NCBI RefSeq assembly: GCF_001506075.1
Contig: NZ_KQ947475.1
Coordinates: forward strand, 62,001-126,000
Source of the DNA: Vibrio sp. MEBiC08052
GTDB taxonomy: Bacteria; Pseudomonadota; Gammaproteobacteria; Enterobacterales; Vibrionaceae
Direction of reading: 5' to 3'
Length of the DNA: 64,000 bases
Shown: positions 1 to 64,000 of the stretch, in pieces
Layout of the letters: each line of letters begins with the position of its first letter
Numbering within the stretch: position 1 is the stretch's first letter
Program-made: the position numbers and the translations under genes
The notes under the pieces: model-generated
Seen by the model: the letters and a program-made list of their open reading frames with translations, nothing else
Told to the model about the DNA's origin: nothing
Database searches by the model: none

Positions 1-1
1 A

Positions 2-280
2 CATGTTCAATCAATCACGCGCAGTAACGGATTGTCTTTTCTCGTCTTTGGTGCACTGCTGAGTGTCATCACATTGGGCATCATTGCTTTTATCTTTTCT
101 GGAAGTGGCGTTACTCCTTTTTATAATCTCTTGCTCATTTTTCCTCTCTTGATTGTATTCCTGTTTTCCGGCTTCTTTATTTGGATTGGCATCAAAGCCA
201 AGCAAAAAGAGCGGGCTGTGAAAAAAGTGCTGGATCAAGTGAAAATAGACGTATTGGTCGATGCGGCTACGCTTGGTTAG
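2..280 (+). CDS. Membrane protein, 5' end outside the window
   Basis: The frame is open to the left edge, so this is the C-terminal part of a longer gene. A TTG at 32 is possible as a start but has no clear ribosome binding site. The visible part has two strongly hydrophobic segments (about residues 2-22 and 30-52 from that TTG), then a basic, charged tail ending at a TAG at 278-280. I do not recognise the family. An inner-membrane location is inferred from the hydrophobic segments only. It lies just upstream of an IS3 remnant at the left part of the accessory island. Confidence 0.45.
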   Translation, partial: HVQSITRSNGLSFLVFGALLSVITLGIIAFIFSGSGVTPFYNLLLIFPLLIVFLFSGFFIWIGIKAKQKERAVKKVLDQVKIDVLVDAATLG

Positions 281-370
281 TGACCTCCTCTCTGAAAACT
301 CTAATTATGGGTGCCATTGTTCAAAGGGGGGACAATTTCTTAAAAGCCCGATCCCCAGCACCAGCCAAAC

Positions 371-816
<446 letters not shown>

Positions 817-940
817 CTAACGAGGCGATGAATTCTGTGTGGGCTTGTCGCTTTGCAGTGAACTGCCAGTAAACATAAGAGTTGGGCGAGATTTAAAGTC
901 CAGCACAGACAAGACCGCTAGAGTACTGGCGGTGTACTGA

Positions 941-1687
941 CTATATCAGTGCCATTTCCAGTTTATGTTTGCGTTTCACCCAATCTGGTAAAGAGCGTTC
1001 GAGTAAGCGATAAAACTCTGGGCCGTGGTTGTGGTGCTCAAGGTGACACAGTTCATGAATGATCACATACTCGATACACTCTTTCGGTGCCTTAATTAGG
1101 TCCCGGTTTAAAGTCAGTGTTCCGCTTTTAGATAGGCTGCCCCAGCGCTTTTTGAGTTGCATAATTTTAATGGTTGGCTTGTTGGTATCTGAATGTTTGA
1201 GTTTCTTCCAACAATCCGAAAATACTCTATTTAAATGAAAATCGGCTTTTTCTCGATACCAGTTACTGAGTAGAGACTCAACATGGTCAGGTTTACCACA
1301 AGTAGACGTCACCCAAAAAAAGCCAGCTTTCAGCGCCACACCGTTGTCAGTACCTACTTCAATTTTTAGTCGATACTTTTTGCCTAGATACAAATGGCTT
1401 TCACCACTCACGTATTTGCGAGAAGGGGTTCTTGGGTCAAACTGGTCAAAGTAGCGAATTTGACGTTTGATCCACCGAGCACGTTTTTTAACCTTGGCTT
1501 CAATCGCGTCGCGACCGGTGCCTTCAGGGGCTTTAACAAAAACAGATTGATCAGGGTGAACCGATATTTCCAGCGACTTGCGTTTAGAAAAAGTCAGCTG
1601 GAAGGGGATTTCTCCCCCTCCATACACAACGACTAGCTTTTCAGCGCTTGCCGGAAGCGTCTCGGCTTGCTTGATGATTGACAACAT
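941..1687 (-). CDS. YgjP-like (DUF45, M48-related) zinc metallopeptidase
   Basis: A 248-residue protein with the zinc signature HELCH at about residues 211-215 and a third histidine six residues on (HNHGPEFY), the hallmark of the DUF45/YgjP family, with WYREKA and KKRWGS also typical. Relatives often sit next to type I restriction genes; the substrate is unknown. The start is the ATG at 1687, which overlaps the hsdR stop as TGATG and has GGAGG nine bases upstream inside hsdR. The TTG three bases earlier is less likely. It is the last gene of the hsd operon, so translational coupling to hsdR is likely. No secretion signal is seen, so it is probably cytoplasmic. Confidence 0.85.
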   Translation of the reverse strand: MLSIIKQAETLPASAEKLVVVYGGGEIPFQLTFSKRKSLEISVHPDQSVFVKAPEGTGRDAIEAKVKKRARWIKRQIRYFDQFDPRTPSRKYVSGESHLYLGKKYRLKIEVGTDNGVALKAGFFWVTSTCGKPDHVESLLSNWYREKADFHLNRVFSDCWKKLKHSDTNKPTIKIMQLKKRWGSLSKSGTLTLNRDLIKAPKECIEYVIIHELCHLEHHNHGPEFYRLLERSLPDWVKRKHKLEMALI

Positions 1688-4600
1688 CAATAGTGCCTCC
1701 GGTGTTTCGCAACCTGCATCGTTTTCTCAATGATTTCGTCCATTTGCTCTAAACTCAGCGTCACACCGTACTGTTCTTTGACTTCATCATAAAGAAAATC
1801 GTCAATATCATTCATCGCCGTTTTTTGAACGTCGGCATCGTCCCAAAAATCGACCTTCCAATGAGCATCAATGATTTTTTGTATCGCCAATGATGTTTGT
1901 GCGGCAATCGCATCTAGCTGAACATCGTCTAACTCGTTGAGTGTTGCCACTTGCTGGAACTGCGGTTTAATCAAGCCAAAGTAGGCACACGCTTCGTCGT
2001 TTTCACGAATGCAATCAGGCATATCATCATGCTGTTTAGTGGCAACCTTGTTACGAATATCAATCACTCGGTTGAGATATTCTAAGTCTGATATGCGCTT
2101 AGCTTTAAAGTCATCAATAGCGGCTTGGATCAACTTAGAAAATTTCTCATAAAACGCAGGATCTTCGTCCATATTCTCCGAAATACTACGCTTTGTGGCA
2201 TGGGCGATGGTGTCCGCTTTTGACGCCGTGGTTTTGGTTTGATAAACCCCTTGCTCTTCTTTCACGGCGGTAAACATTTTTTCATCAAACATATTCACCG
2301 GCTCGTTAAGCTGAGTCACCTCATTGGCCTGAATATGTGTATCCAGCAGTTTTTTAATTTTCGGCTCGTAGTCGCGATAATCAATGGCCTCGGCGTAACG
2401 CAACTTAACCGCCGCCTTTAAGTTCTGAAAACGTTTTAAATCGTTTTTATAGGTTTGTAGCTTCTTCTCATCAGAGTTCATAATGAACTGCTCAGACGAT
2501 AAAGCGATTGCCAGAGATTTACTGTACACCGATAAGCATTCATAAAACTCTTCACGCAATTCGTCATCCGCCAGTAACACCTCATAGGCTTCTTCGTCTT
2601 TTGAGTTTTTAACGGCTTTAAACAGATCCCATAAATCAGAGTAGCGTTGTGGCAGTTTAAACACTTCTTCGTTGATTGACGTCAACGTGCCCGCTAAGTC
2701 ATCTTCGTCAAACCCTTCAAAGGCTTCATACATGGTTAGGGCTTTATCCAGCTCGCCCAATACACTGGCATAGTCGATGATATAGCCAAACTCTTTGCCT
2801 TCGTACAGGCGGTTAACCCGAGCAATAGCCTGTAGTAGCGTGTGCTCTCGCAGGGTTCGACATAGGTACAGCACGGTGTTGCGCGGTGCATCAAAACCGG
2901 TTAATAGCTTATCCACCACAATGAGTATTTCAGGGTCATCACCGTATTTAAACTGGTTGATGATTTGTTTGGTGTACTCTTCTTCAGAGCCAAAGCGCTT
3001 CATCATTTTGTCCCAGAATTTACCTACTTCGTCGGTTGGTCCTTCGTCCACTTCATCGTGGCCTTCACGGGTATCGGGGCCAGAAATCACTACCTCTGTG
3101 GTGACGGTGCCAATTTCATGCAGAAATTGCTGGTACTTTAATGCAGCCTGTTTGCCTGGGGCGACCAGCTGAGCCTTTAAGCCGGTGCCTTGCCAGTTAG
3201 CACGAAAATGCTCGCTGATATCAAAGGCGCGCATATATATCACTTGATCAGCTTTGTTTAGCATTTCAGCGCGGGCGTATTTCTTTTTCAGGTCGGCCTT
3301 TTGCTCTTTGCTTAAATCAGCGGTGTGGCGCTCAAACCATAGGTCGATAGCCGACTGATTCTGTTCCATCTCAACATGTCGGCCTTCGTACAGTAGTGGC
3401 AATACGGCTTCGTCGGCAACCGCTTGTTTAATGGTGTAGTGCGGCTCAATCAGGCCACCAAATTTGGCAAAGTTATTCTTTTCTTTTTTCAGCAGCGGTG
3501 TACCGGTAAAGCCAAGAAAGCACGCATTCGGCAACATTTGGCGCATTCTGGCCGCCAACGAACCAAAGTTGGTACGGTGGCTTTCATCGACCAGTACAAA
3601 TATATCGTGCGACTCATCGACAAACTTCTCAGCAATCCAGCCTTTATCAAATCTGTGAATCAGCGTGGTGATCAACCCCACTTTGTTCTTTAGGTGTTTT
3701 ACCAAGTTTCGGCCAGAAGTTGCAGATTCACGGCTTAAACCGCAGGCTGTAAAGGTGTTAGCAAGCTGCTTATCGAGATCAATCCTATCGGTAACTAAAA
3801 TAATCCTTGGATTGATCAATTGTGAATCAAGCGCCATGGTGCGGGTGAGCATCACCATGGTGAGCGATTTACCCGAGCCTTGGGTATGCCAAATAACACC
3901 ACCTTGGCGCTTATCTTTAGCGCTTTTTCTTTTGATGCGGGCGATGGTCGCTTTAATCACAAAATATTGTTGATAGCGCGCCACTTTCTTAATGCCACCA
4001 TCAAACAGGGTAAAGCGATACACCAAATCTAATAAACGCTCCGGGCGGCACAGGCTGTGAATGGCATTGTCTTGCTCTGTCACCAAGCGTTTGCCTTCAG
4101 CCTCTAGCGCATCAAAAAACGGCCGTGCGGCGGCAAATTTGCCACTAAATAACAGCGTTTTAGTGTCTTCGTCTAAGGTGGTATTCACGCCTTTATCGAC
4201 ATCGGCAGGCTTATCTTCCTGCTCCTTCCACACGCCCCAGAACTTCTTAGGCGTACCTGCTGTGGCATATTGGGCGGCGTTTTTATTCACCGCCAATACT
4301 TGCTGCACATAGGTAAACAGGCGCGGAATATAGTCATCGCCCTGGTTGCGAATATTTTGCGATATGGCTTGTTCTACATCCACTTTTGGTGATTTGCATT
4401 CAATCACACTAAACGGAATACCATTGACGAACAACACAATATCCGGGCGTATAGTTTCCGTGCTGCGCGCCCGCTCGACAGAGAACTCCGCTACTACATG
4501 AAAGCTGTTATTGCTTGGGTTTTTCCAATCAATGTAATTGAGGGTAAAACTTTTTGAGTCCCCCTCAATGGTTTGCTCCATGGCTGAGCCTAAGGTGATT

Positions 4601-4935
4601 AAATCGTAAATCGACTCATTGGTTTTTTGCAGGCCATCAAACTTGATATTTTTCAGCTTTTGGATCGCGGTTTGGATGTTCTCCTCGCTAAACAGATACT
4701 CGCCACCTTTATAGTTAATGCGGTTGATCTTTTTTAGCTGCTGGCGAAGTATCCCTTCCAAAATTACATTGGCACTGCGCCCACCCCGTTCAGCCAATGC
4801 TTGCTCTGGAGTAAGGTATTCGTAACCCAAATTAATTAGCTGTTGCAGGGCAGGAATTTGCGACAAGTACTTTTCGTTAAACTCAAAGCCCGAAGGCTCC
4901 GAATTGACATCGTAGTTTACCGGAGGTGTGCTCAT
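1687..4935 (-). CDS. hsdR: Type I restriction enzyme, R (motor/nuclease) subunit
   Basis: This 1082-residue protein cleaves DNA after ATP-driven translocation, as part of the HsdR2M2S complex. Visible order: an N-terminal nuclease of PD-(D/E)xK type (Asp165, then Glu179-Cys-Lys181); a superfamily 2 helicase with Walker A (TQGSGKS at about 351-357), a DESH box (450-453) and GFTGTP (475-480); then RVNRLY of motif VI; then a long helical C-terminus that in the family contacts the methylase. Length is normal and no break is seen. The ATG overlaps the hsdS stop by four bases (ATGA), so the two are probably translationally coupled. Confidence 0.97.
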   Translation of the reverse strand: MSTPPVNYDVNSEPSGFEFNEKYLSQIPALQQLINLGYEYLTPEQALAERGGRSANVILEGILRQQLKKINRINYKGGEYLFSEENIQTAIQKLKNIKFDGLQKTNESIYDLITLGSAMEQTIEGDSKSFTLNYIDWKNPSNNSFHVVAEFSVERARSTETIRPDIVLFVNGIPFSVIECKSPKVDVEQAISQNIRNQGDDYIPRLFTYVQQVLAVNKNAAQYATAGTPKKFWGVWKEQEDKPADVDKGVNTTLDEDTKTLLFSGKFAAARPFFDALEAEGKRLVTEQDNAIHSLCRPERLLDLVYRFTLFDGGIKKVARYQQYFVIKATIARIKRKSAKDKRQGGVIWHTQGSGKSLTMVMLTRTMALDSQLINPRIILVTDRIDLDKQLANTFTACGLSRESATSGRNLVKHLKNKVGLITTLIHRFDKGWIAEKFVDESHDIFVLVDESHRTNFGSLAARMRQMLPNACFLGFTGTPLLKKEKNNFAKFGGLIEPHYTIKQAVADEAVLPLLYEGRHVEMEQNQSAIDLWFERHTADLSKEQKADLKKKYARAEMLNKADQVIYMRAFDISEHFRANWQGTGLKAQLVAPGKQAALKYQQFLHEIGTVTTEVVISGPDTREGHDEVDEGPTDEVGKFWDKMMKRFGSEEEYTKQIINQFKYGDDPEILIVVDKLLTGFDAPRNTVLYLCRTLREHTLLQAIARVNRLYEGKEFGYIIDYASVLGELDKALTMYEAFEGFDEDDLAGTLTSINEEVFKLPQRYSDLWDLFKAVKNSKDEEAYEVLLADDELREEFYECLSVYSKSLAIALSSEQFIMNSDEKKLQTYKNDLKRFQNLKAAVKLRYAEAIDYRDYEPKIKKLLDTHIQANEVTQLNEPVNMFDEKMFTAVKEEQGVYQTKTTASKADTIAHATKRSISENMDEDPAFYEKFSKLIQAAIDDFKAKRISDLEYLNRVIDIRNKVATKQHDDMPDCIRENDEACAYFGLIKPQFQQVATLNELDDVQLDAIAAQTSLAIQKIIDAHWKVDFWDDADVQKTAMNDIDDFLYDEVKEQYGVTLSLEQMDEIIEKTMQVAKHRRHY

Positions 4936-6173
4936 GCGATAGCCTCCCGAAGTTCTCCCTCAGCGACAGACTGGGTACTGCTAACTTGCCAAGCACCCGT
5001 GAGCAGTTTTTGCATCAGGCCGCGTTTTTGGATGCGGTATTTTTCAGCTAATAGCTTTAATCCATCTATCTCTTTCTCCGCCAGAGATAATATATTTGCT
5101 ATATCGTTTTGTTCCTCTAAATTTGGCAAGCCTATCAGTGAGTTCGAAAGCCACTCCATGTCGAGATTTCTTCTTACAATACTGGCACCCTGTATTGAAG
5201 AGTCCAAAAGTATTTTTGTCATGTAATGGCTTCTAATGAAGAACCTTAAGTAGTCTCTATTGTAAGGTCCTTCATTTAATTTAAACGTTTTGTATGCGGG
5301 GGAAACTATTCCTGTGTCCCTTATAGTTTGAAAGTCGATAGCTCCCATCCAGAAATTAAGCCCACTCATAACCAGCGTATATTTATCGACAATTAAATAT
5401 TTACTCTTATCTTTGCTTGCAACCTCTTTGTTAAAGTATTCGCTCTGGCTGACAATACCGTCTTTTGTGACTGATAGAACTTCGTAGTCAGCACATGATG
5501 TGTTTACTTTCTTAAACAATGAGAAAATAGAGCCAAATGCCGTTGGAATGCTTTTTCCTGTGAACCCAAACGATTTCTTTCTCTTTGATAGTAAGTTTGT
5601 GCACAACCACTCAAACTGCTTTTCCTTAGCCGCAATTAACGCCTCCGTTTTTTCGATGGCGTTGTCCCATTCAGACAAAATCCTAGAAATCTTCCTCTGC
5701 TCATCTATTAGTGGTAGCGGCACAAGCTCTTTTTTAAGATTTTTACCACTAATTACAGGAACAGCTCCGCTGTTACAAAATCGACCAAGATCTTGAAACT
5801 CAAACCAGTAATAGAGGTACTCAAAATAGCACTTCTCCTCATCGGTAACAGTTATCACTATGACGTTGTCGTCTGTTACACAATCTTCGGTGAGGAGGAG
5901 TTTATTATTTAATTTTAAGGCAGCTCCTACCCTAGGAAAAACAATACTGTTTGCGGGAAATGGAGTAGCCTTAATTTTTTCTAGAACATCATCATCTACA
6001 TAGTTTTTAGTTCTATAGACATACTTTTTGTTACCCAAAGAGTTTAAGTCTGCAACTTTCACATACATCCATTTACCTTCAGCATTACCTTGGTAGGAGC
6101 GGCTAAATGTATATCCCTGCTTGATTGTCACTAAAGAACCGAGAGGAGACTCTGAGACTGGAGCTTTACTCAT
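4932..6173 (-). CDS. hsdS: Type I restriction-modification specificity subunit
   Basis: A 413-residue S subunit with the usual two half-repeats. Each has a variable target recognition domain followed by a conserved helix (DEQRKISRILSEWDNAIEKTE near the middle, EEQNDIANILSLAEKEI at the end). Each half reads one part of a bipartite target, and the two helices act as the spacer ruler. The target sequence cannot be predicted by eye. The ATG overlaps the dinD stop and the stop overlaps hsdR, fixing it in the operon. The coding strand is more AT-rich than hsdM and hsdR, which fits the known rapid exchange of recognition domains. Confidence 0.95.
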   Translation of the reverse strand: MSKAPVSESPLGSLVTIKQGYTFSRSYQGNAEGKWMYVKVADLNSLGNKKYVYRTKNYVDDDVLEKIKATPFPANSIVFPRVGAALKLNNKLLLTEDCVTDDNVIVITVTDEEKCYFEYLYYWFEFQDLGRFCNSGAVPVISGKNLKKELVPLPLIDEQRKISRILSEWDNAIEKTEALIAAKEKQFEWLCTNLLSKRKKSFGFTGKSIPTAFGSIFSLFKKVNTSCADYEVLSVTKDGIVSQSEYFNKEVASKDKSKYLIVDKYTLVMSGLNFWMGAIDFQTIRDTGIVSPAYKTFKLNEGPYNRDYLRFFIRSHYMTKILLDSSIQGASIVRRNLDMEWLSNSLIGLPNLEEQNDIANILSLAEKEIDGLKLLAEKYRIQKRGLMQKLLTGAWQVSSTQSVAEGELREAIA

Positions 6174-7015
6174 TGATCACCCTCCAACTTTTTCTGCGCA
6201 CGCGCCAACTGGGGAATGCCTTTTTCGGGCGTTGGCAAATCCTCTGGCATGGTGCCCCCCAGTTCTTCAATGGTGGCACGCACTTTGGCACCCACTTCAA
6301 AATGGGTTTGGTTGGCATGGGCTTTATTACTGACTTGATCGCGCTTTAGCTTCTCTTCTGTTTGCGTGGCACGGAACAGGTTGGCGGCCAGTTCGGTACT
6401 ACCCATATGGTCGAGGATTTTCTGGCTCTTTTTTAAGCCTTTGTGTTGGTGAATGGCTTTGTTGTCTAACCCGCCATACAAGCCTTTATAGCCATGGTTT
6501 TGGAAAATGGCGTAGTCCAAGCCAGACTCAACCCCCGCACCACGGGCCGCCGCAGCCAGTTGCTTGTTGTGGTCGGCTAATTCATTGCGCAGCATTAAGC
6601 GTTTTTGGTCTTCATTTAGTTGCTGAAAACCAGTGTCATCCTGTAGCTCTTGGCGACGAGTCTGAATGGCAAAATAGGTCTGGCCATTGGCGATTATAGG
6701 CTTACGGACATCGCCGTTTTGCACAATGAGGTAACAGGCATAGCGTGACAAGGCAAACGAGTCCATTTTGCGCTGGGCACCTGAGCCAATTTCGACCATC
6801 TCGTGGATCTCCACGAAATGGTCGGCCACCGCTTGGCCGCTGTTTTCACAGGCTTTTTTGGCTTTCTCGATAACCGGCAAAAAGTTACGGAACTCGGCAT
6901 AGTCCAATACCTTCGCCAACTGGCGTGCCAGCCAAACTTCGCCGCCTTGTTCATTAATCACGCGAATGCTTTCAAAGCTGGTGTGTTCTGGTTGGGTAAG
7001 CTGCTTGTCACTCAT
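6170..7015 (-). CDS. dinD: DinD-like DNA damage-inducible protein inside the hsd operon
   Basis: 281 residues matching the DinD family: an N-terminal BRO-N-like region (GGEVWLARQLAKVLDYAEFRNF) followed by a DinD-specific helical part with MDSFALSRYACYLIVQNGD. In Escherichia coli DinD is LexA-controlled and inhibits RecA strand exchange; whether this copy does so is inference. The start is supported by GGAGG six bases upstream, within the preceding 36-aa ORF, whose TGA overlaps this ATG. The stop overlaps hsdS by four bases. No LexA box is possible directly upstream because it lies within the operon, so it probably follows hsdM expression rather than SOS. Confidence 0.9.
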   Translation of the reverse strand: MSDKQLTQPEHTSFESIRVINEQGGEVWLARQLAKVLDYAEFRNFLPVIEKAKKACENSGQAVADHFVEIHEMVEIGSGAQRKMDSFALSRYACYLIVQNGDVRKPIIANGQTYFAIQTRRQELQDDTGFQQLNEDQKRLMLRNELADHNKQLAAAARGAGVESGLDYAIFQNHGYKGLYGGLDNKAIHQHKGLKKSQKILDHMGSTELAANLFRATQTEEKLKRDQVSNKAHANQTHFEVGAKVRATIEELGGTMPEDLPTPEKGIPQLARAQKKLEGDQ

Positions 7016-7122
7016 CGCATACCTCCTACCATTTTCGTGACGTCACGTAATTGGTTAGCTGTGTCGTACTCAGGCTCAGATACCATTTTGTTGGCGTCAA
7101 CAAATTGGTTGTTGTTTGTCAT
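7012..7122 (-). CDS. 36-residue ORF with an internal duplication, between hsdM and dinD
   Basis: This short frame starts two bases after the hsdM stop and its TGA overlaps the dinD ATG, the same spacing pattern as the other operon joints. A GGAGG lies 13 bases before the ATG, within the end of hsdM. The product is polar and contains two copies of one unit: NQFVDANKMV and NQLRDVTKMV, with matching DNA repeats. No family is recognised. It could be a genuine small subunit or regulator, or a leader that couples dinD to hsdM translation. Tight packing supports translation; function is unknown. Confidence 0.6.
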   Translation of the reverse strand: MTNNNQFVDANKMVSEPEYDTANQLRDVTKMVGGMR

Positions 7123-7124
7123 AC

Positions 7125-8771
7125 TCACTCAGCCACCTCCGTTGTGTTGCTTTGCGCCTCGTTAGGCACGATATCCTTTAACAGCGCTGCCATTTTGCTG
7201 CGAACGTCGGCGAGTTCGGTTTCAAGGGTGGTAATTTCCGCCTGTACCGCCACAATATCTACTTCAATTTCTTCTTCGAAGGTATCGACGTAGCGCGGGA
7301 TATTCAGGTTAAAGTCGTTCTCTTTGATCTCGTCAAAGGTGGCTAAATGGGCGTATTTTTCTACCTCTTCACGGGCTGTTACCGCCGCAACAATTTTGTC
7401 TAAGTGCTCATCCAGTAGGATGTTTTGGTTTTTACCAGGTTGGTAATGGTCTTTACCGCTGGCATCGACAAACAGCACGTCTTTGCGGTTTTCATTGGCA
7501 CCGCCTTTTTCACGCGAGCGGTCAAATATCAGAATTGCCACAGGAATGCCGGTGCTTGGGAATAAGTTACCAGGTAAACCAATCACGGCATCCAGTAGGT
7601 TTTCTTCAATCAGTTGTTGGCGAATACGGCCTTCTGCCGCGCCTCTAAACAGCACGCCATGAGGCACCACTACGGCAATGCGGCCTTCTTTTTCAACGGC
7701 GGCTTCAACCATGTGGCTGATAAAGGCAAAGTCGGCTTTTGACTTAGGTGGTAGCCCACGCCAGTAGCGGTTGTATCTGTCTGCTTCAACGTCTTCTGAC
7801 CCCCATTTGTCGAGTGAAAACGGTGGGTTGGCAACCACGTTATCAAACTTCATCAGTCGGTCGTTTTCGACCAAGGCTGGTGAGGTAAGGGTGTTACACC
7901 ATTCAATGCGAGCAGAGTCTGAACCGTGCAAGAACATATTCATACGTGCAAGCGCCCAAGTGCTGCCGTTGACTTCCATGCCATAGAGTGAGTAATTGCG
8001 ATCGCCCACTTGACGTGCGGCTTCAATCAATAGCCCGGCTGAGCCACAGGCAGGGTCACAAATACGCGCCCCTGACTTTGGCGCAGACAGTCGCGCGACC
8101 AGCTCAGAGACTTTATGGGGAGTGTAGAATTCACCTGCTTTTTTACCTGCATCGGAGCCAAAGCGCTCAATAAGGTAGATGTAGGTGTTACCAATCACAT
8201 CTTCAGACACGCGCGACGGGCTCATGTCGAGAGCGGGCTTGTTGAAATCGTCCAGCAAGGTTTTTAGGCGGCGGTTACGGTCTTTGGTTTTACCCAAGTT
8301 GGCTTCGCTGTTGAAATCGATATTACGGAACACGCCTTCTAACTTGGCTTTGTTCGCGGTTTCAATATGCTCTAAAACAATGTTGATCAGCTCGCCAATG
8401 TTTGGTTCGTTTTTACGCTCTAACAATGAATAGTAGTTGGCCAAAAAGGTGTCGGTAACGACGGTTTTCTTCTCTTTGGTCGCTGGGTCTACAACTTCTT
8501 CTGTAAGTTCTACCATTGGCAGTACAAAGCGCTCGCGCTCAAGCTTACGTATGATACGGACGTCGTCGTCACCGTACTGTTTTTTATATTCTTCGTAGTG
8601 GTCATTCCATACATCGGAGATGTATTTTACGAACAGCATTACTAGGATGTAGTCTTTGTATTGCGCCGGGTCTACCGCGCCACGGAAAGTATCGCATGCA
8701 GCCCATGCTGCATTGTTGATGTCTTTTTGTTGAATTTTATCGCTCATGCTTTTGTTCATGCTGTTATTCAT
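7125..8771 (-). CDS. hsdM: Type I restriction-modification DNA methyltransferase (M subunit)
   Basis: 548 residues. An N-terminal helical domain is followed by GEFYTP (about 213-218), the SAM-binding motif DPACGSAGLL (from 239) and the N6-adenine catalytic motif NPPF (315-318), then a C-terminal coiled segment that holds HsdS. It methylates the host site and forms the core of the restriction complex. The first ATG at 8771 is preferred because GAGGG lies seven bases upstream; internal Met codons at residues 5 and 9 are alternatives. It heads the run hsdM, small ORF, dinD, hsdS, hsdR, ygjP-like. Length and motifs look intact. Confidence 0.96.
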   Translation of the reverse strand: MNNSMNKSMSDKIQQKDINNAAWAACDTFRGAVDPAQYKDYILVMLFVKYISDVWNDHYEEYKKQYGDDDVRIIRKLERERFVLPMVELTEEVVDPATKEKKTVVTDTFLANYYSLLERKNEPNIGELINIVLEHIETANKAKLEGVFRNIDFNSEANLGKTKDRNRRLKTLLDDFNKPALDMSPSRVSEDVIGNTYIYLIERFGSDAGKKAGEFYTPHKVSELVARLSAPKSGARICDPACGSAGLLIEAARQVGDRNYSLYGMEVNGSTWALARMNMFLHGSDSARIEWCNTLTSPALVENDRLMKFDNVVANPPFSLDKWGSEDVEADRYNRYWRGLPPKSKADFAFISHMVEAAVEKEGRIAVVVPHGVLFRGAAEGRIRQQLIEENLLDAVIGLPGNLFPSTGIPVAILIFDRSREKGGANENRKDVLFVDASGKDHYQPGKNQNILLDEHLDKIVAAVTAREEVEKYAHLATFDEIKENDFNLNIPRYVDTFEEEIEVDIVAVQAEITTLETELADVRSKMAALLKDIVPNEAQSNTTEVAE

Positions 8772-8798
8772 AAACGGCCCTCAAATTTGGTCAGTGTT

Positions 8799-8837
8799 TA
8801 TAAAGCGGGGCCGGCTTTATACCGATAGCGCCCCGCT
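8799..8837 (-). promoter_or_regulatory. Two overlapping, mutually exclusive inverted repeats before hsdM
   Basis: In the 83-base gap upstream of hsdM, TATAAAGC (8799-8806) pairs perfectly with GCTTTATA (8814-8821). AGCGGGGC (8804-8811) pairs perfectly with GCCCCGCT (8830-8837). The two stems share bases, so only one can form in RNA. It may be an operator, an attenuator-like leader or chance; no regulator for it is evident next door. Confidence 0.45.
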
Positions 8838-8854
8838 AGCTGTAAGTTAAAAGG

Positions 8855-9085
8855 TTAGGAATCGAGTACGGCTGATTGAGTCCATGTAATCGACCGCCCA
8901 AATGGAGGGTAAATCGATGTATTGTCTTTTACGGTGTACCGTGCAATGACTTCACCTTGCTCGTTTAGCTCTTCACATTCATAGGCATCAGTGTCTTGGC
9001 CTTTTCGTTGCGACCACTGACTACTTACGATGTTGAGGGTATGCGATTCAGGTAACCCTATTTTCTTTTTGTATTCATCACTCAT
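8855..9085 (-). CDS. Hypothetical 76-residue protein upstream of hsdM
   Basis: A small, charged, soluble protein (starts MSDEYKKKIGLPESH, ends SAVLDS). Central residues ECEELNEQGEVIARYTVKDNTS suggest a short beta-rich fold, but no family is recognised. The start at 9085 has an AGG-type site nearby (AAGGATAGTTGCCCTT lies just upstream), and the gene sits eight bases after the DUF2188 gene, so the two are probably co-transcribed. The 83-base gap to hsdM contains inverted repeats and may separate it from the restriction operon. Confidence 0.65.
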   Translation of the reverse strand: MSDEYKKKIGLPESHTLNIVSSQWSQRKGQDTDAYECEELNEQGEVIARYTVKDNTSIYPPFGRSITWTQSAVLDS

Positions 9086-9093
9086 AAGGGCAA

Positions 9094-9339
9094 CTATCCT
9101 TTAATATCTTTCGGGTCATTGCCGTGGCTATCCTTGCGTTGTATCTGGCCGTCTTTGCCATGTACAACTAGCTCAGAGCCTTCGCGCTTGCTTTGTTCGC
9201 GTGCTGCAGCTTCGGCCTCTCGTTTGGTGCTGTGTACGCTTGAAGCACGTTCTGCACCGCCTTTTTTGTTCGCCCATCCATCAGGATGTGGTACGACATG
9301 TCGGGTGTTGCCCTTGCTTGATGATGTATTCTTTGCCAT
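9094..9339 (-). CDS. DUF2188-family small protein
   Basis: 81 residues, rich in Lys, Ser, Gly and Ala. The pattern HVVPHPDGWANKKGGAERASSVHSTKREAEAAAREQSKREGSELVVHGKDGQIQRKDSHG, taken in pieces, is the classic DUF2188 layout: an HVVP start, a central helix of AxxxAxxxA type, and an ELVVHGKDGxIQ end. The family has no established function; members are common next to restriction-modification and other accessory genes. It lies eight bases before the 76-aa gene and after the single-TRD S-like gene on the same strand, so all three may form one transcript. Confidence 0.8.
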   Translation of the reverse strand: MAKNTSSSKGNTRHVVPHPDGWANKKGGAERASSVHSTKREAEAAAREQSKREGSELVVHGKDGQIQRKDSHGNDPKDIKG

Positions 9340-9418
9340 AATTTCGGCTCCTGTTTTTTGAAATGAAACGTGGATTAAAGTTTTGCTAAAAGTGCTGTCA
9401 CACTTTCGGCTCGTCTAA

Positions 9419-9442
9419 ACCCAGTAACTGTCATTACTGGGT
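9419..9442 (-). terminator. Hairpin overlapping the stop of the orphan S-subunit gene
   Basis: ACCCAGTAA (9419-9427) and TTACTGGGT (9434-9442) form a perfect 9-bp stem with a 6-base loop. On the minus strand the stem contains the TAA stop and is followed by only a short TTTAG, so it is a weak terminator candidate or a transcript-end stabiliser. Confidence 0.4.
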
Positions 9443-10012
9443 ATTCACTGCTAAATTCATTAATACTGCGTCAGTTAACACCTCCTTTTTCTTTGCCAAT
9501 GCGTTCATTAGCTTCTGCTCGTTGATGGATAATTGGTAAATCTCAATGATCTTTTTTTGCACATTGAGACTAGGGACTACTATCTCCAGATCCTCAAGTG
9601 CAGGTTTGCCAATCATTCTTACTGCTGTTCCTGTTGCCTTACTTTGTAATACTGCTTGTGAAGTCGGTTGATTAATAAACCAACATAGATACGCTGGCAT
9701 AACCAAGTTACTTTCAACCCGAATTCGCAACAGTGGCGCAGCGATAACAGCATCGCTCAATTCTTGGTCAATCAATGCTACCGTATTGGTTTGACCTCTA
9801 GAGCGAAATGCTAAGTCGTTATGTTTAACTCTGTGATGATCCTTTAAGTCCTGCATAGCAATCTGCACTAGCTCTTGGGCATTTAGTCGGTTATCTTCAG
9901 TAAGGTCCTTCATCTGGATAACAGAGATATTTCCATTAGCGTCTGGCTCAAGCTTTGACCTAAAAGAGTGTCCCATCTGTACAGAGGCAATTTTTTTCAA
10001 ATTAACTTTCAT
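9434..10012 (-). CDS. Orphan single-domain type I S-subunit-like protein
   Basis: 192 residues with one target recognition domain-like unit: an N-terminal KKIASVQMGHSFRSK, a variable centre with RSRGQTNTVAL, and the S-subunit signature GTAVRMIGKPALEDLEIVVPSL followed by the conserved helix VQKKIIEIYQL. Full S subunits carry two such units, so this is a half-size form. It could pair with itself or with HsdM to give a different specificity, or be a stand-alone DNA reader; both are inference. The start at 10012 is chosen over 10087 because GAGGT lies five bases before it. A 12-bp inverted repeat lies upstream. Confidence 0.75.
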   Translation of the reverse strand: MKVNLKKIASVQMGHSFRSKLEPDANGNISVIQMKDLTEDNRLNAQELVQIAMQDLKDHHRVKHNDLAFRSRGQTNTVALIDQELSDAVIAAPLLRIRVESNLVMPAYLCWFINQPTSQAVLQSKATGTAVRMIGKPALEDLEIVVPSLNVQKKIIEIYQLSINEQKLMNALAKKKEVLTDAVLMNLAVNTQ

Positions 10013-10030
10013 TGTTACCTCAAATGCGTT

Positions 10031-10114
10031 GTAATGGCGTTTCTGCAACTTGGTGAACAGTGTAAGCAGGCATCCAAAACCTGTCAACTATTTATTTTGA
10101 AAAAACGCCATTAC
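10031..10114. repeat. 12-bp perfect inverted repeat upstream of the orphan S gene
   Basis: GTAATGGCGTTT at 10031-10042 is matched by its reverse complement AAACGCCATTAC at 10103-10114. The first copy is 19 bases before the orphan S-subunit ATG. The spacing (60 bases between arms) suits a two-site operator. The GGCGTTT core recurs in the noncoding stretch before the XRE gene at 11.5 kb. Confidence 0.6.
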
Positions 10115-10373
10115 TGTAAATGAAGTGGTTTGAGTGGCGCTTGTAAATGCTGGAATTGACCTATACGTGGATTTATCGAGAGGGGAAAGTGGTATATCGA
10201 TCTATTTGGCGTTCTTTATATTAAAAATTGCGCTAACAACACCCCCCGCTACCCGTTAGATCACCGCCCTGTGAGGGCTGCTCTTATTTTGAAGGACGTT
10301 TCTGGGGTTTGGTTTCGTTTTTCAGACTTATGATTTGGGGTCGTAGGCTTCTACTCATTGGTATTGTAATGAG
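10115..10373. other. Noncoding stretch between the orphan S gene and a decayed ORF
   Basis: I see no convincing gene. It contains one TTTGGCGTT (about 10204-10212), related to the inverted-repeat core next to it, and a C-rich tract near 10240. A plus-strand frame from 10309 to 10677 overlaps the decayed minus-strand ORF and has no recognisable features, so it is not called. Confidence 0.4.
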
Positions 10374-11048
10374 TTACGGTACCAACTTCGCTCTAAACCA
10401 AACATCATTCTCCGGCCCACAAAGGTGGTGTAGCAGCGCTAGGTTAATCTGGTGGTTGATCACATTGCCGTTTCGTTTTCGGTTATCTTTTCTTAAACCA
10501 CTCAGTAATAAACCCGTATATGATTTGCCTATTTGCTCTGGCGCACTGGGCAGGCAAAGGGCGCGATTTTGCTGCTTGGGGTGCAAGGTAGAGCGGCTTC
10601 CTGTTTTAGATAAAGGCGTGATGCACCAAAAGATACAGGCGTTGGCAGGTGTGTTTGCTTGCAATACTCTGGTTTGAATCGTGCCATCCACATATGCCGG
10701 TAACAAATGTGCCAGTAACAGAGCCAACCCGCCTTACGCGTGGCCATCAACCTCAGGCAAAGGTAGCCAATACAGGTTTGGCCATTGCTCTGGGCTCTGC
10801 CATTTTTCTGCGATCACTTGTGCGCCAATGCTATTCAGCCATTGGTGAATCGGGCAGCCAGGGTGCGCTTGTTTAACGCGCGGTAACTGATAGGTCAGCC
10901 AGCGGGTTAAATGTTCGGCAGCATTATCGGACTGGCTCAATGCCAAGTAGAGAGTAAACGCGCCATGCCCAATCAGTAAGGCGACCAGCTGCTGTATCCA
11001 TTCTCTATCCCAGTCGTTGCCACTTGCCCATAACACGTCACTTATCAC
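10374..11048 (-). pseudogene. Unknown ORF interrupted by an in-frame TAA
   Basis: One minus-strand frame runs from a GTG at 11048 to 10374 with a single TAA at 10734-10736. The first part (104 residues, beginning ISDVLWASGNDWDREW) is Trp-rich and protein-like; the second part continues directly as GGLALLLAHLLPAYVDGTIQ for about 120 residues. The continuity suggests one former gene of about 225 residues with a nonsense mutation. I do not recognise the family. Alternatively only the first 104 residues are a real gene. An AAGG overlaps the GTG, so a later GTG at 11036 could be the start. Confidence 0.4.
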
Positions 11049-11590
11049 CTTGTTGGTTCTTCATGCCGTCTATTTTCAGTTGTCGGATGCAGACTCGGTG
11101 GTGAATTAGATGAAAGAAATGGCCATCAAACTAACCAGTCAAATCGGATTTTTGTTATGGCCTATTCACGGCTAACTGTTTGAAATATATCGTCTAATAC
11201 GGCTCTGTTTGGCGGCATTTAGCCCGTGCAAAAAAATCGAGACGCCAAACGATGGTTTGCATTCTGGGTTGGAAAAAACAAACGGTTTACCGGTTGGCAA
11301 CGAGATTGGTAGTAGGTGCAAAAAATGACAAACCTTGCTTTGAACCAGTACTGGCAAGGCCTACCAGTTTTGGATTTCAATCGAGACGCCAAACAGTAAA
11401 TGGGCTAATTTCCCTGTTTGGCGTTTCGATCCAAAAGCCAAACGGATAGTGGTTTTGGCGTATGGGGGTAAAGGCGTGGGGAAGTGTGTGTCGGACATGC
11501 AAATAATTGCCCTGTGAAACCAATCGACAAAAACGCCAATTTGGTTTATATTTTTAAAATTATTTTATATTTTATAAACCAGAGGTCAGT
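11049..11590. other. 542-base noncoding region with dispersed repeats before the XRE gene
   Basis: AATCGAGACGCCAAAC occurs twice as a direct repeat (11235-11250 and 11379-11394). ATCGAGACGCCAAACAG (11380-11396) also forms a near-perfect 17-bp inverted pair with CTGTTTGGCGTTTCGAT (11414-11430, one mismatch). Further GGCGTTT/AAACGCC-like cores lie near 11205, 11455 and 11530. CCAGTACTGG at 11345-11354 is a 10-bp palindrome. No coding frame here is convincing. It could be a multi-site operator, a small repeat element or a recombination site. Confidence 0.5.
11542..11581 (+). promoter_or_regulatory. Inverted repeat over the probable XRE-ImmA promoter
   Basis: TGGTTTATA (11542-11550) and TATAAACCA (11573-11581) are a perfect 9-bp inverted pair separated by 22 very AT-rich bases that include -10-like TATATT and TTATAT strings. 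It ends nine bases before the ATG at 11591. It is a natural candidate operator for autoregulation by the downstream XRE protein. Confidence 0.55.
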
Positions 11591-12643
11591 ATGATTGGAG
11601 AGCGCATAAAACGAGCCCGTGCTGCCGCTGGCCTGTCGATGCAGGCCTTGGGTGAGCAGGTTGGTATTAGTGCCAACATGGTTAAAAAATACGAGCACGA
11701 CCAGAGTATGCCTTCGTCGGGGGTTTTACTTAAATTGGCGACGGCTTTGTCGGTTCGTACTGAATACTTCTTTCGCCCAGCACAGGTGACTTTGGGTGAG
11801 GTGGAGTATCGTAAGAAAGCCTCAGCTTCAGCTAAGTTGCTAAAGAAGATTGAGTCCGATGTGGTTGACCAAGCTGAGCGCTGGTTAGCACTTAAAAATG
11901 TGTGGCCAAACTTCCCGATAGCGAGTTTTAACTACCACCCCGACGTTCCTGTTGTAAGCACTTTGGACGCGGTAGAACAGCTTGCCGCTAAAGTCCGTAC
12001 TGATTGGCAGTTGGGTATGAATCCATTACCAGACTTAATCGACTTGCTTGAGTCTAAAGGTATTCTGGTGATTGTCAGTAACGTACCCCAAGCCGATAAA
12101 TTTGATGGGTTACAAGCCAAAATATCAGGACAGCCAATTGTTGTCGTGTCTTCTCATTGGCCTGGTTGCCGCCAGCGGTTCACATTGGCGCATGAACTTG
12201 GCCACCTTGTTTTACATGGCTTACTAGATGAATCCATTGACGAAGAGATGGCCTGCAACCGCTTTGCTTCTGCGTTTTTACTGCCCGAAGTAGGGCTTTT
12301 TCAGCATCTAGGAGAGCGACGTTCAAACATAGATCCCAAAGAGCTGTATTTTCTGAAACATGAATATGGCCTAAGCATGGCAGCTTGTTTGTATCGTAGT
12401 GCCGACCTTGGTGTGATCACCGAAGAGAAAAAACGCCAAATATTTATACAGTTCTCAAAAAACGGTTGGCGAAAGCAAGAACCTGGGAATCCTTATCCAC
12501 AAGAACAGACATTATTGTTTGATCAGTTGGTTTATCGTGCATTGGCAGAGGGAATTGTTAGTGAATCGAAAGCCGCTGAACTGTTACAGATGTCAGTGAT
12601 GGCATTGCATAAGCAGCGTCAAATGTTGGCTGAGGCGGTGTAA
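11591..12643 (+). CDS. XRE helix-turn-helix plus ImmA/IrrE metallopeptidase, antitoxin-like
   Basis: 350 residues. Residues 1-62 are a Cro/CI-type HTH (GERIKRARAAAGLSMQALGEQVGIS). Residues about 150-240 are an ImmA/IrrE (COG2856) domain with HELGH at 201-205 and a following DEEMACNRFASAFLLP that supplies the third ligand. A C-terminal helical region follows. Proteins of this kind are repressors or antitoxins that may be inactivated by, or carry out, proteolysis. The stop abuts the ATG of a PIN gene (TAAATG), the arrangement of a toxin-antitoxin pair. AGAGGT four bases before the ATG supports the start. A palindrome overlaps the promoter, suggesting autoregulation. Confidence 0.88.
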   Translation: MIGERIKRARAAAGLSMQALGEQVGISANMVKKYEHDQSMPSSGVLLKLATALSVRTEYFFRPAQVTLGEVEYRKKASASAKLLKKIESDVVDQAERWLALKNVWPNFPIASFNYHPDVPVVSTLDAVEQLAAKVRTDWQLGMNPLPDLIDLLESKGILVIVSNVPQADKFDGLQAKISGQPIVVVSSHWPGCRQRFTLAHELGHLVLHGLLDESIDEEMACNRFASAFLLPEVGLFQHLGERRSNIDPKELYFLKHEYGLSMAACLYRSADLGVITEEKKRQIFIQFSKNGWRKQEPGNPYPQEQTLLFDQLVYRALAEGIVSESKAAELLQMSVMALHKQRQMLAEAV

Positions 12644-13123
12644 ATGTATTTGTTGATCAGTGATGCCAATATTCTCATTGATCTCGAAGAAGGCCAATTA
12701 TTAGAAGTCTTTTTCAATTTGCCGTACCAGTTCAAAGTTCCAGATGTGTTATTCCACGAGGAGCTAAGCGATCAACATGGCTATTTAATCGAGTTAGGCT
12801 TGTTGTTGGGTGAGTTAAGTCCTGAGTCTATGATGTACTCATTTGAACTGAGGCAAAAGTATGCTGGCCCTAGCATGAACGATTGCTTTGCGCTTGCGCT
12901 GGCGAAACAAGAACAGTGTCCACTGCTAACTGGGGATATGGCGCTTAGAAAAGCAGCTGAAAAAGAAGCGATATTGGTTCAAGGTACGCTATGGGTTGTC
13001 GAGCAGCTCGTTACCCATGGTGTATTGTCAGTTGAAGAAGCCCAAGCTGCCTATGATAAAATGGCAAAAGCAGGTCGTCGCTTACCTTGGGCGCTTGCAA
13101 AACAGCGTTTATCTCAATTATAA
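12644..13123 (+). CDS. PIN-domain protein, probable toxin RNase of the XRE-ImmA pair
   Basis: 159 residues with a PIN-like start (LISDANILIDLEEG) and spaced acidic residues expected for a metal-dependent RNase: Asp7, Glu39 or Glu40, Asp80 (in SMNDCFALALAK) and Asp98 (in LLTGDMALRKAA). PIN toxins cut tRNA, rRNA or mRNA; the target here is unknown. The gene begins immediately after the XRE-ImmA stop, with no spacer, so translation is probably coupled. The C-terminal 40 residues (from about 115) lie beyond the core fold. The pair could be addiction/defence or simply an island regulator; all four acidic positions are present, so activity is plausible. Confidence 0.82.
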   Translation: MYLLISDANILIDLEEGQLLEVFFNLPYQFKVPDVLFHEELSDQHGYLIELGLLLGELSPESMMYSFELRQKYAGPSMNDCFALALAKQEQCPLLTGDMALRKAAEKEAILVQGTLWVVEQLVTHGVLSVEEAQAAYDKMAKAGRRLPWALAKQRLSQL

Positions 13124-13256
13124 ACTTTGCTCAGTCCCCGTTGCCCCATTCCTTGGGGCGGCTCAAATTCCTCTTATTCACCTCCTAAAGCTTGCTATAT
13201 CAAGTGCTGCCCCATTGTCCCAACTGCCCACGGTAAGTGAGCAAATGGTGGGCTTG

Positions 13257-13550
13257 TTAGTTTCGCCTGATTGGCTTTTTCGGCATACGGCAGCGTTTGC
13301 CATCGAAGAAGGCCAATACTCTGAACCAATAGAGTGATTTTTCATAACCTAGGCTGTACGTTGGTCGTGCAGGCGGGATGAGTCCCAGTTTGCGTCCTAG
13401 GCTGACAATCACGTAGAACATAAGCTTTAGTGCCAGCCAAGGGGCGAGTACCACGAATGTCATCAGGCAATACCGGGTAAGCGCGTAGCCTACGCCATGA
13501 GGTTGTTCGAGTAAGGCAATGCCAATACACCAGCCAAGGCCTGCCAGCAT
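13257..13550 (-). CDS. Small membrane protein of unknown function
   Basis: 97 residues from the ATG at 13550 with two hydrophobic segments (about 1-15 and 27-55) and a basic tail (KRCRMPKKPIRRN). The frame remains open and protein-like upstream of that ATG (YDATPPITFPIA) until a TGA that coincides with the integrase stop region, and there is no ribosome binding site before 13550. The gene may therefore be a 5'-truncated remnant, joined to the integrase end by recombination. No family recognised. Confidence 0.4.
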   Translation of the reverse strand: MLAGLGWCIGIALLEQPHGVGYALTRYCLMTFVVLAPWLALKLMFYVIVSLGRKLGLIPPARPTYSLGYEKSLYWFRVLAFFDGKRCRMPKKPIRRN

Positions 13551-13595
13551 GGCTATTGGAAAGGTAATGGGGGGCGTCGCATCATAAATTGCATG

Positions 13596-14863
13596 TCAGC
13601 ACCCTCCTGTTTTGTGTTGTGAAGAGGGCTCAAAGTTCACCTGTGGTTCGACCACATCAGCCACGGTCTGATGAGCAATACGACGCTCTTCAAAGTAATC
13701 GTGTCGGTCGTAGATGCCCTCAACGCCTTTTAGCTTATGGTTAAGACAGCGTTCGGCCACGTTGCCTGCAATGCCCAATGAGGCGGCAAGGCTGCGAAAG
13801 GTGCGGCGTAAATCGTGTACGGTGAAGTGTTCGAGTTTACCCATTTTATTGGGTGGCTGTTTTTTGCGCCCAGGCTCGCGACCAAATAGCTTACAAATGG
13901 CGCGGTTCAGTGTATCTGGCCCCATATGAGGACGATGGCTTGTTCGTCTGGCTGGGAAAACATAGGGCGAGCCACAAGCACGGATTTGCAGTTCGTTGAA
14001 CCAAGTAATGGCTTGGCGCGGTAAGGGAATGCTAATTGGTACGCCGGTTTTGCTGCGTTCTTTGGGCAGATCCCACACGCCTGTGGTTAAATCCATTTCA
14101 CGCCACATGGCTTCACACAGTTCGCTTTTGCGCACGCCCAATACAAAAAACAGACAGCAAGCTAGGTAGTTGTCGCGGCCAAAGCTGTTGATATGAGTAT
14201 GAAACACGCTAAAGGCGTAGTGAATTTCCTCTTTGCTGAGCATCCTGTCTTTACTGGACTCCACGCCTCCGGCATCGTCCACGGTAAATGCGGCAGCAGG
14301 GTTGTTCAGGGTTAAATCGAGCTTAATCGCATGTCGAAACAGCTGCTTCATGTACATCAAGGTGTCGTTAGCAATGGTAGGGCGGTTACTTTCTCGGATG
14401 CGTTCTAATACTTCGCGCACGTCGTGTGCGGTCACTTCGGCAATACATTTAATGCCAATAACTGGGCTTATCTCTTTGGTGTAAACCCGATACGGAATCT
14501 TTGGGTGCTTGAGTCGTCGGCTCAGGTCGGTTCGATACCAGTCATGGAACAGTTGATCGACGGTTTCAATGTCAGATAACTCGATTTTCTGTTTCTCCAG
14601 AAGAGGATCTATGCCGCCTCATACTTCTTTTCGAAAATATGCGGCGGCACTTTTTCTGGAATAGGTGGCGGCGTCCGCCAGCAACATTAAAGGAAATTGC
14701 CTCAAGGTTGCTTCTCGCCTTCTTTTGGCTGTGTGGTGTAGCGGATCATCCAATAAGGCGAGCCCTGTTTGCGGACGCAAAAGTATAGCCCTTCACCGTC
14801 TGAATATTTTTTTGGGTCGGCTTTGCTGTATGCAATAACCTGTTTTGCTGTGAGTTTTCCCAT
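13596..14863 (-). pseudogene. Tyrosine recombinase (island integrase 1), frameshifted and with an in-frame stop
   Basis: The N-terminal DUF4102-type arm-binding part begins at the ATG at 14863 (MGKLTAKQVIAYSKADPKK) and stops at 14702. The frame then shifts: RQFPLMLLADA continues in another frame until a TGA at 14619-14621, after which GGIDPLLEKQ and the whole core follow to 13596. The catalytic half is intact: Arg in LGVRKSEL, HDLRRT, and the Tyr in GIYDRHDY. An intact gene would encode about 420 residues. The longest surviving product starts at a GTG at 14435 (279 aa) and lacks the arm-binding domain. It is clearly related to the integrase at 18877-20122. Confidence 0.85.
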
Positions 14864-15107
14864 GTTTACTCCATAGTTGCTGAAATAATGGAGGGGGCAA
14901 TAATGGCTGCCCACCACCGATTTGATTATTGAATCAGCAGCTAACCTGTTGTGGTGACGAGTTAAATGCGAAAATTGGGCAACTTACGGCTCACCAATTT
15001 GCTCACCGCAAAACGCTTATTGAGCCAAAATGAGGGGGCTGCCCACCATTCTGCTCATCACTAAACAGGTAGTTGGTAACGGACATCTGTAAACCGATTT
15101 GGGCGGG
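14864..15107. repeat. Upstream region of integrase 1 with direct repeats
   Basis: GGCTGCCCACCA occurs at 14905-14916 and again at 15037-15048, both preceded by a GAGGGGG tract. GGCTCACCA near 14988 and GCTCACC near 15001 are looser copies. These could be arm-type integrase or excisionase sites, or part of an attachment region. No gene is visible. Confidence 0.45.
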
Positions 15108-15160
15108 AAAAATAAAAAAGCCCTGTATTTTCAATGCTCTTCACAAGGTAATACAGGGCT
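15108..15160 (-). terminator. Rho-independent terminator at the left end of element 2
   Basis: AGCCCTGTATT (15119-15129) and AATACAGGGCT (15150-15160) form a perfect 11-bp stem around a 20-base loop. Read on the minus strand the stem is followed by a long T-rich run (bases 15119 down to 15108). It would end transcription of the minus-strand operon of the second element. Confidence 0.7.
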
Positions 15161-15169
15161 TCTAAGACA

Positions 15170-15199
15170 TTCTTGGACGGGTAGCTTTCTACCCAAGAA
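15170..15199. repeat. Bulged hairpin next to the element 2 terminator
   Basis: TTCTTGG (15170-15176) pairs with CCAAGAA (15193-15199), and GTAG (15181-15184) pairs with CTAC (15189-15192). ACGG forms a one-sided bulge and CTTT the loop. Its position close to a Gp2/HUH-like gene makes it a candidate single-strand nicking or origin hairpin, but nothing proves this. Confidence 0.45.
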
Positions 15200-15200
15200 C

Positions 15201-15311
15201 CTATTCGATGTTTGGATCTGCTTGTTGGGTGTGGTTTTCATCCTCAGTTGTGGTGGTGCTTGTAGGTTGGTTGTCTGTACTGATTTGTAATTGTGTCATC
15301 GTTTGTATCAT
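15201..15311 (-). CDS. Possible 36-residue ORF near the left end of element 2
   Basis: It begins MIQTMTQLQIS and continues as a Thr-, Asn-, Gln- and Asp-rich acidic peptide to a TAG two bases from the hairpin. It is in operon direction, but no good ribosome binding site is seen and the composition is low-complexity. Coding status is doubtful. Confidence 0.25.
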   Translation of the reverse strand: MIQTMTQLQISTDNQPTSTTTTEDENHTQQADPNIE

Positions 15312-15339
15312 CACTTGGTCTTAGCCTAGCTGTGGGCAA

Positions 15340-15904
15340 AACCTTATGATTACTTAGGATCGGCAAGCTGCCATCAGGCTAAACCTTAACCTGAGTTAAC
15401 CTAAACATTATTGAACATTTGGCTGATGACCTTGACGTGACTTGACCCCAACATGAGTAAACCACCACGGCGACAACCGAGGATAACCCTGTTGGTTAAC
15501 TTGGGTGTGGCAATAAGGAGCACGAACCGTGCTAAAGCGTTAACAGGCCGTCAGCTTAATACATCAGAGAGTGCTCAACTAAGCCGCCGTGCTATTGCCC
15601 TGAGAGTTTGGGAAGTCTGGCAATCATGGCCTTTCGCGCCTCCCGGTAATCTTTGTTGAGATGGGTTGCTTGAGCAATGTTTATGGCTCCGTATTTAGCC
15701 ATCCATCGGCGTGGTGTCCATGAGTCCGCATTAACAATAGCCGTTGCCAGTAATTCCAGTTGATTCACTTGTAAGCCCTCCAGAACAATCCGAGCCCCAC
15801 ACCTACAGTCACTTAAGATTTATCAGGGGGTATAAGGCCATTGTAAGGTAAAAACCTTACCTTTACTTACCGTCCTAAGTAGCCACAACCTTATCATTAC
15901 TTAG
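15340..15904. repeat. Iteron-like repeats around the 58-aa ORF
   Basis: AACCTTATGATTACTTAG (15340-15357) and AACCTTATCATTACTTAG (15887-15904) differ at one base. Looser copies are AACCTTAACCTGAGTTAAC (15382-15400) and AACCTTACCTTTACTTAC (15853-15870). All four are on the same strand and sit within 600 bases downstream of the Gp2-like gene. This resembles a set of replication-protein binding sites. The intervening 15312-15591 stretch shows no other gene. Confidence 0.5.
15592..15768 (-). CDS. 58-residue protein downstream of the Gp2-like gene
   Basis: A GTG start at 15768 is preceded by GGAGGG seven bases upstream, a strong site. The product (MNQLELLATAIVNADSWTPR at the start, ending KLSGQ) is helical, basic and protein-like, with a WTPRRWMAKYG core that resembles a small DNA-binding helix pair. 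No family is recognised. It lies 184 bases after the Gp2-like gene on the same strand and before the terminator at 15.1 kb, so it is probably the last substantial gene of this element's operon. Confidence 0.6.
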   Translation of the reverse strand: MNQLELLATAIVNADSWTPRRWMAKYGAINIAQATHLNKDYREARKAMIARLPKLSGQ

Positions 15905-15952
15905 CATTTGCCAGATTTGCTAACCCTGAATTTCAGGCATAAAAGGATGCCT

Positions 15953-16774
15953 TTAAGGCTTAAGCCTTGATGTTTGATAGTCCTTGGTTTGTGCCGGGCG
16001 GTGGCCTTTGCCGCGAGCTTTGGCAAGATAGCTCAGCCGATAAATAGCGTCCTTTCTGGTGGTTTGGTTGTCGATGAAGTAATAAGGTTTTTTGATAACA
16101 GGCACATGACCGCCAATGTCAGCCCATGCCGCCCGGATAACTTTCAGCAGCTTGGCCGGGTAGCGCACCAGATTACCATCAAGCCAGATAGCACAATGGT
16201 AATGTTGAGCCTTAGCCTTTTCTTGTTCCCGTGCCCAGGCATAGCCTAGTTCGGTTTTACCGTACAGCTTGGTTATCTGATAGGTCAGTCGCTTGCGAAG
16301 CGCCGTTACTGAGGCGTTGTTATCGGTGAATTGTTTTTGATGTAGGTCAAAGCGTATAACCAGCACTCGCCTGTGCTTAGCCAGCGATATACCCAGCTGG
16401 TCAATTATCCGATGGAGCACTGGCGTATAAATCCCGCTTTTGCTGGCGTTGATTTCTAAAAGCTCGCCCTTGTGACGGAACGCGGATTTATCTGAAACAT
16501 ACTTTCGGTTTGTGGGCTTTTTGCTAGAACTATCCCTATCGGGATTATTAGTTCCCTTAGATAAAAGAAAATACCGCGTTTTTTTGCCGATTTCCGGATC
16601 GAGGTTTTCCAGTGCTGGCGATGGATTGCCGTGAGTTGTTGAAGTCAAAACCGCGAAGTCAAAACCGCTAAATTTTTTCTCGCTTTTTTTTGCCTCAAAA
16701 TACCCGGTATCGGATGGCGACTTTCGCCGCCCTCCCGCACTTCTGCCTTTTGCGCTGGCATAGCATTTTGGCAT
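15953..16774 (-). CDS. Inovirus Gp2 / YagK-YfjJ-like protein, putative replication protein
   Basis: 273 residues. The C-terminal half carries features of the YagK/YfjJ C-terminal (inovirus Gp2) family: RFDLHQ at about 141-146 and HYHCAIWLDG at 191-200, an HUH-like pair, followed by WADIGGHVPVIKKPYYF and DAIYRLSYLAKARGK. Relatives are found in filamentous phages and integrated satellites and are thought to act in replication. The N-terminal 100 residues are basic and probably disordered. A catalytic Tyr cannot be assigned with confidence. The ATG overlaps the previous stop by one base (TAATG). Confidence 0.78.
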   Translation of the reverse strand: MPKCYASAKGRSAGGRRKSPSDTGYFEAKKSEKKFSGFDFAVLTSTTHGNPSPALENLDPEIGKKTRYFLLSKGTNNPDRDSSSKKPTNRKYVSDKSAFRHKGELLEINASKSGIYTPVLHRIIDQLGISLAKHRRVLVIRFDLHQKQFTDNNASVTALRKRLTYQITKLYGKTELGYAWAREQEKAKAQHYHCAIWLDGNLVRYPAKLLKVIRAAWADIGGHVPVIKKPYYFIDNQTTRKDAIYRLSYLAKARGKGHRPAQTKDYQTSRLKP

Positions 16775-17202
16775 TAGCGATCACCGGAGTCGGCCTTGAA
16801 AGGCTCCAGTAGTTTATTGGCCTGTTGCTCGGGTAATGGCTGAAGCCTGCGCTTAATCCGGCATCTGTTGGCTATGGCCAGCAGCTTTTGAGCATCGGCC
16901 AAGCTTGCCGGGGTGTAACGGGTGAAAGTTACCGTGCCGCCGTATTTGTGCTGATGTGGCTCAGGTTTGCGTTTAAAGATAACCCCTTGTTTGTTAGACA
17001 GGGTGCTAATGTCGCTGTGTAAGCAGGTGGTACCAAAAGCGGTTAGCGCCTCCAGTTCCACCAGCCCGTCAAGGCCTCGCCTTAAAAGCTCCAAAGAGCA
17101 CATTTCGATTTTGTAGGGTGCCCGTTTAGGCTGTTGTGATAAACTGTCAGTGTCGGTTTTGGCGCTGCTCTGATTCGTTGGGGTGGCGTCTACATTTTTC
17201 AT
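16774..17202 (-). CDS. Putative winged-helix DNA-binding protein
   Basis: 142 residues from the ATG at 17202, chosen because AAGGGGGA lies directly upstream; the ATG at 17241 would overlap the AlpA gene. The core LLRRGLDGLVELEALTAFGTTCLHSDISTLSNKQGVIFKRK, taken in pieces, has the look of a short helix-turn-helix (HTH_39-like) with a beta wing containing TVTFTRYT. The N-terminal 30 residues are polar and the C-terminus is basic. It lies between the AlpA gene and the Gp2-like gene and could control replication or excision of the element. Family assignment is tentative. Confidence 0.6.
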   Translation of the reverse strand: MKNVDATPTNQSSAKTDTDSLSQQPKRAPYKIEMCSLELLRRGLDGLVELEALTAFGTTCLHSDISTLSNKQGVIFKRKPEPHQHKYGGTVTFTRYTPASLADAQKLLAIANRCRIKRRLQPLPEQQANKLLEPFKADSGDR

Positions 17203-17212
17203 GGCTTCCCCC

Positions 17213-17449
17213 TTATACAGCTCTGGTTTCGGCAACTTCACTGATCCACGCCTGAAGCTCGCTCAAGCGCCACGCGACAGACCTTGTGCCAAGGCTTATC
17301 CGTTTAGGGAATCGACCATCCTTTTCCATCTCCCAGCGCCGTTGGCGTGATAGCCCGGTGATCTGGCGACACTCTTGCTCTCTGACTAAGCGATCAAGGT
17401 TTTGGACTGGTGACGTAGTGGTTTTTTTGAGTGGGGTAACGGTTGTCAT
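17213..17449 (-). CDS. AlpA-family transcriptional regulator
   Basis: 78 residues from the ATG at 17449, which has AGGAG eight bases upstream; the longer frame from 17587 runs back into the preceding gene. The motif LVREQECRQITGLSR, then WEMEKDGRFPKRISLG and WRLSELQAWISE, is the MerR-like AlpA fold typical of P4-like satellites and islands, where it often works as an excisionase or an activator of integrase. Here it is in line with the island's replication genes and may act as recombination directionality factor for the neighbouring integrase. Confidence 0.85.
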   Translation of the reverse strand: MTTVTPLKKTTTSPVQNLDRLVREQECRQITGLSRQRRWEMEKDGRFPKRISLGTRSVAWRLSELQAWISEVAETRAV

Positions 17450-17513
17450 TTGACTGCTCCTGTTCGTTATTGTCAGGGGCAGAATCTTCTTTTCCGTTTT
17501 CGCGTAGGAGCCT

Positions 17514-18041
17514 TTACGAAGTTTTCTTTTTGGCCTTGTATATCCAGCCCTCAACCGTGCGCTTGGCTGGCAGTTCGTCAGCGCCAAGGGATTTCATACG
17601 CTGGTAAGTTATTCTCACAATGACTGAGGTTTTCAGTTCTGGCCTTTCGCTGCTTACCGCTTCGGCAATCTCAAGAGCTTTCTGTTTAAGAGGGTTAGCC
17701 TTTTTGCCGCCATCCTGAGTCGCGTGGTAACGCTCAGTAAGCAAAGTAGCCCCGAGATGTAGACTTGGCTCAGAGTGTTCAACAGTGAAGTCGATACCAT
17801 CACCAAAGCCAGCAAGATAGAAAGCATCCATCAAGCCAGATAGCTGCGCTTGTTGCTGCTCACTTAACCCGAGCTCTTTGAGCTGGCTTGATGCCTGTTC
17901 ACAGAGCGCCTTTGCCCTTGCTGAACTCGCTATAGTTGCCGCTAAGTTTTGCGCCGTCTGCTCTTCGCTGGCCAGTTGATTCTGGTTCCTTTCAAGGAAA
18001 GCATCGGCAAAGCGGGTGAATTTAGTTTTGTTATCGTCCAT
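17514..18041 (-). CDS. Hypothetical 175-residue cytoplasmic protein of element 2
   Basis: No recognised family. It is helical, with Gln-, Ala- and Ser-rich N-terminal helices (residues about 20-75), an acidic centre and a basic C-terminus (LPAKRTVEGWIYKAKKKTS) that could touch nucleic acid. The ATG follows the previous stop after one base, and 64 bases separate its stop from the AlpA gene, so it belongs to the operon. Similar host-range or replication-associated genes occur at this position in satellites, but that is inference. Confidence 0.6.
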   Translation of the reverse strand: MDDNKTKFTRFADAFLERNQNQLASEEQTAQNLAATIASSARAKALCEQASSQLKELGLSEQQQAQLSGLMDAFYLAGFGDGIDFTVEHSEPSLHLGATLLTERYHATQDGGKKANPLKQKALEIAEAVSSERPELKTSVIVRITYQRMKSLGADELPAKRTVEGWIYKAKKKTS

Positions 18042-18042
18042 C

Positions 18043-18540
18043 TTACTGATAAATCCTGTTGCTCTCTAAAGTGCGGATAACCTGCTTGATTGCCTCTCTA
18101 ATCTTCCTGAGCTCGGCCAACCTGCCTAACCTGTGGCTTTCCAGCAGTTTGTTTATTTCGGCTCGCTCAAGGGCGTCTGCTTGGCCATTAAGTTCTTCAG
18201 CTTCGGCGCGTAAAGCTTCGGACTGTGTCATCGGTTCCGGTGGGTACTTGCTGTGAAGATCAGCAAGTAACAGCTCAGTATCATCTACTATCTTATTCAG
18301 TCCGGCCTTTAGTTGAGCATCCCGCTCCGGCTGTGATGATTCCCACGCTATTTCGCGTTCCACTAAGCGAAGTTGTTTGTCCCAAAATCCCTTACCTTGG
18401 GCGAACTCTTTTAATTTGCCACCAAAGCCAATAACCTGACCCTCAGTATTTACCCTTAGCTCATAAGGGCCTGAGTAAGCCAGATAACCTAACAGGCTGA
18501 TATTACCTAGCAGTAAAATCGCAGCCGTTTTATAGTTCAT
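18043..18540 (-). CDS. Membrane-anchored coiled-coil protein of element 2
   Basis: 165 residues. A single N-terminal hydrophobic segment (AAILLLGNISLLGYLAY, residues 6-22) should anchor it in the inner membrane. Residues about 70-160 are helical and highly charged, with coiled-coil spacing (EALRAEAEELNGQADALER). No family recognised. It is two bases after the 107-aa membrane gene and one base before the 175-aa gene, so the three are translated together. A role in the envelope, such as exclusion or packaging, is only a guess. Confidence 0.6.
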   Translation of the reverse strand: MNYKTAAILLLGNISLLGYLAYSGPYELRVNTEGQVIGFGGKLKEFAQGKGFWDKQLRLVEREIAWESSQPERDAQLKAGLNKIVDDTELLLADLHSKYPPEPMTQSEALRAEAEELNGQADALERAEINKLLESHRLGRLAELRKIREAIKQVIRTLESNRIYQ

Positions 18541-18542
18541 GG

Positions 18543-18866
18543 TTAATAATCCCTGTTTGCTCTTGTTCCCTTGTAAAGCTTATCAAAATGTTTATTCGCT
18601 TCTTCGGCGTTGAGTCGCTGCCGCTCTTCCAGTAACCGGGTGTTATATTCCAGCAGCTTTTGAATAAATACATCGAAAAAGCCAAGTGGCAACAACAGGC
18701 AAATTAGCAGAGCGATGATCATCAACTCAGGAAGCCACTGAAAGCCGCTGAAGTAGCCAACGGTGACAGTGAAAGCGAGTATTACCTTGAGCCATTTAAC
18801 GTAGCGACAGAGTTTTAACGCTTGCTGAATGTTGTCTTTATGGTGTTGTTCTTCATTAGGGTTCAC
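18543..18866 (-). CDS. Small double-spanning membrane protein of element 2
   Basis: 107 residues with two hydrophobic stretches (about 26-43 and 48-69, the second containing LMIIALLICLLLPLGFF) and a charged helical tail (LLEERQRLNAEEANKHFDK). N- and C-termini are hydrophilic. No family recognised. It lies ten bases downstream of the integrase and two bases upstream of the next membrane protein gene. Confidence 0.6.
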   Translation of the reverse strand: MNPNEEQHHKDNIQQALKLCRYVKWLKVILAFTVTVGYFSGFQWLPELMIIALLICLLLPLGFFDVFIQKLLEYNTRLLEERQRLNAEEANKHFDKLYKGTRANRDY

Positions 18867-18876
18867 GGGCTTTTCC

Positions 18877-20122
18877 TCACTTTATTCTTTTACTTAGTGG
18901 GATGATCTTGTTGTCACCATTAACTATTGGTGCCAGCTTTTCTGAGAGTTTGTTTAATGCTTCCCTGCGCTCGTCCAGATAATCATGGCGGTTGTAGATT
19001 CCTTCCACGCCTTTGAGCTTGTGGTTGAGGCAGCGTTCAGCAACATGACCCGGCGTTCCTACTGCCGCCAGTAAGCTCCGGCAGGTGCGGCGCAGATCGT
19101 GAATAGTAAAGTGCTCCACTCCGGCGTTGCCAAGGATGTTGTCATAGGGCTCTTTCTTGCTATCGGTCTTCTGCCCAAAGAGTTTCGCCAGCGCGTGATT
19201 AAGTGTGTCATCAGAGATATAGGCGCGGCGCTTGCTGGCTCTTCGTGAGGGAAACAGGTAATCGGAACCACAGGCGCGAATGTTTAACTCTTCAAACCAA
19301 GGGATTGTTGCCGGGGGCAGGGGGATAGTAATGGCCACGCCCGTTTTGTTCTCTTCCGGCATATTCCATAGCAGGCTTTCAAAGTCGAAGTCTTCCCACT
19401 TGGCTGCTATCAGCTCGCCTTTCCTGACACCCAGCGACAGGAGCAGTGCGCAGGCCAAATAATTTTCACGGGTAAAGATAGCGGGTTGCTCTCTGAATAC
19501 CGTAAACACCTTGCCGATTTCATCAAGGGTTAATGCCCTGTCACGCCCCTCACTAACGCCACCAGCATCTGACTGAGTAAAAGCCTGTGCTGGGTTATAG
19601 GTGATAAGGTTGAGCTTTACCGCATGGCGAAAGAGCTGTTTGGCATACATCAGGGCTTGGTTAGCTGTGGAACTCCTGCCGCTATCCATTACGGCCTGAA
19701 TAATCGAGCGAATATCGCGAGGGTTAACGTCTTTGATGGCAAGCTCGCCAATATGGGCTTTAAGCTCTTTGTGATAAATCCGCTTGGGGATCTCAGGGTG
19801 TTTGAGGCGTTTATCAATGTCGTTAGCGCACCAGTCGTTAAACAGGTCGTTGACGTTGCGGATAACTTCTTGCTGGTCACGTTTGCGCTTGGCTTTCGGG
19901 TCGATGCCTTGTTTCACTTGCGAGCGGATTTGCCCCGCCAGCTTCTTAGCATCGGCGATTGAGCAATAGGGGTAAGCCTATTTGGCTCCGCTTGCCGCCC
20001 AGCGTGTACTTAACCACCCATGAGGCTTTGCCTCTAGCAATGCGAAAGTAAAGCCCTGTATCAACAGTGAGCATTACGCTATCGCCCTGCCTTATCAGCG
20101 CATCAATCTGTTTATTGTTCAT
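18877..20122 (-). pseudogene. Tyrosine recombinase (island integrase 2), frameshift in a C run
   Basis: A frame begins at the ATG at 20122 with GGAGG before it and gives a typical arm-binding N-terminus (LYFRIARGKASWVVKYTLGG). At the GGGG run 19969-19972 (CCCC on the coding strand) one extra base shifts the frame; removing it restores GLPYCSIADAKKLA and joins the 346-aa remainder. The corrected protein would be about 414 residues. Catalytic Arg in LGVRKGEL, HDLRRT, and the Tyr in GIYNRHDY are all intact. It may be a real mutation or a homopolymer error in the assembly. Its position beside the 3' end of yicC fits integration there. Confidence 0.8.
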
Positions 20123-20137
20123 CGTGCCTCCATATTT

Positions 20138-20196
20138 GATGACACGAGTTTGCTTTTGTTGAGCTTGAAAAGGTTTGTGTCATCGCCTGTGTCACC
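20138..20196. repeat. Three GTGTCAYC sites upstream of integrase 2
   Basis: TGTGTCATC (20176-20184) and TGTGTCACC (20188-20196) are direct copies, and GATGACAC (20138-20145) is an inverted copy. They lie between the integrase start and yicC, where integrase, excisionase or regulator binding is expected. Confidence 0.45.
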
Positions 20197-20235
20197 ACTT
20201 TAGCACGGACAATGGTAAACAATCCAGAACCAATA

Positions 20236-20265
20236 AATACAGAAAAGCCGCTATAGTAGCGGCTT
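20236..20265 (-). terminator. Terminator downstream of yicC
   Basis: AAGCCGCTA (20245-20253) and TAGCGGCTT (20257-20265) form a 9-bp stem with a 3-base loop. On the minus strand it is followed by TTCTGTATTTATT. It would end yicC transcription and shield the integrase promoter. Confidence 0.75.
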
Positions 20266-20303
20266 GGTTAGGGTTTTTATTCAGTTTAAAACGCTTGAAA
20301 ACC

Positions 20304-21170
20304 TCACTCTATATTCTGAATTTGCTCTCTCATCTGTTCAATCAAAACTTTCAGTTCGACGCCGGAGGCGGTGACTTCGGTATTGATTGATTTTGAGGCC
20401 AGCGTGTTCGATTCACGGTTGAACTCTTGCATCATGAAATCCAGGCGCCGGCCACAGGAGCCGCCTTTTTTGAGGATGTTTTTGGTCTCTTTGACGTGTG
20501 AATCGAGGCGGTCGAGTTCTTCGGCAACGTCGGATTTCTGAGCCATGAGCACCAGTTCCTGCTCGATGCGGCCGGGGTCGAGTTCGACGTTGGCTTCTTC
20601 AAACTTATTCAACAGGCGCTCGCGTTGCCATTCGATAACTTCAGGCATGTGGGCCCGGACTTTGTTGACTTCTTGCGTGATGGCATCCAGACGCTGTTCG
20701 ATCAGCGCTTTCATATTTTCGCCTTCGCGGCCGCGGGATTCGATGAACTCTGTTAAAGCGCCGTCAAACTCATCGAGCAGAGATGTGTTGATCGTGTCCA
20801 TATCGTGTTCAGGTGTTTCCATGACGCCCGGCCATTGCATCACCTGAAATGGATTGATGCGGCTCAGCTCTCCGGTCATATGCATGACTTGATTGGCAGC
20901 GTCGATCACCTGTTTGGCGAGTGCTTCGTTAATCGTCAGTTCGTTTGCTGCTGAAGGATTGGCTTCAAAGCGGAGATGACATTCGACTTTGCCCCGGGCC
21001 AGACGCTTGCGAAAGCGCTCACGCAGAATCGGTTCCAGACTACGGAATTGCTCAGGGAGTCGGAAATAGGTTTCGAGATAGCGTTGATTGACGGAGCGAA
21101 TTTCCCATACGGCTGTACCCCAGTCAGCTTTTGCCTCTTTGCGTGCGTATGCGGTCATACTATAAATCAT
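20304..21170 (-). CDS. yicC: YicC family protein, putative endoribonuclease
   Basis: 288 residues, matching YicC throughout: MIYSMTAYARKEA at the start, NQRYLETYFRLPEQFR, RGKVECHLRF, and the C-terminal LDFMMQEFNRESNTLASKS and LIEQMREQIQNIE. YicC-type proteins are reported as endoribonucleases affecting mRNA decay. The ATG at 21170 (AAGGA seven bases upstream) is preferred over the TTG one codon earlier. The 3' end is complete, as expected if an island integrated there and rebuilt it. It is divergent from rph. Confidence 0.95.
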   Translation of the reverse strand: MIYSMTAYARKEAKADWGTAVWEIRSVNQRYLETYFRLPEQFRSLEPILRERFRKRLARGKVECHLRFEANPSAANELTINEALAKQVIDAANQVMHMTGELSRINPFQVMQWPGVMETPEHDMDTINTSLLDEFDGALTEFIESRGREGENMKALIEQRLDAITQEVNKVRAHMPEVIEWQRERLLNKFEEANVELDPGRIEQELVLMAQKSDVAEELDRLDSHVKETKNILKKGGSCGRRLDFMMQEFNRESNTLASKSINTEVTASGVELKVLIEQMREQIQNIE

Positions 21171-21348
21171 CAAATTTTCCTTAAGTCTTGAAGATTTGGA
21201 CTTGCTATTGGTTTCATCTTAACACAATTCTAGGGTGTAAGACGTGCGTTGATAGTGAATCCGGCGGATTGTTTGGTTGTCATTTCGGTCGATGTCGTTT
21301 GCGTTGTGCAGTGTGTTCTTGATGGTGGTTTGCTGATCGGATTTCCGC

Positions 21349-21354
21349 TATAAT
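21349..21354 (+). promoter_or_regulatory. Probable -10 box of the rph-pyrE promoter
   Basis: A perfect TATAAT lies 50 bases before the rph ATG. No good -35 box stands at the right distance (TGGTTT at 17 bases), so strength is uncertain. The 230-base gap also serves divergent yicC. Confidence 0.5.
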
Positions 21355-21403
21355 CTGCGGCCAATTTCATCACTCATCCAAGACAACAACAGGTAGATAC
21401 CTT

Positions 21404-22120
21404 ATGCGTCCAAACAACCGTGCTGCGGATCAAGTTCGTCCGATTCAAATTACTCGCCATTATACCGCTTATGCCGAAGGCTCTGTGTTGGTTGAGTTCG
21501 GCAATACCAAAGTGTTGTGTAATGCCAGTGTGGAGGAGAATGTGCCACGTTGGTTGAAAGGTCAGGGCAAAGGGTGGGTGACCGCTGAATACGGCATGTT
21601 ACCGCGAGCAACTCATTCGCGAACTCGTCGGGAAGCTGCCAATGGGAAGCAAGGTGGTCGCACTATGGAAATTCAGCGATTGATTGCCCGTAGTCTGCGT
21701 GCTGTGGTTGATCTGGAAGCGATGGGTGAAATCATGATTACCGTGGATTGTGATGTGATTCAGGCCGATGGTGGTACCCGGACGGCTTCTATTACCGGTG
21801 CCAGTGTGGCGATGGCGGATGCATTTGAGTCTTTGGTTGCATCCGGCAAACTGAAGAAGAACCCGATGAAGGGGCACGTGGCCGCTGTCTCTGTCGGGAT
21901 CCTCGGTGATGATGTGTTGTGTGATTTGGAATATGTCGAAGACTCGGCAGCTGACACCGACATGAATGTGGTGATGACCGAAGCCGGCAAAATGATTGAG
22001 ATTCAGGGGACGGCGGAAGGCGAACCGTTTAGCCATGAACAATTACTGGATCTGCTGGCCGTCGCGAAAAAAGGTATTATGGATATTGTTGTTGTACAGA
22101 AAGCAGCCTTAGCAGATTGA
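21404..22120 (+). CDS. rph: Ribonuclease PH
   Basis: 238 residues, the family's usual length. RNase PH trims the 3' ends of tRNA precursors by phosphorolysis. Visible signatures: [14 protein letters not shown] at the start, [27 protein letters not shown], and [18 protein letters not shown] with the phosphate/metal site region. AGGTAG upstream of the ATG is the likely ribosome binding site. The gene precedes pyrE with an attenuator between them, the arrangement in which rph translation controls pyrE in enterobacteria. Intact. Confidence 0.98.
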
Positions 22121-22128
22121 TCGTAGAG

Positions 22129-22157
22129 AATAGCTCCTTGTCGGAGCTATTTTTTTA
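22129..22157 (+). terminator. Attenuator-type terminator between rph and pyrE
   Basis: AATAGCTCC (22129-22137) and GGAGCTATT (22143-22151) form a 9-bp stem with a 5-base loop, followed by seven T. It begins eight bases after the rph stop. By analogy with E. coli, ribosomes close behind RNA polymerase at the rph end would prevent its formation when UTP is low, raising pyrE expression. Confidence 0.8.
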
Positions 22158-22215
22158 GTAGTTGTGTTATATCGACAGTAATAAGAAAAAGAGTCACGGA
22201 AAAAGAGAGAAAGTC

Positions 22216-22860
22216 ATGAAAGCGTATCAGCGTGAATTTATTGAATTTGCCCTTGAAAAAGAAGTTCTGAAATTTGGTGAGTTTACTTTGAAGTCCGGTC
22301 GGAAAAGCCCTTATTTTTTCAATGCCGGTCTGTTTAATACCGGGCGGGATTTAGCGCGTCTGGGGCGTTTTTATGCAGCGGCATTGGTTGATTCTGGCAT
22401 TGATTACGATGTGTTGTTTGGCCCGGCCTATAAAGGGATTCCGATTGCAACCACAACCGCGGTGGCGTTGGCGGATCATCATGATGTCGATACGCCTTAC
22501 TGTTTTAACCGTAAAGAAGCCAAAGATCATGGTGAGGGCGGCCATCTGGTCGGCAGTGCTCTTGAAGGCAAAATTATGCTGGTGGATGATGTGATTACCG
22601 CGGGCACTGCGATTCGTGAGTCGATGGCAATTATTCAAGCCAACGGTGCGGCACTGGCTGGTGTTTTGGTCGCCATTGATCGTCAGGAAAAAGGGACCGG
22701 AGAATTGTCCGCGATTCAGGAAGTGGAAAGAGACTTTGGTTGCGCGGTGATTTCGATTGTCGGTCTGACCGACTTAATTATTTACCTTGAAGAACAAGGG
22801 AATAGTGACGAACATCTGGCTGCGGTCAAAGCGTATCGTGACCAGTACGGTGTGGTTTAA
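22216..22860 (+). CDS. pyrE: Orotate phosphoribosyltransferase
   Basis: 214 residues. It joins orotate to PRPP to make OMP in pyrimidine synthesis. Signatures: [19 protein letters not shown] at the start, [14 protein letters not shown], the [13 protein letters not shown] loop and the PRPP-binding motif [16 protein letters not shown]. The start is the ATG at 22216 (MKAYQREF), matching the family, with AGAGAGAAAG upstream; the earlier ATG at 22162 would add an unrelated lysine-rich leader. Expression is probably controlled by the attenuator at 22129-22157. Confidence 0.98.
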
Positions 22861-22889
22861 ATCCGTCGCGGATGAACAACGATTGATTA

Positions 22890-22922
22890 CAAAAAGACTC
22901 AGCCGGTGGCTGAGTCTTTTTG
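22890..22922. terminator. Bidirectional terminator between pyrE and the lipid A acyltransferase gene
   Basis: GACTCAGCC (22896-22904) and GGCTGAGTC (22908-22916) form a 9-bp stem with a 3-base loop, flanked by AAAAA on the left and TTTTT on the right, so it works in both directions between convergent genes. Confidence 0.85.
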
Positions 22923-22964
22923 TATCGTTTTTAAACCACCGCCGTTGGCGATTGTGATGATTGG

Positions 22965-23933
22965 TTATTGATAGATCTTTTTGCCGTCACGCTGCGTTTG
23001 GAGCAAAAATAAGTTCCACATATATTGTTCCGGATGTGGCGTGACCAAATCTTCAATCGCTTGATTCATTGCCCGGGCATCCTGCATTTCATCACCGGTC
23101 GGGAAGTTCTCAATTGCCGGCAAAATGTACACTTCATATTTTGACGTTTTATCATTGTATGCCGGTAGCACTGGCACTACTTTCGCTTTGGATAAACGAG
23201 CCATTTTGCCAAAGCCTTTCAGCGTGGCTTTTTCGGTGGCGAAGAACGGCACAAACACAGAATTCTGAGGGCCATGATCTTCGTCGGGAAGCCAGTAACC
23301 GATATAACCATCTTTGATGGAACGGACAAATGGCTTCACGCCAGCATCTCGTGCAAATATACGGCCGCCATACTGCATACGTTGAACATGCATCAGCCAG
23401 TCACCAATCGGGTTACGCTGTGGTTTCATGATCGTGGTGACTTTATAACCACGGGCTGCCAGCATTACCGCTGGGTAATCTACTGCCCATGCATGGGGGG
23501 CGAGAATGATGACTTTCTCTCCGGCATCGAGTAACGGTAGCAGATTTTCCTCACCAATCAGTTCCCCCCGCTGTTGATTATGCCGGGTCGAGCGCACTAA
23601 AAACTCAGAGTAACCCAGCATGTATTGTGCGGCTTTGACAAAGGTTTCGTGCAGAATTTGCTCGCGTTCTGCTTCGCTCTTTTCCGGGAAACAGTACGCG
23701 AGGTTGATGCGGGCCCGCCGAACGACACGGCCATTTTTATTGACGATCGGCTTGGCTATTTTACGGGCAAGGCCATCCCGCCATTTGGGGGGGATGAAAG
23801 CGAATAGCGCAGCAAATAAGATGCCCAGCCAAGTCCCCCAGTGGCGAGGATGTAAAAAGGACCACTGAAAAGTCGGATTGTACAGGTAATCGTCAATGCT
23901 GTTTTGACGCGGATTGTCTGGCGTTGAACTCAT
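22965..23933 (-). CDS. Lipid A secondary acyltransferase, LpxM/LpxN type
   Basis: 322 residues from the ATG at 23933, with an N-terminal membrane segment (LGILFAALFAFIPP) and the HxxxxD acyltransferase motif in APHAWAVDYPA, then the conserved KPQRNPIGDWLMH and LPDEDHGPQNSVFVPFF. It adds a secondary acyl chain to Kdo2-lipid A at the inner membrane. In V. cholerae the gene at this locus is LpxN, which adds 3-hydroxylaurate and so allows glycine modification; whether this one uses a hydroxylated donor cannot be read. The frame also runs further upstream to 24050, inside lpxL, but that start is unlikely. The gap to lpxL is 19 bases, so they are co-transcribed. Confidence 0.92.
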   Translation of the reverse strand: MSSTPDNPRQNSIDDYLYNPTFQWSFLHPRHWGTWLGILFAALFAFIPPKWRDGLARKIAKPIVNKNGRVVRRARINLAYCFPEKSEAEREQILHETFVKAAQYMLGYSEFLVRSTRHNQQRGELIGEENLLPLLDAGEKVIILAPHAWAVDYPAVMLAARGYKVTTIMKPQRNPIGDWLMHVQRMQYGGRIFARDAGVKPFVRSIKDGYIGYWLPDEDHGPQNSVFVPFFATEKATLKGFGKMARLSKAKVVPVLPAYNDKTSKYEVYILPAIENFPTGDEMQDARAMNQAIEDLVTPHPEQYMWNLFLLQTQRDGKKIYQ

Positions 23934-23952
23934 GAATGCATGATCCTGATGT

Positions 23953-24897
23953 TTACTGATATCGAGTGTGACTGGTTCCGTCAGGCAAAGATTTAAATCG
24001 TTTGTGGAGCCACATCCATTGTTCCGGTGCGCGCATAATAACCATTTCAAGATATTGATTGAGGTACGCTGCCGCAGCTGTCATATCCTTTTGCGGATAT
24101 TGTTCTTCAATTGAAATATCGGCCATGATTTCATAGGTCCCCTGAGCGGTCCGGAATCCGGATACGGGAACAATGGCACACTTACTGGGGTAGGCAATCA
24201 GGCTGGTTCCGGTTGTGGTACACGCCTCATTAACGCCAAAAAAAGGCACAAAGACGGATTTATTATGACCATAGTCTTGATCCGGCAGATAAAATAGCCG
24301 TTCACCTTTGCGTAATACGCGAATCATCTGCTTCAGATCGCGGCGGTAGACCAGTTTGTTGCCATTCCTAGTTCGGCCACGGTACTGGATAAACTCATAA
24401 GCTGGGTTGCTATGCGGGCGGTAAACGCCATAGCCGGGTAAACCGAGCACCGCGAAGCCCCGGGCACAGATTTCCAGATTCAGGGCATGAACTGCACACA
24501 ACAGCACCCCCTTATTGTTTTCTGCATGTTTGCGCAAGGCGCTGATGTCTTTTTCGACCAGAATGCGGCGAAAGCGCCAGGTCGGCCAGAACCAAGTTAT
24601 ACCGGATTCAACTAAAGCCGCACCGGTATTTTTGAAGTTTTCAACCACCATCGCATCGATATCATCGGGTGACATCTCCGGAAAGGCGAGACGCAGATTT
24701 GTTCTGGCAATATGCACGCGTTTTTGGCCGAACTTCATGCCTAACTTTCCGAGCGAGCGTCCGATAGAAAGCGATACCGAATAAGGCAACAGGTTGACGA
24801 TTGCAGCGAGAAGGCCGAATCCAAACCAGACACCCCAATATTTGGGGTGTAATAACGAGACGGAAAAGGCAGGTTTGCCGATTTTGTAATCATTCAT
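23953..24897 (-). CDS. lpxL: Lipid A lauroyl/myristoyl acyltransferase, LpxL type
   Basis: 314 residues. It transfers an acyl chain from acyl-ACP to the 2' position of Kdo2-lipid IVA at the inner membrane. The HxxxxE motif is in CAVHALNLEICARG; other signatures are LPDQDYGHNKSVFVPFFGV and an N-terminal membrane helix near residues 18-38. The gene starts six bases after slmA and is followed at 19 bases by the second acyltransferase. The tandem pair with slmA is the Vibrio arrangement. A distinct ribosome binding site is weak, hinting at coupling to slmA. Confidence 0.93.
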   Translation of the reverse strand: MNDYKIGKPAFSVSLLHPKYWGVWFGFGLLAAIVNLLPYSVSLSIGRSLGKLGMKFGQKRVHIARTNLRLAFPEMSPDDIDAMVVENFKNTGAALVESGITWFWPTWRFRRILVEKDISALRKHAENNKGVLLCAVHALNLEICARGFAVLGLPGYGVYRPHSNPAYEFIQYRGRTRNGNKLVYRRDLKQMIRVLRKGERLFYLPDQDYGHNKSVFVPFFGVNEACTTTGTSLIAYPSKCAIVPVSGFRTAQGTYEIMADISIEEQYPQKDMTAAAAYLNQYLEMVIMRAPEQWMWLHKRFKSLPDGTSHTRYQ

Positions 24898-24903
24898 AAA
24901 GTG

Positions 24904-25494
24904 TTATTTCAATTGTGCGCTGAGCAGGGACCAGTATTGTTCAAAATTTGCAGTTGGCTGATATTTGAAGTCTGAACGAACAAAACGGTTCAAGCTTCCT
25001 TCAACCTGTCCTAACAGTTGAGCCGCCAGAATATTTTCTCCGACAGGGAATGATTTTCCTTCCCGAATTTGGCGCTCGCGTAAAATCTGACGTAAAGAGG
25101 TTTCTATGCGTTCAAAAAGTTGGTTGATTCTTTCACGGAGTCGCTCGTTTTCAAACATCAGGGCATGGCCGGATAATATCCGAGTCAAACCTGGATTGCG
25201 TTCAGAGAATGTTAAAATCAGCTGCATCACCATGTTGAGGCGGTTGAGTGTATCTTTCTCTTCATTGAGGATCATATTAATCCGCGACATCAGTGTTTCT
25301 TCAATAAACTCGATCAGCCCTTCGAACATGCGGGCTTTGCTAGGAAAATGACGATAGAGCGCAGCTTCTGAAACACCGACCTGCTTCGCGAGCTTGGCGG
25401 TAGTAATGCGAGAGGCGCCATCATGAGACTCTAGCATCTCAGCCAGTGCCTGAAGAATTTCGTCACGGCGATTACTTTTTTTTGTTCCGGTCAT
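24904..25494 (-). CDS. slmA: Nucleoid occlusion factor SlmA
   Basis: 196 residues. A TetR-family DNA-binding protein that binds SlmA sites on the chromosome and breaks FtsZ filaments, stopping septum formation over the nucleoid. The helix-turn-helix is at about residues 25-48 ([23 protein letters not shown] with RM following). The ATG at 25494 is preferred over 25500 because the AAGGG is seven bases from it and the length then equals that of known Vibrio SlmA. It is 72 bases downstream of coaBC and six bases upstream of lpxL. Confidence 0.96.
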
Positions 25495-25566
25495 TTCCAT
25501 ACCCTTTCCGTTACCACATGCTATCAGTAACCGGGTGAATGAATTCAGTCGGTTACGATTGTTATT

Positions 25567-26769
25567 TTATCCTATTTTTTCACTGATAAGTGTCATTAGT
25601 GCCAGCGCCAACTGCGATTTGGGAGCCAATGGTAATTTTCGCTCTCCGCCGGGCCAGAGCAGATGAAGTGCATTTTGATCGCTATTAAATCCCTGCCCGC
25701 TGACGGACACATCGTTGGCGCAAATCATGTCCAGATTTTTTCGGGCCATTTTCGAACGGGCATACTGTTCAACTTGCTGGGTTTCCGCTGCGAACCCTAC
25801 CGTAAATGGTCGGTGAGTGGTCATTGCTGCAACAGAGGCGACAATATCCGGATTTTTGACCAGTGTGACGGTCATGGTATCTGCATCGTCCGTCTTCTTG
25901 ATTTTCTGCTCGGCAACGTCCGCGGGTCGATAGTCGGCAACCGCAGCACAACTGATAAATACATCATGGTGTGGGGCTTGAGTCATCACCGCATCATACA
26001 TATTGACGGCACTGCTGACATCAATTCTCAGGACACCAATCGGTGTCGATAAATGGGTTGGACCAGCAATGAGGGTGACATTCGCACCGAGCTGGGCGGC
26101 TGCTTTGGCTATCTCGAATCCCATTTTACCGGAGCTGTAATTCGTCATATAGCGTACGGGATCGAGTGCTTCACGGGTCGGGCCAGCCGTAATGAGAACC
26201 GATTTCCCGGTGAGTAATTTGGGTTGGAAAAACTGTTCGCACAAAGTGACCAGTTGCATTGGTTCGAGCATTCGTCCCGGGCCGACATCACCGCAGGCTT
26301 GCTCGCCGGCATCCGGTCCCCAAATATGCATGCCAAATGAGGCAAGGGTATCCAGATTTCTTTGGGTGGCAACATGCCGATACATTTGCTGATTCATGGC
26401 TGGTGCAAGGGCAACCGGTGCCTGAGTCGCTAAAATAAGAGTGGAGAGTAAATCATTCCCCAGACCTGCCGCGATACGGGCAATAAGATCGGCACTGGTC
26501 GGCGCCAGCAGAACGAGATCAGCCCATTTGGCCAGTTCGATGTGGCCCATAGAGCGTTCCGCTGCCGGATCAAGCAAGTTGTCTGAGACGGGGTGGCCGG
26601 AAACAGCCTGCATGGTGAGCGGTGTAATGAAAGCTTTTGCTGCATCGGTCATGACGACTCTGATTTCTGCGCCGTGATCAATCAGGCGGCGTGTCAGCTC
26701 TGCGCATTTGTATGCTGCGATGCCACCACTGATCCCCAGCAGTATTTTTTTTCCTGCCAATGTTTGCAT
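25567..26769 (-). CDS. coaBC: Bifunctional phosphopantothenoylcysteine decarboxylase/synthetase
   Basis: 400 residues. CoaB couples 4'-phosphopantothenate to cysteine with CTP and CoaC decarboxylates the product, two steps in coenzyme A synthesis. The N-terminal flavoprotein domain shows [14 protein letters not shown], the catalytic His in [20 protein letters not shown] and the substrate-clamp motif [10 protein letters not shown]. The synthetase domain starts near residue 187 with [24 protein letters not shown], in pieces, and ends with the Lys-containing [13 protein letters not shown]. Intact and of normal length. Followed by slmA without a dut gene between, unlike E. coli. Confidence 0.97.
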
Positions 26770-26965
26770 GTTTTGATTCCTTAATCACTCTGCGCGCTAT
26801 GCTAGCACAACTCCCGAAAAGATGTCAGAACTGTGTCAGAGGAACTCATCCGTTCAGTCGATCATATTCATATACTTGAGTATATCTCACAGATATTCAG
26901 GCCAAAATATGCAATAAGAAGGCTATCGATAAATGGTCAATTGATATAAGCGAATAAGGAATTTT

Positions 26966-28645
26966 ATGTTGAGTTCTCTTCGGAGCCGAACCAAGCTCCT
27001 TTTCATCACTGTGATTCCTCTGATAGTGATTACAGCGATGATTACAATGGTGTATTACTGGAGTGGTATGATCTCGCTGCAGCAGGAGCTGGGACAATAC
27101 CGGAAGGAATTGGTTACCAGCCATAAAAATAAGCTGAAGTCCTACATAATGATGGGGACGACCGCTATCAAATCGCTCTATGATAGCGATCAACATGGTG
27201 AAAATCAGGCTCGGGCCAAAGAGATATTAAAAGCCATGCGTTTTGATGATGATGGTTATTTCTTTGCTTATAACTCTCAGGGGGTGAATACGCTTCATGC
27301 GATTAAGCCTCAGCTGGAAGGAAAGAACCTCTATAACATGAAAGATAATAATGGTGTTCCTGTGATTGCCGGTTTGATTGATGCGTCAAAAACGGGGGAC
27401 GGATTTCTTTATTTTTCATGGCACAAGCCATCGTTGAATGCGCAAGCGCCAAAGTTAGGTTATGCCGAGTACTTACCCAAATGGGATTGGGTGTTGGGAA
27501 CCGGGGTTTACATTGATGATATTGATCGTCAAGTGGCGGCTTTTCAAAAAAATCGGGAAAAATTGTTACACCAACAAATGTGGTCCGCAATCGGATTGTC
27601 GGCGGTAGGATTGCTATTCACAATTATTATTGTGAGTTGGTTAGTTTCTAAAGGGATTGCACCACTTCATCACATTTTGAAGTCGTTGCAGGATGTTGCC
27701 GCAGGTGGCGGTGATTTGACAGCTCGTTTACATGTGGAAAGTCGGGATGAAGTCGGTATGGTGGCTGAGGCATTTAACTCCTTTATGGACAAACTCCATC
27801 CGTTGATCACCGACATCAGCCGGACAGAGCATGATGTGGTATTGGCTGTAAATGATCTGGATCAGCAGACGTCTCATTCAAATCAGAAGATGAATAATCA
27901 CTGTCAGGAAACCGATAAAGTTGTTGCTGCGGTTACGGAAATGAGTGCGACAGCCCGTGAAGTTGCCTTGAACACCAATGCAACTGCGCAGGCAATAGAG
28001 TCAGCGAATCAGCAGATTCATGAGGCGCAGGATGAGGTGAATTTCGCGATTGAAGGCATTAGCAGTTTGGTCAAAGAAGTCAATCTGACTTCCGATGCAA
28101 TCTCTGAGTTGAGCCAACAAGCCGGAGAAATTACGCTGGTTCTGGATGTGATCGGGGAAATAGCTGAGCAGACCAACTTACTGGCATTGAATGCAGCAAT
28201 AGAAGCTGCACGAGCCGGAGAACAAGGGCGTGGATTTGCTGTGGTTGCCGATGAAGTTCGTTCGCTCGCAAGCCGAACTCAAAATAGCACGCAAGAGATC
28301 GGTAATATGCTGAACTCGTTGAATCAAGGCGTCAGTAAAGCGGTCAGTCGTATGCAAGCGAGCCGTGAGCGGGGCAAAAGCACCGAACAAGAATCGGTGC
28401 GTATCAAAGAAAGTTTATCCGGTATTTCTCAAGCGATTCGGACCATTCAGGATATGGGAATTCAGACTGCTTCGGCGGCAGAAGAACAAAGTGTCGTTTC
28501 TGAAGAGATCAACCAGAATCTGGTTGCGATTCAGCAGATTGTGAATGAGTTGAGCCATAATTTGCAGCAGTCGGAATCAATCAGTAGCCGTTTGGCACAA
28601 TCTGGTAAGAAAATGGGAGACTTGGTCGGACACTTTAAGATTTAG
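26966..28645 (+). CDS. Methyl-accepting chemotaxis protein with a single-Cache sensor
   Basis: 559 residues. TM1 is at about 10-32, a periplasmic single-Cache (sCache_2) domain at about 40-190 ([43 protein letters not shown]), and TM2 at about 205-225, followed by a HAMP linker and a long coiled signalling domain. The hairpin tip, [21 protein letters not shown] and [11 protein letters not shown], binds CheA and CheW. sCache_2 sensors often bind small carboxylic acids; the ligand here is unknown. No C-terminal pentapeptide for CheR is seen. It is transcribed alone, divergent from coaBC. Confidence 0.95.
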
Positions 28646-28754
28646 CCGACATGATGGTTGCAACTGATGTTGATATCTCTCGGATTTCTTATCAACGAAG
28701 TTGAATCCAACGCTATCTTCAGTATTTGTATAGCAAACCGAGAGGAGCTATACA

Positions 28755-29429
28755 ATGAGTCTGAAATTCCTTCCTAAAGAATCAATGCCACGGGAAAAGC
28801 TACTTTCCCGTGGTCCCCACGCCTTGTCTGATGCCGAACTGTTGGCTATTTTCTTACGTACCGGAGTCGCCGGTATGAATGTCCTCGAATTGGCTGATTT
28901 TCTTTTACAGGAATTTGGTTCACTCCGTGCGTTATTTTCAGCCCAGAAAAGTGCATTTTGTCGGCATAAAGGTCTGGGAGAAGCGAAATTTGTGCAAATG
29001 CAGGCGGTGTTAGAAATGGCACAGCGTTATTTTTCGGAAACGATACAAAGAGGGGATGCGCTAACGAATCCACAATATACCCGTCATTATTTATCAGGAA
29101 TACTTCGAGATAAGCGTCGGGAAGCATTTTATGTGTTGTTTCTCGATAACCAGAATCGGGTCATCTGTGGTGAAATCATGTTTGAAGGGACGATCAATGC
29201 CGCGAGTGTCTATCCGCGAGAGATTGTCGCGCGGGCACTGCAGTATCATGCTGCATCAGTGATTCTGGCACATAATCATCCTTCAGGGGTTGCTGAACCC
29301 AGTCAGGCTGATCGGCATATTACGCGACGAATTATCGATGCCTTGGCGCTGGTAGACATTCGAGTGTTGGATCACTTTGTCATTGGTGATGGCGAGATAG
29401 TGTCTTTTGCTGAGCGAGGCTGGATTTAG
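28755..29429 (+). CDS. radC: RadC family JAB-domain protein
   Basis: 224 residues, the usual length. An N-terminal helix-hairpin-helix region ([25 protein letters not shown], in two pieces) is followed by an MPN/JAB metal-binding domain with [14 protein letters not shown], the JAMM-type H-x-H-x(10)-D motif, and a distal Glu in [18 protein letters not shown]. The biological role is unsettled, and the old link to recombination repair is doubtful. GAGAGGAGCTATACA upstream of the ATG supplies the ribosome binding site. It sits between the chemotaxis receptor and rpmB, as in V. cholerae. Confidence 0.95.
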
Positions 29430-29795
29430 AGTGGATGAATCCAGCATGTGTGGAAGGCGTTGAACGGTTTCTGATGATTTTGCGAGGAAGTTGCCGCTTT
29501 CGGCTGATTTGATAGCATCCGCGAAAGTTTTTAGTTGTGGGAACAGGAGATTCTGTTATCATTCGCCCACTAAATTTTCAACCTATTATCAGCTCGGCGA
29601 TGAAAAAGATCACAGGATCTGCAAAAAAGGATCTGTTCGGGTCTTGAGCAATGCACATCAAGTTAGTATAATGCGCGACCTTTGATAGCCTTGTATGGAT
29701 TTTCCATAATGGTTTTAAACCTCACCCTTCAACTATGGAGAGAGGTTCGGCCACCAAGGTTGATATCGAGCTGAAACGATTTGGAGAAGACATTC
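29430..29795 (+). promoter_or_regulatory. 366-base gap with a consensus promoter and long leader for rpmB-rpmG
   Basis: TTGAGC (29644-29649) and a perfect TATAAT (29667-29672) are separated by 17 bases, an excellent sigma-70 promoter. The transcript would begin near 29680 and carry a leader of about 115 bases. GGAG nine bases before the rpmB ATG is the ribosome binding site. The part before the promoter (29430-29640) shows no gene. Confidence 0.8.
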
Positions 29796-30032
29796 ATGTC
29801 CCGAGTATGCCAAGTAACTGGTAAGCGTCCTGTAACGGGGAACAACCGTTCGCACGCACGTAATGCTACTAAGCGTCGTTTTCTGCCGAACCTACAAACT
29901 CATCGTTTCTGGGTAGAGAGCGAAAAACGTTTTGTTAAACTGCGCCTGACTGCGAAAGGCATGCGTATCATTGATAAGAAAGGTATCGATGCCGTTCTTA
30001 CTGATATTCGTGCTCGCGGCGAAAACGTTTAA
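29796..30032 (+). CDS. rpmB: 50S ribosomal protein L28
   Basis: 78 residues starting [20 protein letters not shown] and highly basic, as is typical of L28 in the large subunit. It lacks zinc-binding Cys pairs, so it is the zinc-free form. The start at 29796 matches the family; an ATG at 29781 would add five unrelated residues. The leader is unusually long for a 237-base gene. It is followed by rpmG after 13 bases, as in nearly all proteobacteria. Confidence 0.98.
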
Positions 30033-30045
30033 GAGGAATTGAGCA

Positions 30046-30213
30046 ATGGCTAAAGGCATTCGTGAGAAAATTCGTCTGGTATCATCTGCTGGTACTGGTC
30101 ACTTCTACACAACTGACAAGAACAAGCGCAACATGCCAGGTAAATTTGAGATCAAAAAGTTTGATCCAGTAGTTCGCCAGCACGTTGTTTACAAAGAAGC
30201 AAAAATCAAGTAA
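30046..30213 (+). CDS. rpmG: 50S ribosomal protein L33
   Basis: 55 residues beginning [20 protein letters not shown] and ending EAKIK. Cys pairs are absent, so it is the zinc-independent form. AAGAGGAATTGAGCA before the ATG contains the ribosome binding site. Co-transcribed with rpmB and closed by a strong terminator 27 bases downstream. Confidence 0.97.
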
Positions 30214-30240
30214 TTGAACTGCTTTTTGTAAGTGTTATAA

Positions 30241-30266
30241 AACCCAGCTTCTGCTGGGTTTTTTAT
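30241..30266 (+). terminator. Terminator of the rpmB-rpmG operon
   Basis: AACCCAGC and GCTGGGTT form an 8-bp stem with a TTCT loop, followed by a run of T up to about 30265. Confidence 0.88.
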
Positions 30267-30351
30267 TGCCTGATATCTACCTTTTTTCAGTGAAAGATCA
30301 TAGGATGAACGGATATATCGATGAGCGACAATATCTGTTGAGAGTGACCTG

Positions 30352-30855
30352 ATGAAGGATCGAAAACGGCGTTGGAATAATTACCTGATTCTGGCGGTGA
30401 TTTTATTTATTGCCATTTTGAATCTACCATCCATGATTAAAGATTATCTTTTACCTCATGAAGCGCAGAGCAATCCATCGCTTCTCAATCCCCAACTGAC
30501 CATTACTTCGATACAGACACAACCTTGGTCGCTGATGCGTGACGCCAAAGGGGACTGGATATCTACGGTGTCGTTTGATATTTCAGCGTTGGAACTGGTA
30601 CAACGGTGGCGGAATCTGGTTGGCACTCAGGTTGATGATAAGACCTACCATTCATTGTTCGGTAAGCTGAATAATCCGGGAACGGTTGAGGTCTGGTATG
30701 AAGAGCAGGAAGAGCCGCAGCGAATTACCTATTATCGTTTCCCGCAGTTTTGGCTATTAAAAAACTGGCAGGAACACTGGATTGCTATCTCGGTGGAAGA
30801 CAATTATCTGTTTCCGTCAGTCATTGCTAAATCACCAACGCAGAAGGAGGATTGA
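30352..30855 (+). CDS. Conserved Vibrio hypothetical membrane-anchored protein upstream of mutM
   Basis: 167 residues. One N-terminal membrane segment ([19 protein letters not shown], about 11-29) is followed by a periplasmic-looking soluble domain ([34 protein letters not shown]). No catalytic motif is seen. The position before mutM is conserved in Vibrio (next to VC0221 in V. cholerae), but the function is unknown. The stop is one base before the mutM ATG, with the mutM ribosome binding site inside this gene, so the two are coupled. Confidence 0.75.
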
Positions 30856-30856
30856 A

Positions 30857-31666
30857 ATGCCGGAGTTACCGGAAGTTGAGGTAAGCCGACTAGGGATTAG
30901 TCCTTTTTTGGTGGGTGAGCAAGTGAAATCGCTGAGTGTACGAACACCGAAACTGCGCTGGGAAATTCCCTTTGAGCTTCAGCAGATAACAGGACAAGTG
31001 ATTCGGCGGATTTATCGCAGAGCAAAATATCTGCTACTGGAAACGGATGTCGGAACCGCGATTATCCATTTGGGAATGTCAGGCTCTTTGCGGGTGTTGG
31101 ATGTTTCGCTTCCGCCAGATAAACACGATCATGTGGATCTGTTTATGATGAACGGAAAAGTGCTGCGCTATAACGATCCGAGACGGTTTGGTGCGTGGTT
31201 ATGGGCAGAGAAAGGCACCATTCATTCGGTATTCGACAACCTTGGCCCGGAGCCGCTTTCGGATCAACTAACCGCTGAGTATATTGCTGCGAGAGCGAAA
31301 GGAAAACGAGTGACGGTCAAACAGTTTATTATGGATAATAAAGTGGTGGTTGGTGTCGGGAACATTTATGCCAATGAATCTTTGTTTACCACAGGGGTTC
31401 GACCAACCCGAGAAGCCTGTTCACTGACAATGAGTGAATGGGAGACGCTGGTGAGTGAGATTAAAGCGGTACTGACCCACTCGATTCAGCAAGGTGGCAC
31501 GACCTTGAAAGATTTTGCCCAAACTGATGGTAAACCCGGTTATTTTGCTCAGGAACTACGTGTTTATGGGAAAGAAGGGGAACCATGTCCTGAATGTGGT
31601 CAAGCGATCGTGGCGCAGAAGATCGGACAACGGAATACTTTCTATTGCCCACTCTGCCAAAAGTAG
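30857..31666 (+). CDS. mutM: Formamidopyrimidine-DNA glycosylase
   Basis: 269 residues. It removes 8-oxoguanine and FaPy lesions and cuts the abasic strand (base excision repair). The N-terminal PELPEVEV provides the catalytic Pro and Glu, [25 protein letters not shown] (in two pieces) is the H2TH region, and the C-terminus has a zinc finger with CPECG and CPLCQ. The start is the ATG at 30857, with AAGGAGG upstream; the catalytic Pro must be residue 2 after Met, which excludes the ATG at 30782. Convergent with coaD, 28 bases apart. Confidence 0.97.
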
Positions 31667-31694
31667 TTGTATCAGCGTTAGCGATTAAATTTGG

Positions 31695-32189
31695 TTAAAT
31701 ACTACGTTTTTTACGCAGAGATTCAGCAACGACCGGCGGTACAAACGAATCGACGTTTCCTCCGTGGATGGCTACTTCCCGGACAATGGTTGACGAGAGA
31801 AATGCAAATTCATCTGACGGGGTGAGAAATACACTTTCAAGCTCTGGCATCAGTCTGCGGTACATGTTGGTCAGGCCGAACTCATACTCAAAGTCCATGG
31901 TTGTTCGAAGGCCGCGAATTAAGACGTTGGCGCCGACTTGTTTGGCAAAATCGACCAAGAGCCCGGAAAATCCCTGTACACTCACGTTCGTCAGGTGTTG
32001 GGTTGCCTGTTCGGCAAAAAAGACTCTTTCCGCCAGCGTAAACATGGTATTTTTACTGGGGCTGGCAGCAACCGCAATCATGACTTCATCAAACATACCG
32101 GCAGCGCGATTGACAATATCAAGGTGCCCGTTGGTTAGCGGATCGAATGTTCCCGGATAGATGACGCGCGATAATTTTTTTTTGCTCAC
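31695..32189 (-). CDS. coaD: Phosphopantetheine adenylyltransferase
   Basis: 164 residues, typical length (about 160). It makes dephospho-CoA from 4'-phosphopantetheine and ATP, the fourth CoA step. The nucleotidyltransferase signature [16 protein letters not shown] is at residues 11-26, with [23 protein letters not shown] and the [15 protein letters not shown] motif. Together with coaBC this region holds three of the CoA steps. Divergent from the GT9 gene across 168 bases without clear promoter boxes. Intact. Confidence 0.97.
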
Positions 32190-32357
32190 AGTCCGTTATC
32201 TCAACAGTTAAACGAGTGCCCTCGATATATACCGAAGGTGCCTCAAAGTGCAAAGTTCGTCAGAGTATCTGACACTCACACTATAGTAACAAAAAGACTC
32301 AAAATAACCTATTGATGTCCGTATTCTCGATAGTATGTGACGGAATAAGAGTTTGAA

Positions 32358-33422
32358 ATGAAAAAAATACTTGTCATTCGTAATGATAAAATCGGTGACT
32401 TTATGCTGGCATGGCCGAGTTTTGCGATGCTCAAAGCATCGATTCCCGATTGCCACATTACCGCGTTGGTGCCTCGCTATACCATCGCACTTGCCGAATT
32501 ATGCCCGTGGATTGATGACGTGCTTGAAGACCCGACCAAAAAGGGATCACCCTCATCTCAACAAGCGCTGATTGAAGATATCCGCCGGCGTCACTTTGAT
32601 GTGTCGATTAACTTGTTTTCGACAACTTACAATGCGTTGTTGGTCTGGAAGGCGAAGATTCCGTACCGGATGGCTCCGGCGACGAAACTGGCGCAGGTGT
32701 TTTACAACCATCGGGTGAAGCAGAAGCGTTCTCAGTCAGCGAAACCTGAGTTTGAGTATAATCTGGATTTGATTCGGACTTTTTTGCAGGATCATCAGAT
32801 ACCGGTGGTTGAGCCGCAGCCCCCGTACCTGACTTTTTCGTCATCAGATCTTGCTAAACAAAAAGACAAACTTGCGGCACAACTGGGGATTCGTTCTGAC
32901 AAATCATGGGTGTTTGTTCATGCAGGAAGTGGTGGTTCGGCCAATAACCTGTCTCTCGAACAGTACAGTCAGTTGATCGATGGAATGAACGGTGATTTTG
33001 AGGTGGTGCTGACTGCCGGGCCGGGAGAAGAAGAAAAAGCTTATCAACTTCAATTAAGTATCAACCGACAGGGTGAAAAAGCGGTCGTCTATCATAAAAA
33101 TGACGGGTTGGTGGATTTCGCCCGGTCAATTGCTTGTGCGAGCCTCTTCATTGCGGGATCTACGGGGCCCCTGCATATCGCTGCTGCGATCGATGTTCCG
33201 ACCATTGGCTTCTTCCCGGCTAAACGCTCGGCGACACCATTACGTTGGTATCCGCTCAATTCGCAAGGACGTCACTTATCGTTTGCCCCCCCTGTACTCG
33301 GTGGTAAAACTCAACAGGAAGATATGAGCCAAATTCAGATTCAGTCGCTCTTGAGTCATATCAATGCTTGGGCGGCGACGTATTTGTCCTTATCCAAAGG
33401 TCAGCGTATTTCACAAATGTAG
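32358..33422 (+). CDS. GT9-family heptosyltransferase-like protein
   Basis: 354 residues. GT9 features: [19 protein letters not shown] at the start, [19 protein letters not shown] for the nucleotide-sugar site, and [20 protein letters not shown] with the conserved STGP..H. It transfers ADP-heptose or a related sugar to the LPS core on the cytoplasmic face of the inner membrane. Which position it modifies cannot be said, as four GT9 genes are present in the block. Its last 62 bases overlap the convergent WaaE-like gene. Confidence 0.85.
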
Positions 33423-34140
33423 AATGTGCCGAAAGCAGGGAGAGCAGTAAGCCCTGCTTGCCGTCTAAAAAACCTGCTTTGATCACATACATTTTCACAA
33501 AGCATCCGAGTGCATGAATGATACCTTGGCCGATACTGCTTTTTTTTCCGCGTTGTTGTCGTTGTTCTGCCCACGCCTTTGCATATCCGGCTGACTTGAC
33601 CAGATAGTGATGCATGTCGTCGTACGTGTAGTGAATTGCGTCACCTGACAGTGTTTCGACCCGCATGGGTGAGCTCACTTCCACTTTTTCATGAACCAAA
33701 GCGTCGTTGTATTGGGTTAGTTTGGTTGGATAGAGACGTACAACTTTGTCGGGATACCAACCACAATGACGAATGAATCGGCCAAAAACCCAGCTTAACC
33801 GTGATATTTGATAGAGAGTATTGGGTTGGTTTGCTTTCACCGCTTCTTGAATGCTACTGCGAAGCTCCGGGGTGACACGCTCGTCAGCATCTAACCATAA
33901 GACATAATCTGATTCGATATACGATTGTGCGAGGCGACGTTGCGGACCGAATCCCAGCCAGTCAGTATTGGTGAAAAATCTATCGGTAAATTGTCGGGCG
34001 ACCTGCTCAGTTTCGTCGTGACTGCCTGAATCAAGAATGACGATCTCATCGACCCAATCCTGAACCGTTTTGAGACAGGCTTCGAGATGTTTGGCTTCAT
34101 TTTTCACAATCAGAGCCACGGCTAAGGTTGGTTGTGTCAC
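33361..34140 (-). CDS. GT2-family LPS core glycosyltransferase, WaaE/KdtX-like
   Basis: 259 residues. GT-A fold: [18 protein letters not shown] at the start, [13 protein letters not shown], and the metal-binding DXD-like DADE in LWLDADERV. The region [22 protein letters not shown] is typical of WaaE-type enzymes, which add a glucose to heptose I. It is cytoplasmic, facing the inner membrane. It overlaps the upstream GT9 gene tail-to-tail by 62 bases. Expressed from its own promoter or with the minus-strand genes; not resolvable. Confidence 0.87.
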
Positions 34141-34259
34141 GATTATATTTCTCCGCTGAATGACGTTGTGATTCGGTTTTATCGCTGTCCGATAATAACA
34201 GGATACAGGTATTTGTCTTTATCTGGTTTGAAAGTCTATCGAGTAGCGTTCTCGTTCTC

Positions 34260-35312
34260 TCACAGCCCAAAATCCTTCACGGCTTTCTCAAACATGTGAA
34301 TCACTTGTGGTACCTGAATCCGGCGCATTGCCGATTTGTCTTTGACACGAGCACGCCAGTTTAATGCTGAGATTGCTTTACCGGTTTCCGCTTGAATCAC
34401 TTCTGCATAGACAGATACAACATAATCCTGATAGCAATAAGGTCCGGTGCGTTGTGGGTTATGGTGGGCATACAGCCCGATAACCGGTGTGCCCATTGCA
34501 TTGGCCATATGAGTCGGACCTGTATCGGGCGCAATCACGAGATCGCTGTGATCGAGTAAAGCCAGCATTTGTTTCAATGTACTGTCGCCAACTTTATTGG
34601 TGACCGGAAAGTCAATCAGGCTGAGTATCTGTTGGGCTAAGTCACGCTCAACCTCAGCAGGGGAGCCGGCCAGAATAATATGCCAGCCTTGTGCATGAAT
34701 ATGTTGCATCACTTCAGCATATCCTGCTGCCGTCCAGTTTTTATAGGCTTTACTGGCACCGGGAACAATCACCAGATTCCGCTTATCTTGACTGAGTTGT
34801 TGCGTCGCCCAGTGCTGATCATGATGAGAGTAAGTAAGTGTCCACTTTGGTGTGATATCTTTAATCCCAATATATTGTGCAAAGGCAAGTAGGCCATCCA
34901 ACACATGTGGTTTATCCGGAGAAGGCACGTGCTGATTGGTAAACCAAGTCTGACAATCCTGACTGCGTGTCGCATCGAAACCTAGTTTGTAGGTCGCTTT
35001 GATTCCGAGTGTGGCAATGCTGGCTCTGAATGCATACTGCATATGGAGAAGGGCATCAAATCGCTCTTCTTTCAGCCTCGCCCAAAGCTGTCGGTAGGCT
35101 TGTAAGCCCTGTTTTTTATCAAACACGATAAGGTTTATATTTTCGAGACCATCCAGCAACTGAGCTTCTAATTGGCCGGTAATCCAAGTGATTTTTGTCT
35201 CAGGCCACTGGCGTTGAATGGCTTGAACCGCTGCAACGGCATTGCAAACATCACCGATGGCAGAAAGACGCAGGATACATATCGAGCGAGGAGCGGAATC
35301 AAATAACGCCAT
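34260..35312 (-). CDS. GT9-family heptosyltransferase
   Basis: 350 residues from the ATG at 35312 (MALFDSAPRSI). A longer frame reaches 35402 but its first 30 residues do not look like the family and leave almost no promoter space. Features: ILRLSAIGDVCNAVAAVQAI, VIVPGASKAYKNWTAAGYAEVM, and APDTGPTHMANAMGTPVIGLY with the conserved DTGPTHMA. It probably adds a heptose to the LPS core, WaaC-like in its start motif, but the exact acceptor is unknown. Divergent from kdkA. Confidence 0.84.
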   Translation of the reverse strand: MALFDSAPRSICILRLSAIGDVCNAVAAVQAIQRQWPETKITWITGQLEAQLLDGLENINLIVFDKKQGLQAYRQLWARLKEERFDALLHMQYAFRASIATLGIKATYKLGFDATRSQDCQTWFTNQHVPSPDKPHVLDGLLAFAQYIGIKDITPKWTLTYSHHDQHWATQQLSQDKRNLVIVPGASKAYKNWTAAGYAEVMQHIHAQGWHIILAGSPAEVERDLAQQILSLIDFPVTNKVGDSTLKQMLALLDHSDLVIAPDTGPTHMANAMGTPVIGLYAHHNPQRTGPYCYQDYVVSVYAEVIQAETGKAISALNWRARVKDKSAMRRIQVPQVIHMFEKAVKDFGL

Positions 35313-35412
35313 AATGATCACTATAAAGCAATGAGAGTTGTCCGGAATTATGCAGAGCCTGACAGAAAATGTAAAATGCTGATTGAGAGAAGTTTTAATC
35401 ATTGGGTAAGCC

Positions 35413-36114
35413 GTGAAAACGTTCGAAAAAGATAAGTTACGAGTGTGGTATGACGAGGCGCTGTTATCCGCGTCTCCGGAGCAATGTTTTGATATTGAGT
35501 TCTGGCAACAGCAGGATCGGATTGTCGGTCATGCCTCCGGCAGAGGGACAACATGGTTTATCCAACTCGACCGCATTCAGGGCGCACTACGTCATTATCG
35601 ACGGGGCGGATTATTTGGCCGGCTCGTCCGCGATCATTATCTTTTTTATGATTGGAAGAAAACCAGAAGCTACCAAGAGTTTCAGATTTTAAGCCATCTG
35701 AGAAATGCGGGTGTAAATGTGCCGCGTCCCGTTGCGGCCAGGGCGGTAAAGAAACATGTGTGCTATCAAGCCGATTTAATCACGGAAAAAATTCCGAATG
35801 CCCGAGATTTAGTGACCATTCTTCAGGAAAATGCATTGCGTGATGAAATATATGTGAAAATCGGACGAGAGATTCGTAAGATGAATGATGCGCAGGTCAA
35901 TCATACAGATTTGAATATCCATAATATTTTAGTTGATGATCAGGAGCAGGTTTGGATTATCGATTTTGATAAGTGTGGGATCAAGCTTGGTCAGGATTGG
36001 CAATTCAGCAATATACAGCGGCTCTCGCGCTCTTTTAAGAAAGAGCAGCTCAGGCATAACATTTTTTTCAGTGATCACGCATGGCAAATATTGATGAGTG
36101 GTTACTTACAATGA
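35413..36114 (+). CDS. kdkA: 3-deoxy-D-manno-octulosonic acid kinase
   Basis: 233 residues with a GTG start at 35413. KdkA phosphorylates the single Kdo of Vibrio, Haemophilus and Pasteurella LPS at O-4. Kinase motifs are visible: the glycine-rich region near residues 40-50, HTDLNIHNILVD (catalytic loop, about 171-182) and IIDFDKCG (the DFD metal site). The presence of KdkA is consistent with a core that has one phosphorylated Kdo rather than two. GT25 follows after ten bases and is probably co-transcribed. Confidence 0.93.
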   Translation: MKTFEKDKLRVWYDEALLSASPEQCFDIEFWQQQDRIVGHASGRGTTWFIQLDRIQGALRHYRRGGLFGRLVRDHYLFYDWKKTRSYQEFQILSHLRNAGVNVPRPVAARAVKKHVCYQADLITEKIPNARDLVTILQENALRDEIYVKIGREIRKMNDAQVNHTDLNIHNILVDDQEQVWIIDFDKCGIKLGQDWQFSNIQRLSRSFKKEQLRHNIFFSDHAWQILMSGYLQ

Positions 36115-36124
36115 TGGGAACGTA

Positions 36125-36871
36125 ATGAAATTATATGTAATTAACTTGGCAAGAGCAGTGGAGCGGAGGGAAAGAGTTAAACAATGTTTATCACAACTGA
36201 ATGTTGATTTTGAGTTTTTTGATGCAATTGATGGATTTAATGGCTTACCACCAGAGTTAGCATCCATGCCCAATGATGCTTATCGAATCCGGTATCGGGG
36301 CCGAGTGTTAACACCCGGGGAAAAAGGTGTTTATGCCAGCCATTATTTATTATGGAAAAAATGTATTGCGCTGGATGAGCCTATCGTCATCCTTGAAGAT
36401 GACTTTTTACCGACCCAATTTTTTAATCAAGTGATCGAACGTCTTCCTTCATTCCATGAAAAATATGATTATTTACGTATAGAACCACAAGATAGCCATG
36501 TCGATGGCTCAATGATTGAAAGTACTCATGATGGTTTGCAAATTGTGATGTGGAAAGATAATCGAGGGGGAACTCGAGGCTATAGTATCACACCATCCGC
36601 AGCAAAGAAGTTCGTTGAGAATAGCGATGAGTGGTTATGTGGTGTTGATAATTTTATTGGTGATTCATATAGGCATGATGTTCCGGGAATTGGGGTGATT
36701 CCTTACGCAGTTTTTAATCCGTCAGATATGGGGAGCCAAGTACAGAATATCGTAGAACGCCCGAAAATTAGTTTTGTAAATAAAATATTCAGAGAGCTCA
36801 ATCGAGTCTACCGGGCGGCTTCTCTGTGGCTGTGGAATCTCCGATATTTAAAAAATTATCGACAAAGCTGA
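36125..36871 (+). CDS. GT25-family glycosyltransferase, LPS core
   Basis: 248 residues from the ATG at 36125 (MKLYVINLARAVERR), matching the family start. GT25 (LOS biosynthesis, LgtB/LpsA group) features: VINLARAVERRERV, DAIDGFNGLPPEL, the GEKGVYASHYLLWKK segment and the acidic ILEDDF motif for the metal. It adds a galactose or similar sugar to the core. It follows kdkA by ten bases on the same strand and is convergent with waaA, 27 bases away. The sugar transferred is unknown. Confidence 0.86.
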   Translation: MKLYVINLARAVERRERVKQCLSQLNVDFEFFDAIDGFNGLPPELASMPNDAYRIRYRGRVLTPGEKGVYASHYLLWKKCIALDEPIVILEDDFLPTQFFNQVIERLPSFHEKYDYLRIEPQDSHVDGSMIESTHDGLQIVMWKDNRGGTRGYSITPSAAKKFVENSDEWLCGVDNFIGDSYRHDVPGIGVIPYAVFNPSDMGSQVQNIVERPKISFVNKIFRELNRVYRAASLWLWNLRYLKNYRQS

Positions 36872-36898
36872 GTCATGCATTGAGTTATGATTAACCTC

Positions 36899-38176
36899 TC
36901 ATTCAGTAAAGAGACAGTTGATGGTTTTAGCGATTGCACCGGTGTTTTCTTGTATCACTTTCTTTGCTTGAAGTGACATGTGTAATCTCTGCTTATGATT
37001 GTTAAATAAGTTCAGAACCGACGGACTTATTTCTTGAGCATGATTGAGTATTTGAAGCGCACCTTCATTTTCCAGCGTGGCGGTAATATCATGAAAATTG
37101 TAGTAATGGGGACCGATGAGGGTTGGTATTCCTAGTGCCGCCGGCTCTAAAACATTGTGCCCACCGACATCACCAAGCAGGCTTCCTCCCATAAAACAGA
37201 CATCTGATGCACCAATGAGCGTCAGCATTTCTCCCATCGTATCGCCCAAATAAATCTGAAATGGTTTATTGGAGTTGAGTTCTGCCGTTCGTCTCTGAGT
37301 GACCAATCCATATTCAGTACATAATGCATAGACTGCATTAAATCGTTCTGGATGTCTGGGCACCAAAATAAGTAATGCCTCCGGATGAGATTGTAGAATA
37401 GTTTGATGATTCTGGAGGATGAGTTGATCTTCGCCATGATGGGTACTGGCTGCAATCCATATCGGTCTAGTTTTTCCCAGTATATGACGCAATTTTTGGG
37501 CTGAATGAAGCACGGCATCTGAAATATGAATATCATATTTCATCGAGCCTGTGACAGACAGCTGTGATGCTTGAGCCCCCAAGCGTAAAAAACGATTTCT
37601 GTCTTCATCATATTGACAACAAAGGTGATCAATTTTGGGAAGACACATGTTGATCAATGGTTTGATTCTATTGTACCCGCGATACGATTTTTCAGATAGG
37701 CGCGCATTGATAACAGATACATTTAAACCGTTTGCTTTTGCGATATGCAGAAGATTTGGCCAGAGTTCAGTTTCCATGATGATGAGATGGCTAGGATGAA
37801 CCACTTGCATAAATTTCTTGATAGCAAAAGGGAAATCTAGCGGTGCATATCGATGTTCGATATCAGGTAAGAGTTTCCGAGCTTGTTCTGCACCGGTGGC
37901 AGTCGTTGTCGTAATAACGATTTTCCGTTCAGGATATATCTGACGTAACTGCTTGAGAAAAGGTAATACGGTGATCGTTTCTCCGACAGAAACAGCATGA
38001 ACCCAGATGGGATCAGTCTCTTTCGTCTCGTTTGCTAATGGTGGGACTAACCCAAAATGTTCTTTCCATCGGGAGCCTACAGCGGGCTTTTGCGGCTTTT
38101 TCTTGTATAGCCCGGCTAAAAAAAATGGCGCAACAAAAGCCAATAATATCGTATAAATCCAGCGAATCATTTTCAT
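36899..38176 (-). CDS. waaA: Kdo transferase (3-deoxy-D-manno-octulosonic-acid transferase)
   Basis: 425 residues. It transfers Kdo from CMP-Kdo to lipid IVA, anchored in the inner membrane by an N-terminal helix (IYTILLAFVAPFFLAGLY). Signatures: SVGETITVLPFLKQL, TTTTATGAEQA, ETELWPNLL, ASTHHGEDQLI and GGSLLGDVGGHNVLEPAALG with the conserved Glu of the donor site. With KdkA nearby it is likely monofunctional, adding one Kdo, by analogy with V. cholerae and Haemophilus. Followed seven bases upstream on the map by the GT32 gene, so co-transcribed. Confidence 0.96.
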   Translation of the reverse strand: MKMIRWIYTILLAFVAPFFLAGLYKKKPQKPAVGSRWKEHFGLVPPLANETKETDPIWVHAVSVGETITVLPFLKQLRQIYPERKIVITTTTATGAEQARKLLPDIEHRYAPLDFPFAIKKFMQVVHPSHLIIMETELWPNLLHIAKANGLNVSVINARLSEKSYRGYNRIKPLINMCLPKIDHLCCQYDEDRNRFLRLGAQASQLSVTGSMKYDIHISDAVLHSAQKLRHILGKTRPIWIAASTHHGEDQLILQNHQTILQSHPEALLILVPRHPERFNAVYALCTEYGLVTQRRTAELNSNKPFQIYLGDTMGEMLTLIGASDVCFMGGSLLGDVGGHNVLEPAALGIPTLIGPHYYNFHDITATLENEGALQILNHAQEISPSVLNLFNNHKQRLHMSLQAKKVIQENTGAIAKTINCLFTE

Positions 38177-38183
38177 AGGGTTG

Positions 38184-38963
38184 TTATTTTTTGATTAAAT
38201 CATTCGGATCTTGATGGGTCCATTTCCCACGGGGTTTATCTAAATATTGAAAGTGCTCATTGGTGAACGTTCCCTGAATACAAACATAGTTTCGCCCTCG
38301 GGCATGAACATTTTTCTCTTGTAGTACACGATTTAATGCTTCCGGACCGGTTGTGCCATAAACGCCTTTTTCGACATCGTAATTTTCAATGTTATTAACG
38401 ATGGTGTCCATAATCGTTTGATAGTCGGGGTTATTGGGAGTCGTCGCCAGAAAGAAATTCGTATAATCCGTATTCCCTTTTTTAAACTTGATATAGAGCG
38501 CTTTTTGTTCATCCTGTAGGATTTTGCGGAGCGGCCAGACAAGGGTTGCATCGATATCCATATAAATACCGCCTTGTTGGTACAAAACCGTTATCCGCCA
38601 TAAATCTGCTTGGGCAGCGCCATCGGTCAGTTTTTGATACGCTTTATACACATGTTCAGGCGCGAATTCTCTCATGAACTGTTCGCGCGCTTCTGTACTG
38701 ACATAGCGGTACTCATAATCCAGAGACATCAGACGATTAAATAAGTAATTGAGATAAACAGGTAAAGTGCTGCGATTCGAATAATTGGTTTGCCAGATCA
38801 CTCTTGGAATCGCACTGGTATTTTCCCAATTCAACTTCGGCTGAGAGTTGATTGGGATGGTAAAGCGAGTTTTAGGTAAAATTGCATGAAAGAGATAAGA
38901 GAATAGTTTAAATAAATTCCCTATAAGTCGAATCAGGCGATTGGTGACAATTATGATATTCAT
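38184..38963 (-). CDS. GT32-family glycosyltransferase with DXD motif
   Basis: 259 residues. The DXD site is in GGIYMDIDATLVWPL (about residues 131-145) preceded by GAAQADLWRITVLYQQ, the signature of Och1-type/capsular GT32 enzymes. An N-terminal hydrophobic patch (LIGNLFKLFSYLFHAIL) may attach it to the membrane. It probably adds a sugar to the outer core, and the acceptor is unknown. It lies 12 bases after the O-antigen ligase gene and seven bases before waaA on the same strand. Confidence 0.82.
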   Translation of the reverse strand: MNIIIVTNRLIRLIGNLFKLFSYLFHAILPKTRFTIPINSQPKLNWENTSAIPRVIWQTNYSNRSTLPVYLNYLFNRLMSLDYEYRYVSTEAREQFMREFAPEHVYKAYQKLTDGAAQADLWRITVLYQQGGIYMDIDATLVWPLRKILQDEQKALYIKFKKGNTDYTNFFLATTPNNPDYQTIMDTIVNNIENYDVEKGVYGTTGPEALNRVLQEKNVHARGRNYVCIQGTFTNEHFQYLDKPRGKWTHQDPNDLIKK

Positions 38964-38975
38964 TATCTTATCCCA

Positions 38976-40199
38976 CTATGTTTCATTATTTTGGACATTT
39001 GTAAGATCATTTCGAGTGAAATTAATGAGTACGGCAAGCATAAAACCGTAGAAGCTACTGATTAAGTTCTGTTCTAAGGGAACTTCCGTTAAGCAAAATA
39101 TGGAAAACCCTAAGACGAAAATGAATCCACTGAATGCATGTGTGGATTTTTGTATATGTTTTAAGAAGAAAAATAAAGGGGTAAAAACTAATGCAATAAA
39201 AGCTAGTATGCCGAGGATTCCGTTGCTCGCTAGCATCTCAAAATATTGATTATGAGCATGAGCTCGTTTTACACCTATCGGCCAATCACTAATTTCACCT
39301 GCTTGATATAATTGTTGAATGGTTTCTTCCCGCTGTGAATAGGTCTGTCCAATTAAGGGGCTTTTTACAAAGGACTGCGTGGCAGCGTACCATAGTTGAA
39401 TACGTCCACCAGAAGATTCTGCATCAGCTATATCTCCTGATATAATTCGATGAAATTCAGTTGTAGTGTAATTGATTCTGTCTTGAAATTGAGGAGAAAA
39501 ATAATAGATACTCGCAAAAAAAATCAACATAATCATTATTATCCTGAAAAGATTTTTTAATCTATTTGCTTTGGATTGAAATATGATACTAAAGACTATT
39601 AGAATAGGAATTGCAAAAATAGCGCCTCGGGTTAAGGTCAGTATTGTTGCAAAACTACAGAATATAAAAGATAGCCATAATGTCTTCTTTATATGACTAC
39701 TATTAGCTAGTGTGAACGCTAAAAAGGCGAGAGAGCAAGATAAATAACCAAAGTTAATACTGTATAAATAACCATCAACTCTGGGCATCCCTTTGATATA
39801 AAATTGGTAAATCGCAATAACAATTGTGCCGATAGAACCAAAAACGATCCCCAAATCGAGATGTTTTCTCGGTGCTGTTGTTTCACTGATGATGTGTCGA
39901 ATGAAAAAATAGATCGGGATGATAAATAAATAGCGTGATGCACCTTTAAAGTATCTTGTTGTCTCCATGTCAGATAAATAGATAGGAATGTTGGCTATAA
40001 AATAGGCAGAAAGTATAGTGATCATCATCCAGTCTAATTTATCTAAAGTATAGTTTCTTTTCTCTTTAATTAAATACCATGTTGAAGTTAAAAGTAAAAT
40101 TAAGATAGCACCAATACTAAAATTTTTAGTGCATAGCAGCAATGCCGGGACTAAAAATAGACAACCATTAAATATTCTTCTGTAATATGTATTTTCCAT
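38976..40199 (-). CDS. waaL: O-antigen ligase
   Basis: 407 residues from the ATG at 40199 (MENTYYRRI); an ATG four codons earlier overlaps the previous gene and is also possible. About ten to twelve hydrophobic segments are visible and the Wzy_C-type periplasmic loop contains RAHAHNQYFEMLASNGILG with the conserved His and an upstream Arg. WaaL joins undecaprenyl-linked O-antigen to lipid A-core in the periplasm. Its presence beside an O-antigen operon with an ABC exporter indicates that the polysaccharide is ligated to LPS. Low sequence conservation elsewhere is normal. Confidence 0.85.
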   Translation of the reverse strand: MENTYYRRIFNGCLFLVPALLLCTKNFSIGAILILLLTSTWYLIKEKRNYTLDKLDWMMITILSAYFIANIPIYLSDMETTRYFKGASRYLFIIPIYFFIRHIISETTAPRKHLDLGIVFGSIGTIVIAIYQFYIKGMPRVDGYLYSINFGYLSCSLAFLAFTLANSSHIKKTLWLSFIFCSFATILTLTRGAIFAIPILIVFSIIFQSKANRLKNLFRIIMIMLIFFASIYYFSPQFQDRINYTTTEFHRIISGDIADAESSGGRIQLWYAATQSFVKSPLIGQTYSQREETIQQLYQAGEISDWPIGVKRAHAHNQYFEMLASNGILGILAFIALVFTPLFFFLKHIQKSTHAFSGFIFVLGFSIFCLTEVPLEQNLISSFYGFMLAVLINFTRNDLTNVQNNET

Positions 40200-40201
40200 C
40201 T

Positions 40202-41224
40202 CTACGACCATGAGGAAACTTCACTTCTAATTGCTTGATATATTTTTTGTGGGCTCGGTACACTGCCATCAGGATTCATGACAATATGGTGTTTCTCATA
40301 TAGTGGTGTATACCGAAAAGGAACCGTTGAGTAGAAAATCCCAATTGTTGGTGTATGGGTTGCAATTGCAACATTTCTAACCCCTGTATCCGGGCTGACC
40401 ATAAGGGAGGCTTTCGCTACAAGCACGATCAGTTGTTCTAGCGGGAGACAAGTCTGAATTGAAAAATGAGAATATTGCTTGAGATCTTCAAGGAAATCTC
40501 CTTTCTCAAATGTATTTTTACCCTCGAGAAAAATATGTTGAACATGGGGATGGTTTGCCAAAGAAAGCTCAATGAGTGCTTTCATCTGTTGTTGACTCAG
40601 AATTTTTGAGGTCTGGGAGGCACCATTAAAAAATAATATGAATGGTTTAGTTGTCTCTTGTTCGACTCGGTGATCCGGATAATTAAAATCGAGAGGATAG
40701 CTTGGGGCATGCCCCAGAATTTTTAACATATCCAGCATACATTCGACTTCCGGCTGGAAATCTGAACGCGGTACACAAACATTGTACAACACGCCACGAA
40801 GATAGTTTTTGTAAGGAAAACCGATTTTCAGTTTGGCTTGACTCAATGCCATCATCCAGTGTGAGCGATTGGTACTGGCCAGGTCAAAAATGATATCTTG
40901 TTCTCCCAGGTCCTTGATATTTTTGATCTTATCGAACACCGAGGTTTGTTGTTTCTTATCTTTGCCCGGCATGATATGAACACGATCAACCAGATCTTCT
41001 GGCATTCCATATTGATAGTTTGATACGGCAACGAGTGTGATCTGTGCATTGGGAAAAAATTTTCTCGCTTCGATCAGAAAAGGTCGGGTGATCACCTGAT
41101 CACCGAGTGCCGCATGTCTGATTACGGCAATTTTCTTTATATTTAGCGGAGAAAATACTTCAGTTAAATACTTTCTGGCTTTTTTTGTTGCGAAAGCCCC
41201 ACGCTCAAACCATTGATATTTCAT
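40202..41224 (-). CDS. GT9-family heptosyltransferase-like protein
   Basis: 340 residues. GT9 features: IAVIRHAALGDQVITRPFLIE near residue 32, ILFFNGASQTSKILSQQQMKALI, and VSPDTGVRNVAIATHTPTIGIFY with DTG followed by Val-Arg instead of the usual Pro-x-His. That change from DTGPxH to DTGVRN suggests a donor other than ADP-heptose or a diverged specificity. Eight bases after waaF and two bases before waaL on the same strand. Confidence 0.82.
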   Translation of the reverse strand: MKYQWFERGAFATKKARKYLTEVFSPLNIKKIAVIRHAALGDQVITRPFLIEARKFFPNAQITLVAVSNYQYGMPEDLVDRVHIMPGKDKKQQTSVFDKIKNIKDLGEQDIIFDLASTNRSHWMMALSQAKLKIGFPYKNYLRGVLYNVCVPRSDFQPEVECMLDMLKILGHAPSYPLDFNYPDHRVEQETTKPFILFFNGASQTSKILSQQQMKALIELSLANHPHVQHIFLEGKNTFEKGDFLEDLKQYSHFSIQTCLPLEQLIVLVAKASLMVSPDTGVRNVAIATHTPTIGIFYSTVPFRYTPLYEKHHIVMNPDGSVPSPQKIYQAIRSEVSSWS

Positions 41225-41232
41225 TACAATTC

Positions 41233-42264
41233 TTATTTTGGTTGTTGATGTTTAATCTGACGGATGACTTGATCTGGTGTCAGTTGCTTAAGGCAGTTGA
41301 GGTGTCCGTACGGACATTCCCTTTGAAAACATGGCCTACATTCTATATCAGTATTTAATGTAATCACATTTTCCGCTAACGGTGGCGTGTATTGAGGCGA
41401 GCTGGAGCCGTAGATGGCAATGATATGACAATTGACCGCTGCGGCAACATGCATCAGACCTGAATCATTACTGACGACAGTATGGCAACAGGCGAGTAAA
41501 TCGACTACCTCTACCAATGTTGTTTTCCCTGCCAAATCAAAACAGTGTGATTGATGTTCCAGAGGGAGTAAGCTGCGAATATGTTGCGTGACTTCCTGAT
41601 CTTTTTGTGAGCCAAATAGCCAGATCTGTTTACCCGCTTGTATAAGGGCTGATGCCAATTCTGCATAGTGATGAGCGGGCCATCTCTTGGCCGGACCAAA
41701 TTCTGCACCGGGACATAAACCAACAACTTTCCGGTCAGAGCTTAACGAAAAACGTTGTCGTAATTGCTCTTGTTGGTCTGAATCAACTCTCAGTTTCGGT
41801 TTGAGACATCGCTCCAGTGATACTTCATCAACCATGGTGCTTTTGGGGACAGCTAAGGCTACATAGCGTTCCACCATATATTGAAAGACTTTTCTGTCAG
41901 CTCTCAGATCGTTCAGTAGCCCATAGCGCATTTCACCTTTCCATCCTGTGCGGACAGGAATTCCGGCGAATAATGGGATCAATGCCGATTTGGCTGAATT
42001 GGGAAGAATGAAAGCATGAGTGTAACGACTCGCGGCTAACTGGCGGCCGATTTTCCATCGTTTAGTTAAACTAAAATCACCATGACCGATTGGCATCTCG
42101 ATGGCGTGATCAACTTCTGACATTCGTTCTAGAATAGGAGCACACCATGCCGGTGCCAAAACATCAATTGTCGCGTTTGGATGACGGCTTTTGAGTTCAC
42201 GATATAAACTCTGCGACATCACCATATCTCCGACCCATGAGGGGCCGATTATCAGGATTTTCAT
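41233..42264 (-). CDS. waaF: ADP-heptose:LPS heptosyltransferase II
   Basis: 343 residues from the ATG at 42264 (MKILIIGPSWVGDMVMSQSLYREL), which matches known WaaF starts; upstream ATG codons at 42270 and 42288 add a short leader and cannot be excluded, since no clear ribosome binding site is seen. Further motifs: CPGAEFGPAKRWPAHHYAELA and SNDSGLMHVAAAVNCHIIAIYGSSSPQYTPP, in pieces. It adds the second heptose to the inner core on the cytoplasmic face. First gene of a run waaF, GT9, waaL, GT32, waaA on the minus strand. Confidence 0.94.
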   Translation of the reverse strand: MKILIIGPSWVGDMVMSQSLYRELKSRHPNATIDVLAPAWCAPILERMSEVDHAIEMPIGHGDFSLTKRWKIGRQLAASRYTHAFILPNSAKSALIPLFAGIPVRTGWKGEMRYGLLNDLRADRKVFQYMVERYVALAVPKSTMVDEVSLERCLKPKLRVDSDQQEQLRQRFSLSSDRKVVGLCPGAEFGPAKRWPAHHYAELASALIQAGKQIWLFGSQKDQEVTQHIRSLLPLEHQSHCFDLAGKTTLVEVVDLLACCHTVVSNDSGLMHVAAAVNCHIIAIYGSSSPQYTPPLAENVITLNTDIECRPCFQRECPYGHLNCLKQLTPDQVIRQIKHQQPK

Positions 42265-42342
42265 TTGCATGATTTTAGAACGACTCATCTAAATTAGGGG
42301 GCATAGTACCATCAGCATGATTGTATAGTAAGCTGCTCTCAA

Positions 42343-43455
42343 CTATTCCTGATAGTAATGTAGCAGATTTTGAGTATGTGTCTGTATTGAAAACTCTTTA
42401 CATGCTCTCATTCTGGCTGATACTGCATTATTTTTTGCCTCTTCATAGTGTTCATAGCTATTCAGAATGGCCTGTGCGATGGATTGATCACTGGTAGGGG
42501 AACAATACTGAGCGTAATTTTCCAGTAGTTCTGGGAGCGCACCGGTATTTGCCGCTACGATGGGGCGCTGAGCTGCCATTGTTTCTATTGCTGTTAAGCC
42601 GAATGCTTCATTGGCATAAGGCAGACAAACAATATCCATGATGGATAGCAGTTGCTGGGTGTCATGACGAAATCCGGTGAAGACAACATGGTTGGTTAAA
42701 TCTAAAGATTGAATGATTTCTTTGACTTGAGAAAGATAAGCTAAATCGCATCCTTGTGAGGCTTCTAATCCCCCGACGATAACCAGTTTACTGTGAGGAA
42801 GACTCTGCTGAACACGTGCAAAAGCCTTCACCAGTTCTATCTGTCCTTTCCCTGGGCTAATTCGACCAATCGTGCCGATCACAAAATCTTTTTCCGGGAG
42901 TGAGAGCGATTGTTTGATTGTCGCGATTTCGTTAGGAAGCAGTTCTGTATTGTCAGGGATATCTGTCCCCAACCACAAGCGTGTTATTTTCTCGGGTGAG
43001 ACCGGAAGTGCGTTGAGATTTCTCTGGTATGTTTCATCACTAATAGACAATACCTGATCAACATGTTGGTAAATCCATCGATGGAAAGCATCTTTTTTAC
43101 TTCTTGTTACGCCCATGTGTTCGGTGAATATAATTTTCACGGGGATAAATTGTTTAATCAGGGCTGCAATCAATAGATCACCGGATTTATGGCAGTGAAT
43201 AACGTTGATCTGATGTTGTTTTACCCACTGAATGAGAGAGTATAATTTGACGGTGATGAGTTGAGATTTACTTCTCGCCGTATACAAGGAGAATTGTTTT
43301 TCTTGCATCCCTGATTCTACTTGTGTACCAGTCAGACACAGGCCGAATATTTGATAGCCCACAGAGAGGAATTGTTTACCCATTCTGATCGGGTACATTT
43401 CCAGACCTCCCCATCCTTTTGACAGGCATATATGTAATATTACGGGATGTCTCAC
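42343..43455 (-). CDS. GT4-family glycosyltransferase
   Basis: 370 residues, GT-B fold. Start HICLSKGWGGLEMYPIRMG is the GT4 glycine loop, IHCHKSGDLLIAALIKQ follows, the donor domain has GTIGRISPGKGQIELVKAF, and the EX7E motif is in NEAFGLTAIETMAAQRP. It probably transfers a hexose to the outer core. The 79-base gap to waaF suggests the same transcript. The gene is followed upstream by a terminator for the next gene (ugd), so it may have its own promoter in 43456-43526. Confidence 0.86.
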   Translation of the reverse strand: MRHPVILHICLSKGWGGLEMYPIRMGKQFLSVGYQIFGLCLTGTQVESGMQEKQFSLYTARSKSQLITVKLYSLIQWVKQHQINVIHCHKSGDLLIAALIKQFIPVKIIFTEHMGVTRSKKDAFHRWIYQHVDQVLSISDETYQRNLNALPVSPEKITRLWLGTDIPDNTELLPNEIATIKQSLSLPEKDFVIGTIGRISPGKGQIELVKAFARVQQSLPHSKLVIVGGLEASQGCDLAYLSQVKEIIQSLDLTNHVVFTGFRHDTQQLLSIMDIVCLPYANEAFGLTAIETMAAQRPIVAANTGALPELLENYAQYCSPTSDQSIAQAILNSYEHYEEAKNNAVSARMRACKEFSIQTHTQNLLHYYQE

Positions 43456-43526
43456 TATCCTCTCCTATTGATAAAAGTGATATATACATTCTACAACATT
43501 CGGAGAAAACAGGTTAATTGATTGAG

Positions 43527-43565
43527 AAAAAAAGAGTTCTGAATGTTCTATCAGAACTCTTTTTC
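43527..43565 (-). terminator. Terminator downstream of ugd
   Basis: AGAGTTCTGA and TCAGAACTCT form a 10-bp stem with an 8-base loop, flanked by A and T runs. On the minus strand the T run follows the stem, closing the ugd transcript. Confidence 0.85.
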
Positions 43566-43575
43566 TGAGGTGTGA

Positions 43576-44742
43576 TTAGTCGGAACCGAAGAGATCTCGG
43601 GTATAAACTTTGTTTGCAACTTCTGACAGTTCATCTGACATACGATTTGAAATAATGATATCGGCCATTTGTTTAAACTCATCCAGATCACGCATCACTC
43701 GGGAGTTGAAGAACTGATCTTCTTTCATCGCGGGTTCATAAATGACGATTTCTAACCCTTTTGCTTTCAGGCGCTTCATGATTCCCTGAACTGATGATGC
43801 CCGGAAGTTATCCGAACCGGACTTCATAATCAGTCGATAGATGCCGACAGTTTGTGGATTCTTTTTCAGAATACTTTCTGCAATAAAATCTTTACGGGTT
43901 CGGTTGGCATCGACAATCGCAGCAATAATATTATTGGGGACGGTGTTGTAGTTTGCCAGAAGCTGCTTGGTGTCTTTTGGCAGGCAGTAACCACCATAAC
44001 CGAAAGATGGATTGTTATAATGATTGCCAATGCGAGGATCGAGACAAACTCCTTCAATAATCTGACGGGTGTTCAGGTCATGAGCCTCAGCATAAGAATC
44101 CAATTCGTTAAAGTAAGCGACTCGCATGGCTAGATAAGTATTGGAGAATAGCTTGACTGCTTCGGCTTCTGTGGCATTGGTAAAGAGCACTTGAATGTCT
44201 TCTTTTTGAGCACCTTCCACAAGCAGGTTGGCAAAGGTTGTTGCTCGATCACTTTGTTCTCCGACAATGATTCGTGATGGGTAAAGATTATCGTGAAGCG
44301 CTTTCCCTTCACGGAGGAACTCAGGTGAGAAAATAATGTTTTGGCAACCGAAGCGCTGTTTGACCCGTTCGGTGTAACCGACTGGAACCGTGGACTTGAT
44401 AATCATGGTTGCTTCAGGATTGATTGCAATCACATCCTGAATGACCGCTTCAACTGTCGTGGTGTTAAAATAGTTGGTTTGTGGATCGTAATCAGTCGGT
44501 GTGGCGATGATGACAAAACTGGCATCACGGTATGCTTCTTCTTTATTCAATGTTGCTTCAAAATCCAATTCCCGTGACGATAAGAATGTTTCGATTTCTT
44601 GATCGATAATGGGTGACTTTCGATCATTGAGTAATGCGACTTTTTCCTCAATAACATCTAACGCTACAACGGTATGATTTTGAGCAAGTAGGATTGCATT
44701 CGATAACCCGACATACCCAGTTCCAGCAACAGCAATTTTCAT
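43576..44742 (-). CDS. ugd: UDP-glucose 6-dehydrogenase
   Basis: 388 residues from the ATG at 44742 ([16 protein letters not shown]), preceded by GGGAG. It oxidises UDP-glucose to UDP-glucuronate with two NAD. The Rossmann motif GTGYVG is at residues 7-12 and the catalytic Cys is in [34 protein letters not shown] and the C-terminal [10 protein letters not shown] are also typical. UDP-glucuronate feeds uronic acids or derived sugars into surface polysaccharide. It has its own terminator and lies 80 bases downstream of hldD. Confidence 0.96.
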
Positions 44743-44822
44743 AACGACTCCCAACCTAACGTATTAAAAATGAGACACTTCATTATCATACAAGTCTCGT
44801 TAGGATTGGGAATGGTTAAATG

Positions 44823-45764
44823 TTACTGATTAATGATGTGTAAATATTCTGAGACACCTTCAGCAACAGTTTTGAACTCAATGTCACATCCTGCAGCGCG
44901 TAGCTTTGTCAGATCGGCTTGCGTAAACTCCTGATAAGCACCTTTCAGGTGTTCAGGAAACGGAATCGTTTCAACGACGCCTCGACTATAATGTTCAATC
45001 ACGGCTTTTGCCACTTCTTCAAACGACTCCGCTTTCCCTGTACCACAGTTGAAAATGCCGGAAATACCCTGTTCCCAGAACCACAAATTCACCTGACACA
45101 CGTCACCGACATAAACAAAATCACGGATAAAGTGATGGCTACCTTCAAATAATTTCGGATTTTCGCCTGCTTTCATCTGATTATTGAGATGGAAAGCGAC
45201 GGATGCCATAGAGCCTTTATGATCCTCGCGAGGGCCGTAAACATTGAAGTAGCGAAATCCAGTGATTTGTGAAAGTTTCTCACCATTTGCTTCAGCATCT
45301 TTCCAGAGACGGCGAACGTAATTATCAAACTGCTGCTTAGAGTAGCCATAGACATTCAGCGCGCCTTCATATTCAGGTGATTCGATGAACGTCTTTGTTT
45401 CTCCGTAAGTGGCTGCAGATGAAGCATAGAGAAAGGGAATTTCTCTCTCTAAGCAGTAATGGAGCAACTCTTTTGAATACTCATAGTTATTGAGCATCAT
45501 GTATTTGCCATCCCACTCGGTTGTCGCTGAGCACGCACCTTCGTGGAAGACCGCCTCAATCGGACCGAAATCATCACCAGCCATGATTTGTGCTAAAAAG
45601 TCATCACGATCCATGTAGTCTGCTATGCTCAGGTCAACGAGGTTTTTAAACTTTTTGCCGTTCTTGAGATGGTCAACAACAAGGATATCGTCAAATCCTT
45701 TGTCATTCAGAGTTTTTACGATATTGCTGCCAATCATGCCAGCACCGCCGGTTACGATGATCAT
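44823..45764 (-). CDS. hldD: ADP-L-glycero-D-manno-heptose 6-epimerase
   Basis: 313 residues from the ATG at 45764 ([21 protein letters not shown]), with AGGA six bases upstream. It makes the ADP-L,D-heptose used by the heptosyltransferases of this block. The Rossmann GGAGMIG and the YxxxK catalytic pair (YGYSKQQFD) are clear, as are [17 protein letters not shown] and [13 protein letters not shown]. The frame extends upstream to 45857 but without a match. It marks the border of the core region and is divergent from the O-antigen operon. Confidence 0.97.
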
Positions 45765-45913
45765 AGGTTTTCCTGTGAAGATATGTAGATATGTATAATT
45801 GCCACCCATTATAGCGAGTTGACATGCTGATGTAATCACAAAATCTGGGTTAAGCATGGGTTAACCTCGCCTCAAGTTAAAGATTCATGTATCATCTTCC
45901 GAGTTTTATTCCT

Positions 45914-45957
45914 CGGTAGATAAGCATTTGGGAGCTTTACCCAAGGGCGGTAGCGTA
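45914..45957 (+). promoter_or_regulatory. JUMPstart sequence with an ops element (RfaH recruitment site)
   Basis: The exact ops core GGCGGTAGCGTA lies at 45946-45957, 62 bases before manC. The upstream bases CGGTAGATAAGC and GGGAGCTTTACCCAAG complete a JUMPstart-like segment. RNA polymerase pauses at ops and recruits RfaH, which suppresses termination in long, poorly translated surface-polysaccharide operons. This fixes the start of the O-antigen transcript and its direction. Confidence 0.92.
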
Positions 45958-46019
45958 TTTTGAAATGAATACCGTCTTTAATTTGTTTGATTTATCAATA
46001 AAATAAAGAAGAAGTTGAC

Positions 46020-47414
46020 ATGTTTATTCCTGTAATAATGGCGGGTGGTACGGGTTCTAGACTCTGGCCCCTTTCTCGCTCTGCTTTTCCAAAGCAATTC
46101 CTTTCGTTAGATACTCAAAATTCTTTAACAATGTTGCAAGCAACGTTGGCGCGTTTGAATGGTTTATCCTCTTATGAACCGATTATCATCTCTAATGAAG
46201 AACATCGATTCATTGTTGCAGAGCAAGTTCGGCACTGCAACCACACTTCACAAATCATTTTGGAACCAGCGGGCAGGAATACTGCTCCAGCAATAGCGTT
46301 GGCCTCTTTTATTGCAGTTGAGCAAGGTGAAGACCCCGTACTACTGGTATTAGCCGCTGATCATATAGTCAAGAATATCAATGCATTTCAGAATGCAGTA
46401 AAGAAAGCTCTCATTCAGGCTGAAAATGGCAAACTAGCAACATTCGGTATTGTGCCTAATGCTCCTGAAACGGGTTACGGATATATACGAAGAGGAAACT
46501 CTTTAGGTAACGATGTGTTTGAAGTGGAAGCATTCGTTGAAAAGCCTGATTATGAAGTTGCGAAAAAGTATTTAGAAACAGAAGAATATTACTGGAACAG
46601 TGGTTGCTTCATGTTTAAAGCATCGACTTATCTGCGGGAGTTAAAAAAGCATTCGCCAGAAATTTATCACTGTTGCCGAGAAGCTGTTCGGGAAATTTCT
46701 TATGATAAAGACTTTATTCGTGTGAGTGAAGAAGAGTTTATTAAGTGTCCTGATGATTCTGTTGATTATGCTGTGATGGAACATACCCATGACGCTGTCG
46801 TTGTTCCTATGGATGCAGGATGGAGTGATGTTGGCTCATGGTCAGCTTTATGGGAAGTCTCTGATAAAGATCCTCATGGGAATGTATGTTTTGGTGATGC
46901 TATCTTGGAAGGAACGGATAATTGCTATATCTATGCCCCGAATAAATTAGTTGCAGCTGTCGGATTGAAAGATATTGTTGTGGTTGAAACTAAAGATGCG
47001 GTTTTGGTTGCTGATAAAAACAAGGTACAAGAAGTTAAAAAAATTGTTGAGCATTTGAAGCTAGAAAGCCGAGCTGAATATCGGGAGCATCGGGAGATTT
47101 ATAGGCCGTGGGGAAAATCTGACGCTATTGATAAAGGGGAACGGTATAAAGTCAACCGGATTACTGTTGAACCGGGTAAGAAGCAGTCATTGCAAATGCA
47201 CTATCATCGAGCTGAGCATTGGGTTGTCGTTTCAGGTACGGCTAAAGTCACTTATGATGGTAATGTTAAGGTGATTACTGAAAACCAATCTCTGTATATC
47301 CCAATAGGAATGAATCATATGATTGAAAATCCTGGGAAAGTACCTCTGGAACTCATTGAAATTCAGTCAGGATCATACCTAAACGAAGATGACGTAGTAC
47401 GTTTAGAGGAATAA
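46020..47414 (+). CDS. manC: Mannose-1-phosphate guanylyltransferase / mannose-6-phosphate isomerase
   Basis: 464 residues. It makes GDP-mannose from mannose 1-phosphate, and its C-terminal cupin domain can isomerise fructose 6-phosphate. The nucleotidyltransferase start [20 protein letters not shown] is followed by AADHIV, FVEKPD and the C-terminal [19 protein letters not shown] and [11 protein letters not shown] metal site. First gene of the O-antigen operon, 62 bases after ops. Paired with manB at a five-base distance. Confidence 0.96.
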
Positions 47415-47419
47415 TTTGA

Positions 47420-48802
47420 ATGGAAAATTTAACTTGCTTTAAAGCTTATGATATTCGTGGTCGTTTAGGTGATGAGCTAAATAATAATATAGCCTATCGT
47501 ATTGGACGGGCATATGGGCAGTTTTTGACACAAAGTTCGAAAGAACCAAAGACAGTTGTTGTTGGTGGAGATATTCGTTTAACCAGTGAAGAATTAAAGC
47601 TTGCTTTGGCTGATGGGTTGATGGATTCTGGTGTCGATGTACTGGATATTGGCCTCTCAGGGACAGAAGAAATTTATTTTGCTACGTTTCATTTAAAAGT
47701 TGATGGTGGGATTGAAGTTACCGCGAGCCATAATCCTATGGATTACAATGGTATGAAGATAGTTGGGTATGGGGCGCAACCAATAAGTCGTGATACCGGA
47801 CTATGGGAAATCCAGTTATTGGCGGAAAAAAATGAGTTTAGTCGTGCGTCTAGAATCGGTTCTTATAAAAAAATATCCATATTAAATAATTATGTTGACC
47901 ATTTGATTGGATACATCCAACCGAAAAACATTAAGCCTATGAAGCTTGTTGTTAATTCAGGAAATGGTGCTGCCGGACATGTTATTGATGCTATAGAAGA
48001 GCGAATGAAAACTCTAAATGTTCCAATAGAGTTTATAAAAGTTCATCATGATGCTGATGGTAACTTCCCTCATGGTATTCCCAATCCTCTTCTTCCTGAA
48101 TGTCGTGCAGATACTGCAAATGCAGTTAAAATTCATAACGCTGATATGGGAATAGCTTTTGATGGTGATTTTGACCGTTGTTTTCTTTTTGATGAGTGTG
48201 GTGAGTTTATTGAAGGCTATTACGTTGTTGGAATGTTAGCTGAAGCCTTTTTACAAAAAGAATCCGGTGCTAAAATTATCCATGATCCTCGTTTAACATG
48301 GAATACTGTGGATGTTGTTACGAAAGCTGGTGGTATTCCTGTCATGTCCAAAACTGGTCATGCATTTCTCAAAGAGCGTATGCGCAGTGAAGACGCGATT
48401 TATGGTGGAGAAATGAGTGCTCACCATTATTTCCGTGATTTTGCTTATTGCGATTCAGGCATGATCCCATGGTTATTAGTTACAGAGCTGCTTTCTGTCA
48501 AAGGATTACATCTTTCTCAGATGCTTTCTGATCGTATAGACTGCTATCCTTCATCTGGTGAAATTAATTTTAAGTTATCATCCCCAGAAATTGCCTTGAA
48601 AAAAATACATGATTTATACCGAGATGATGCGTTATGCGTAGATCAAACAGATGGTCTATCTTTTGAGTTTGAGGCGTGGCGTTTTAACTTGAGAACATCC
48701 AATACAGAACCTTTGGTTCGTTTAAATGTTGAAACAAGAGCTGATCATGCTCTTTTAAAAGAGAAGACGGCTGAATTACTTCATTTATTAGAAACAATGT
48801 AA
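47420..48802 (+). CDS. manB: Phosphomannomutase
   Basis: 460 residues. Converts mannose 6-phosphate to mannose 1-phosphate for ManC. Signatures: [15 protein letters not shown] at the start, the catalytic phosphoserine in [13 protein letters not shown], metal loop [18 protein letters not shown] and the C-terminal phosphate loop [14 protein letters not shown]. Length is typical of CpsG/ManB. Product GDP-mannose suggests mannose, or after further enzymes a derived sugar, in the polysaccharide; none of those further enzymes (gmd, fcl, rmd) is in the window. Followed by a 184-base gap. Confidence 0.96.
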
Positions 48803-48826
48803 TAAATAGATGTGTTCTATTACTGA

Positions 48827-48876
48827 ATCGAAATAATCCGAGTAGGAAGTAGATATTATGAATTATTTCGATTTTT
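48827..48876 (+). repeat. AT-rich inverted repeat between manB and wzm
   Basis: ATCGAAATAAT (48827-48837) and ATTATTTCGAT (48862-48872) are a perfect 11-bp inverted pair with a 24-base spacer, followed by a few T. It could be a weak terminator that RfaH would override, or the border between the manCB module and the specific part of the cluster. Confidence 0.5.
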
Positions 48877-48986
48877 CAAATTAAGTTCTTATAGTATTTA
48901 TTGAGTACTTTTAAAATATGACATGTTTTTATTGATATATTAATTTCTTGTCGTTTTATAAATTATTTATATAGTTGAGTTGAAGA

Positions 48987-49838
48987 ATGAATGATGATTT
49001 ATCAGCTGGTCGTTCCAGCCGAAGTCAAGATAGCTTAGATATTAATGATAAGTGGCACAATCATTCTGGTCGTAATGATATATGGGTTGCATTATTTTCT
49101 TACCATGTATGGTTAATTCTAGGTTGGCATGATATTAAACAAAGGTACAGAAGGTCAGTATTAGGGCCATTTTGGTTTACATTGAGTACACTAATAATGG
49201 TTGGTGTATTGGGTATTCTCTATTCAACATTGCTCAACCAAGATATAACTAATTATCTACCGTACTTGGGGGTTGGGTTAGTTGTATGGCAATACATTAG
49301 TACCTGTCTGAATGAAGGTAGTAATACTTTTATTGTCTATGGATATATAATGAAGCAAGTGAGGATGCCATTAACAACACATGTTACTCGTGTAATATGG
49401 CGAAATGTTATTATTCTCTTTCATAGCCTACCTGTTGTTGTATTCTTGATGATTATGTTTGGCCATCCGATTACATGGGACATAGTATGGTTAATCCCGG
49501 GATTATTACTGTTGGTACTTAATACACTTTGGATGGCTATTGTATTAAGTATTCTCTGTACTCGTTATAGAGATATACTGCCAATTGTGACAAATTTAGT
49601 TCAAATCGCTTTTTTCTTCACTCCTATCATGTGGTCTAAAGATTTATTAAAAGATCGTGCCTGGGCCGCTGATATCAATCCATTTCACCATATGATTGAG
49701 GTCGTTCGTGCCCCAATATTAGGTGAACATATATCTATATTATCTTGGACTTGGTCAATTGCATTAGTTATTTTTGGCTTTATTTTTGCACAGTATCTAA
49801 TGCATAAATGTCGAAATCGTGTTCCATACTGGTTATAA
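48987..49838 (+). CDS. wzm: Polysaccharide ABC transporter, membrane subunit (Wzm)
   Basis: 283 residues with about six hydrophobic segments of the ABC-2 type and the conserved IKQRYRRSVLGPFWFTLST start and FFTPIMWSKD near the C-terminal half. Wzm forms the channel that exports completed undecaprenyl-linked O-antigen to the periplasm. With Wzt it identifies an ABC-transporter-dependent pathway; no Wzx/Wzy is visible. The stop is nine bases before the wzt TTG start. Confidence 0.94.
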   Translation: MNDDLSAGRSSRSQDSLDINDKWHNHSGRNDIWVALFSYHVWLILGWHDIKQRYRRSVLGPFWFTLSTLIMVGVLGILYSTLLNQDITNYLPYLGVGLVVWQYISTCLNEGSNTFIVYGYIMKQVRMPLTTHVTRVIWRNVIILFHSLPVVVFLMIMFGHPITWDIVWLIPGLLLLVLNTLWMAIVLSILCTRYRDILPIVTNLVQIAFFFTPIMWSKDLLKDRAWAADINPFHHMIEVVRAPILGEHISILSWTWSIALVIFGFIFAQYLMHKCRNRVPYWL

Positions 49839-49847
49839 GGATTGATT

Positions 49848-50594
49848 TTGGAAGCAAATATTATCACAAAAAATATGACAGTAGAGTTTCCTATTTATGA
49901 AAACTCTCATCGATCATTGAAAAAGAAAGTCTTGAATATGACAACTGGCGGACGAATCGGTAGTGATGCTGGAAAAAACCCAGTTGTAAGAGCTTTGGAT
50001 GATATAAATCTGACGTTTTCATCTGGAGATAGAGTCGGTTTAGTTGGACATAATGGTTCAGGAAAAACAACATTATTAAGAGTTTTAACTGGTGTTTATT
50101 CACCTGTTAAAGGGAAAGTTGATACACATGGAAGAATTGCATCACTACTTGATGTGTCGATGGGACTTGATCCAGATGCAACAGGTTTTGAAAATATTTA
50201 TCTTAAAGGGGTCATGGATGGATTGAGCCCTCAAATTATTAGACAGAAGATCGATGAAATTGCCGATTTTACTGAACTTGATGAATATTTAAACTTGCCT
50301 GTCAAAACTTATTCTAGCGGCATGATGTTACGCTTAGCATTTTCTATATCAACAAGTGTTGATGCTGATATTATTATTATGGATGAATGGCTAAGTGTAG
50401 GTGACGAGTCATTCAATAAAAAGGCATCTGAACGTTTAAATGATTTAATCAACAGTGCATCTATATTGGTAATCGCTTCTCATGATCCTAAGCTTATAGA
50501 GAATGTTTGTAACAGAAAAATTCATATGGAACATGGAAAAGTTGTTTCCGATGAACGTATTACTCTTCAATCGTATGGTAGTGATAATGATTAA
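49848..50594 (+). CDS. wzt: Polysaccharide ABC transporter, ATP-binding subunit (Wzt), short form
   Basis: 248 residues with a TTG start at 49848, seven bases after AAGG; another TTG at 49842 is too close to it. Walker A is GHNGSGKTT, signature YSSGMMLRL, Walker B IIIMDEWLSVGDE and switch His in IASHDPKL. It drives Wzm export. There is no C-terminal carbohydrate-binding extension, unlike Wzt of E. coli O9a, so chain length or terminal residue is probably not read by Wzt itself. The stop overlaps the next gene by eight bases. Confidence 0.92.
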   Translation: MEANIITKNMTVEFPIYENSHRSLKKKVLNMTTGGRIGSDAGKNPVVRALDDINLTFSSGDRVGLVGHNGSGKTTLLRVLTGVYSPVKGKVDTHGRIASLLDVSMGLDPDATGFENIYLKGVMDGLSPQIIRQKIDEIADFTELDEYLNLPVKTYSSGMMLRLAFSISTSVDADIIIMDEWLSVGDESFNKKASERLNDLINSASILVIASHDPKLIENVCNRKIHMEHGKVVSDERITLQSYGSDND

Positions 50595-51960
50595 ACGTGA
50601 TAGCCACATTCTTAAAGTTGTAGATTTTGGTTTTTCTCGTTTTCCTTTAAACATAGTAAAAGGATTCTCTAGTGCTTTTATTGCATATCCAATCGCAGAA
50701 AGGCTAGAAAAGAGAGAGATAAGAAGTAAACTGAATGAATTAAGAAGGTATTACGCTTTCCCGTTTAGCGATAGAAAAAAGATATGTCGAAATAATTTAT
50801 ATAACATTCTATCTTACGCTAAGCATAATATACCATACTATAAAGATATGTTGGGTTCAATTAATTTTAATGTTGAGAATATAAAAAAAGATATAAATTA
50901 TATTCAAGATATCCCTTTTTTAACTAAAGATATAATTAGAGAGCAAGGTGAACGATTACTCTCAACTCCTCTGAATGAGATACGACATCATGTATGTAAA
51001 ACTGGAGGATCCACAGGTTTATCCTGTTTTATTTATTATGATCAACCAGCAGCTGATTACTCTGCTGCAATTACTCTATTTTCAAGAGATAGTGTTGGTA
51101 ATAAAAAATATAACTCGGAGCTTCATTTTGCTTGTCAGTTTCCTGGAGAAGTTCAACCTGAGTGGCCGGTTAAAGAAGATTTCAAATGCTTAGCTATGAA
51201 TCGGAGTAATATATTTTTTTCTAGCCTTGATGACTCGGGTTTAGAAAAAATATTAAATACACTCCAATTAAAAAAACCACATCTCATTCATGCCCATCCA
51301 TCAACTATTTATGCATTAGCATGTTATGTAGATAAACATTATGGTAAGAAACATTTGTTTTCTATCTTTGAATCTAGTGGCGAATTACTAGAACCTTATA
51401 TGAGAGAAAAAATAGAAAATGTTCTATGCTGTGATGTTATTAATCGCTATGGTCTAGCTGAATTGGGTGTTATGGCGTACCAATATCAGAAAAGAGCCGA
51501 GATGTTTGTTTATGATTCAGAAGGGTATCCCGAGAACTTTGAGCAGACAAATGGAGATTCGGAATTGGTATTCACCGGATTCAGAAACCATTTGATGCCT
51601 TTAATTCGTTATAAGACTGGAGATTTGGCAAGAGTAGAAAGTCGAGATGATGGCTTTTATCTGACGAACGTAGTGGGACGAATCCATGATGTGGTGTGCT
51701 TAAATGGTATTGAGTATCCAACACACCACATACAAGACGTTTTAGATCATCGTGTCGGAGGGATACAAGAGTTCCAGATCGATGTTCGAACGAAGCAACC
51801 TATATTAAGACTGGTACTTGAAGCTGACACAACTCAAGAGATTGTCCTTTCTAAAATTGAACACTATTGGCCGGAAGTGTTTCAAGTGAAATTTGTAAGA
51901 CATGATGACTTTATTCGTGTCGGACATCGAGCGAAATTTAGACATGTGGTAGATAAATGA
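50587..51960 (+). CDS. PaaK/CapK-like adenylate-forming enzyme
   Basis: 457 residues from the ATG at 50587, overlapping wzt. The AMP-binding loop KTGGSTG is at about 138-144, with YGLAELGVMAYQ (acyl-adenylate motif) and YKTGDLARVESRDDG (adenosine-binding) downstream, then the C-terminal GRIHDVVCLNG hinge. CapK-type proteins are common in O-antigen and capsule clusters; they resemble phenylacetate-CoA ligase and may activate a carboxylic acid for transfer to a sugar. The carboxylate and any acyl carrier are unknown. Overlaps the next gene by four bases. Confidence 0.86.
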   Translation: MIKRDSHILKVVDFGFSRFPLNIVKGFSSAFIAYPIAERLEKREIRSKLNELRRYYAFPFSDRKKICRNNLYNILSYAKHNIPYYKDMLGSINFNVENIKKDINYIQDIPFLTKDIIREQGERLLSTPLNEIRHHVCKTGGSTGLSCFIYYDQPAADYSAAITLFSRDSVGNKKYNSELHFACQFPGEVQPEWPVKEDFKCLAMNRSNIFFSSLDDSGLEKILNTLQLKKPHLIHAHPSTIYALACYVDKHYGKKHLFSIFESSGELLEPYMREKIENVLCCDVINRYGLAELGVMAYQYQKRAEMFVYDSEGYPENFEQTNGDSELVFTGFRNHLMPLIRYKTGDLARVESRDDGFYLTNVVGRIHDVVCLNGIEYPTHHIQDVLDHRVGGIQEFQIDVRTKQPILRLVLEADTTQEIVLSKIEHYWPEVFQVKFVRHDDFIRVGHRAKFRHVVDK

Positions 51961-53531
51961 TAGGATTACTTACAAGTGATAATGCTCACGTTGATTCCGC
52001 AAAATATGTTGAATCGGCTATTATTCGTTCAGTGACTCGTAGTCAATACATTAGGATATCTACAGCCCCGTCTCCATCTTTATTAAATGATAATATCAGT
52101 ATATTGGTGATGATTTCTCCTACTGTAGAACAACTTGACTGGGCCTTAGGTTTATTAAATATAGATAAAATTATTATTTTAGGCTATCTCCCAGATAGTA
52201 TTTCTAATTATTTACTTCTTGAATATAGAGGTTGGCCTAAAGCTGGTTGGGATAAAGCTCCTGTTGCAAAACCATATCATAGTTCTGAAAGTGACGGTTA
52301 TATTCGCTACAATCATCTTGCTCATGAAGATTTTGATTTAGTGAAGGATCGACCATTTGAACGTTTTGACTTTATGGATGAGTGGAATAATCTTGGATAT
52401 GGAGCAATCACAGCTGATAAGACAATATGGTCTATTTGTCAGCCAGTATTGTTAAGTGATGAGTATTCATTAGCAACAGTAACATCTGGTGATGAAAAAA
52501 TAGCAACTTATGCAGCGTTATGTGAAATAAATAATAAGTCCGTGTTGTGGTTTAACCGTGAAGTTGGTCCTATTGATTCATACGAATGGCATTTTGTAGA
52601 AGAATTTATAACATCGTACAAATCAGAAAGCTCATCTTGTCTTCCTATATTAACTGAAATTCCACAAGGTTATGATTCAGCAGTTACAATGCGTCTTGAC
52701 TGTGATGAGGATGTAGAGTCTAGCCGCTTTTTATGGAATGTTTATCAAGAGGAAAACGTACCTTTTTCCTTAGCAATACATACAAAAAATCTAGAGAATT
52801 CAAAAAATTTTTCCATTATTAGTGAACTTGATGATTTTGGTGGAGCTATTTTATCTCATACAGCAACACATGCACCTAATTGGGGTGGATCTTATGAGAG
52901 TGCTGTTATTGAAGCAAAAGAGTCAGCCGAAAAAATTGCCACTATTACTGGTAAAACAGTAGATTATATTGTGTCACCATTTCATCATACACCAATATAT
53001 GCATTAAAAGCATTGTCTGATATGGGATATTTAGGATGTATTGGTGGTATTATTAAAAATGATCCAGAATTTCTTTCATATAAAGGAGGGAATTTAGCTG
53101 ATTTACCAAATGATTTTATAGGCCATAGTCAGCAAGTTATGCTGCATGGTGATTGTTTGCTTAGAGATACTGATGATATCTTAAAAGTATATAAGGAATC
53201 ATTCGACTTATCATATCACACGCAAACTTTATTTGGGTATTTAGACCATCCATTTTCAGAGCGATATCAATATGGATGGGAGACGGAAGAGCAACGAGCT
53301 AAGTGTCATAGAGAATTATTGAATTATATTCGTTCTAATACAAAAAATGTTTGTTTTCTTAATGAAATAGAAGCAATGAATTTTATCTATGATAGATCTA
53401 ATATAAGTATGATTCTTGAGAATAATCAGATAAAAATTTCCTATCCTAAAAACTATATTCCTAAATCTATTTATATCCCATCTATAAGATATAAAAAATC
53501 TATAATATTAATGGATATAGATAATAAATGA
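51957..53531 (+). CDS. NodB-type polysaccharide deacetylase-like protein
   Basis: 524 residues. The C-terminal half has a NodB-like fold: an acidic metal motif MRLDCDED at about 245-252 (in place of TxDDG), HTATH at 301-305 (the HxxxH motif), and VSPFHHTP. Such enzymes remove N- or O-acetyl groups, often from polysaccharide. The first 230 residues do not match a family I recognise. No signal peptide is seen, so it could act in the cytoplasm on the lipid-linked sugar, unlike most secreted deacetylases. Overlaps both neighbours by four bases, suggesting function with the CapK-like enzyme. Confidence 0.74.
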   Translation: MIGLLTSDNAHVDSAKYVESAIIRSVTRSQYIRISTAPSPSLLNDNISILVMISPTVEQLDWALGLLNIDKIIILGYLPDSISNYLLLEYRGWPKAGWDKAPVAKPYHSSESDGYIRYNHLAHEDFDLVKDRPFERFDFMDEWNNLGYGAITADKTIWSICQPVLLSDEYSLATVTSGDEKIATYAALCEINNKSVLWFNREVGPIDSYEWHFVEEFITSYKSESSSCLPILTEIPQGYDSAVTMRLDCDEDVESSRFLWNVYQEENVPFSLAIHTKNLENSKNFSIISELDDFGGAILSHTATHAPNWGGSYESAVIEAKESAEKIATITGKTVDYIVSPFHHTPIYALKALSDMGYLGCIGGIIKNDPEFLSYKGGNLADLPNDFIGHSQQVMLHGDCLLRDTDDILKVYKESFDLSYHTQTLFGYLDHPFSERYQYGWETEEQRAKCHRELLNYIRSNTKNVCFLNEIEAMNFIYDRSNISMILENNQIKISYPKNYIPKSIYIPSIRYKKSIILMDIDNK

Positions 53532-54712
53532 ATAATTGTATAATTTTATTTTCAACAGCAGATTGGGATGAACCATACTGGACGAATAAGCAACATACAG
53601 CAAAAAATTTAGCTGAGAATGGTTTTGATATTATATATGTTGAAAGTATAGGTTTGAGAGGACCTAAATTAAATAGTTCAAAAGACATTAATCGCATACT
53701 GGGGCGTATAAAAACAGGTTTGAAGTGTTTGATGTTTGGTAGTAGAAAAGTGGATGATAAAATTCGTATTATTTCACCGTTATCTATTCCAAATCCCAAA
53801 AATAATATTGTATTGAAAAAATTAAATGAGTTAATGATCACTTTTATTCTCAAAAGAGAAAAGAGAAAAATTCAATTTAGTAATATTATTTTGTGGTCTT
53901 ATCATCCTTATGTCTCATATCTTATTGATAAGATAAGATTTGATAAGGTTATTTATCATTGCGTAGATGACTTATCCCAAGTTCCCGGTATTGAACCTAT
54001 ATCATTTAGAAGAACAGAGGACTTTTTTCTAGAAAAATGTGACAGAATATTTGTAACCACTAAGTCTCTATTAGAACGCTGTGTTTGTATAAACGAAAAT
54101 ACTGAGTATTACTCAAATGTAGTTGATTATAATCATTTTTCTCTACCCAAGAAAATTACTAATAAAAATATACAGTTAATTGAATCATCAGATAAACCTA
54201 AAATTGTCTATCATGGAGTGTTATCGGATTTTAAAATTGATTTAGAACTCTTATATGATGTTATGAAGCAATGCAATATCTATGATTTTTTTATCATTGG
54301 TGAAGAACGGGAAGGACAGAAGAGTCATATAATTGATATGATGAGAGAATTAGATAATGTCCATTTTCTTGGCTATATATCATATGAAGATATTCCGTCT
54401 TACCTACATTTCATGGATGTTGGTATTCTCCCAAGCTTACTTAATAAATATACATATTCTATGTTCCCGATGAAATATTATGAATATGTTGCAGCTAAAT
54501 TACCTGTTGTATCAACACCTTTAGGGTTTACTGCGTACACAGAAGGCTCTTGGTTAAGAGTGGCAGAAAAAACAGATGATTTTAAAAAAGCTATTAGACA
54601 ATCTATTATTGCTGGCAAATTAAGTGATGAAGAGTCTAGAAATGCAGTAGGTGATAATACTTGGCAAGGTAGAACTCAAAAAATGTTAGAATCTATATAT
54701 TCTGGTTCATAA
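53528..54712 (+). CDS. GT-B glycosyltransferase (GT1/GT4-like)
   Basis: 394 residues. Recognisable features are the N-terminal acceptor domain (ILFSTADWDEPYWTNKQHTAKNLAENG), VIYHCVDDLSQVPGI, and a C-terminal donor domain with PKIVYHGVLSDFKIDLELLYDVMK, FLGYISYEDIPSYLHFMDVGILPS and FPMKYYEYVAAKLPVVSTPLG, in pieces. The EX7E is replaced by an MKYYEY type seen in WcaI/GT1-like enzymes. Starts inside the previous gene (ATGA overlap). Donor and acceptor unknown. Very AT-rich, like the following genes. Confidence 0.82.
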   Translation: MNNCIILFSTADWDEPYWTNKQHTAKNLAENGFDIIYVESIGLRGPKLNSSKDINRILGRIKTGLKCLMFGSRKVDDKIRIISPLSIPNPKNNIVLKKLNELMITFILKREKRKIQFSNIILWSYHPYVSYLIDKIRFDKVIYHCVDDLSQVPGIEPISFRRTEDFFLEKCDRIFVTTKSLLERCVCINENTEYYSNVVDYNHFSLPKKITNKNIQLIESSDKPKIVYHGVLSDFKIDLELLYDVMKQCNIYDFFIIGEEREGQKSHIIDMMRELDNVHFLGYISYEDIPSYLHFMDVGILPSLLNKYTYSMFPMKYYEYVAAKLPVVSTPLGFTAYTEGSWLRVAEKTDDFKKAIRQSIIAGKLSDEESRNAVGDNTWQGRTQKMLESIYSGS

Positions 54713-54715
54713 AAT

Positions 54716-55702
54716 ATGAAAATATTATTTATAACTTATCCTATGGCTTTTCATACACCTGGTGGTGGTGAAATCCAGTTATTAGCATATAAAGAAGCAC
54801 TTGAGAAAAAGGGAATTCATGTGGATTTTTTTGATCCATGGAATCCTAGGTTTACTGATTATGATGTAGTTCACTATTTTTCATGTGTTGGTGGCTCTAT
54901 TCATATCTGTAATTTTGTTAAACAATTAAATATTCCATTAGTCGTAACATCTAGTTTATGGATGACTGAAGAAACAAAAGAATTGTATCCTCTGGGTGAA
55001 ATAGTTGATCAATTTAATATCGCTGATTTTATTGTGGCTAACTCCGATATTGAATGTAATCAATTATCCAAAATACTTAATATAAATATTAATAAATTTA
55101 AAACAGTATATAATGGGATCGATGATACATTTACAAATAAAATTGATGAAAGTTTATTTTTTGAAAAATTTCATATAAAAAATAAATATATATTATCAGT
55201 TGCAAACATTGAAGAGAGAAAGAATCAGTTACATTTAGCTGAAGCTATGAAATCGTTTCCTGACTATAAATTAGTTTTAATCGGTCATATTCGAAACAAT
55301 GATTATTATGAAAATATTAGAGATTTACTTGGTGACCAACTTATTTATATTGGCTCTATAGATCATTCTGATCCTATATTTCGTTCAGCATATTGTGGTG
55401 CTAGTGCTTTTGTCTTACCAAGCATTTTGGAAACTCCGGGATTAGCAGCATTAGAAGCTGCAGCAATGGAGATACCTGTGGTTGTTACTGAGGTTGGTTC
55501 AACAACAGAGTATTTTTTGAATGATGTATCTTATTCAAAACCTGATGATGTTTCTTCAATTGTATCTGCAATCGATAATGCTTTAAACAATACAAAAGAA
55601 GAGAGTTTACGTAATCTTTCACAACGTATTAAAAAATCATTCTCATGGAGTTCTGCAGCAGAGAAATTAATCTCTATATATAATGAGGTAATGATTAAAT
55701 AA
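54716..55702 (+). CDS. GT4-family glycosyltransferase
   Basis: 328 residues. N-terminal loop HTPGGGEIQLLAYKEALEKKG, donor domain LSVANIEERKNQLHLAEAM, KLVLIGHIRNNDYYENI, and the EX7E-type motif ETPGLAALEAAAMEIPVV. It follows the previous GT by three bases. Length is near the lower end of the family but both domains are complete. Donor unknown; the cluster provides GDP-mannose and a CDP-dideoxyhexose as candidates. Confidence 0.86.
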   Translation: MKILFITYPMAFHTPGGGEIQLLAYKEALEKKGIHVDFFDPWNPRFTDYDVVHYFSCVGGSIHICNFVKQLNIPLVVTSSLWMTEETKELYPLGEIVDQFNIADFIVANSDIECNQLSKILNININKFKTVYNGIDDTFTNKIDESLFFEKFHIKNKYILSVANIEERKNQLHLAEAMKSFPDYKLVLIGHIRNNDYYENIRDLLGDQLIYIGSIDHSDPIFRSAYCGASAFVLPSILETPGLAALEAAAMEIPVVVTEVGSTTEYFLNDVSYSKPDDVSSIVSAIDNALNNTKEESLRNLSQRIKKSFSWSSAAEKLISIYNEVMIK

Positions 55703-55745
55703 TGAAAACATGTTTGTTTTTATGTTAAGTTAAATTATAAAGAAA

Positions 55746-57908
55746 ATGTCTATGAAGAAAATAAATAAATTGAAAAAAGCTAAAATGAATATGGGTATTG
55801 TTATCCCACTTTTAGAAAAATATGGTGGTGCAGAGCGATATTTAATAGAGTGTGTCTTTAGATGGCAACATAGGCATGATATTACTATATATTCAACTAG
55901 TTTTAACCAGAAGCTATTGGATGAGCATGGAATTTCTAAGGATGTAAGTCTTGTTGAAATATCACCTTATTTTGAAGGTGAAAATTCTATGGTGCTTAAT
56001 GCATTATTGTTACCAAAGATCTGGAAAGAAGAGATAGGTAATCATGATATATATCATACACACCTTTGGCCGACACATATTATTGATCTGCACCCTATGG
56101 TTTGGTACCCGCATGAACCTTTGCGAGTTCTTTATGACTTAAGATATGAGCAAAATGTCGAAGCCGTCGGAAAAAATGCTTCTAGGAATATTCATATATA
56201 TCCTAAATATAATTATGACCGTATTGGTGATTCTATTTACAATGCGACATTATCTACAATAGATGTTATGGATAAAGCATCTAGACCTGATCATATTGTT
56301 GCTAATAGTAAATATACTGCCAGATATTTAGAAGATGTATATAATTGTCCTGTTAAAGATATTGTATATCCAGGAGTTGAACCTGAGAGTTTTATAGAGC
56401 TTCCAGTTGATAGAAATTTATTTGTTACAATTAGTCAATTATGGCCTCATAAACGAGTCAATCTATTGCTTGAGTCTATAGCATTAACAGATGAGGCTCA
56501 GTTAATGGTTATTGGCAATGGTCCAGAGAAAGAAAGGCTGATAGAAATAGCTGAGAAACTTGGTATCGAAGACCGTGTTTTCTTTTTAAGTGGTTTATCA
56601 AACAAAGAATTAAGCTTAGTCTTGGCGAGAGCATGTGCATTTTTGTTCTCACCGATTAAAGAACCTTTCGGTATCGTTGTTCTTGAGGCGATGGCTGCCG
56701 GCAAACCTATCATTGCTGTTAATGAAGGCGGTTATACAGAAGTATGCAATGAAAATAACGCCTTCCTAGTTCCAGCTTATCCGTCTGCATTTGCAGAGAA
56801 AATATCATTTCTGCAAGAAAATCCTGATATTGCTAGACAGATGGGTGAACATGGTCGAAAAACAGTTCCTTATTACACTTGGTCTAAAGCTGCTGATGAG
56901 TTAGAGGATATACTTATTAAAGTTTGGGAAGAGGATAAAGCGAATCAGCAGGTAGATACATTTACAATTGAAGATACATTAGTTGGTATCCAATATTACA
57001 TGTGGTTTGGAGAAGGTTTTGGGGCTGCTCATTGGAATGATAATCTTAAGAGTGGTCATGTTTCTGATAAACCATATCTTGGCTACTATAGTTCCACAAA
57101 AGGGCAAATTATTGAAAAGCATCTCGATTTATTTGAATACATGGGGTTAGACTATATTACAGTTAATCTTCATATTGATGAACAAGGTGTTAATAGTATT
57201 GAATTAATGGGTATACAACATTTATTTGATATAATAAAAATTCAGAATAAAAACATAAAAATTGCAATTCAAATCGCCCCTTATAGTAGTAATATGGATG
57301 AATTGTCTAAAACAATTAAAATGATTAGTAAGTTGTACTCTGATCATCCAAATTATTTGAGGATAGATGATAAACCGATACTGTTTTGGTTTTGGACGAG
57401 TGTTTATGATGGTGAGAAAAATTTAATTGGTGATATTAAAATCGAGACAGAAAAATTCTCAAATATTGCAGTTAGCTTACGTCTTCCCGATGGTGATAAG
57501 GAAAAAAATAGTACCTTTGGTTTATTTGATGGATTCACACCATTTTCACCATTAGAGCTATGTGGTGAAGCTAAGTGGAATGAAGTTTGGACTGAAGCAT
57601 ATCATGGTTCTCAAAAGTCAAAAATGAAATATAAAATTGTAACTGTATCTCCTGGTTACGATGATTCTGGAATGGATGATGATATAAGAAACAACAATCC
57701 TTATAGAGTCATTAATAGGAAGGATGGTGATACTTATCAAAAAGGGTTTGACTTCATTTTGGGATTAGAAGATAAACCAGATATGGTTATGATATCTACT
57801 TTTAATGAGTTTCATGAGAATTCTCATATTGAACCCTCGTTGAAAAATGGAAATTTATATATAGATATGACTAAAGATTTTGTTTCTGAATTAAAAAAAG
57901 GTATATAA
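55746..57908 (+). CDS. GT4 glycosyltransferase fused to a GH99/WbsX-like domain
   Basis: 720 residues. Residues about 15-400 are a GT4 enzyme (VIPLLEKYGGAERYLIE at the start, EPFGIVVLEAMAAGK with EX7E at 306-314). Residues about 412-720 are a WbsX-type, glycoside hydrolase family 99-like domain (GIQYYMWFGEGFGAAHWN, KPYLGYYSS, HPNYLRIDDKPILFWFW, STFNEFHENSHIEPS). GH99 enzymes are endo-alpha-mannosidases/mannanases, so the second domain may bind or trim the mannose-containing chain. ATG at 55746 or 55752. Two functions in one polypeptide would tie chain growth to processing; this is inference. Confidence 0.83.
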   Translation: MSMKKINKLKKAKMNMGIVIPLLEKYGGAERYLIECVFRWQHRHDITIYSTSFNQKLLDEHGISKDVSLVEISPYFEGENSMVLNALLLPKIWKEEIGNHDIYHTHLWPTHIIDLHPMVWYPHEPLRVLYDLRYEQNVEAVGKNASRNIHIYPKYNYDRIGDSIYNATLSTIDVMDKASRPDHIVANSKYTARYLEDVYNCPVKDIVYPGVEPESFIELPVDRNLFVTISQLWPHKRVNLLLESIALTDEAQLMVIGNGPEKERLIEIAEKLGIEDRVFFLSGLSNKELSLVLARACAFLFSPIKEPFGIVVLEAMAAGKPIIAVNEGGYTEVCNENNAFLVPAYPSAFAEKISFLQENPDIARQMGEHGRKTVPYYTWSKAADELEDILIKVWEEDKANQQVDTFTIEDTLVGIQYYMWFGEGFGAAHWNDNLKSGHVSDKPYLGYYSSTKGQIIEKHLDLFEYMGLDYITVNLHIDEQGVNSIELMGIQHLFDIIKIQNKNIKIAIQIAPYSSNMDELSKTIKMISKLYSDHPNYLRIDDKPILFWFWTSVYDGEKNLIGDIKIETEKFSNIAVSLRLPDGDKEKNSTFGLFDGFTPFSPLELCGEAKWNEVWTEAYHGSQKSKMKYKIVTVSPGYDDSGMDDDIRNNNPYRVINRKDGDTYQKGFDFILGLEDKPDMVMISTFNEFHENSHIEPSLKNGNLYIDMTKDFVSELKKGI

Positions 57909-57912
57909 AGAT

Positions 57913-59568
57913 ATGAGTTTAGCATACGGAATAAAAAATGATATCAAGTATAGCTTAGTTCAGAAAAATCTGGTTATACAAGACGAAACAAAATTAAATA
58001 TTAACCTATCTGATGGATGTGTTAATAAAAATATATCATTAGTTATAGATATTTATGATATGGATAACCCAGTTCACCCTGAAGGACATATAGGTTGGTG
58101 GTCTTTCGATATCAGTGAATTAAGTAAAAATGAGTTAGAAGTAGAATTTGATTTAGATTTTGATGCTTGTGAAGTTAACGCTATAGGACGTAATTATAAT
58201 AACAAATGGTTGAATTTTGAAACTGTAGATTGTAAACGCTATTTAGTGAGTGTTGTTATTCGGGATAACATTACTAACGGGATCATTTTTATTAATAAAG
58301 TTCCTGTTTTTACAAAAAAAAGTGATTATTTAAAATATAAGAAAGAATATGTAATAGATGTTTATTCTGAAAAATATGCTACAGTAAAAAATTTATTCTT
58401 ATCGACTAGTAAAATCCACATAGTATCTAGAAATATTTTTTATGGTGATGCTGTAGGTAATCTATGTATTGATCTTTACAAAATGTTGAAACAGAATGGA
58501 ATTCAGTGTGAACTTCATGCAGAAGAATATGATATCCATTTAAATGATACGATTAATCATGTTTCAGGTATTAAAGATATAGTTCATCCAGATGATAAGA
58601 TTTTATATTTTTATTCAACATACGACCCTTATCTTGATACTATTGTTGATTTAGATGTAGAAGAGAAAATTGCTTACTATCATGGCATCACTGATCCCCA
58701 CTTATTGCAGGTTTTTGATCCTGAATTAAGTATTATATGTAAAAAAGCATATGCGCAATTAGGTAGTTTAAATGTATTTGATTCATTTGCCTCAAATTCT
58801 TATGATTCTGCAAAGGTCTTAGTTGAGGCTTGTCATTCCAAATTATTAGCTATGTCAAAACAAGAGAATGATTTGCTTTCTAGTTGTTCTGATACTACTA
58901 CTCATGAGTCAGAGACTGAGCAAGAACATGGAATTGATCTGCTCAAACTTGAACAGATTAAAATTATTCCGCCTAAGCTTATTGGTAAAAAATCTATTTC
59001 ATTTGAATTTGATACTATTAATAATGATAAGTTGAAATTTTTATATGTAGGTCGTATTAAAAGTCATAAAAAAATAGAAGATATTTTAGAATTATTTCAT
59101 GAATACTATAAAATAAACTCTAATTCTCAATTATTAATTGTGGGATCTGGTTCTGATAAGGCTTATAAAGATTACCTTGAGTGGGTTGAAAATAAAGGCC
59201 TTAGGCTAAAGAAAGACACTGTGAAATGGCTCGGTAAAATTGATGATGATACTTTGAAGTCAATTTATGAAAAATCTGATATATATATTTCTATGAGCGA
59301 ACATGAAGGTTTTTGTTTGCCAATTTTAGAAGCTATGCTATCAAATACTCTTGTTTTTAGTTATGATTTAGCGGCTATTCGTGAAGTAACTAATAATTCT
59401 GTTGCAATGTTTTCACAGAAGAACTTGCCGGAGTTAGCACAGCATATTCATAGAATTGTGCTAGATCCTGAAAGAGTTAGTTCACTTTTATCTTCTCAGT
59501 CAAAGAATGCTGAAGAATTACTCTTAAAAATGGATGGTTCTTCTTTTATTGAATTATTAATTCCATAA
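57913..59568 (+). CDS. GT4 glycosyltransferase with an unrecognised N-terminal beta-rich domain
   Basis: 551 residues. Residues 1 to about 145 form a separate segment rich in beta-type patterns (IDIYDMDNPVHPEGHIGWWSF, RYLVSVVIRDN) with the look of a sugar-binding sandwich. From about residue 150 a GT4 protein follows (HIVSRNIFYGDAVGN, IAYYHGITDPHLL, FLYVGRIKSHKKIEDILEL, SEHEGFCLPILEAM with EX7E). The N-terminal part is reminiscent of Wzt C-terminal carbohydrate-binding domains, but I cannot establish homology by eye. Starts four bases after the GT4-GH99 gene. Confidence 0.76.
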   Translation: MSLAYGIKNDIKYSLVQKNLVIQDETKLNINLSDGCVNKNISLVIDIYDMDNPVHPEGHIGWWSFDISELSKNELEVEFDLDFDACEVNAIGRNYNNKWLNFETVDCKRYLVSVVIRDNITNGIIFINKVPVFTKKSDYLKYKKEYVIDVYSEKYATVKNLFLSTSKIHIVSRNIFYGDAVGNLCIDLYKMLKQNGIQCELHAEEYDIHLNDTINHVSGIKDIVHPDDKILYFYSTYDPYLDTIVDLDVEEKIAYYHGITDPHLLQVFDPELSIICKKAYAQLGSLNVFDSFASNSYDSAKVLVEACHSKLLAMSKQENDLLSSCSDTTTHESETEQEHGIDLLKLEQIKIIPPKLIGKKSISFEFDTINNDKLKFLYVGRIKSHKKIEDILELFHEYYKINSNSQLLIVGSGSDKAYKDYLEWVENKGLRLKKDTVKWLGKIDDDTLKSIYEKSDIYISMSEHEGFCLPILEAMLSNTLVFSYDLAAIREVTNNSVAMFSQKNLPELAQHIHRIVLDPERVSSLLSSQSKNAEELLLKMDGSSFIELLIP

Positions 59569-59617
59569 CTTCATATGCTTCTCTATTTTTTTATAGGGAA
59601 GCTATATTTAATTGCTT

Positions 59618-60751
59618 ATGAGTCATATTAAAGTATTACACGTATATAGAACCTTCTTTCCAGATCCTCCTGGGGGTCTACAGGAAGCTATTCGACAAAT
59701 TTGTATTAATACAAGGCCACATTCCATTATCTCTAAGGTTTTTACACTTTCTCCTGACCCTAGCCCTGAATCTATATTCTTTGATGGTATAGAGGTTATA
59801 AGAGCCAAGTCGCATTTAGCTCCGGCATCGTGTGATATATCTGGGATAGATGGAATAAAGAAATTTAAAGAATTATCAGAATGGGCAGATATAATTAATT
59901 ATCATTATCCTTGGCCGTTTAGTGATGTATTGAATTTTTTTTCTTCTAAAAATAAAATTAAAGTAATTACATATCATTCTGATATTGTTAGGCAAAAATA
60001 TATACTCCATTTTTACCAGCCGCTGATGTCAAAAATGCTTAGAGAAATGGATAAAGTTATTGTCACCTCAGATAATTATGCAAAAACTAGTAAAACTATT
60101 ATTAATTATGTTAGTGAAGAGCAATTGAGAACTATTCCCTTAGGGATAAAAGACTTTTCTATTGATTATAATAGTTCTTTGAAGAATGATACTCTCGAAA
60201 AATTTGGCTTATATGATACAGAATATGTTCTTTACTTAGGAGTTCTTCGTTATTATAAGGGATTACATGTAGTTATTGATGCTGCTAAAAAGACAGATAA
60301 GATTATAGTTATCGCTGGAGCTGGTCCCGAAGAAGAACGTTTAAAGGCTAAAGCTAGAGGAATAAAAAATATAATTTTTACAGGACGAGTTACAGAGCAG
60401 CAAAAATTAGATCTTGTAGCCAACTGTAAACTAATGGTTTTAGCATCTCATCTTCGCTCGGAAGCTTTTGGCATGGTTTTGGTTGAAGGTTTAATGTTCT
60501 CTAAGCCTTTAATTTCTTGCGAAATAGGAACAGGAACCTCTTATGTTAATGTCGACGGACTCACTGGTGAAGTTATTCCCCCAAATGATTATCAAGCTTT
60601 AGCTAAAGCAATAGATAAAATTTCGAATGATCAAGACTTGTATAATGAATATTCAAATAATGCAAGAGCTAGATATCTAAAACTCTTTAGTGATGTTTCA
60701 TTAGGTAAGTTATATTCTAATCTCTATCTGGAAATTTTAGGAAATAAATGA
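59618..60751 (+). CDS. GT4-family glycosyltransferase
   Basis: 377 residues from the ATG at 59618 (MSHIKVLHVYRTFFPD); a TTG two codons earlier is less likely. Features: PPGGLQEAIRQI glycine loop, YHSDIVRQKYILHFYQPLMSKMLREMDKVIV (in pieces), YLGVLRYYKGLHVVIDAA, VIAGAGPEEERL, SEAFGMVLVEGLMFSKP with EX7E. This layout is typical of mannosyltransferases or WbaZ-like enzymes in O-antigen clusters. It may add mannose or be the dideoxyhexosyltransferase; the sequence does not decide. Confidence 0.86.
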   Translation: MSHIKVLHVYRTFFPDPPGGLQEAIRQICINTRPHSIISKVFTLSPDPSPESIFFDGIEVIRAKSHLAPASCDISGIDGIKKFKELSEWADIINYHYPWPFSDVLNFFSSKNKIKVITYHSDIVRQKYILHFYQPLMSKMLREMDKVIVTSDNYAKTSKTIINYVSEEQLRTIPLGIKDFSIDYNSSLKNDTLEKFGLYDTEYVLYLGVLRYYKGLHVVIDAAKKTDKIIVIAGAGPEEERLKAKARGIKNIIFTGRVTEQQKLDLVANCKLMVLASHLRSEAFGMVLVEGLMFSKPLISCEIGTGTSYVNVDGLTGEVIPPNDYQALAKAIDKISNDQDLYNEYSNNARARYLKLFSDVSLGKLYSNLYLEILGNK

Positions 60752-60855
60752 ATTGTGCCATTTGTTTCTGATGAATGATGATCATTGGATATGTAAAGGA
60801 TATGAGATTGTATTATATTCATGAATTGTATGTTTAAATATTTTTTCTATTGTGA

Positions 60856-61854
60856 ATGATTAAAGGTATTGGATTAAACGTGTCAAATGTTATAACTATT
60901 CATCCATCGATGGTAACTTTTGAAAGTGACGATAATATACTCAAAGATGCTCTTCTTAAATCTATTCCTCTTGAACATAGTTGCAAGACAGGAGGATGTG
61001 GATTATGTAAGGCTGAAGTTATCTCTGGGACAGCATTAAACGAAGATATGAAGGAAGTTTCGACAGGATCTTATATTCTTACCTGTCAATCTAAGGCCTT
61101 GTCTAATTTAAGTTTAAAAGTTAATTATTTTCCAGAATTAGCTAATATAGAGTCTAAAATTATTCCTTGCAAGGTATCTAGTTTAGAACAGGTAACTGAA
61201 GACATCGTGATTATTAAGTTACGTTTGCCACCTAATAAAACACTGAATTATATGCCAGGTCAATATATTGATTTAATTTTTAAAGGTATTAGTAGAAGTT
61301 ATTCAATAGCAAATTTTTCCCCAGATAAAAATGAATTAGAACTTCATATACGTAGGGTTCCTAATGGAAAAATGTCAGGCTTGATTTTTGAACCAATTCA
61401 TTTAGAACAACTAATGAGGATAGAAGGACCAAAAGGTACTTTCTTTGTCAGAGATGATAATAAAGATCTCATTTTTCTAGCAACAGGTACAGGAATTGCT
61501 CCTATAAAATCTATGATTCATGGGCTGATTGAGAAAAAAGACACAAGGAAAAAATACATATATTGGGGGGGGAGATATGATAACGAGATATATTGTAAAG
61601 ACTTTTATAAATTTGATGCTGATTTTGATAATATAACTTTTGTACCAGTATTGTCTAGAGAGAGTAGTGATATTCGATATGTTCAGCACGCTGTTGATAG
61701 AGATTTTGATTCACTGTCAAATGTTAGTGTTTATGCATGTGGTTCATTAAGTATGATCAATGATGCTAGAGAATTATTAGTAGATAAGAATATGTCACTA
61801 GATTCATTTTATTATGATGCTTTTATTCCTTCAATAAATAAAAATGCATATTGA
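60856..61854 (+). CDS. ddhD: CDP-6-deoxy-delta-3,4-glucoseen reductase
   Basis: 332 residues. An N-terminal plant-type [2Fe-2S] ferredoxin domain has Cys43, Cys48, Cys51 (CKTGGCGLC) and Cys77. An FAD domain follows with RSYSIANF and an NAD domain with LATGTGIAPIKSM. This is the DdhD/AscD/RfbI reductase that gives electrons to the PMP-dependent dehydratase in CDP-3,6-dideoxyhexose synthesis. It is placed before ddhA and ddhB as in Yersinia, but separated from them by 412 bases. The final sugar (abequose, paratose, tyvelose or ascarylose) depends on genes outside the window. Confidence 0.9.
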   Translation: MIKGIGLNVSNVITIHPSMVTFESDDNILKDALLKSIPLEHSCKTGGCGLCKAEVISGTALNEDMKEVSTGSYILTCQSKALSNLSLKVNYFPELANIESKIIPCKVSSLEQVTEDIVIIKLRLPPNKTLNYMPGQYIDLIFKGISRSYSIANFSPDKNELELHIRRVPNGKMSGLIFEPIHLEQLMRIEGPKGTFFVRDDNKDLIFLATGTGIAPIKSMIHGLIEKKDTRKKYIYWGGRYDNEIYCKDFYKFDADFDNITFVPVLSRESSDIRYVQHAVDRDFDSLSNVSVYACGSLSMINDARELLVDKNMSLDSFYYDAFIPSINKNAY

Positions 61855-62266
61855 TAACATGTGAGTATAAATTTGGTTGATATTAGTTTAAATAATATTT
61901 TTAGTTAAAAATATTCTAGAATTAAAATAAATTACTAATTCTCATTTCTCTATATATTATTATATAGCTAATTTTTTCTGAAAAATATGTAGACAACATT
62001 GTAAAGAAAAACGTGATATTGATTGTAAGTACTGAATATTATGTTTGATTTATGTTTTCATTAATTCAAAATATTACAGAAATTAGTATGAATTTTATAT
62101 TCAATAAATAATCAAGTAATAGTTCGGTGTTAATGCTATTTATTAGCTCAGCTAAATATGACTGAGATATGAAACAAGATCTTTTCTTCAAGCTTAAGCG
62201 AGATAGCGTAGTCCACAGATCTAAATAGATTTAATAAACAAAGCCATTAGGAAATGGAGAACACTA
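61855..62266. other. 412-base AT-rich gap inside the O-antigen operon
   Basis: No gene is seen. GGAAATGGAGAACACT before the ddhA ATG provides its ribosome binding site. A run of more GC-balanced sequence, starting near 62165 (AAGATCTTTTCTTCAAGC), might hold a promoter, but no consensus boxes are convincing. It could be the scar of a lost gene between ddhD and ddhA. Confidence 0.4.
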
Positions 62267-63037
62267 ATGAAAGCTGTAATTTTAGCTGGTGGTTTAGGTA
62301 CTCGTTTGAGCGAGGAAACATCTCTAAAACCTAAACCAATGGTAGAAATTGGAGGTAAGCCAATTCTATGGCATATCATGAAACACTATTCAGTTCATGG
62401 CATTAATGATTTTATCATTTGTTGTGGTCATAAAGGTATTATTATTAAGGAGTATTTTGCAAACTATTTTTTGCATATGTCAGATGTAACCTTTGATATG
62501 AAATCTAACCAGATGGAAGTTCATCGTAAAAGGGCTGAGCCATGGAGTGTGACACTGGTTGATACTGGTGAGCATTCGATGACTGGTGGCCGTATGAGAA
62601 GAGTTGCTGATTATATAAAGAATGATGAAGCTTTTTGTTTTACATACGGTGATGGTGTTAGTGATGTTGACATCACTAAAGCGCTCTCTTTTCATCGTTC
62701 TCATGGGAAAATGGCCACATTGACGGGTATCTATCCTCCTGGAAGGTTCGGAGCACTTGAAATTTCTCATGGACAGGTTACAAAGTTTCGAGAAAAGCCT
62801 CGAGGGGATGGTGCAATGATTAATGGTGGATTCTTTGTTTTGTCACCAAAAGTACTTGATTATATTGATAATGATCAGTGTGTTTGGGAACAATCACCAT
62901 TAAATCAATTAGCTAGTGATGGAGAGTTAATGGTTTATGAGCATAGTGGTTTTTGGCAAGCAATGGATACATTGAGAGATAAAAATTATCTCGAGAAGTT
63001 ATGGGAAACGGGTGAAGCTCCTTGGAAGCTATGGTAG
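62267..63037 (+). CDS. ddhA: Glucose-1-phosphate cytidylyltransferase
   Basis: 256 residues, the usual length of RfbF/DdhA. It makes CDP-glucose from CTP and glucose 1-phosphate. The nucleotidyltransferase loop [20 protein letters not shown] is at residues 5-24, followed by [26 protein letters not shown], the acidic YGDGVSDVD and [18 protein letters not shown]. First step of the CDP-dideoxyhexose pathway. The next gene starts 11 bases after its stop. Base composition is less AT-rich than ddhD before the gap. Confidence 0.96.
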
Positions 63038-63048
63038 TTGGAGGATAT

Positions 63049-64000
63049 ATGGAACCAAGTTTCTGGAAAAGTAAGAGAGTATTAGTAACAGGCAATACTG
63101 GTTTTAAGGGAAGCTGGTTGTCTCTATGGTTACATGACTTAGGAGCAAATGTTAGAGGATATTCACTATCAGCAGTACCCACAAGTCCAAGTTTGTTCCA
63201 AGAAGCTCGAATTGGTGATGACATACCTACGACTGCACATGATATAAGAGATTTCGATAATCTCTATCGTACGATTAAAGAGTTTAGGCCAGAAATTATC
63301 TTTCATATGGCTGCTCAACCGCTAGTTCGTTTATCATATATACAACCTGTCGAAACTTATTCAACAAATGTTATGGGGACGGTTCATTTATTTGAAGCTG
63401 TACGGCGAGTTGGTGGAGTAAAAGCCGTTATCAACATTACATCTGATAAGTGCTATGAAAACCGAGAATGGATCTGGGGATATAGAGAAGATGAATCGTT
63501 AGGTGGCCATGACCCATATAGTAATAGTAAAGGTTGTGCTGAGTTGGTCACATCATCTTATCGGAACTCATTTTTTAGCCCAGAAAGATACGCTGAACAT
63601 GAATGTGCTATTGCATCTGTTCGAGCTGGTAATGTAATCGGTGGTGGCGATTGGGCACAAGATCGGCTTATTCCTGATATTTTAAGTGCTTTTGCAGAGA
63701 AGTCTGAAGTTAGTATTAGAAATCCGAATGCCATTAGACCATGGCAACATGTCTTAGAACCATTGTCAGGATATATAAGGTTAGCCGAGTTGTTATATGA
63801 AAAAGGTTCTGAGTTTGCCGAAGCATGGAATTTTGGCCCCAAAGACGATGATGCAAGACCTGTTAAGTTTTTAATTGAGCGGTTAGCCGATCTGTGGGAA
63901 GGCGATGTTCGTTGGCGTATACATGAAGATGCTCAGTATCATGAAGCTCACCATCTCAAATTGGATTGTTCAAAAGCGAAGAGTCGATTGGGATGGCAAC
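63049..64000 (+). CDS. ddhB: CDP-glucose 4,6-dehydratase, cut by the window end
   Basis: 317 residues are visible of about 360 expected. It converts CDP-glucose to CDP-4-keto-6-deoxyglucose. Rossmann motif VTGNTGFKGSWLSLWL near residues 13-28, MAAQPLVRLSY, catalytic pair in DPYSNSKGCAEL (Tyr-x-x-x-Lys), SVRAGNVIGGGDWAQDRL and RPWQHVLEPLSGY are all RfbG/DdhB type. GGAGG lies before the ATG at 63049. The frame is open to the last base. The PMP-dependent dehydratase ddhC would be expected next. Confidence 0.94.
   Translation, partial: MEPSFWKSKRVLVTGNTGFKGSWLSLWLHDLGANVRGYSLSAVPTSPSLFQEARIGDDIPTTAHDIRDFDNLYRTIKEFRPEIIFHMAAQPLVRLSYIQPVETYSTNVMGTVHLFEAVRRVGGVKAVINITSDKCYENREWIWGYREDESLGGHDPYSNSKGCAELVTSSYRNSFFSPERYAEHECAIASVRAGNVIGGGDWAQDRLIPDILSAFAEKSEVSIRNPNAIRPWQHVLEPLSGYIRLAELLYEKGSEFAEAWNFGPKDDDARPVKFLIERLADLWEGDVRWRIHEDAQYHEAHHLKLDCSKAKSRLGWQ

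Follow-up and report, generated by a model that had tools for sequence, protein, structure and literature searches.

Palindromic DNA sites tied to dinD recur in a small open reading frame of a Vibrio type I restriction operon and in phage genomes

Between hsdM and dinD of a type I restriction operon in Vibrio sp. MEBiC08052 lies a small ORF with two copies of a 28-bp DNA palindrome, and a third copy lies within the coding sequence of dinD. Comparison of dinD genes demonstrated a family of such sites, tied to dinD and kept at the DNA level as a near-strict dyad symmetry. We named it the “dinD palindrome”, defined as a 28-bp dyad ACCATTT...AAATGGT with paired inner arms. The site looks like a portable protein-binding site, beyond a repeated peptide. 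We give a probability of about one half to the reading that these are binding sites of a dimeric protein, most likely DinD, enclosed by a translated bridge ORF controlling dinD, hsdS and hsdR. The window analyzed here is a stretch of 64,000 nucleotides, from position 62,001 to 126,000 of contig NZ_KQ947475.1, and all coordinates refer to it. Compared loci are designated with L numbers.

Operon organization

The operon is found on the minus strand, in the order hsdM, small ORF, dinD, hsdS, hsdR and a YgjP-like gene. Neighboring genes overlap or nearly abut throughout, in agreement with the tight joints described in the first-pass annotation. The type I DNA methyltransferase is encoded by hsdM (7125–8771, PF02384 and PF12161), the specificity subunit by hsdS (4932–6173, PF01420) and the restriction subunit by hsdR (1687–4935, PF04313 and PF18766). 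The dinD gene (6170–7015, minus strand) encodes a protein of 281 aa, with a Bro-N domain (PF02498) and a DdrC-like C-terminal domain.

Several other genes were recognized around the operon. Two small ORFs preceded hsdM (8855–9339, minus strand), one of them with a DUF2188 domain (PF09954). Upstream of the operon, and separate from hsdS, there was a half-length second ORF similar to a specificity subunit (9434–10087, minus strand; Methylase_S, PF01420, E 1e-9). A gene combining a HTH and an IrrE-like M78 peptidase domain, directly followed by a 159-aa ORF, was found on the plus strand (11591–13123), and the two genes look like a regulatory or toxin-antitoxin-like pair. By eye, two ORFs on the minus strand (13596–14435 and 14702–14917) resembled parts of a tyrosine integrase, apparently split in two. 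Together with a transposase-like ORF at 379–774, these putative integrase pieces suggest a mobile island.

The small ORF and its relatives

The small ORF has 38 codons (7012–7128, minus strand). The first-pass annotation had set its start at an ATG (7122–7120) two bases past the hsdM stop (7127–7125), giving the peptide MTNNNQFVDANKMVSEPEYDTANQLRDVTKMVGGMR. The ATG is in place, but the frame already opens at a GTG at 7128. This codon is an ATG in the six other genomes with the same junction, overlaps the hsdM stop and comes six bases after a Shine-Dalgarno-like GGAGGT in the end of hsdM (7135–7140, minus strand), so that a start at 7128 and a product of 38 residues appear likelier. The other end of the ORF was correctly described: its TGA (7014–7012) overlaps the dinD ATG (7015–7013). 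A second Shine-Dalgarno-like GGAGGT lies within the small ORF, five bases before the dinD ATG (7021–7026, minus strand). The duplicated peptide unit is also real (NQFVDANKMV and NQLRDVTKMV, with N, Q, D, K, M and V in common), as are the matching DNA repeats behind it, two 30-nt copies which are 80% identical and 54 nt apart.

The same hsdM-dinD junction was found in seven genomes, including that of the window. These correspond to nine loci, with L005/L026 and L023/L110 counted once each. The six other genomes were from (i) Acinetobacter haemolyticus (L022); (ii) Vibrio salilacus (L023); (iii) Pseudoalteromonas amylolytica (L024); (iv) Marinomonas ostreistagni (L025); (v) a Paraglaciecola MAG (L026); and (vi) Colwellia chukchiensis (L036). 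Their HsdM proteins were 96.7–97.8% identical to that of the window. When the related operons were checked for stop codons and frameshifts, the frame was open, of equal length and without indels in all seven genomes. The overlapping start and stop codons and the Shine-Dalgarno sequence of the small ORF were also kept in 7/7. In a more distant operon (L028, HsdM 92%) the cassette was absent, and the hsdM stop overlapped the dinD start directly.

The variable columns of the small ORF numbered 7, 4 and 14 at codon positions 1, 2 and 3, which is the third-position excess (14/25; hypergeometric P 0.007, with kinship ignored) that had been proposed as a check for coding. Read in frame, pN/pS was 0.29, and the two alternative frames gave 0.99 and 0.79. 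Based on this moderate evidence, the small ORF is likely translated. For parts of the neighboring genes, pN/pS was 0.05 (hsdM) and 0.04 (dinD). The ratio of the small ORF is six to seven times higher, indicating that its peptide is probably not strongly constrained, and the evidence for a needed peptide is weak. All five variable columns inside the two units were third codon positions, consistent with coding and with DNA constraint alike. The idea that third positions vary less within the units was dropped (5/18 inside vs 9/20 outside, P 0.33).

The suggested tblastn search with the 36-residue peptide was abandoned as the main approach. It gave one weak match in plasmids (E 9) and one in phages (E 2, MT839879.1), the latter becoming meaningful later. 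Among 369 genomes of the class, the only clear match was in the own genome, with two others at E 0.04–0.07.

A pair of palindromes in the small ORF

Each copy of the repeat in the small ORF is a 28-bp DNA palindrome. Palindrome 1 (7082–7109) has 11/12 arm pairs and the core GTTG-ACGC-CAAC, and palindrome 2 (7028–7055) has 10/12 arm pairs and the core CGTG-ACGT-CACG. Palindrome 3 (6795–6822), with 11/12 arm pairs, is in the dinD coding sequence, at codons 65–74 (DHFVEIHEMV), whose DNA reads GACCATTTCGTGGAGATCCACGAGATGGTC. All three match the definition of the dinD palindrome. They span 315 bp, and in the whole 64 kb there were just 16 such palindromes (at least 10 of 12 pairs, around a center of 4); this clustering is more than expected by chance.

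Unit 1 reads ACCATTTTGTTG-ACGC-CAACAAAATGGT, with all 12 arm pairs formed, in all but one of the six other genomes; in the exception, the Paraglaciecola MAG, it has 11/12, as in the window. Unit 2 has 10 arm pairs, except for 11 in P. amylolytica. A consensus scan of this strand found no sigma-70-like promoter near the pair. Of the first-pass reading, the coding part is supported. The repeat, however, belongs mainly to the DNA: it is a pair of palindromes of the dinD type, and the duplication in the peptide results from it.

The palindrome is built into dinD

Codons 65–74 were readable in 102 copies of dinD and dinD-like genes, some genes being counted twice, and L013 and L014, with a gap at the site, being excluded. 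The window copies (L004, L109, L148) were left out of the palindrome, resampling and synonymous-choice counts. L067 and L095, which have in-frame stops, were excluded from the protein alignment and included in the DNA counts. In the central 28 bp, 96 of the 102 copies had at least 10 of 12 pairs, two had 9, and four had 5 or fewer. The mean pairing, over 84 distinct 30-mers, was 11.38 of 13, versus 7.76 after synonymous codon resampling (sd 0.14, maximum 8.12 of 500). The next best position in dinD averaged 5.8 pairs.

Fifteen core types were present among the 96 paired sites, indicating that changes in one arm were repeatedly accompanied by changes in the other. The residues at the site vary (e.g., VEIH, SQVG, EDIL, HQVV, VEFN), with the symmetry kept. 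Where pairing was lowest (5 or fewer pairs, four genes), the residues at the site are retained and there is no gap. The titles of the dinD loci included Gammaproteobacteria, Bacteroidetes, Firmicutes, Verrucomicrobia and others, with many MAGs. The outermost pair of the 30-mer, pair 1, was unconstrained in dinD (22 to 17). For this reason, and because the free phage copies share the same borders, we set the length of the site to 28 bp.

DNA symmetry or RNA hairpin

Arms varying with compensation could also belong to an RNA hairpin in the mRNA, which as a leader, attenuator or processing site would act on the translation of dinD, whose Shine-Dalgarno sequence is directly preceded by the pair in the small ORF. 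The raw mismatch tally over the 13 pairs leans to RNA, with 40 G-T versus 24 A-C mismatches, or 23 versus 13 without pair 1. The free synonymous choices point toward DNA. At pairs 3–13, third bases facing G or T formed the Watson-Crick pair over G-T in 311/332 cases (160 expected from the usage of the same gene), and those facing A or C formed it over A-C in 223/231 (111 expected). Without pair 7, and with pair 1 also out, exceptions were 11/270 for G-T and 8/220 for A-C. Free codon choice avoids G-T nearly as strongly as A-C, unlike in an RNA stem. Giving this more weight than the raw tally, we consider DNA dyad symmetry the likelier constraint. As the free phage copies described below are also placed between genes in all relative orientations, an RNA hairpin is quite improbable.

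DinD and its exchangeable Bro-N module

The DinD of the window matched the NCBIfam model NF008573 over residues 4–278 (E 6e-135, 449 bits, for a cut-off of 242). It is a full member of the DinD family, and its coding sequence carries the same kind of palindrome. It also matched the PADLOC candidate defence protein PDC-S13 (PDLC04919, E 3e-119), so that a role in defence is a candidate one. In 35 of the 99 listed loci (hand count, window copies excluded), dinD adjoined an hsdM-like gene. DinD is said to inhibit RecA, as described by Uranga in 2011.

The AlphaFold2 model of DinD, made with 75 sequences (the window and 74 of 100 DinD proteins), had a mean pLDDT of 88. A beta-hairpin (strands at residues 67–77 and 80–89) contains most of the palindrome codons in its first strand. 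The best PDB matches found with Foldseek were DdrC chains. After realignment, the match was limited to the C-terminal domain (residues 133–252; Z 14.1, rmsd 1.9, 114 residues, 20% identity). The likeness to DdrC from Deinococcus radiodurans consists of the C-terminal fold, the dimer named in the PDB titles and the DNA damage response, whereas the match leaves out the N-terminal half.

In the excerpts of published work, dinD is present in streptococcal islands (PMC4129442, PMC10602874) and serves as an SOS reporter (PMC5350276). The excerpts of open-access DinD literature cite SOS induction and RecA inhibition, and mention no palindrome or DinD binding site. A search of the open-access literature in PubMed Central found nothing on the dinD palindrome.

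Across the seven genomes dinD is a mosaic. Nucleotides 49–264 of the gene (6752–6967, minus strand) hold the Bro-N domain and palindrome 3. Compared with the window, they were 95% identical in A. haemolyticus and C. chukchiensis (L022 and L036) and 54–56% identical in the other four genomes (L023–L026), while the rest of dinD was 90–93% identical in all six. The only other part as divergent was hsdS, with a nucleotide identity of just 48–51% to the six relatives, for which reason its specificity is probably different from theirs. From this mosaic, the N-terminal module of DinD appears to be swappable like hsdS, and the inner site to move together with this module. Despite the swap, the two sites of the small ORF stayed constant as a pair. 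It was nearly unchanged under both Bro-N alleles, and its cores match the inner site of neither allele, so that, if DinD reads the core, the pair would not be its own sites.

Copies beside dinD and in other Bro-N genes

We scanned the 1.10 Mb of dinD loci, window included, for 30-nt sites whose ends are CCAT or TCAT. There were 93 sites in dinD, 19 outside and none in the reversed sequence, several loci being present more than once. Outside dinD, the copies of this operon family were located upstream of the gene, as were those of L062, L103 and L105, at 27–71 bp from the aligned start, and that of L050, at 208 bp; in L089 the copy was just downstream. The extra copies in L050 and L089 carry the core of the inner site of their own dinD. 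Of the four genes that lost the inner site, L062, L103 and L105 have the upstream copy and L106 has none; two of the former three are Thiothrix plasmids, and hence they represent two lineages at most.

Among other Bro-N genes, the inner palindrome was absent from 30/30 loci (the best 30, from one order), which rules it out as a general Bro-N property for this set. Two of these loci (L321 and L327) had an unrelated palindrome with 11/12 pairs.

Free copies in phages and plasmids

Four core patterns were scanned for in viral contigs. The exact form of unit 1, with one base left open, was found in six stretches, and a looser scan for the unit 1 type gave 41. The unit 2 core was found in 26 stretches, one of them within a dinD gene, and the two other cores in one and none. 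At E values up to 10, a similarity search with the 30-mer gave matches in 88 phage records and 25 plasmid records, many matches being short or weak and several being in annotated dinD genes. When grouped by their flanks, the 41 and 26 stretches formed 39 sites. Most were intergenic (29/39, versus 6.4 expected from the ORF coverage), and four of the remaining ten were in dinD. The 35 groups outside dinD were distributed over the three frames as 17, 15 and 3, without favoring that of dinD; stops are frequent in the third frame. A Bro-N gene was absent from 22/22 viral records with a copy outside dinD, many of which are fragments, and present in 3/3 with a copy in dinD.

Intergenic sites with 10 or 11 of 12 pairs were found in the phage ctl617 and in plasmid records of Vescimonas and Criblamydia, and an Agarilytica plasmid had such a site in a divergent intergenic region. 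Copies carried by ORFs were found in a 97-aa gene of Javan291, in the DUF551 gene of an Escherichia coli prophage and in a 52-codon ORF of the Bifidobacterium phage PMBT6. In the viral contig L218, a palindrome (~1177) was within a 1175-aa ORF, resembling by eye a cytosine methyltransferase with an intein. The Flavobacterium phage FpV9 and the Fusobacterium phage JD-Fnp2 were discarded as carriers of free sites, having partial BLAST matches of 24 nt and no site in the scan.

The phage MT839879.1 (L340) has a 92-codon ORF (1772–2050), following an AAGGAGG, at whose beginning several dinD-type units succeed one another in the dinD frame. Their cores differ; two units were found by BLAST and two more by eye, and in the scan only a single unit of the row reached 10 of 12 pairs. 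This ORF bears a looser likeness to the small ORF of the window.

Such units in the dinD frame would suit a functional micropeptide, in which the NxxxDxxKMV units act as mimics of the Bro-N beta-strand (residues 65–74 of DinD) that bind or cap this protein, with the DNA symmetry being secondary. The palindrome codons start strand E67–77 of the DinD model, both units of the small ORF are in the dinD frame, and its in-frame pN/pS and third-position excess fit a peptide. Further dinD-frame copies were in other phage or prophage ORFs (L150, L154, L155, L170, L172 and L218) and, by coordinate arithmetic, in Javan291, in the Alcaligenes phage CASP1 and in the E. coli DUF551 gene. However, a 192-aa phage ORF (L174) and, by arithmetic, the 52-codon ORF of PMBT6 have the unit in another frame, and the copies outside dinD are mostly intergenic and without preference for the dinD frame. 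A constraint on the peptide also leaves the synonymous choice in dinD unexplained, and pN/pS is well above that of the neighbors. We consider a micropeptide of this kind unlikely. If the palindromes are binding sites, the repeated peptide would be largely a by-product of them, both being in the same frame as in dinD.

Identical 28-mers amid unrelated flanks, some of them in frame within other ORFs, are also reminiscent of self-spreading mobile elements, such as the Rickettsia palindromic elements, and presence in dinD and in this operon would then be due to chance. At one phage gene locus (L156), the site was found in 8 and absent in 72 of the best 80 of 98 relatives. A clean insertion of the 28-mer could not be retained there, the surrounding intergenic DNA being too divergent for an empty site to be recognized. 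One ORF family (L154) was checked for an empty site, and the codons were present in 3/3 loci, one of which had three changed residues; two were already-known contigs. The codons in dinD look ancestral, the four genes with poor pairing having kept their residues without a gap, and at this single orthologous position substitutions in the arms occurred in pairs. In the own genome, a search restricted to unit 1 found no second locus within three mismatches. The latter observations make a mobile element a rather unlikely explanation.

The cores of units 1 and 2 are the common types among free phage sites, and are not that of the resident dinD site, from which a decoy or sensing role becomes possible. 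The pair would then bind a DinD-like protein of a phage or prophage, and the operon would sense or titrate that protein. Streptococcus marmotae HTS5 is the named host of both Javan290 (L342) and Javan291 (L345). The dinD of Javan290, located beside a repressor gene, has an inner site with the unit 2 core, and Javan291 has a site with the same core, with 10/12 pairs, within its 97-aa ORF in the capsid gene region. The units with differing cores in a single ORF of MT839879.1 point in the same direction. Nevertheless, this is a single host example, and four core patterns were scanned; we regard a decoy or sensing role as doubtful.

Discussion

From sequence comparison and modeling, we propose that the palindromes are putative sites for a dimeric protein, most likely DinD, through its Bro-N DNA-binding and DdrC-like C-terminal domains. 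Occupied sites would act as an operator or roadblock within the operon, and dinD, hsdS and hsdR would be transcribed less, compared with hsdM. The 38-codon ORF would serve as a translated bridge. Having finished hsdM, ribosomes would reinitiate at the start codon that overlaps its stop, translate through the 110 bp containing the sites and pass to dinD at the overlapping stop and start codons. Such a bridge would let operator DNA sit mid-way in a tightly coupled operon. Several observations weigh against this proposal, among them the lack of a sigma-70-like promoter in the scan near the sites and the constancy of the pair under both Bro-N alleles. Furthermore, the viral records with a copy outside dinD had no Bro-N protein (22/22, many being fragments), and, in an excerpt of the published work, the best structural match, DdrC, binds DNA without sequence or shape specificity (PMC5436757).

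Taken further, the Bro-N module and its embedded palindrome might form one swappable specificity cassette, so that DinD proteins would have their own DNA address within the codons of their DNA-binding domain. Phages, prophages and restriction operons would then carry matching free copies, either singly or as rows inside small ORFs, serving as operators or decoys in a contest between phage and host. We put this forward tentatively, as a possibility with chances well below even.

The dinD palindrome has likenesses to several known systems. In the C-protein controlled restriction-modification operons, the C-boxes are short symmetric sites adjoining the gene of a small DNA-binding protein. Here, the system is of type I, the protein family is another one, and sites are also found inside the gene of the supposed regulator. 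The LexA box of the SOS response is a site of the type CTGT-N8-ACAG, which the dinD palindrome, by eye, does not resemble. PARCELs, in an excerpt of their description, are palindromic coding elements forming tandem amphipathic domains of 25 residues, often in membrane-targeted proteins (PMC2996958). They share with the dinD palindrome a coding DNA with dyad symmetry, an occurrence in distant taxa and a link with mobile elements. The dinD palindrome differs in being one 10-codon site, at one orthologous place of a gene for a DNA-binding protein, and in having free intergenic copies. The small ORF, with two units at a period of 18 residues, was rejected as a PARCEL, for which that excerpt gives tandem repeats of 25 residues.

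A palindrome kept at the DNA level, with compensating changes inside dinD, is a strong and easily tested clue to the role of DinD. The lone copies in phages link DinD, a PADLOC defence candidate often found beside an hsdM-like gene, to phage biology. DNA sites can be housed in short ORFs that are conserved, and in such cases coding tests alone mislead. If the Bro-N module and its palindrome do form a specificity cassette, this type I restriction operon would respond, through its two phage-type sites, to DinD-like proteins that are either incoming or already resident.
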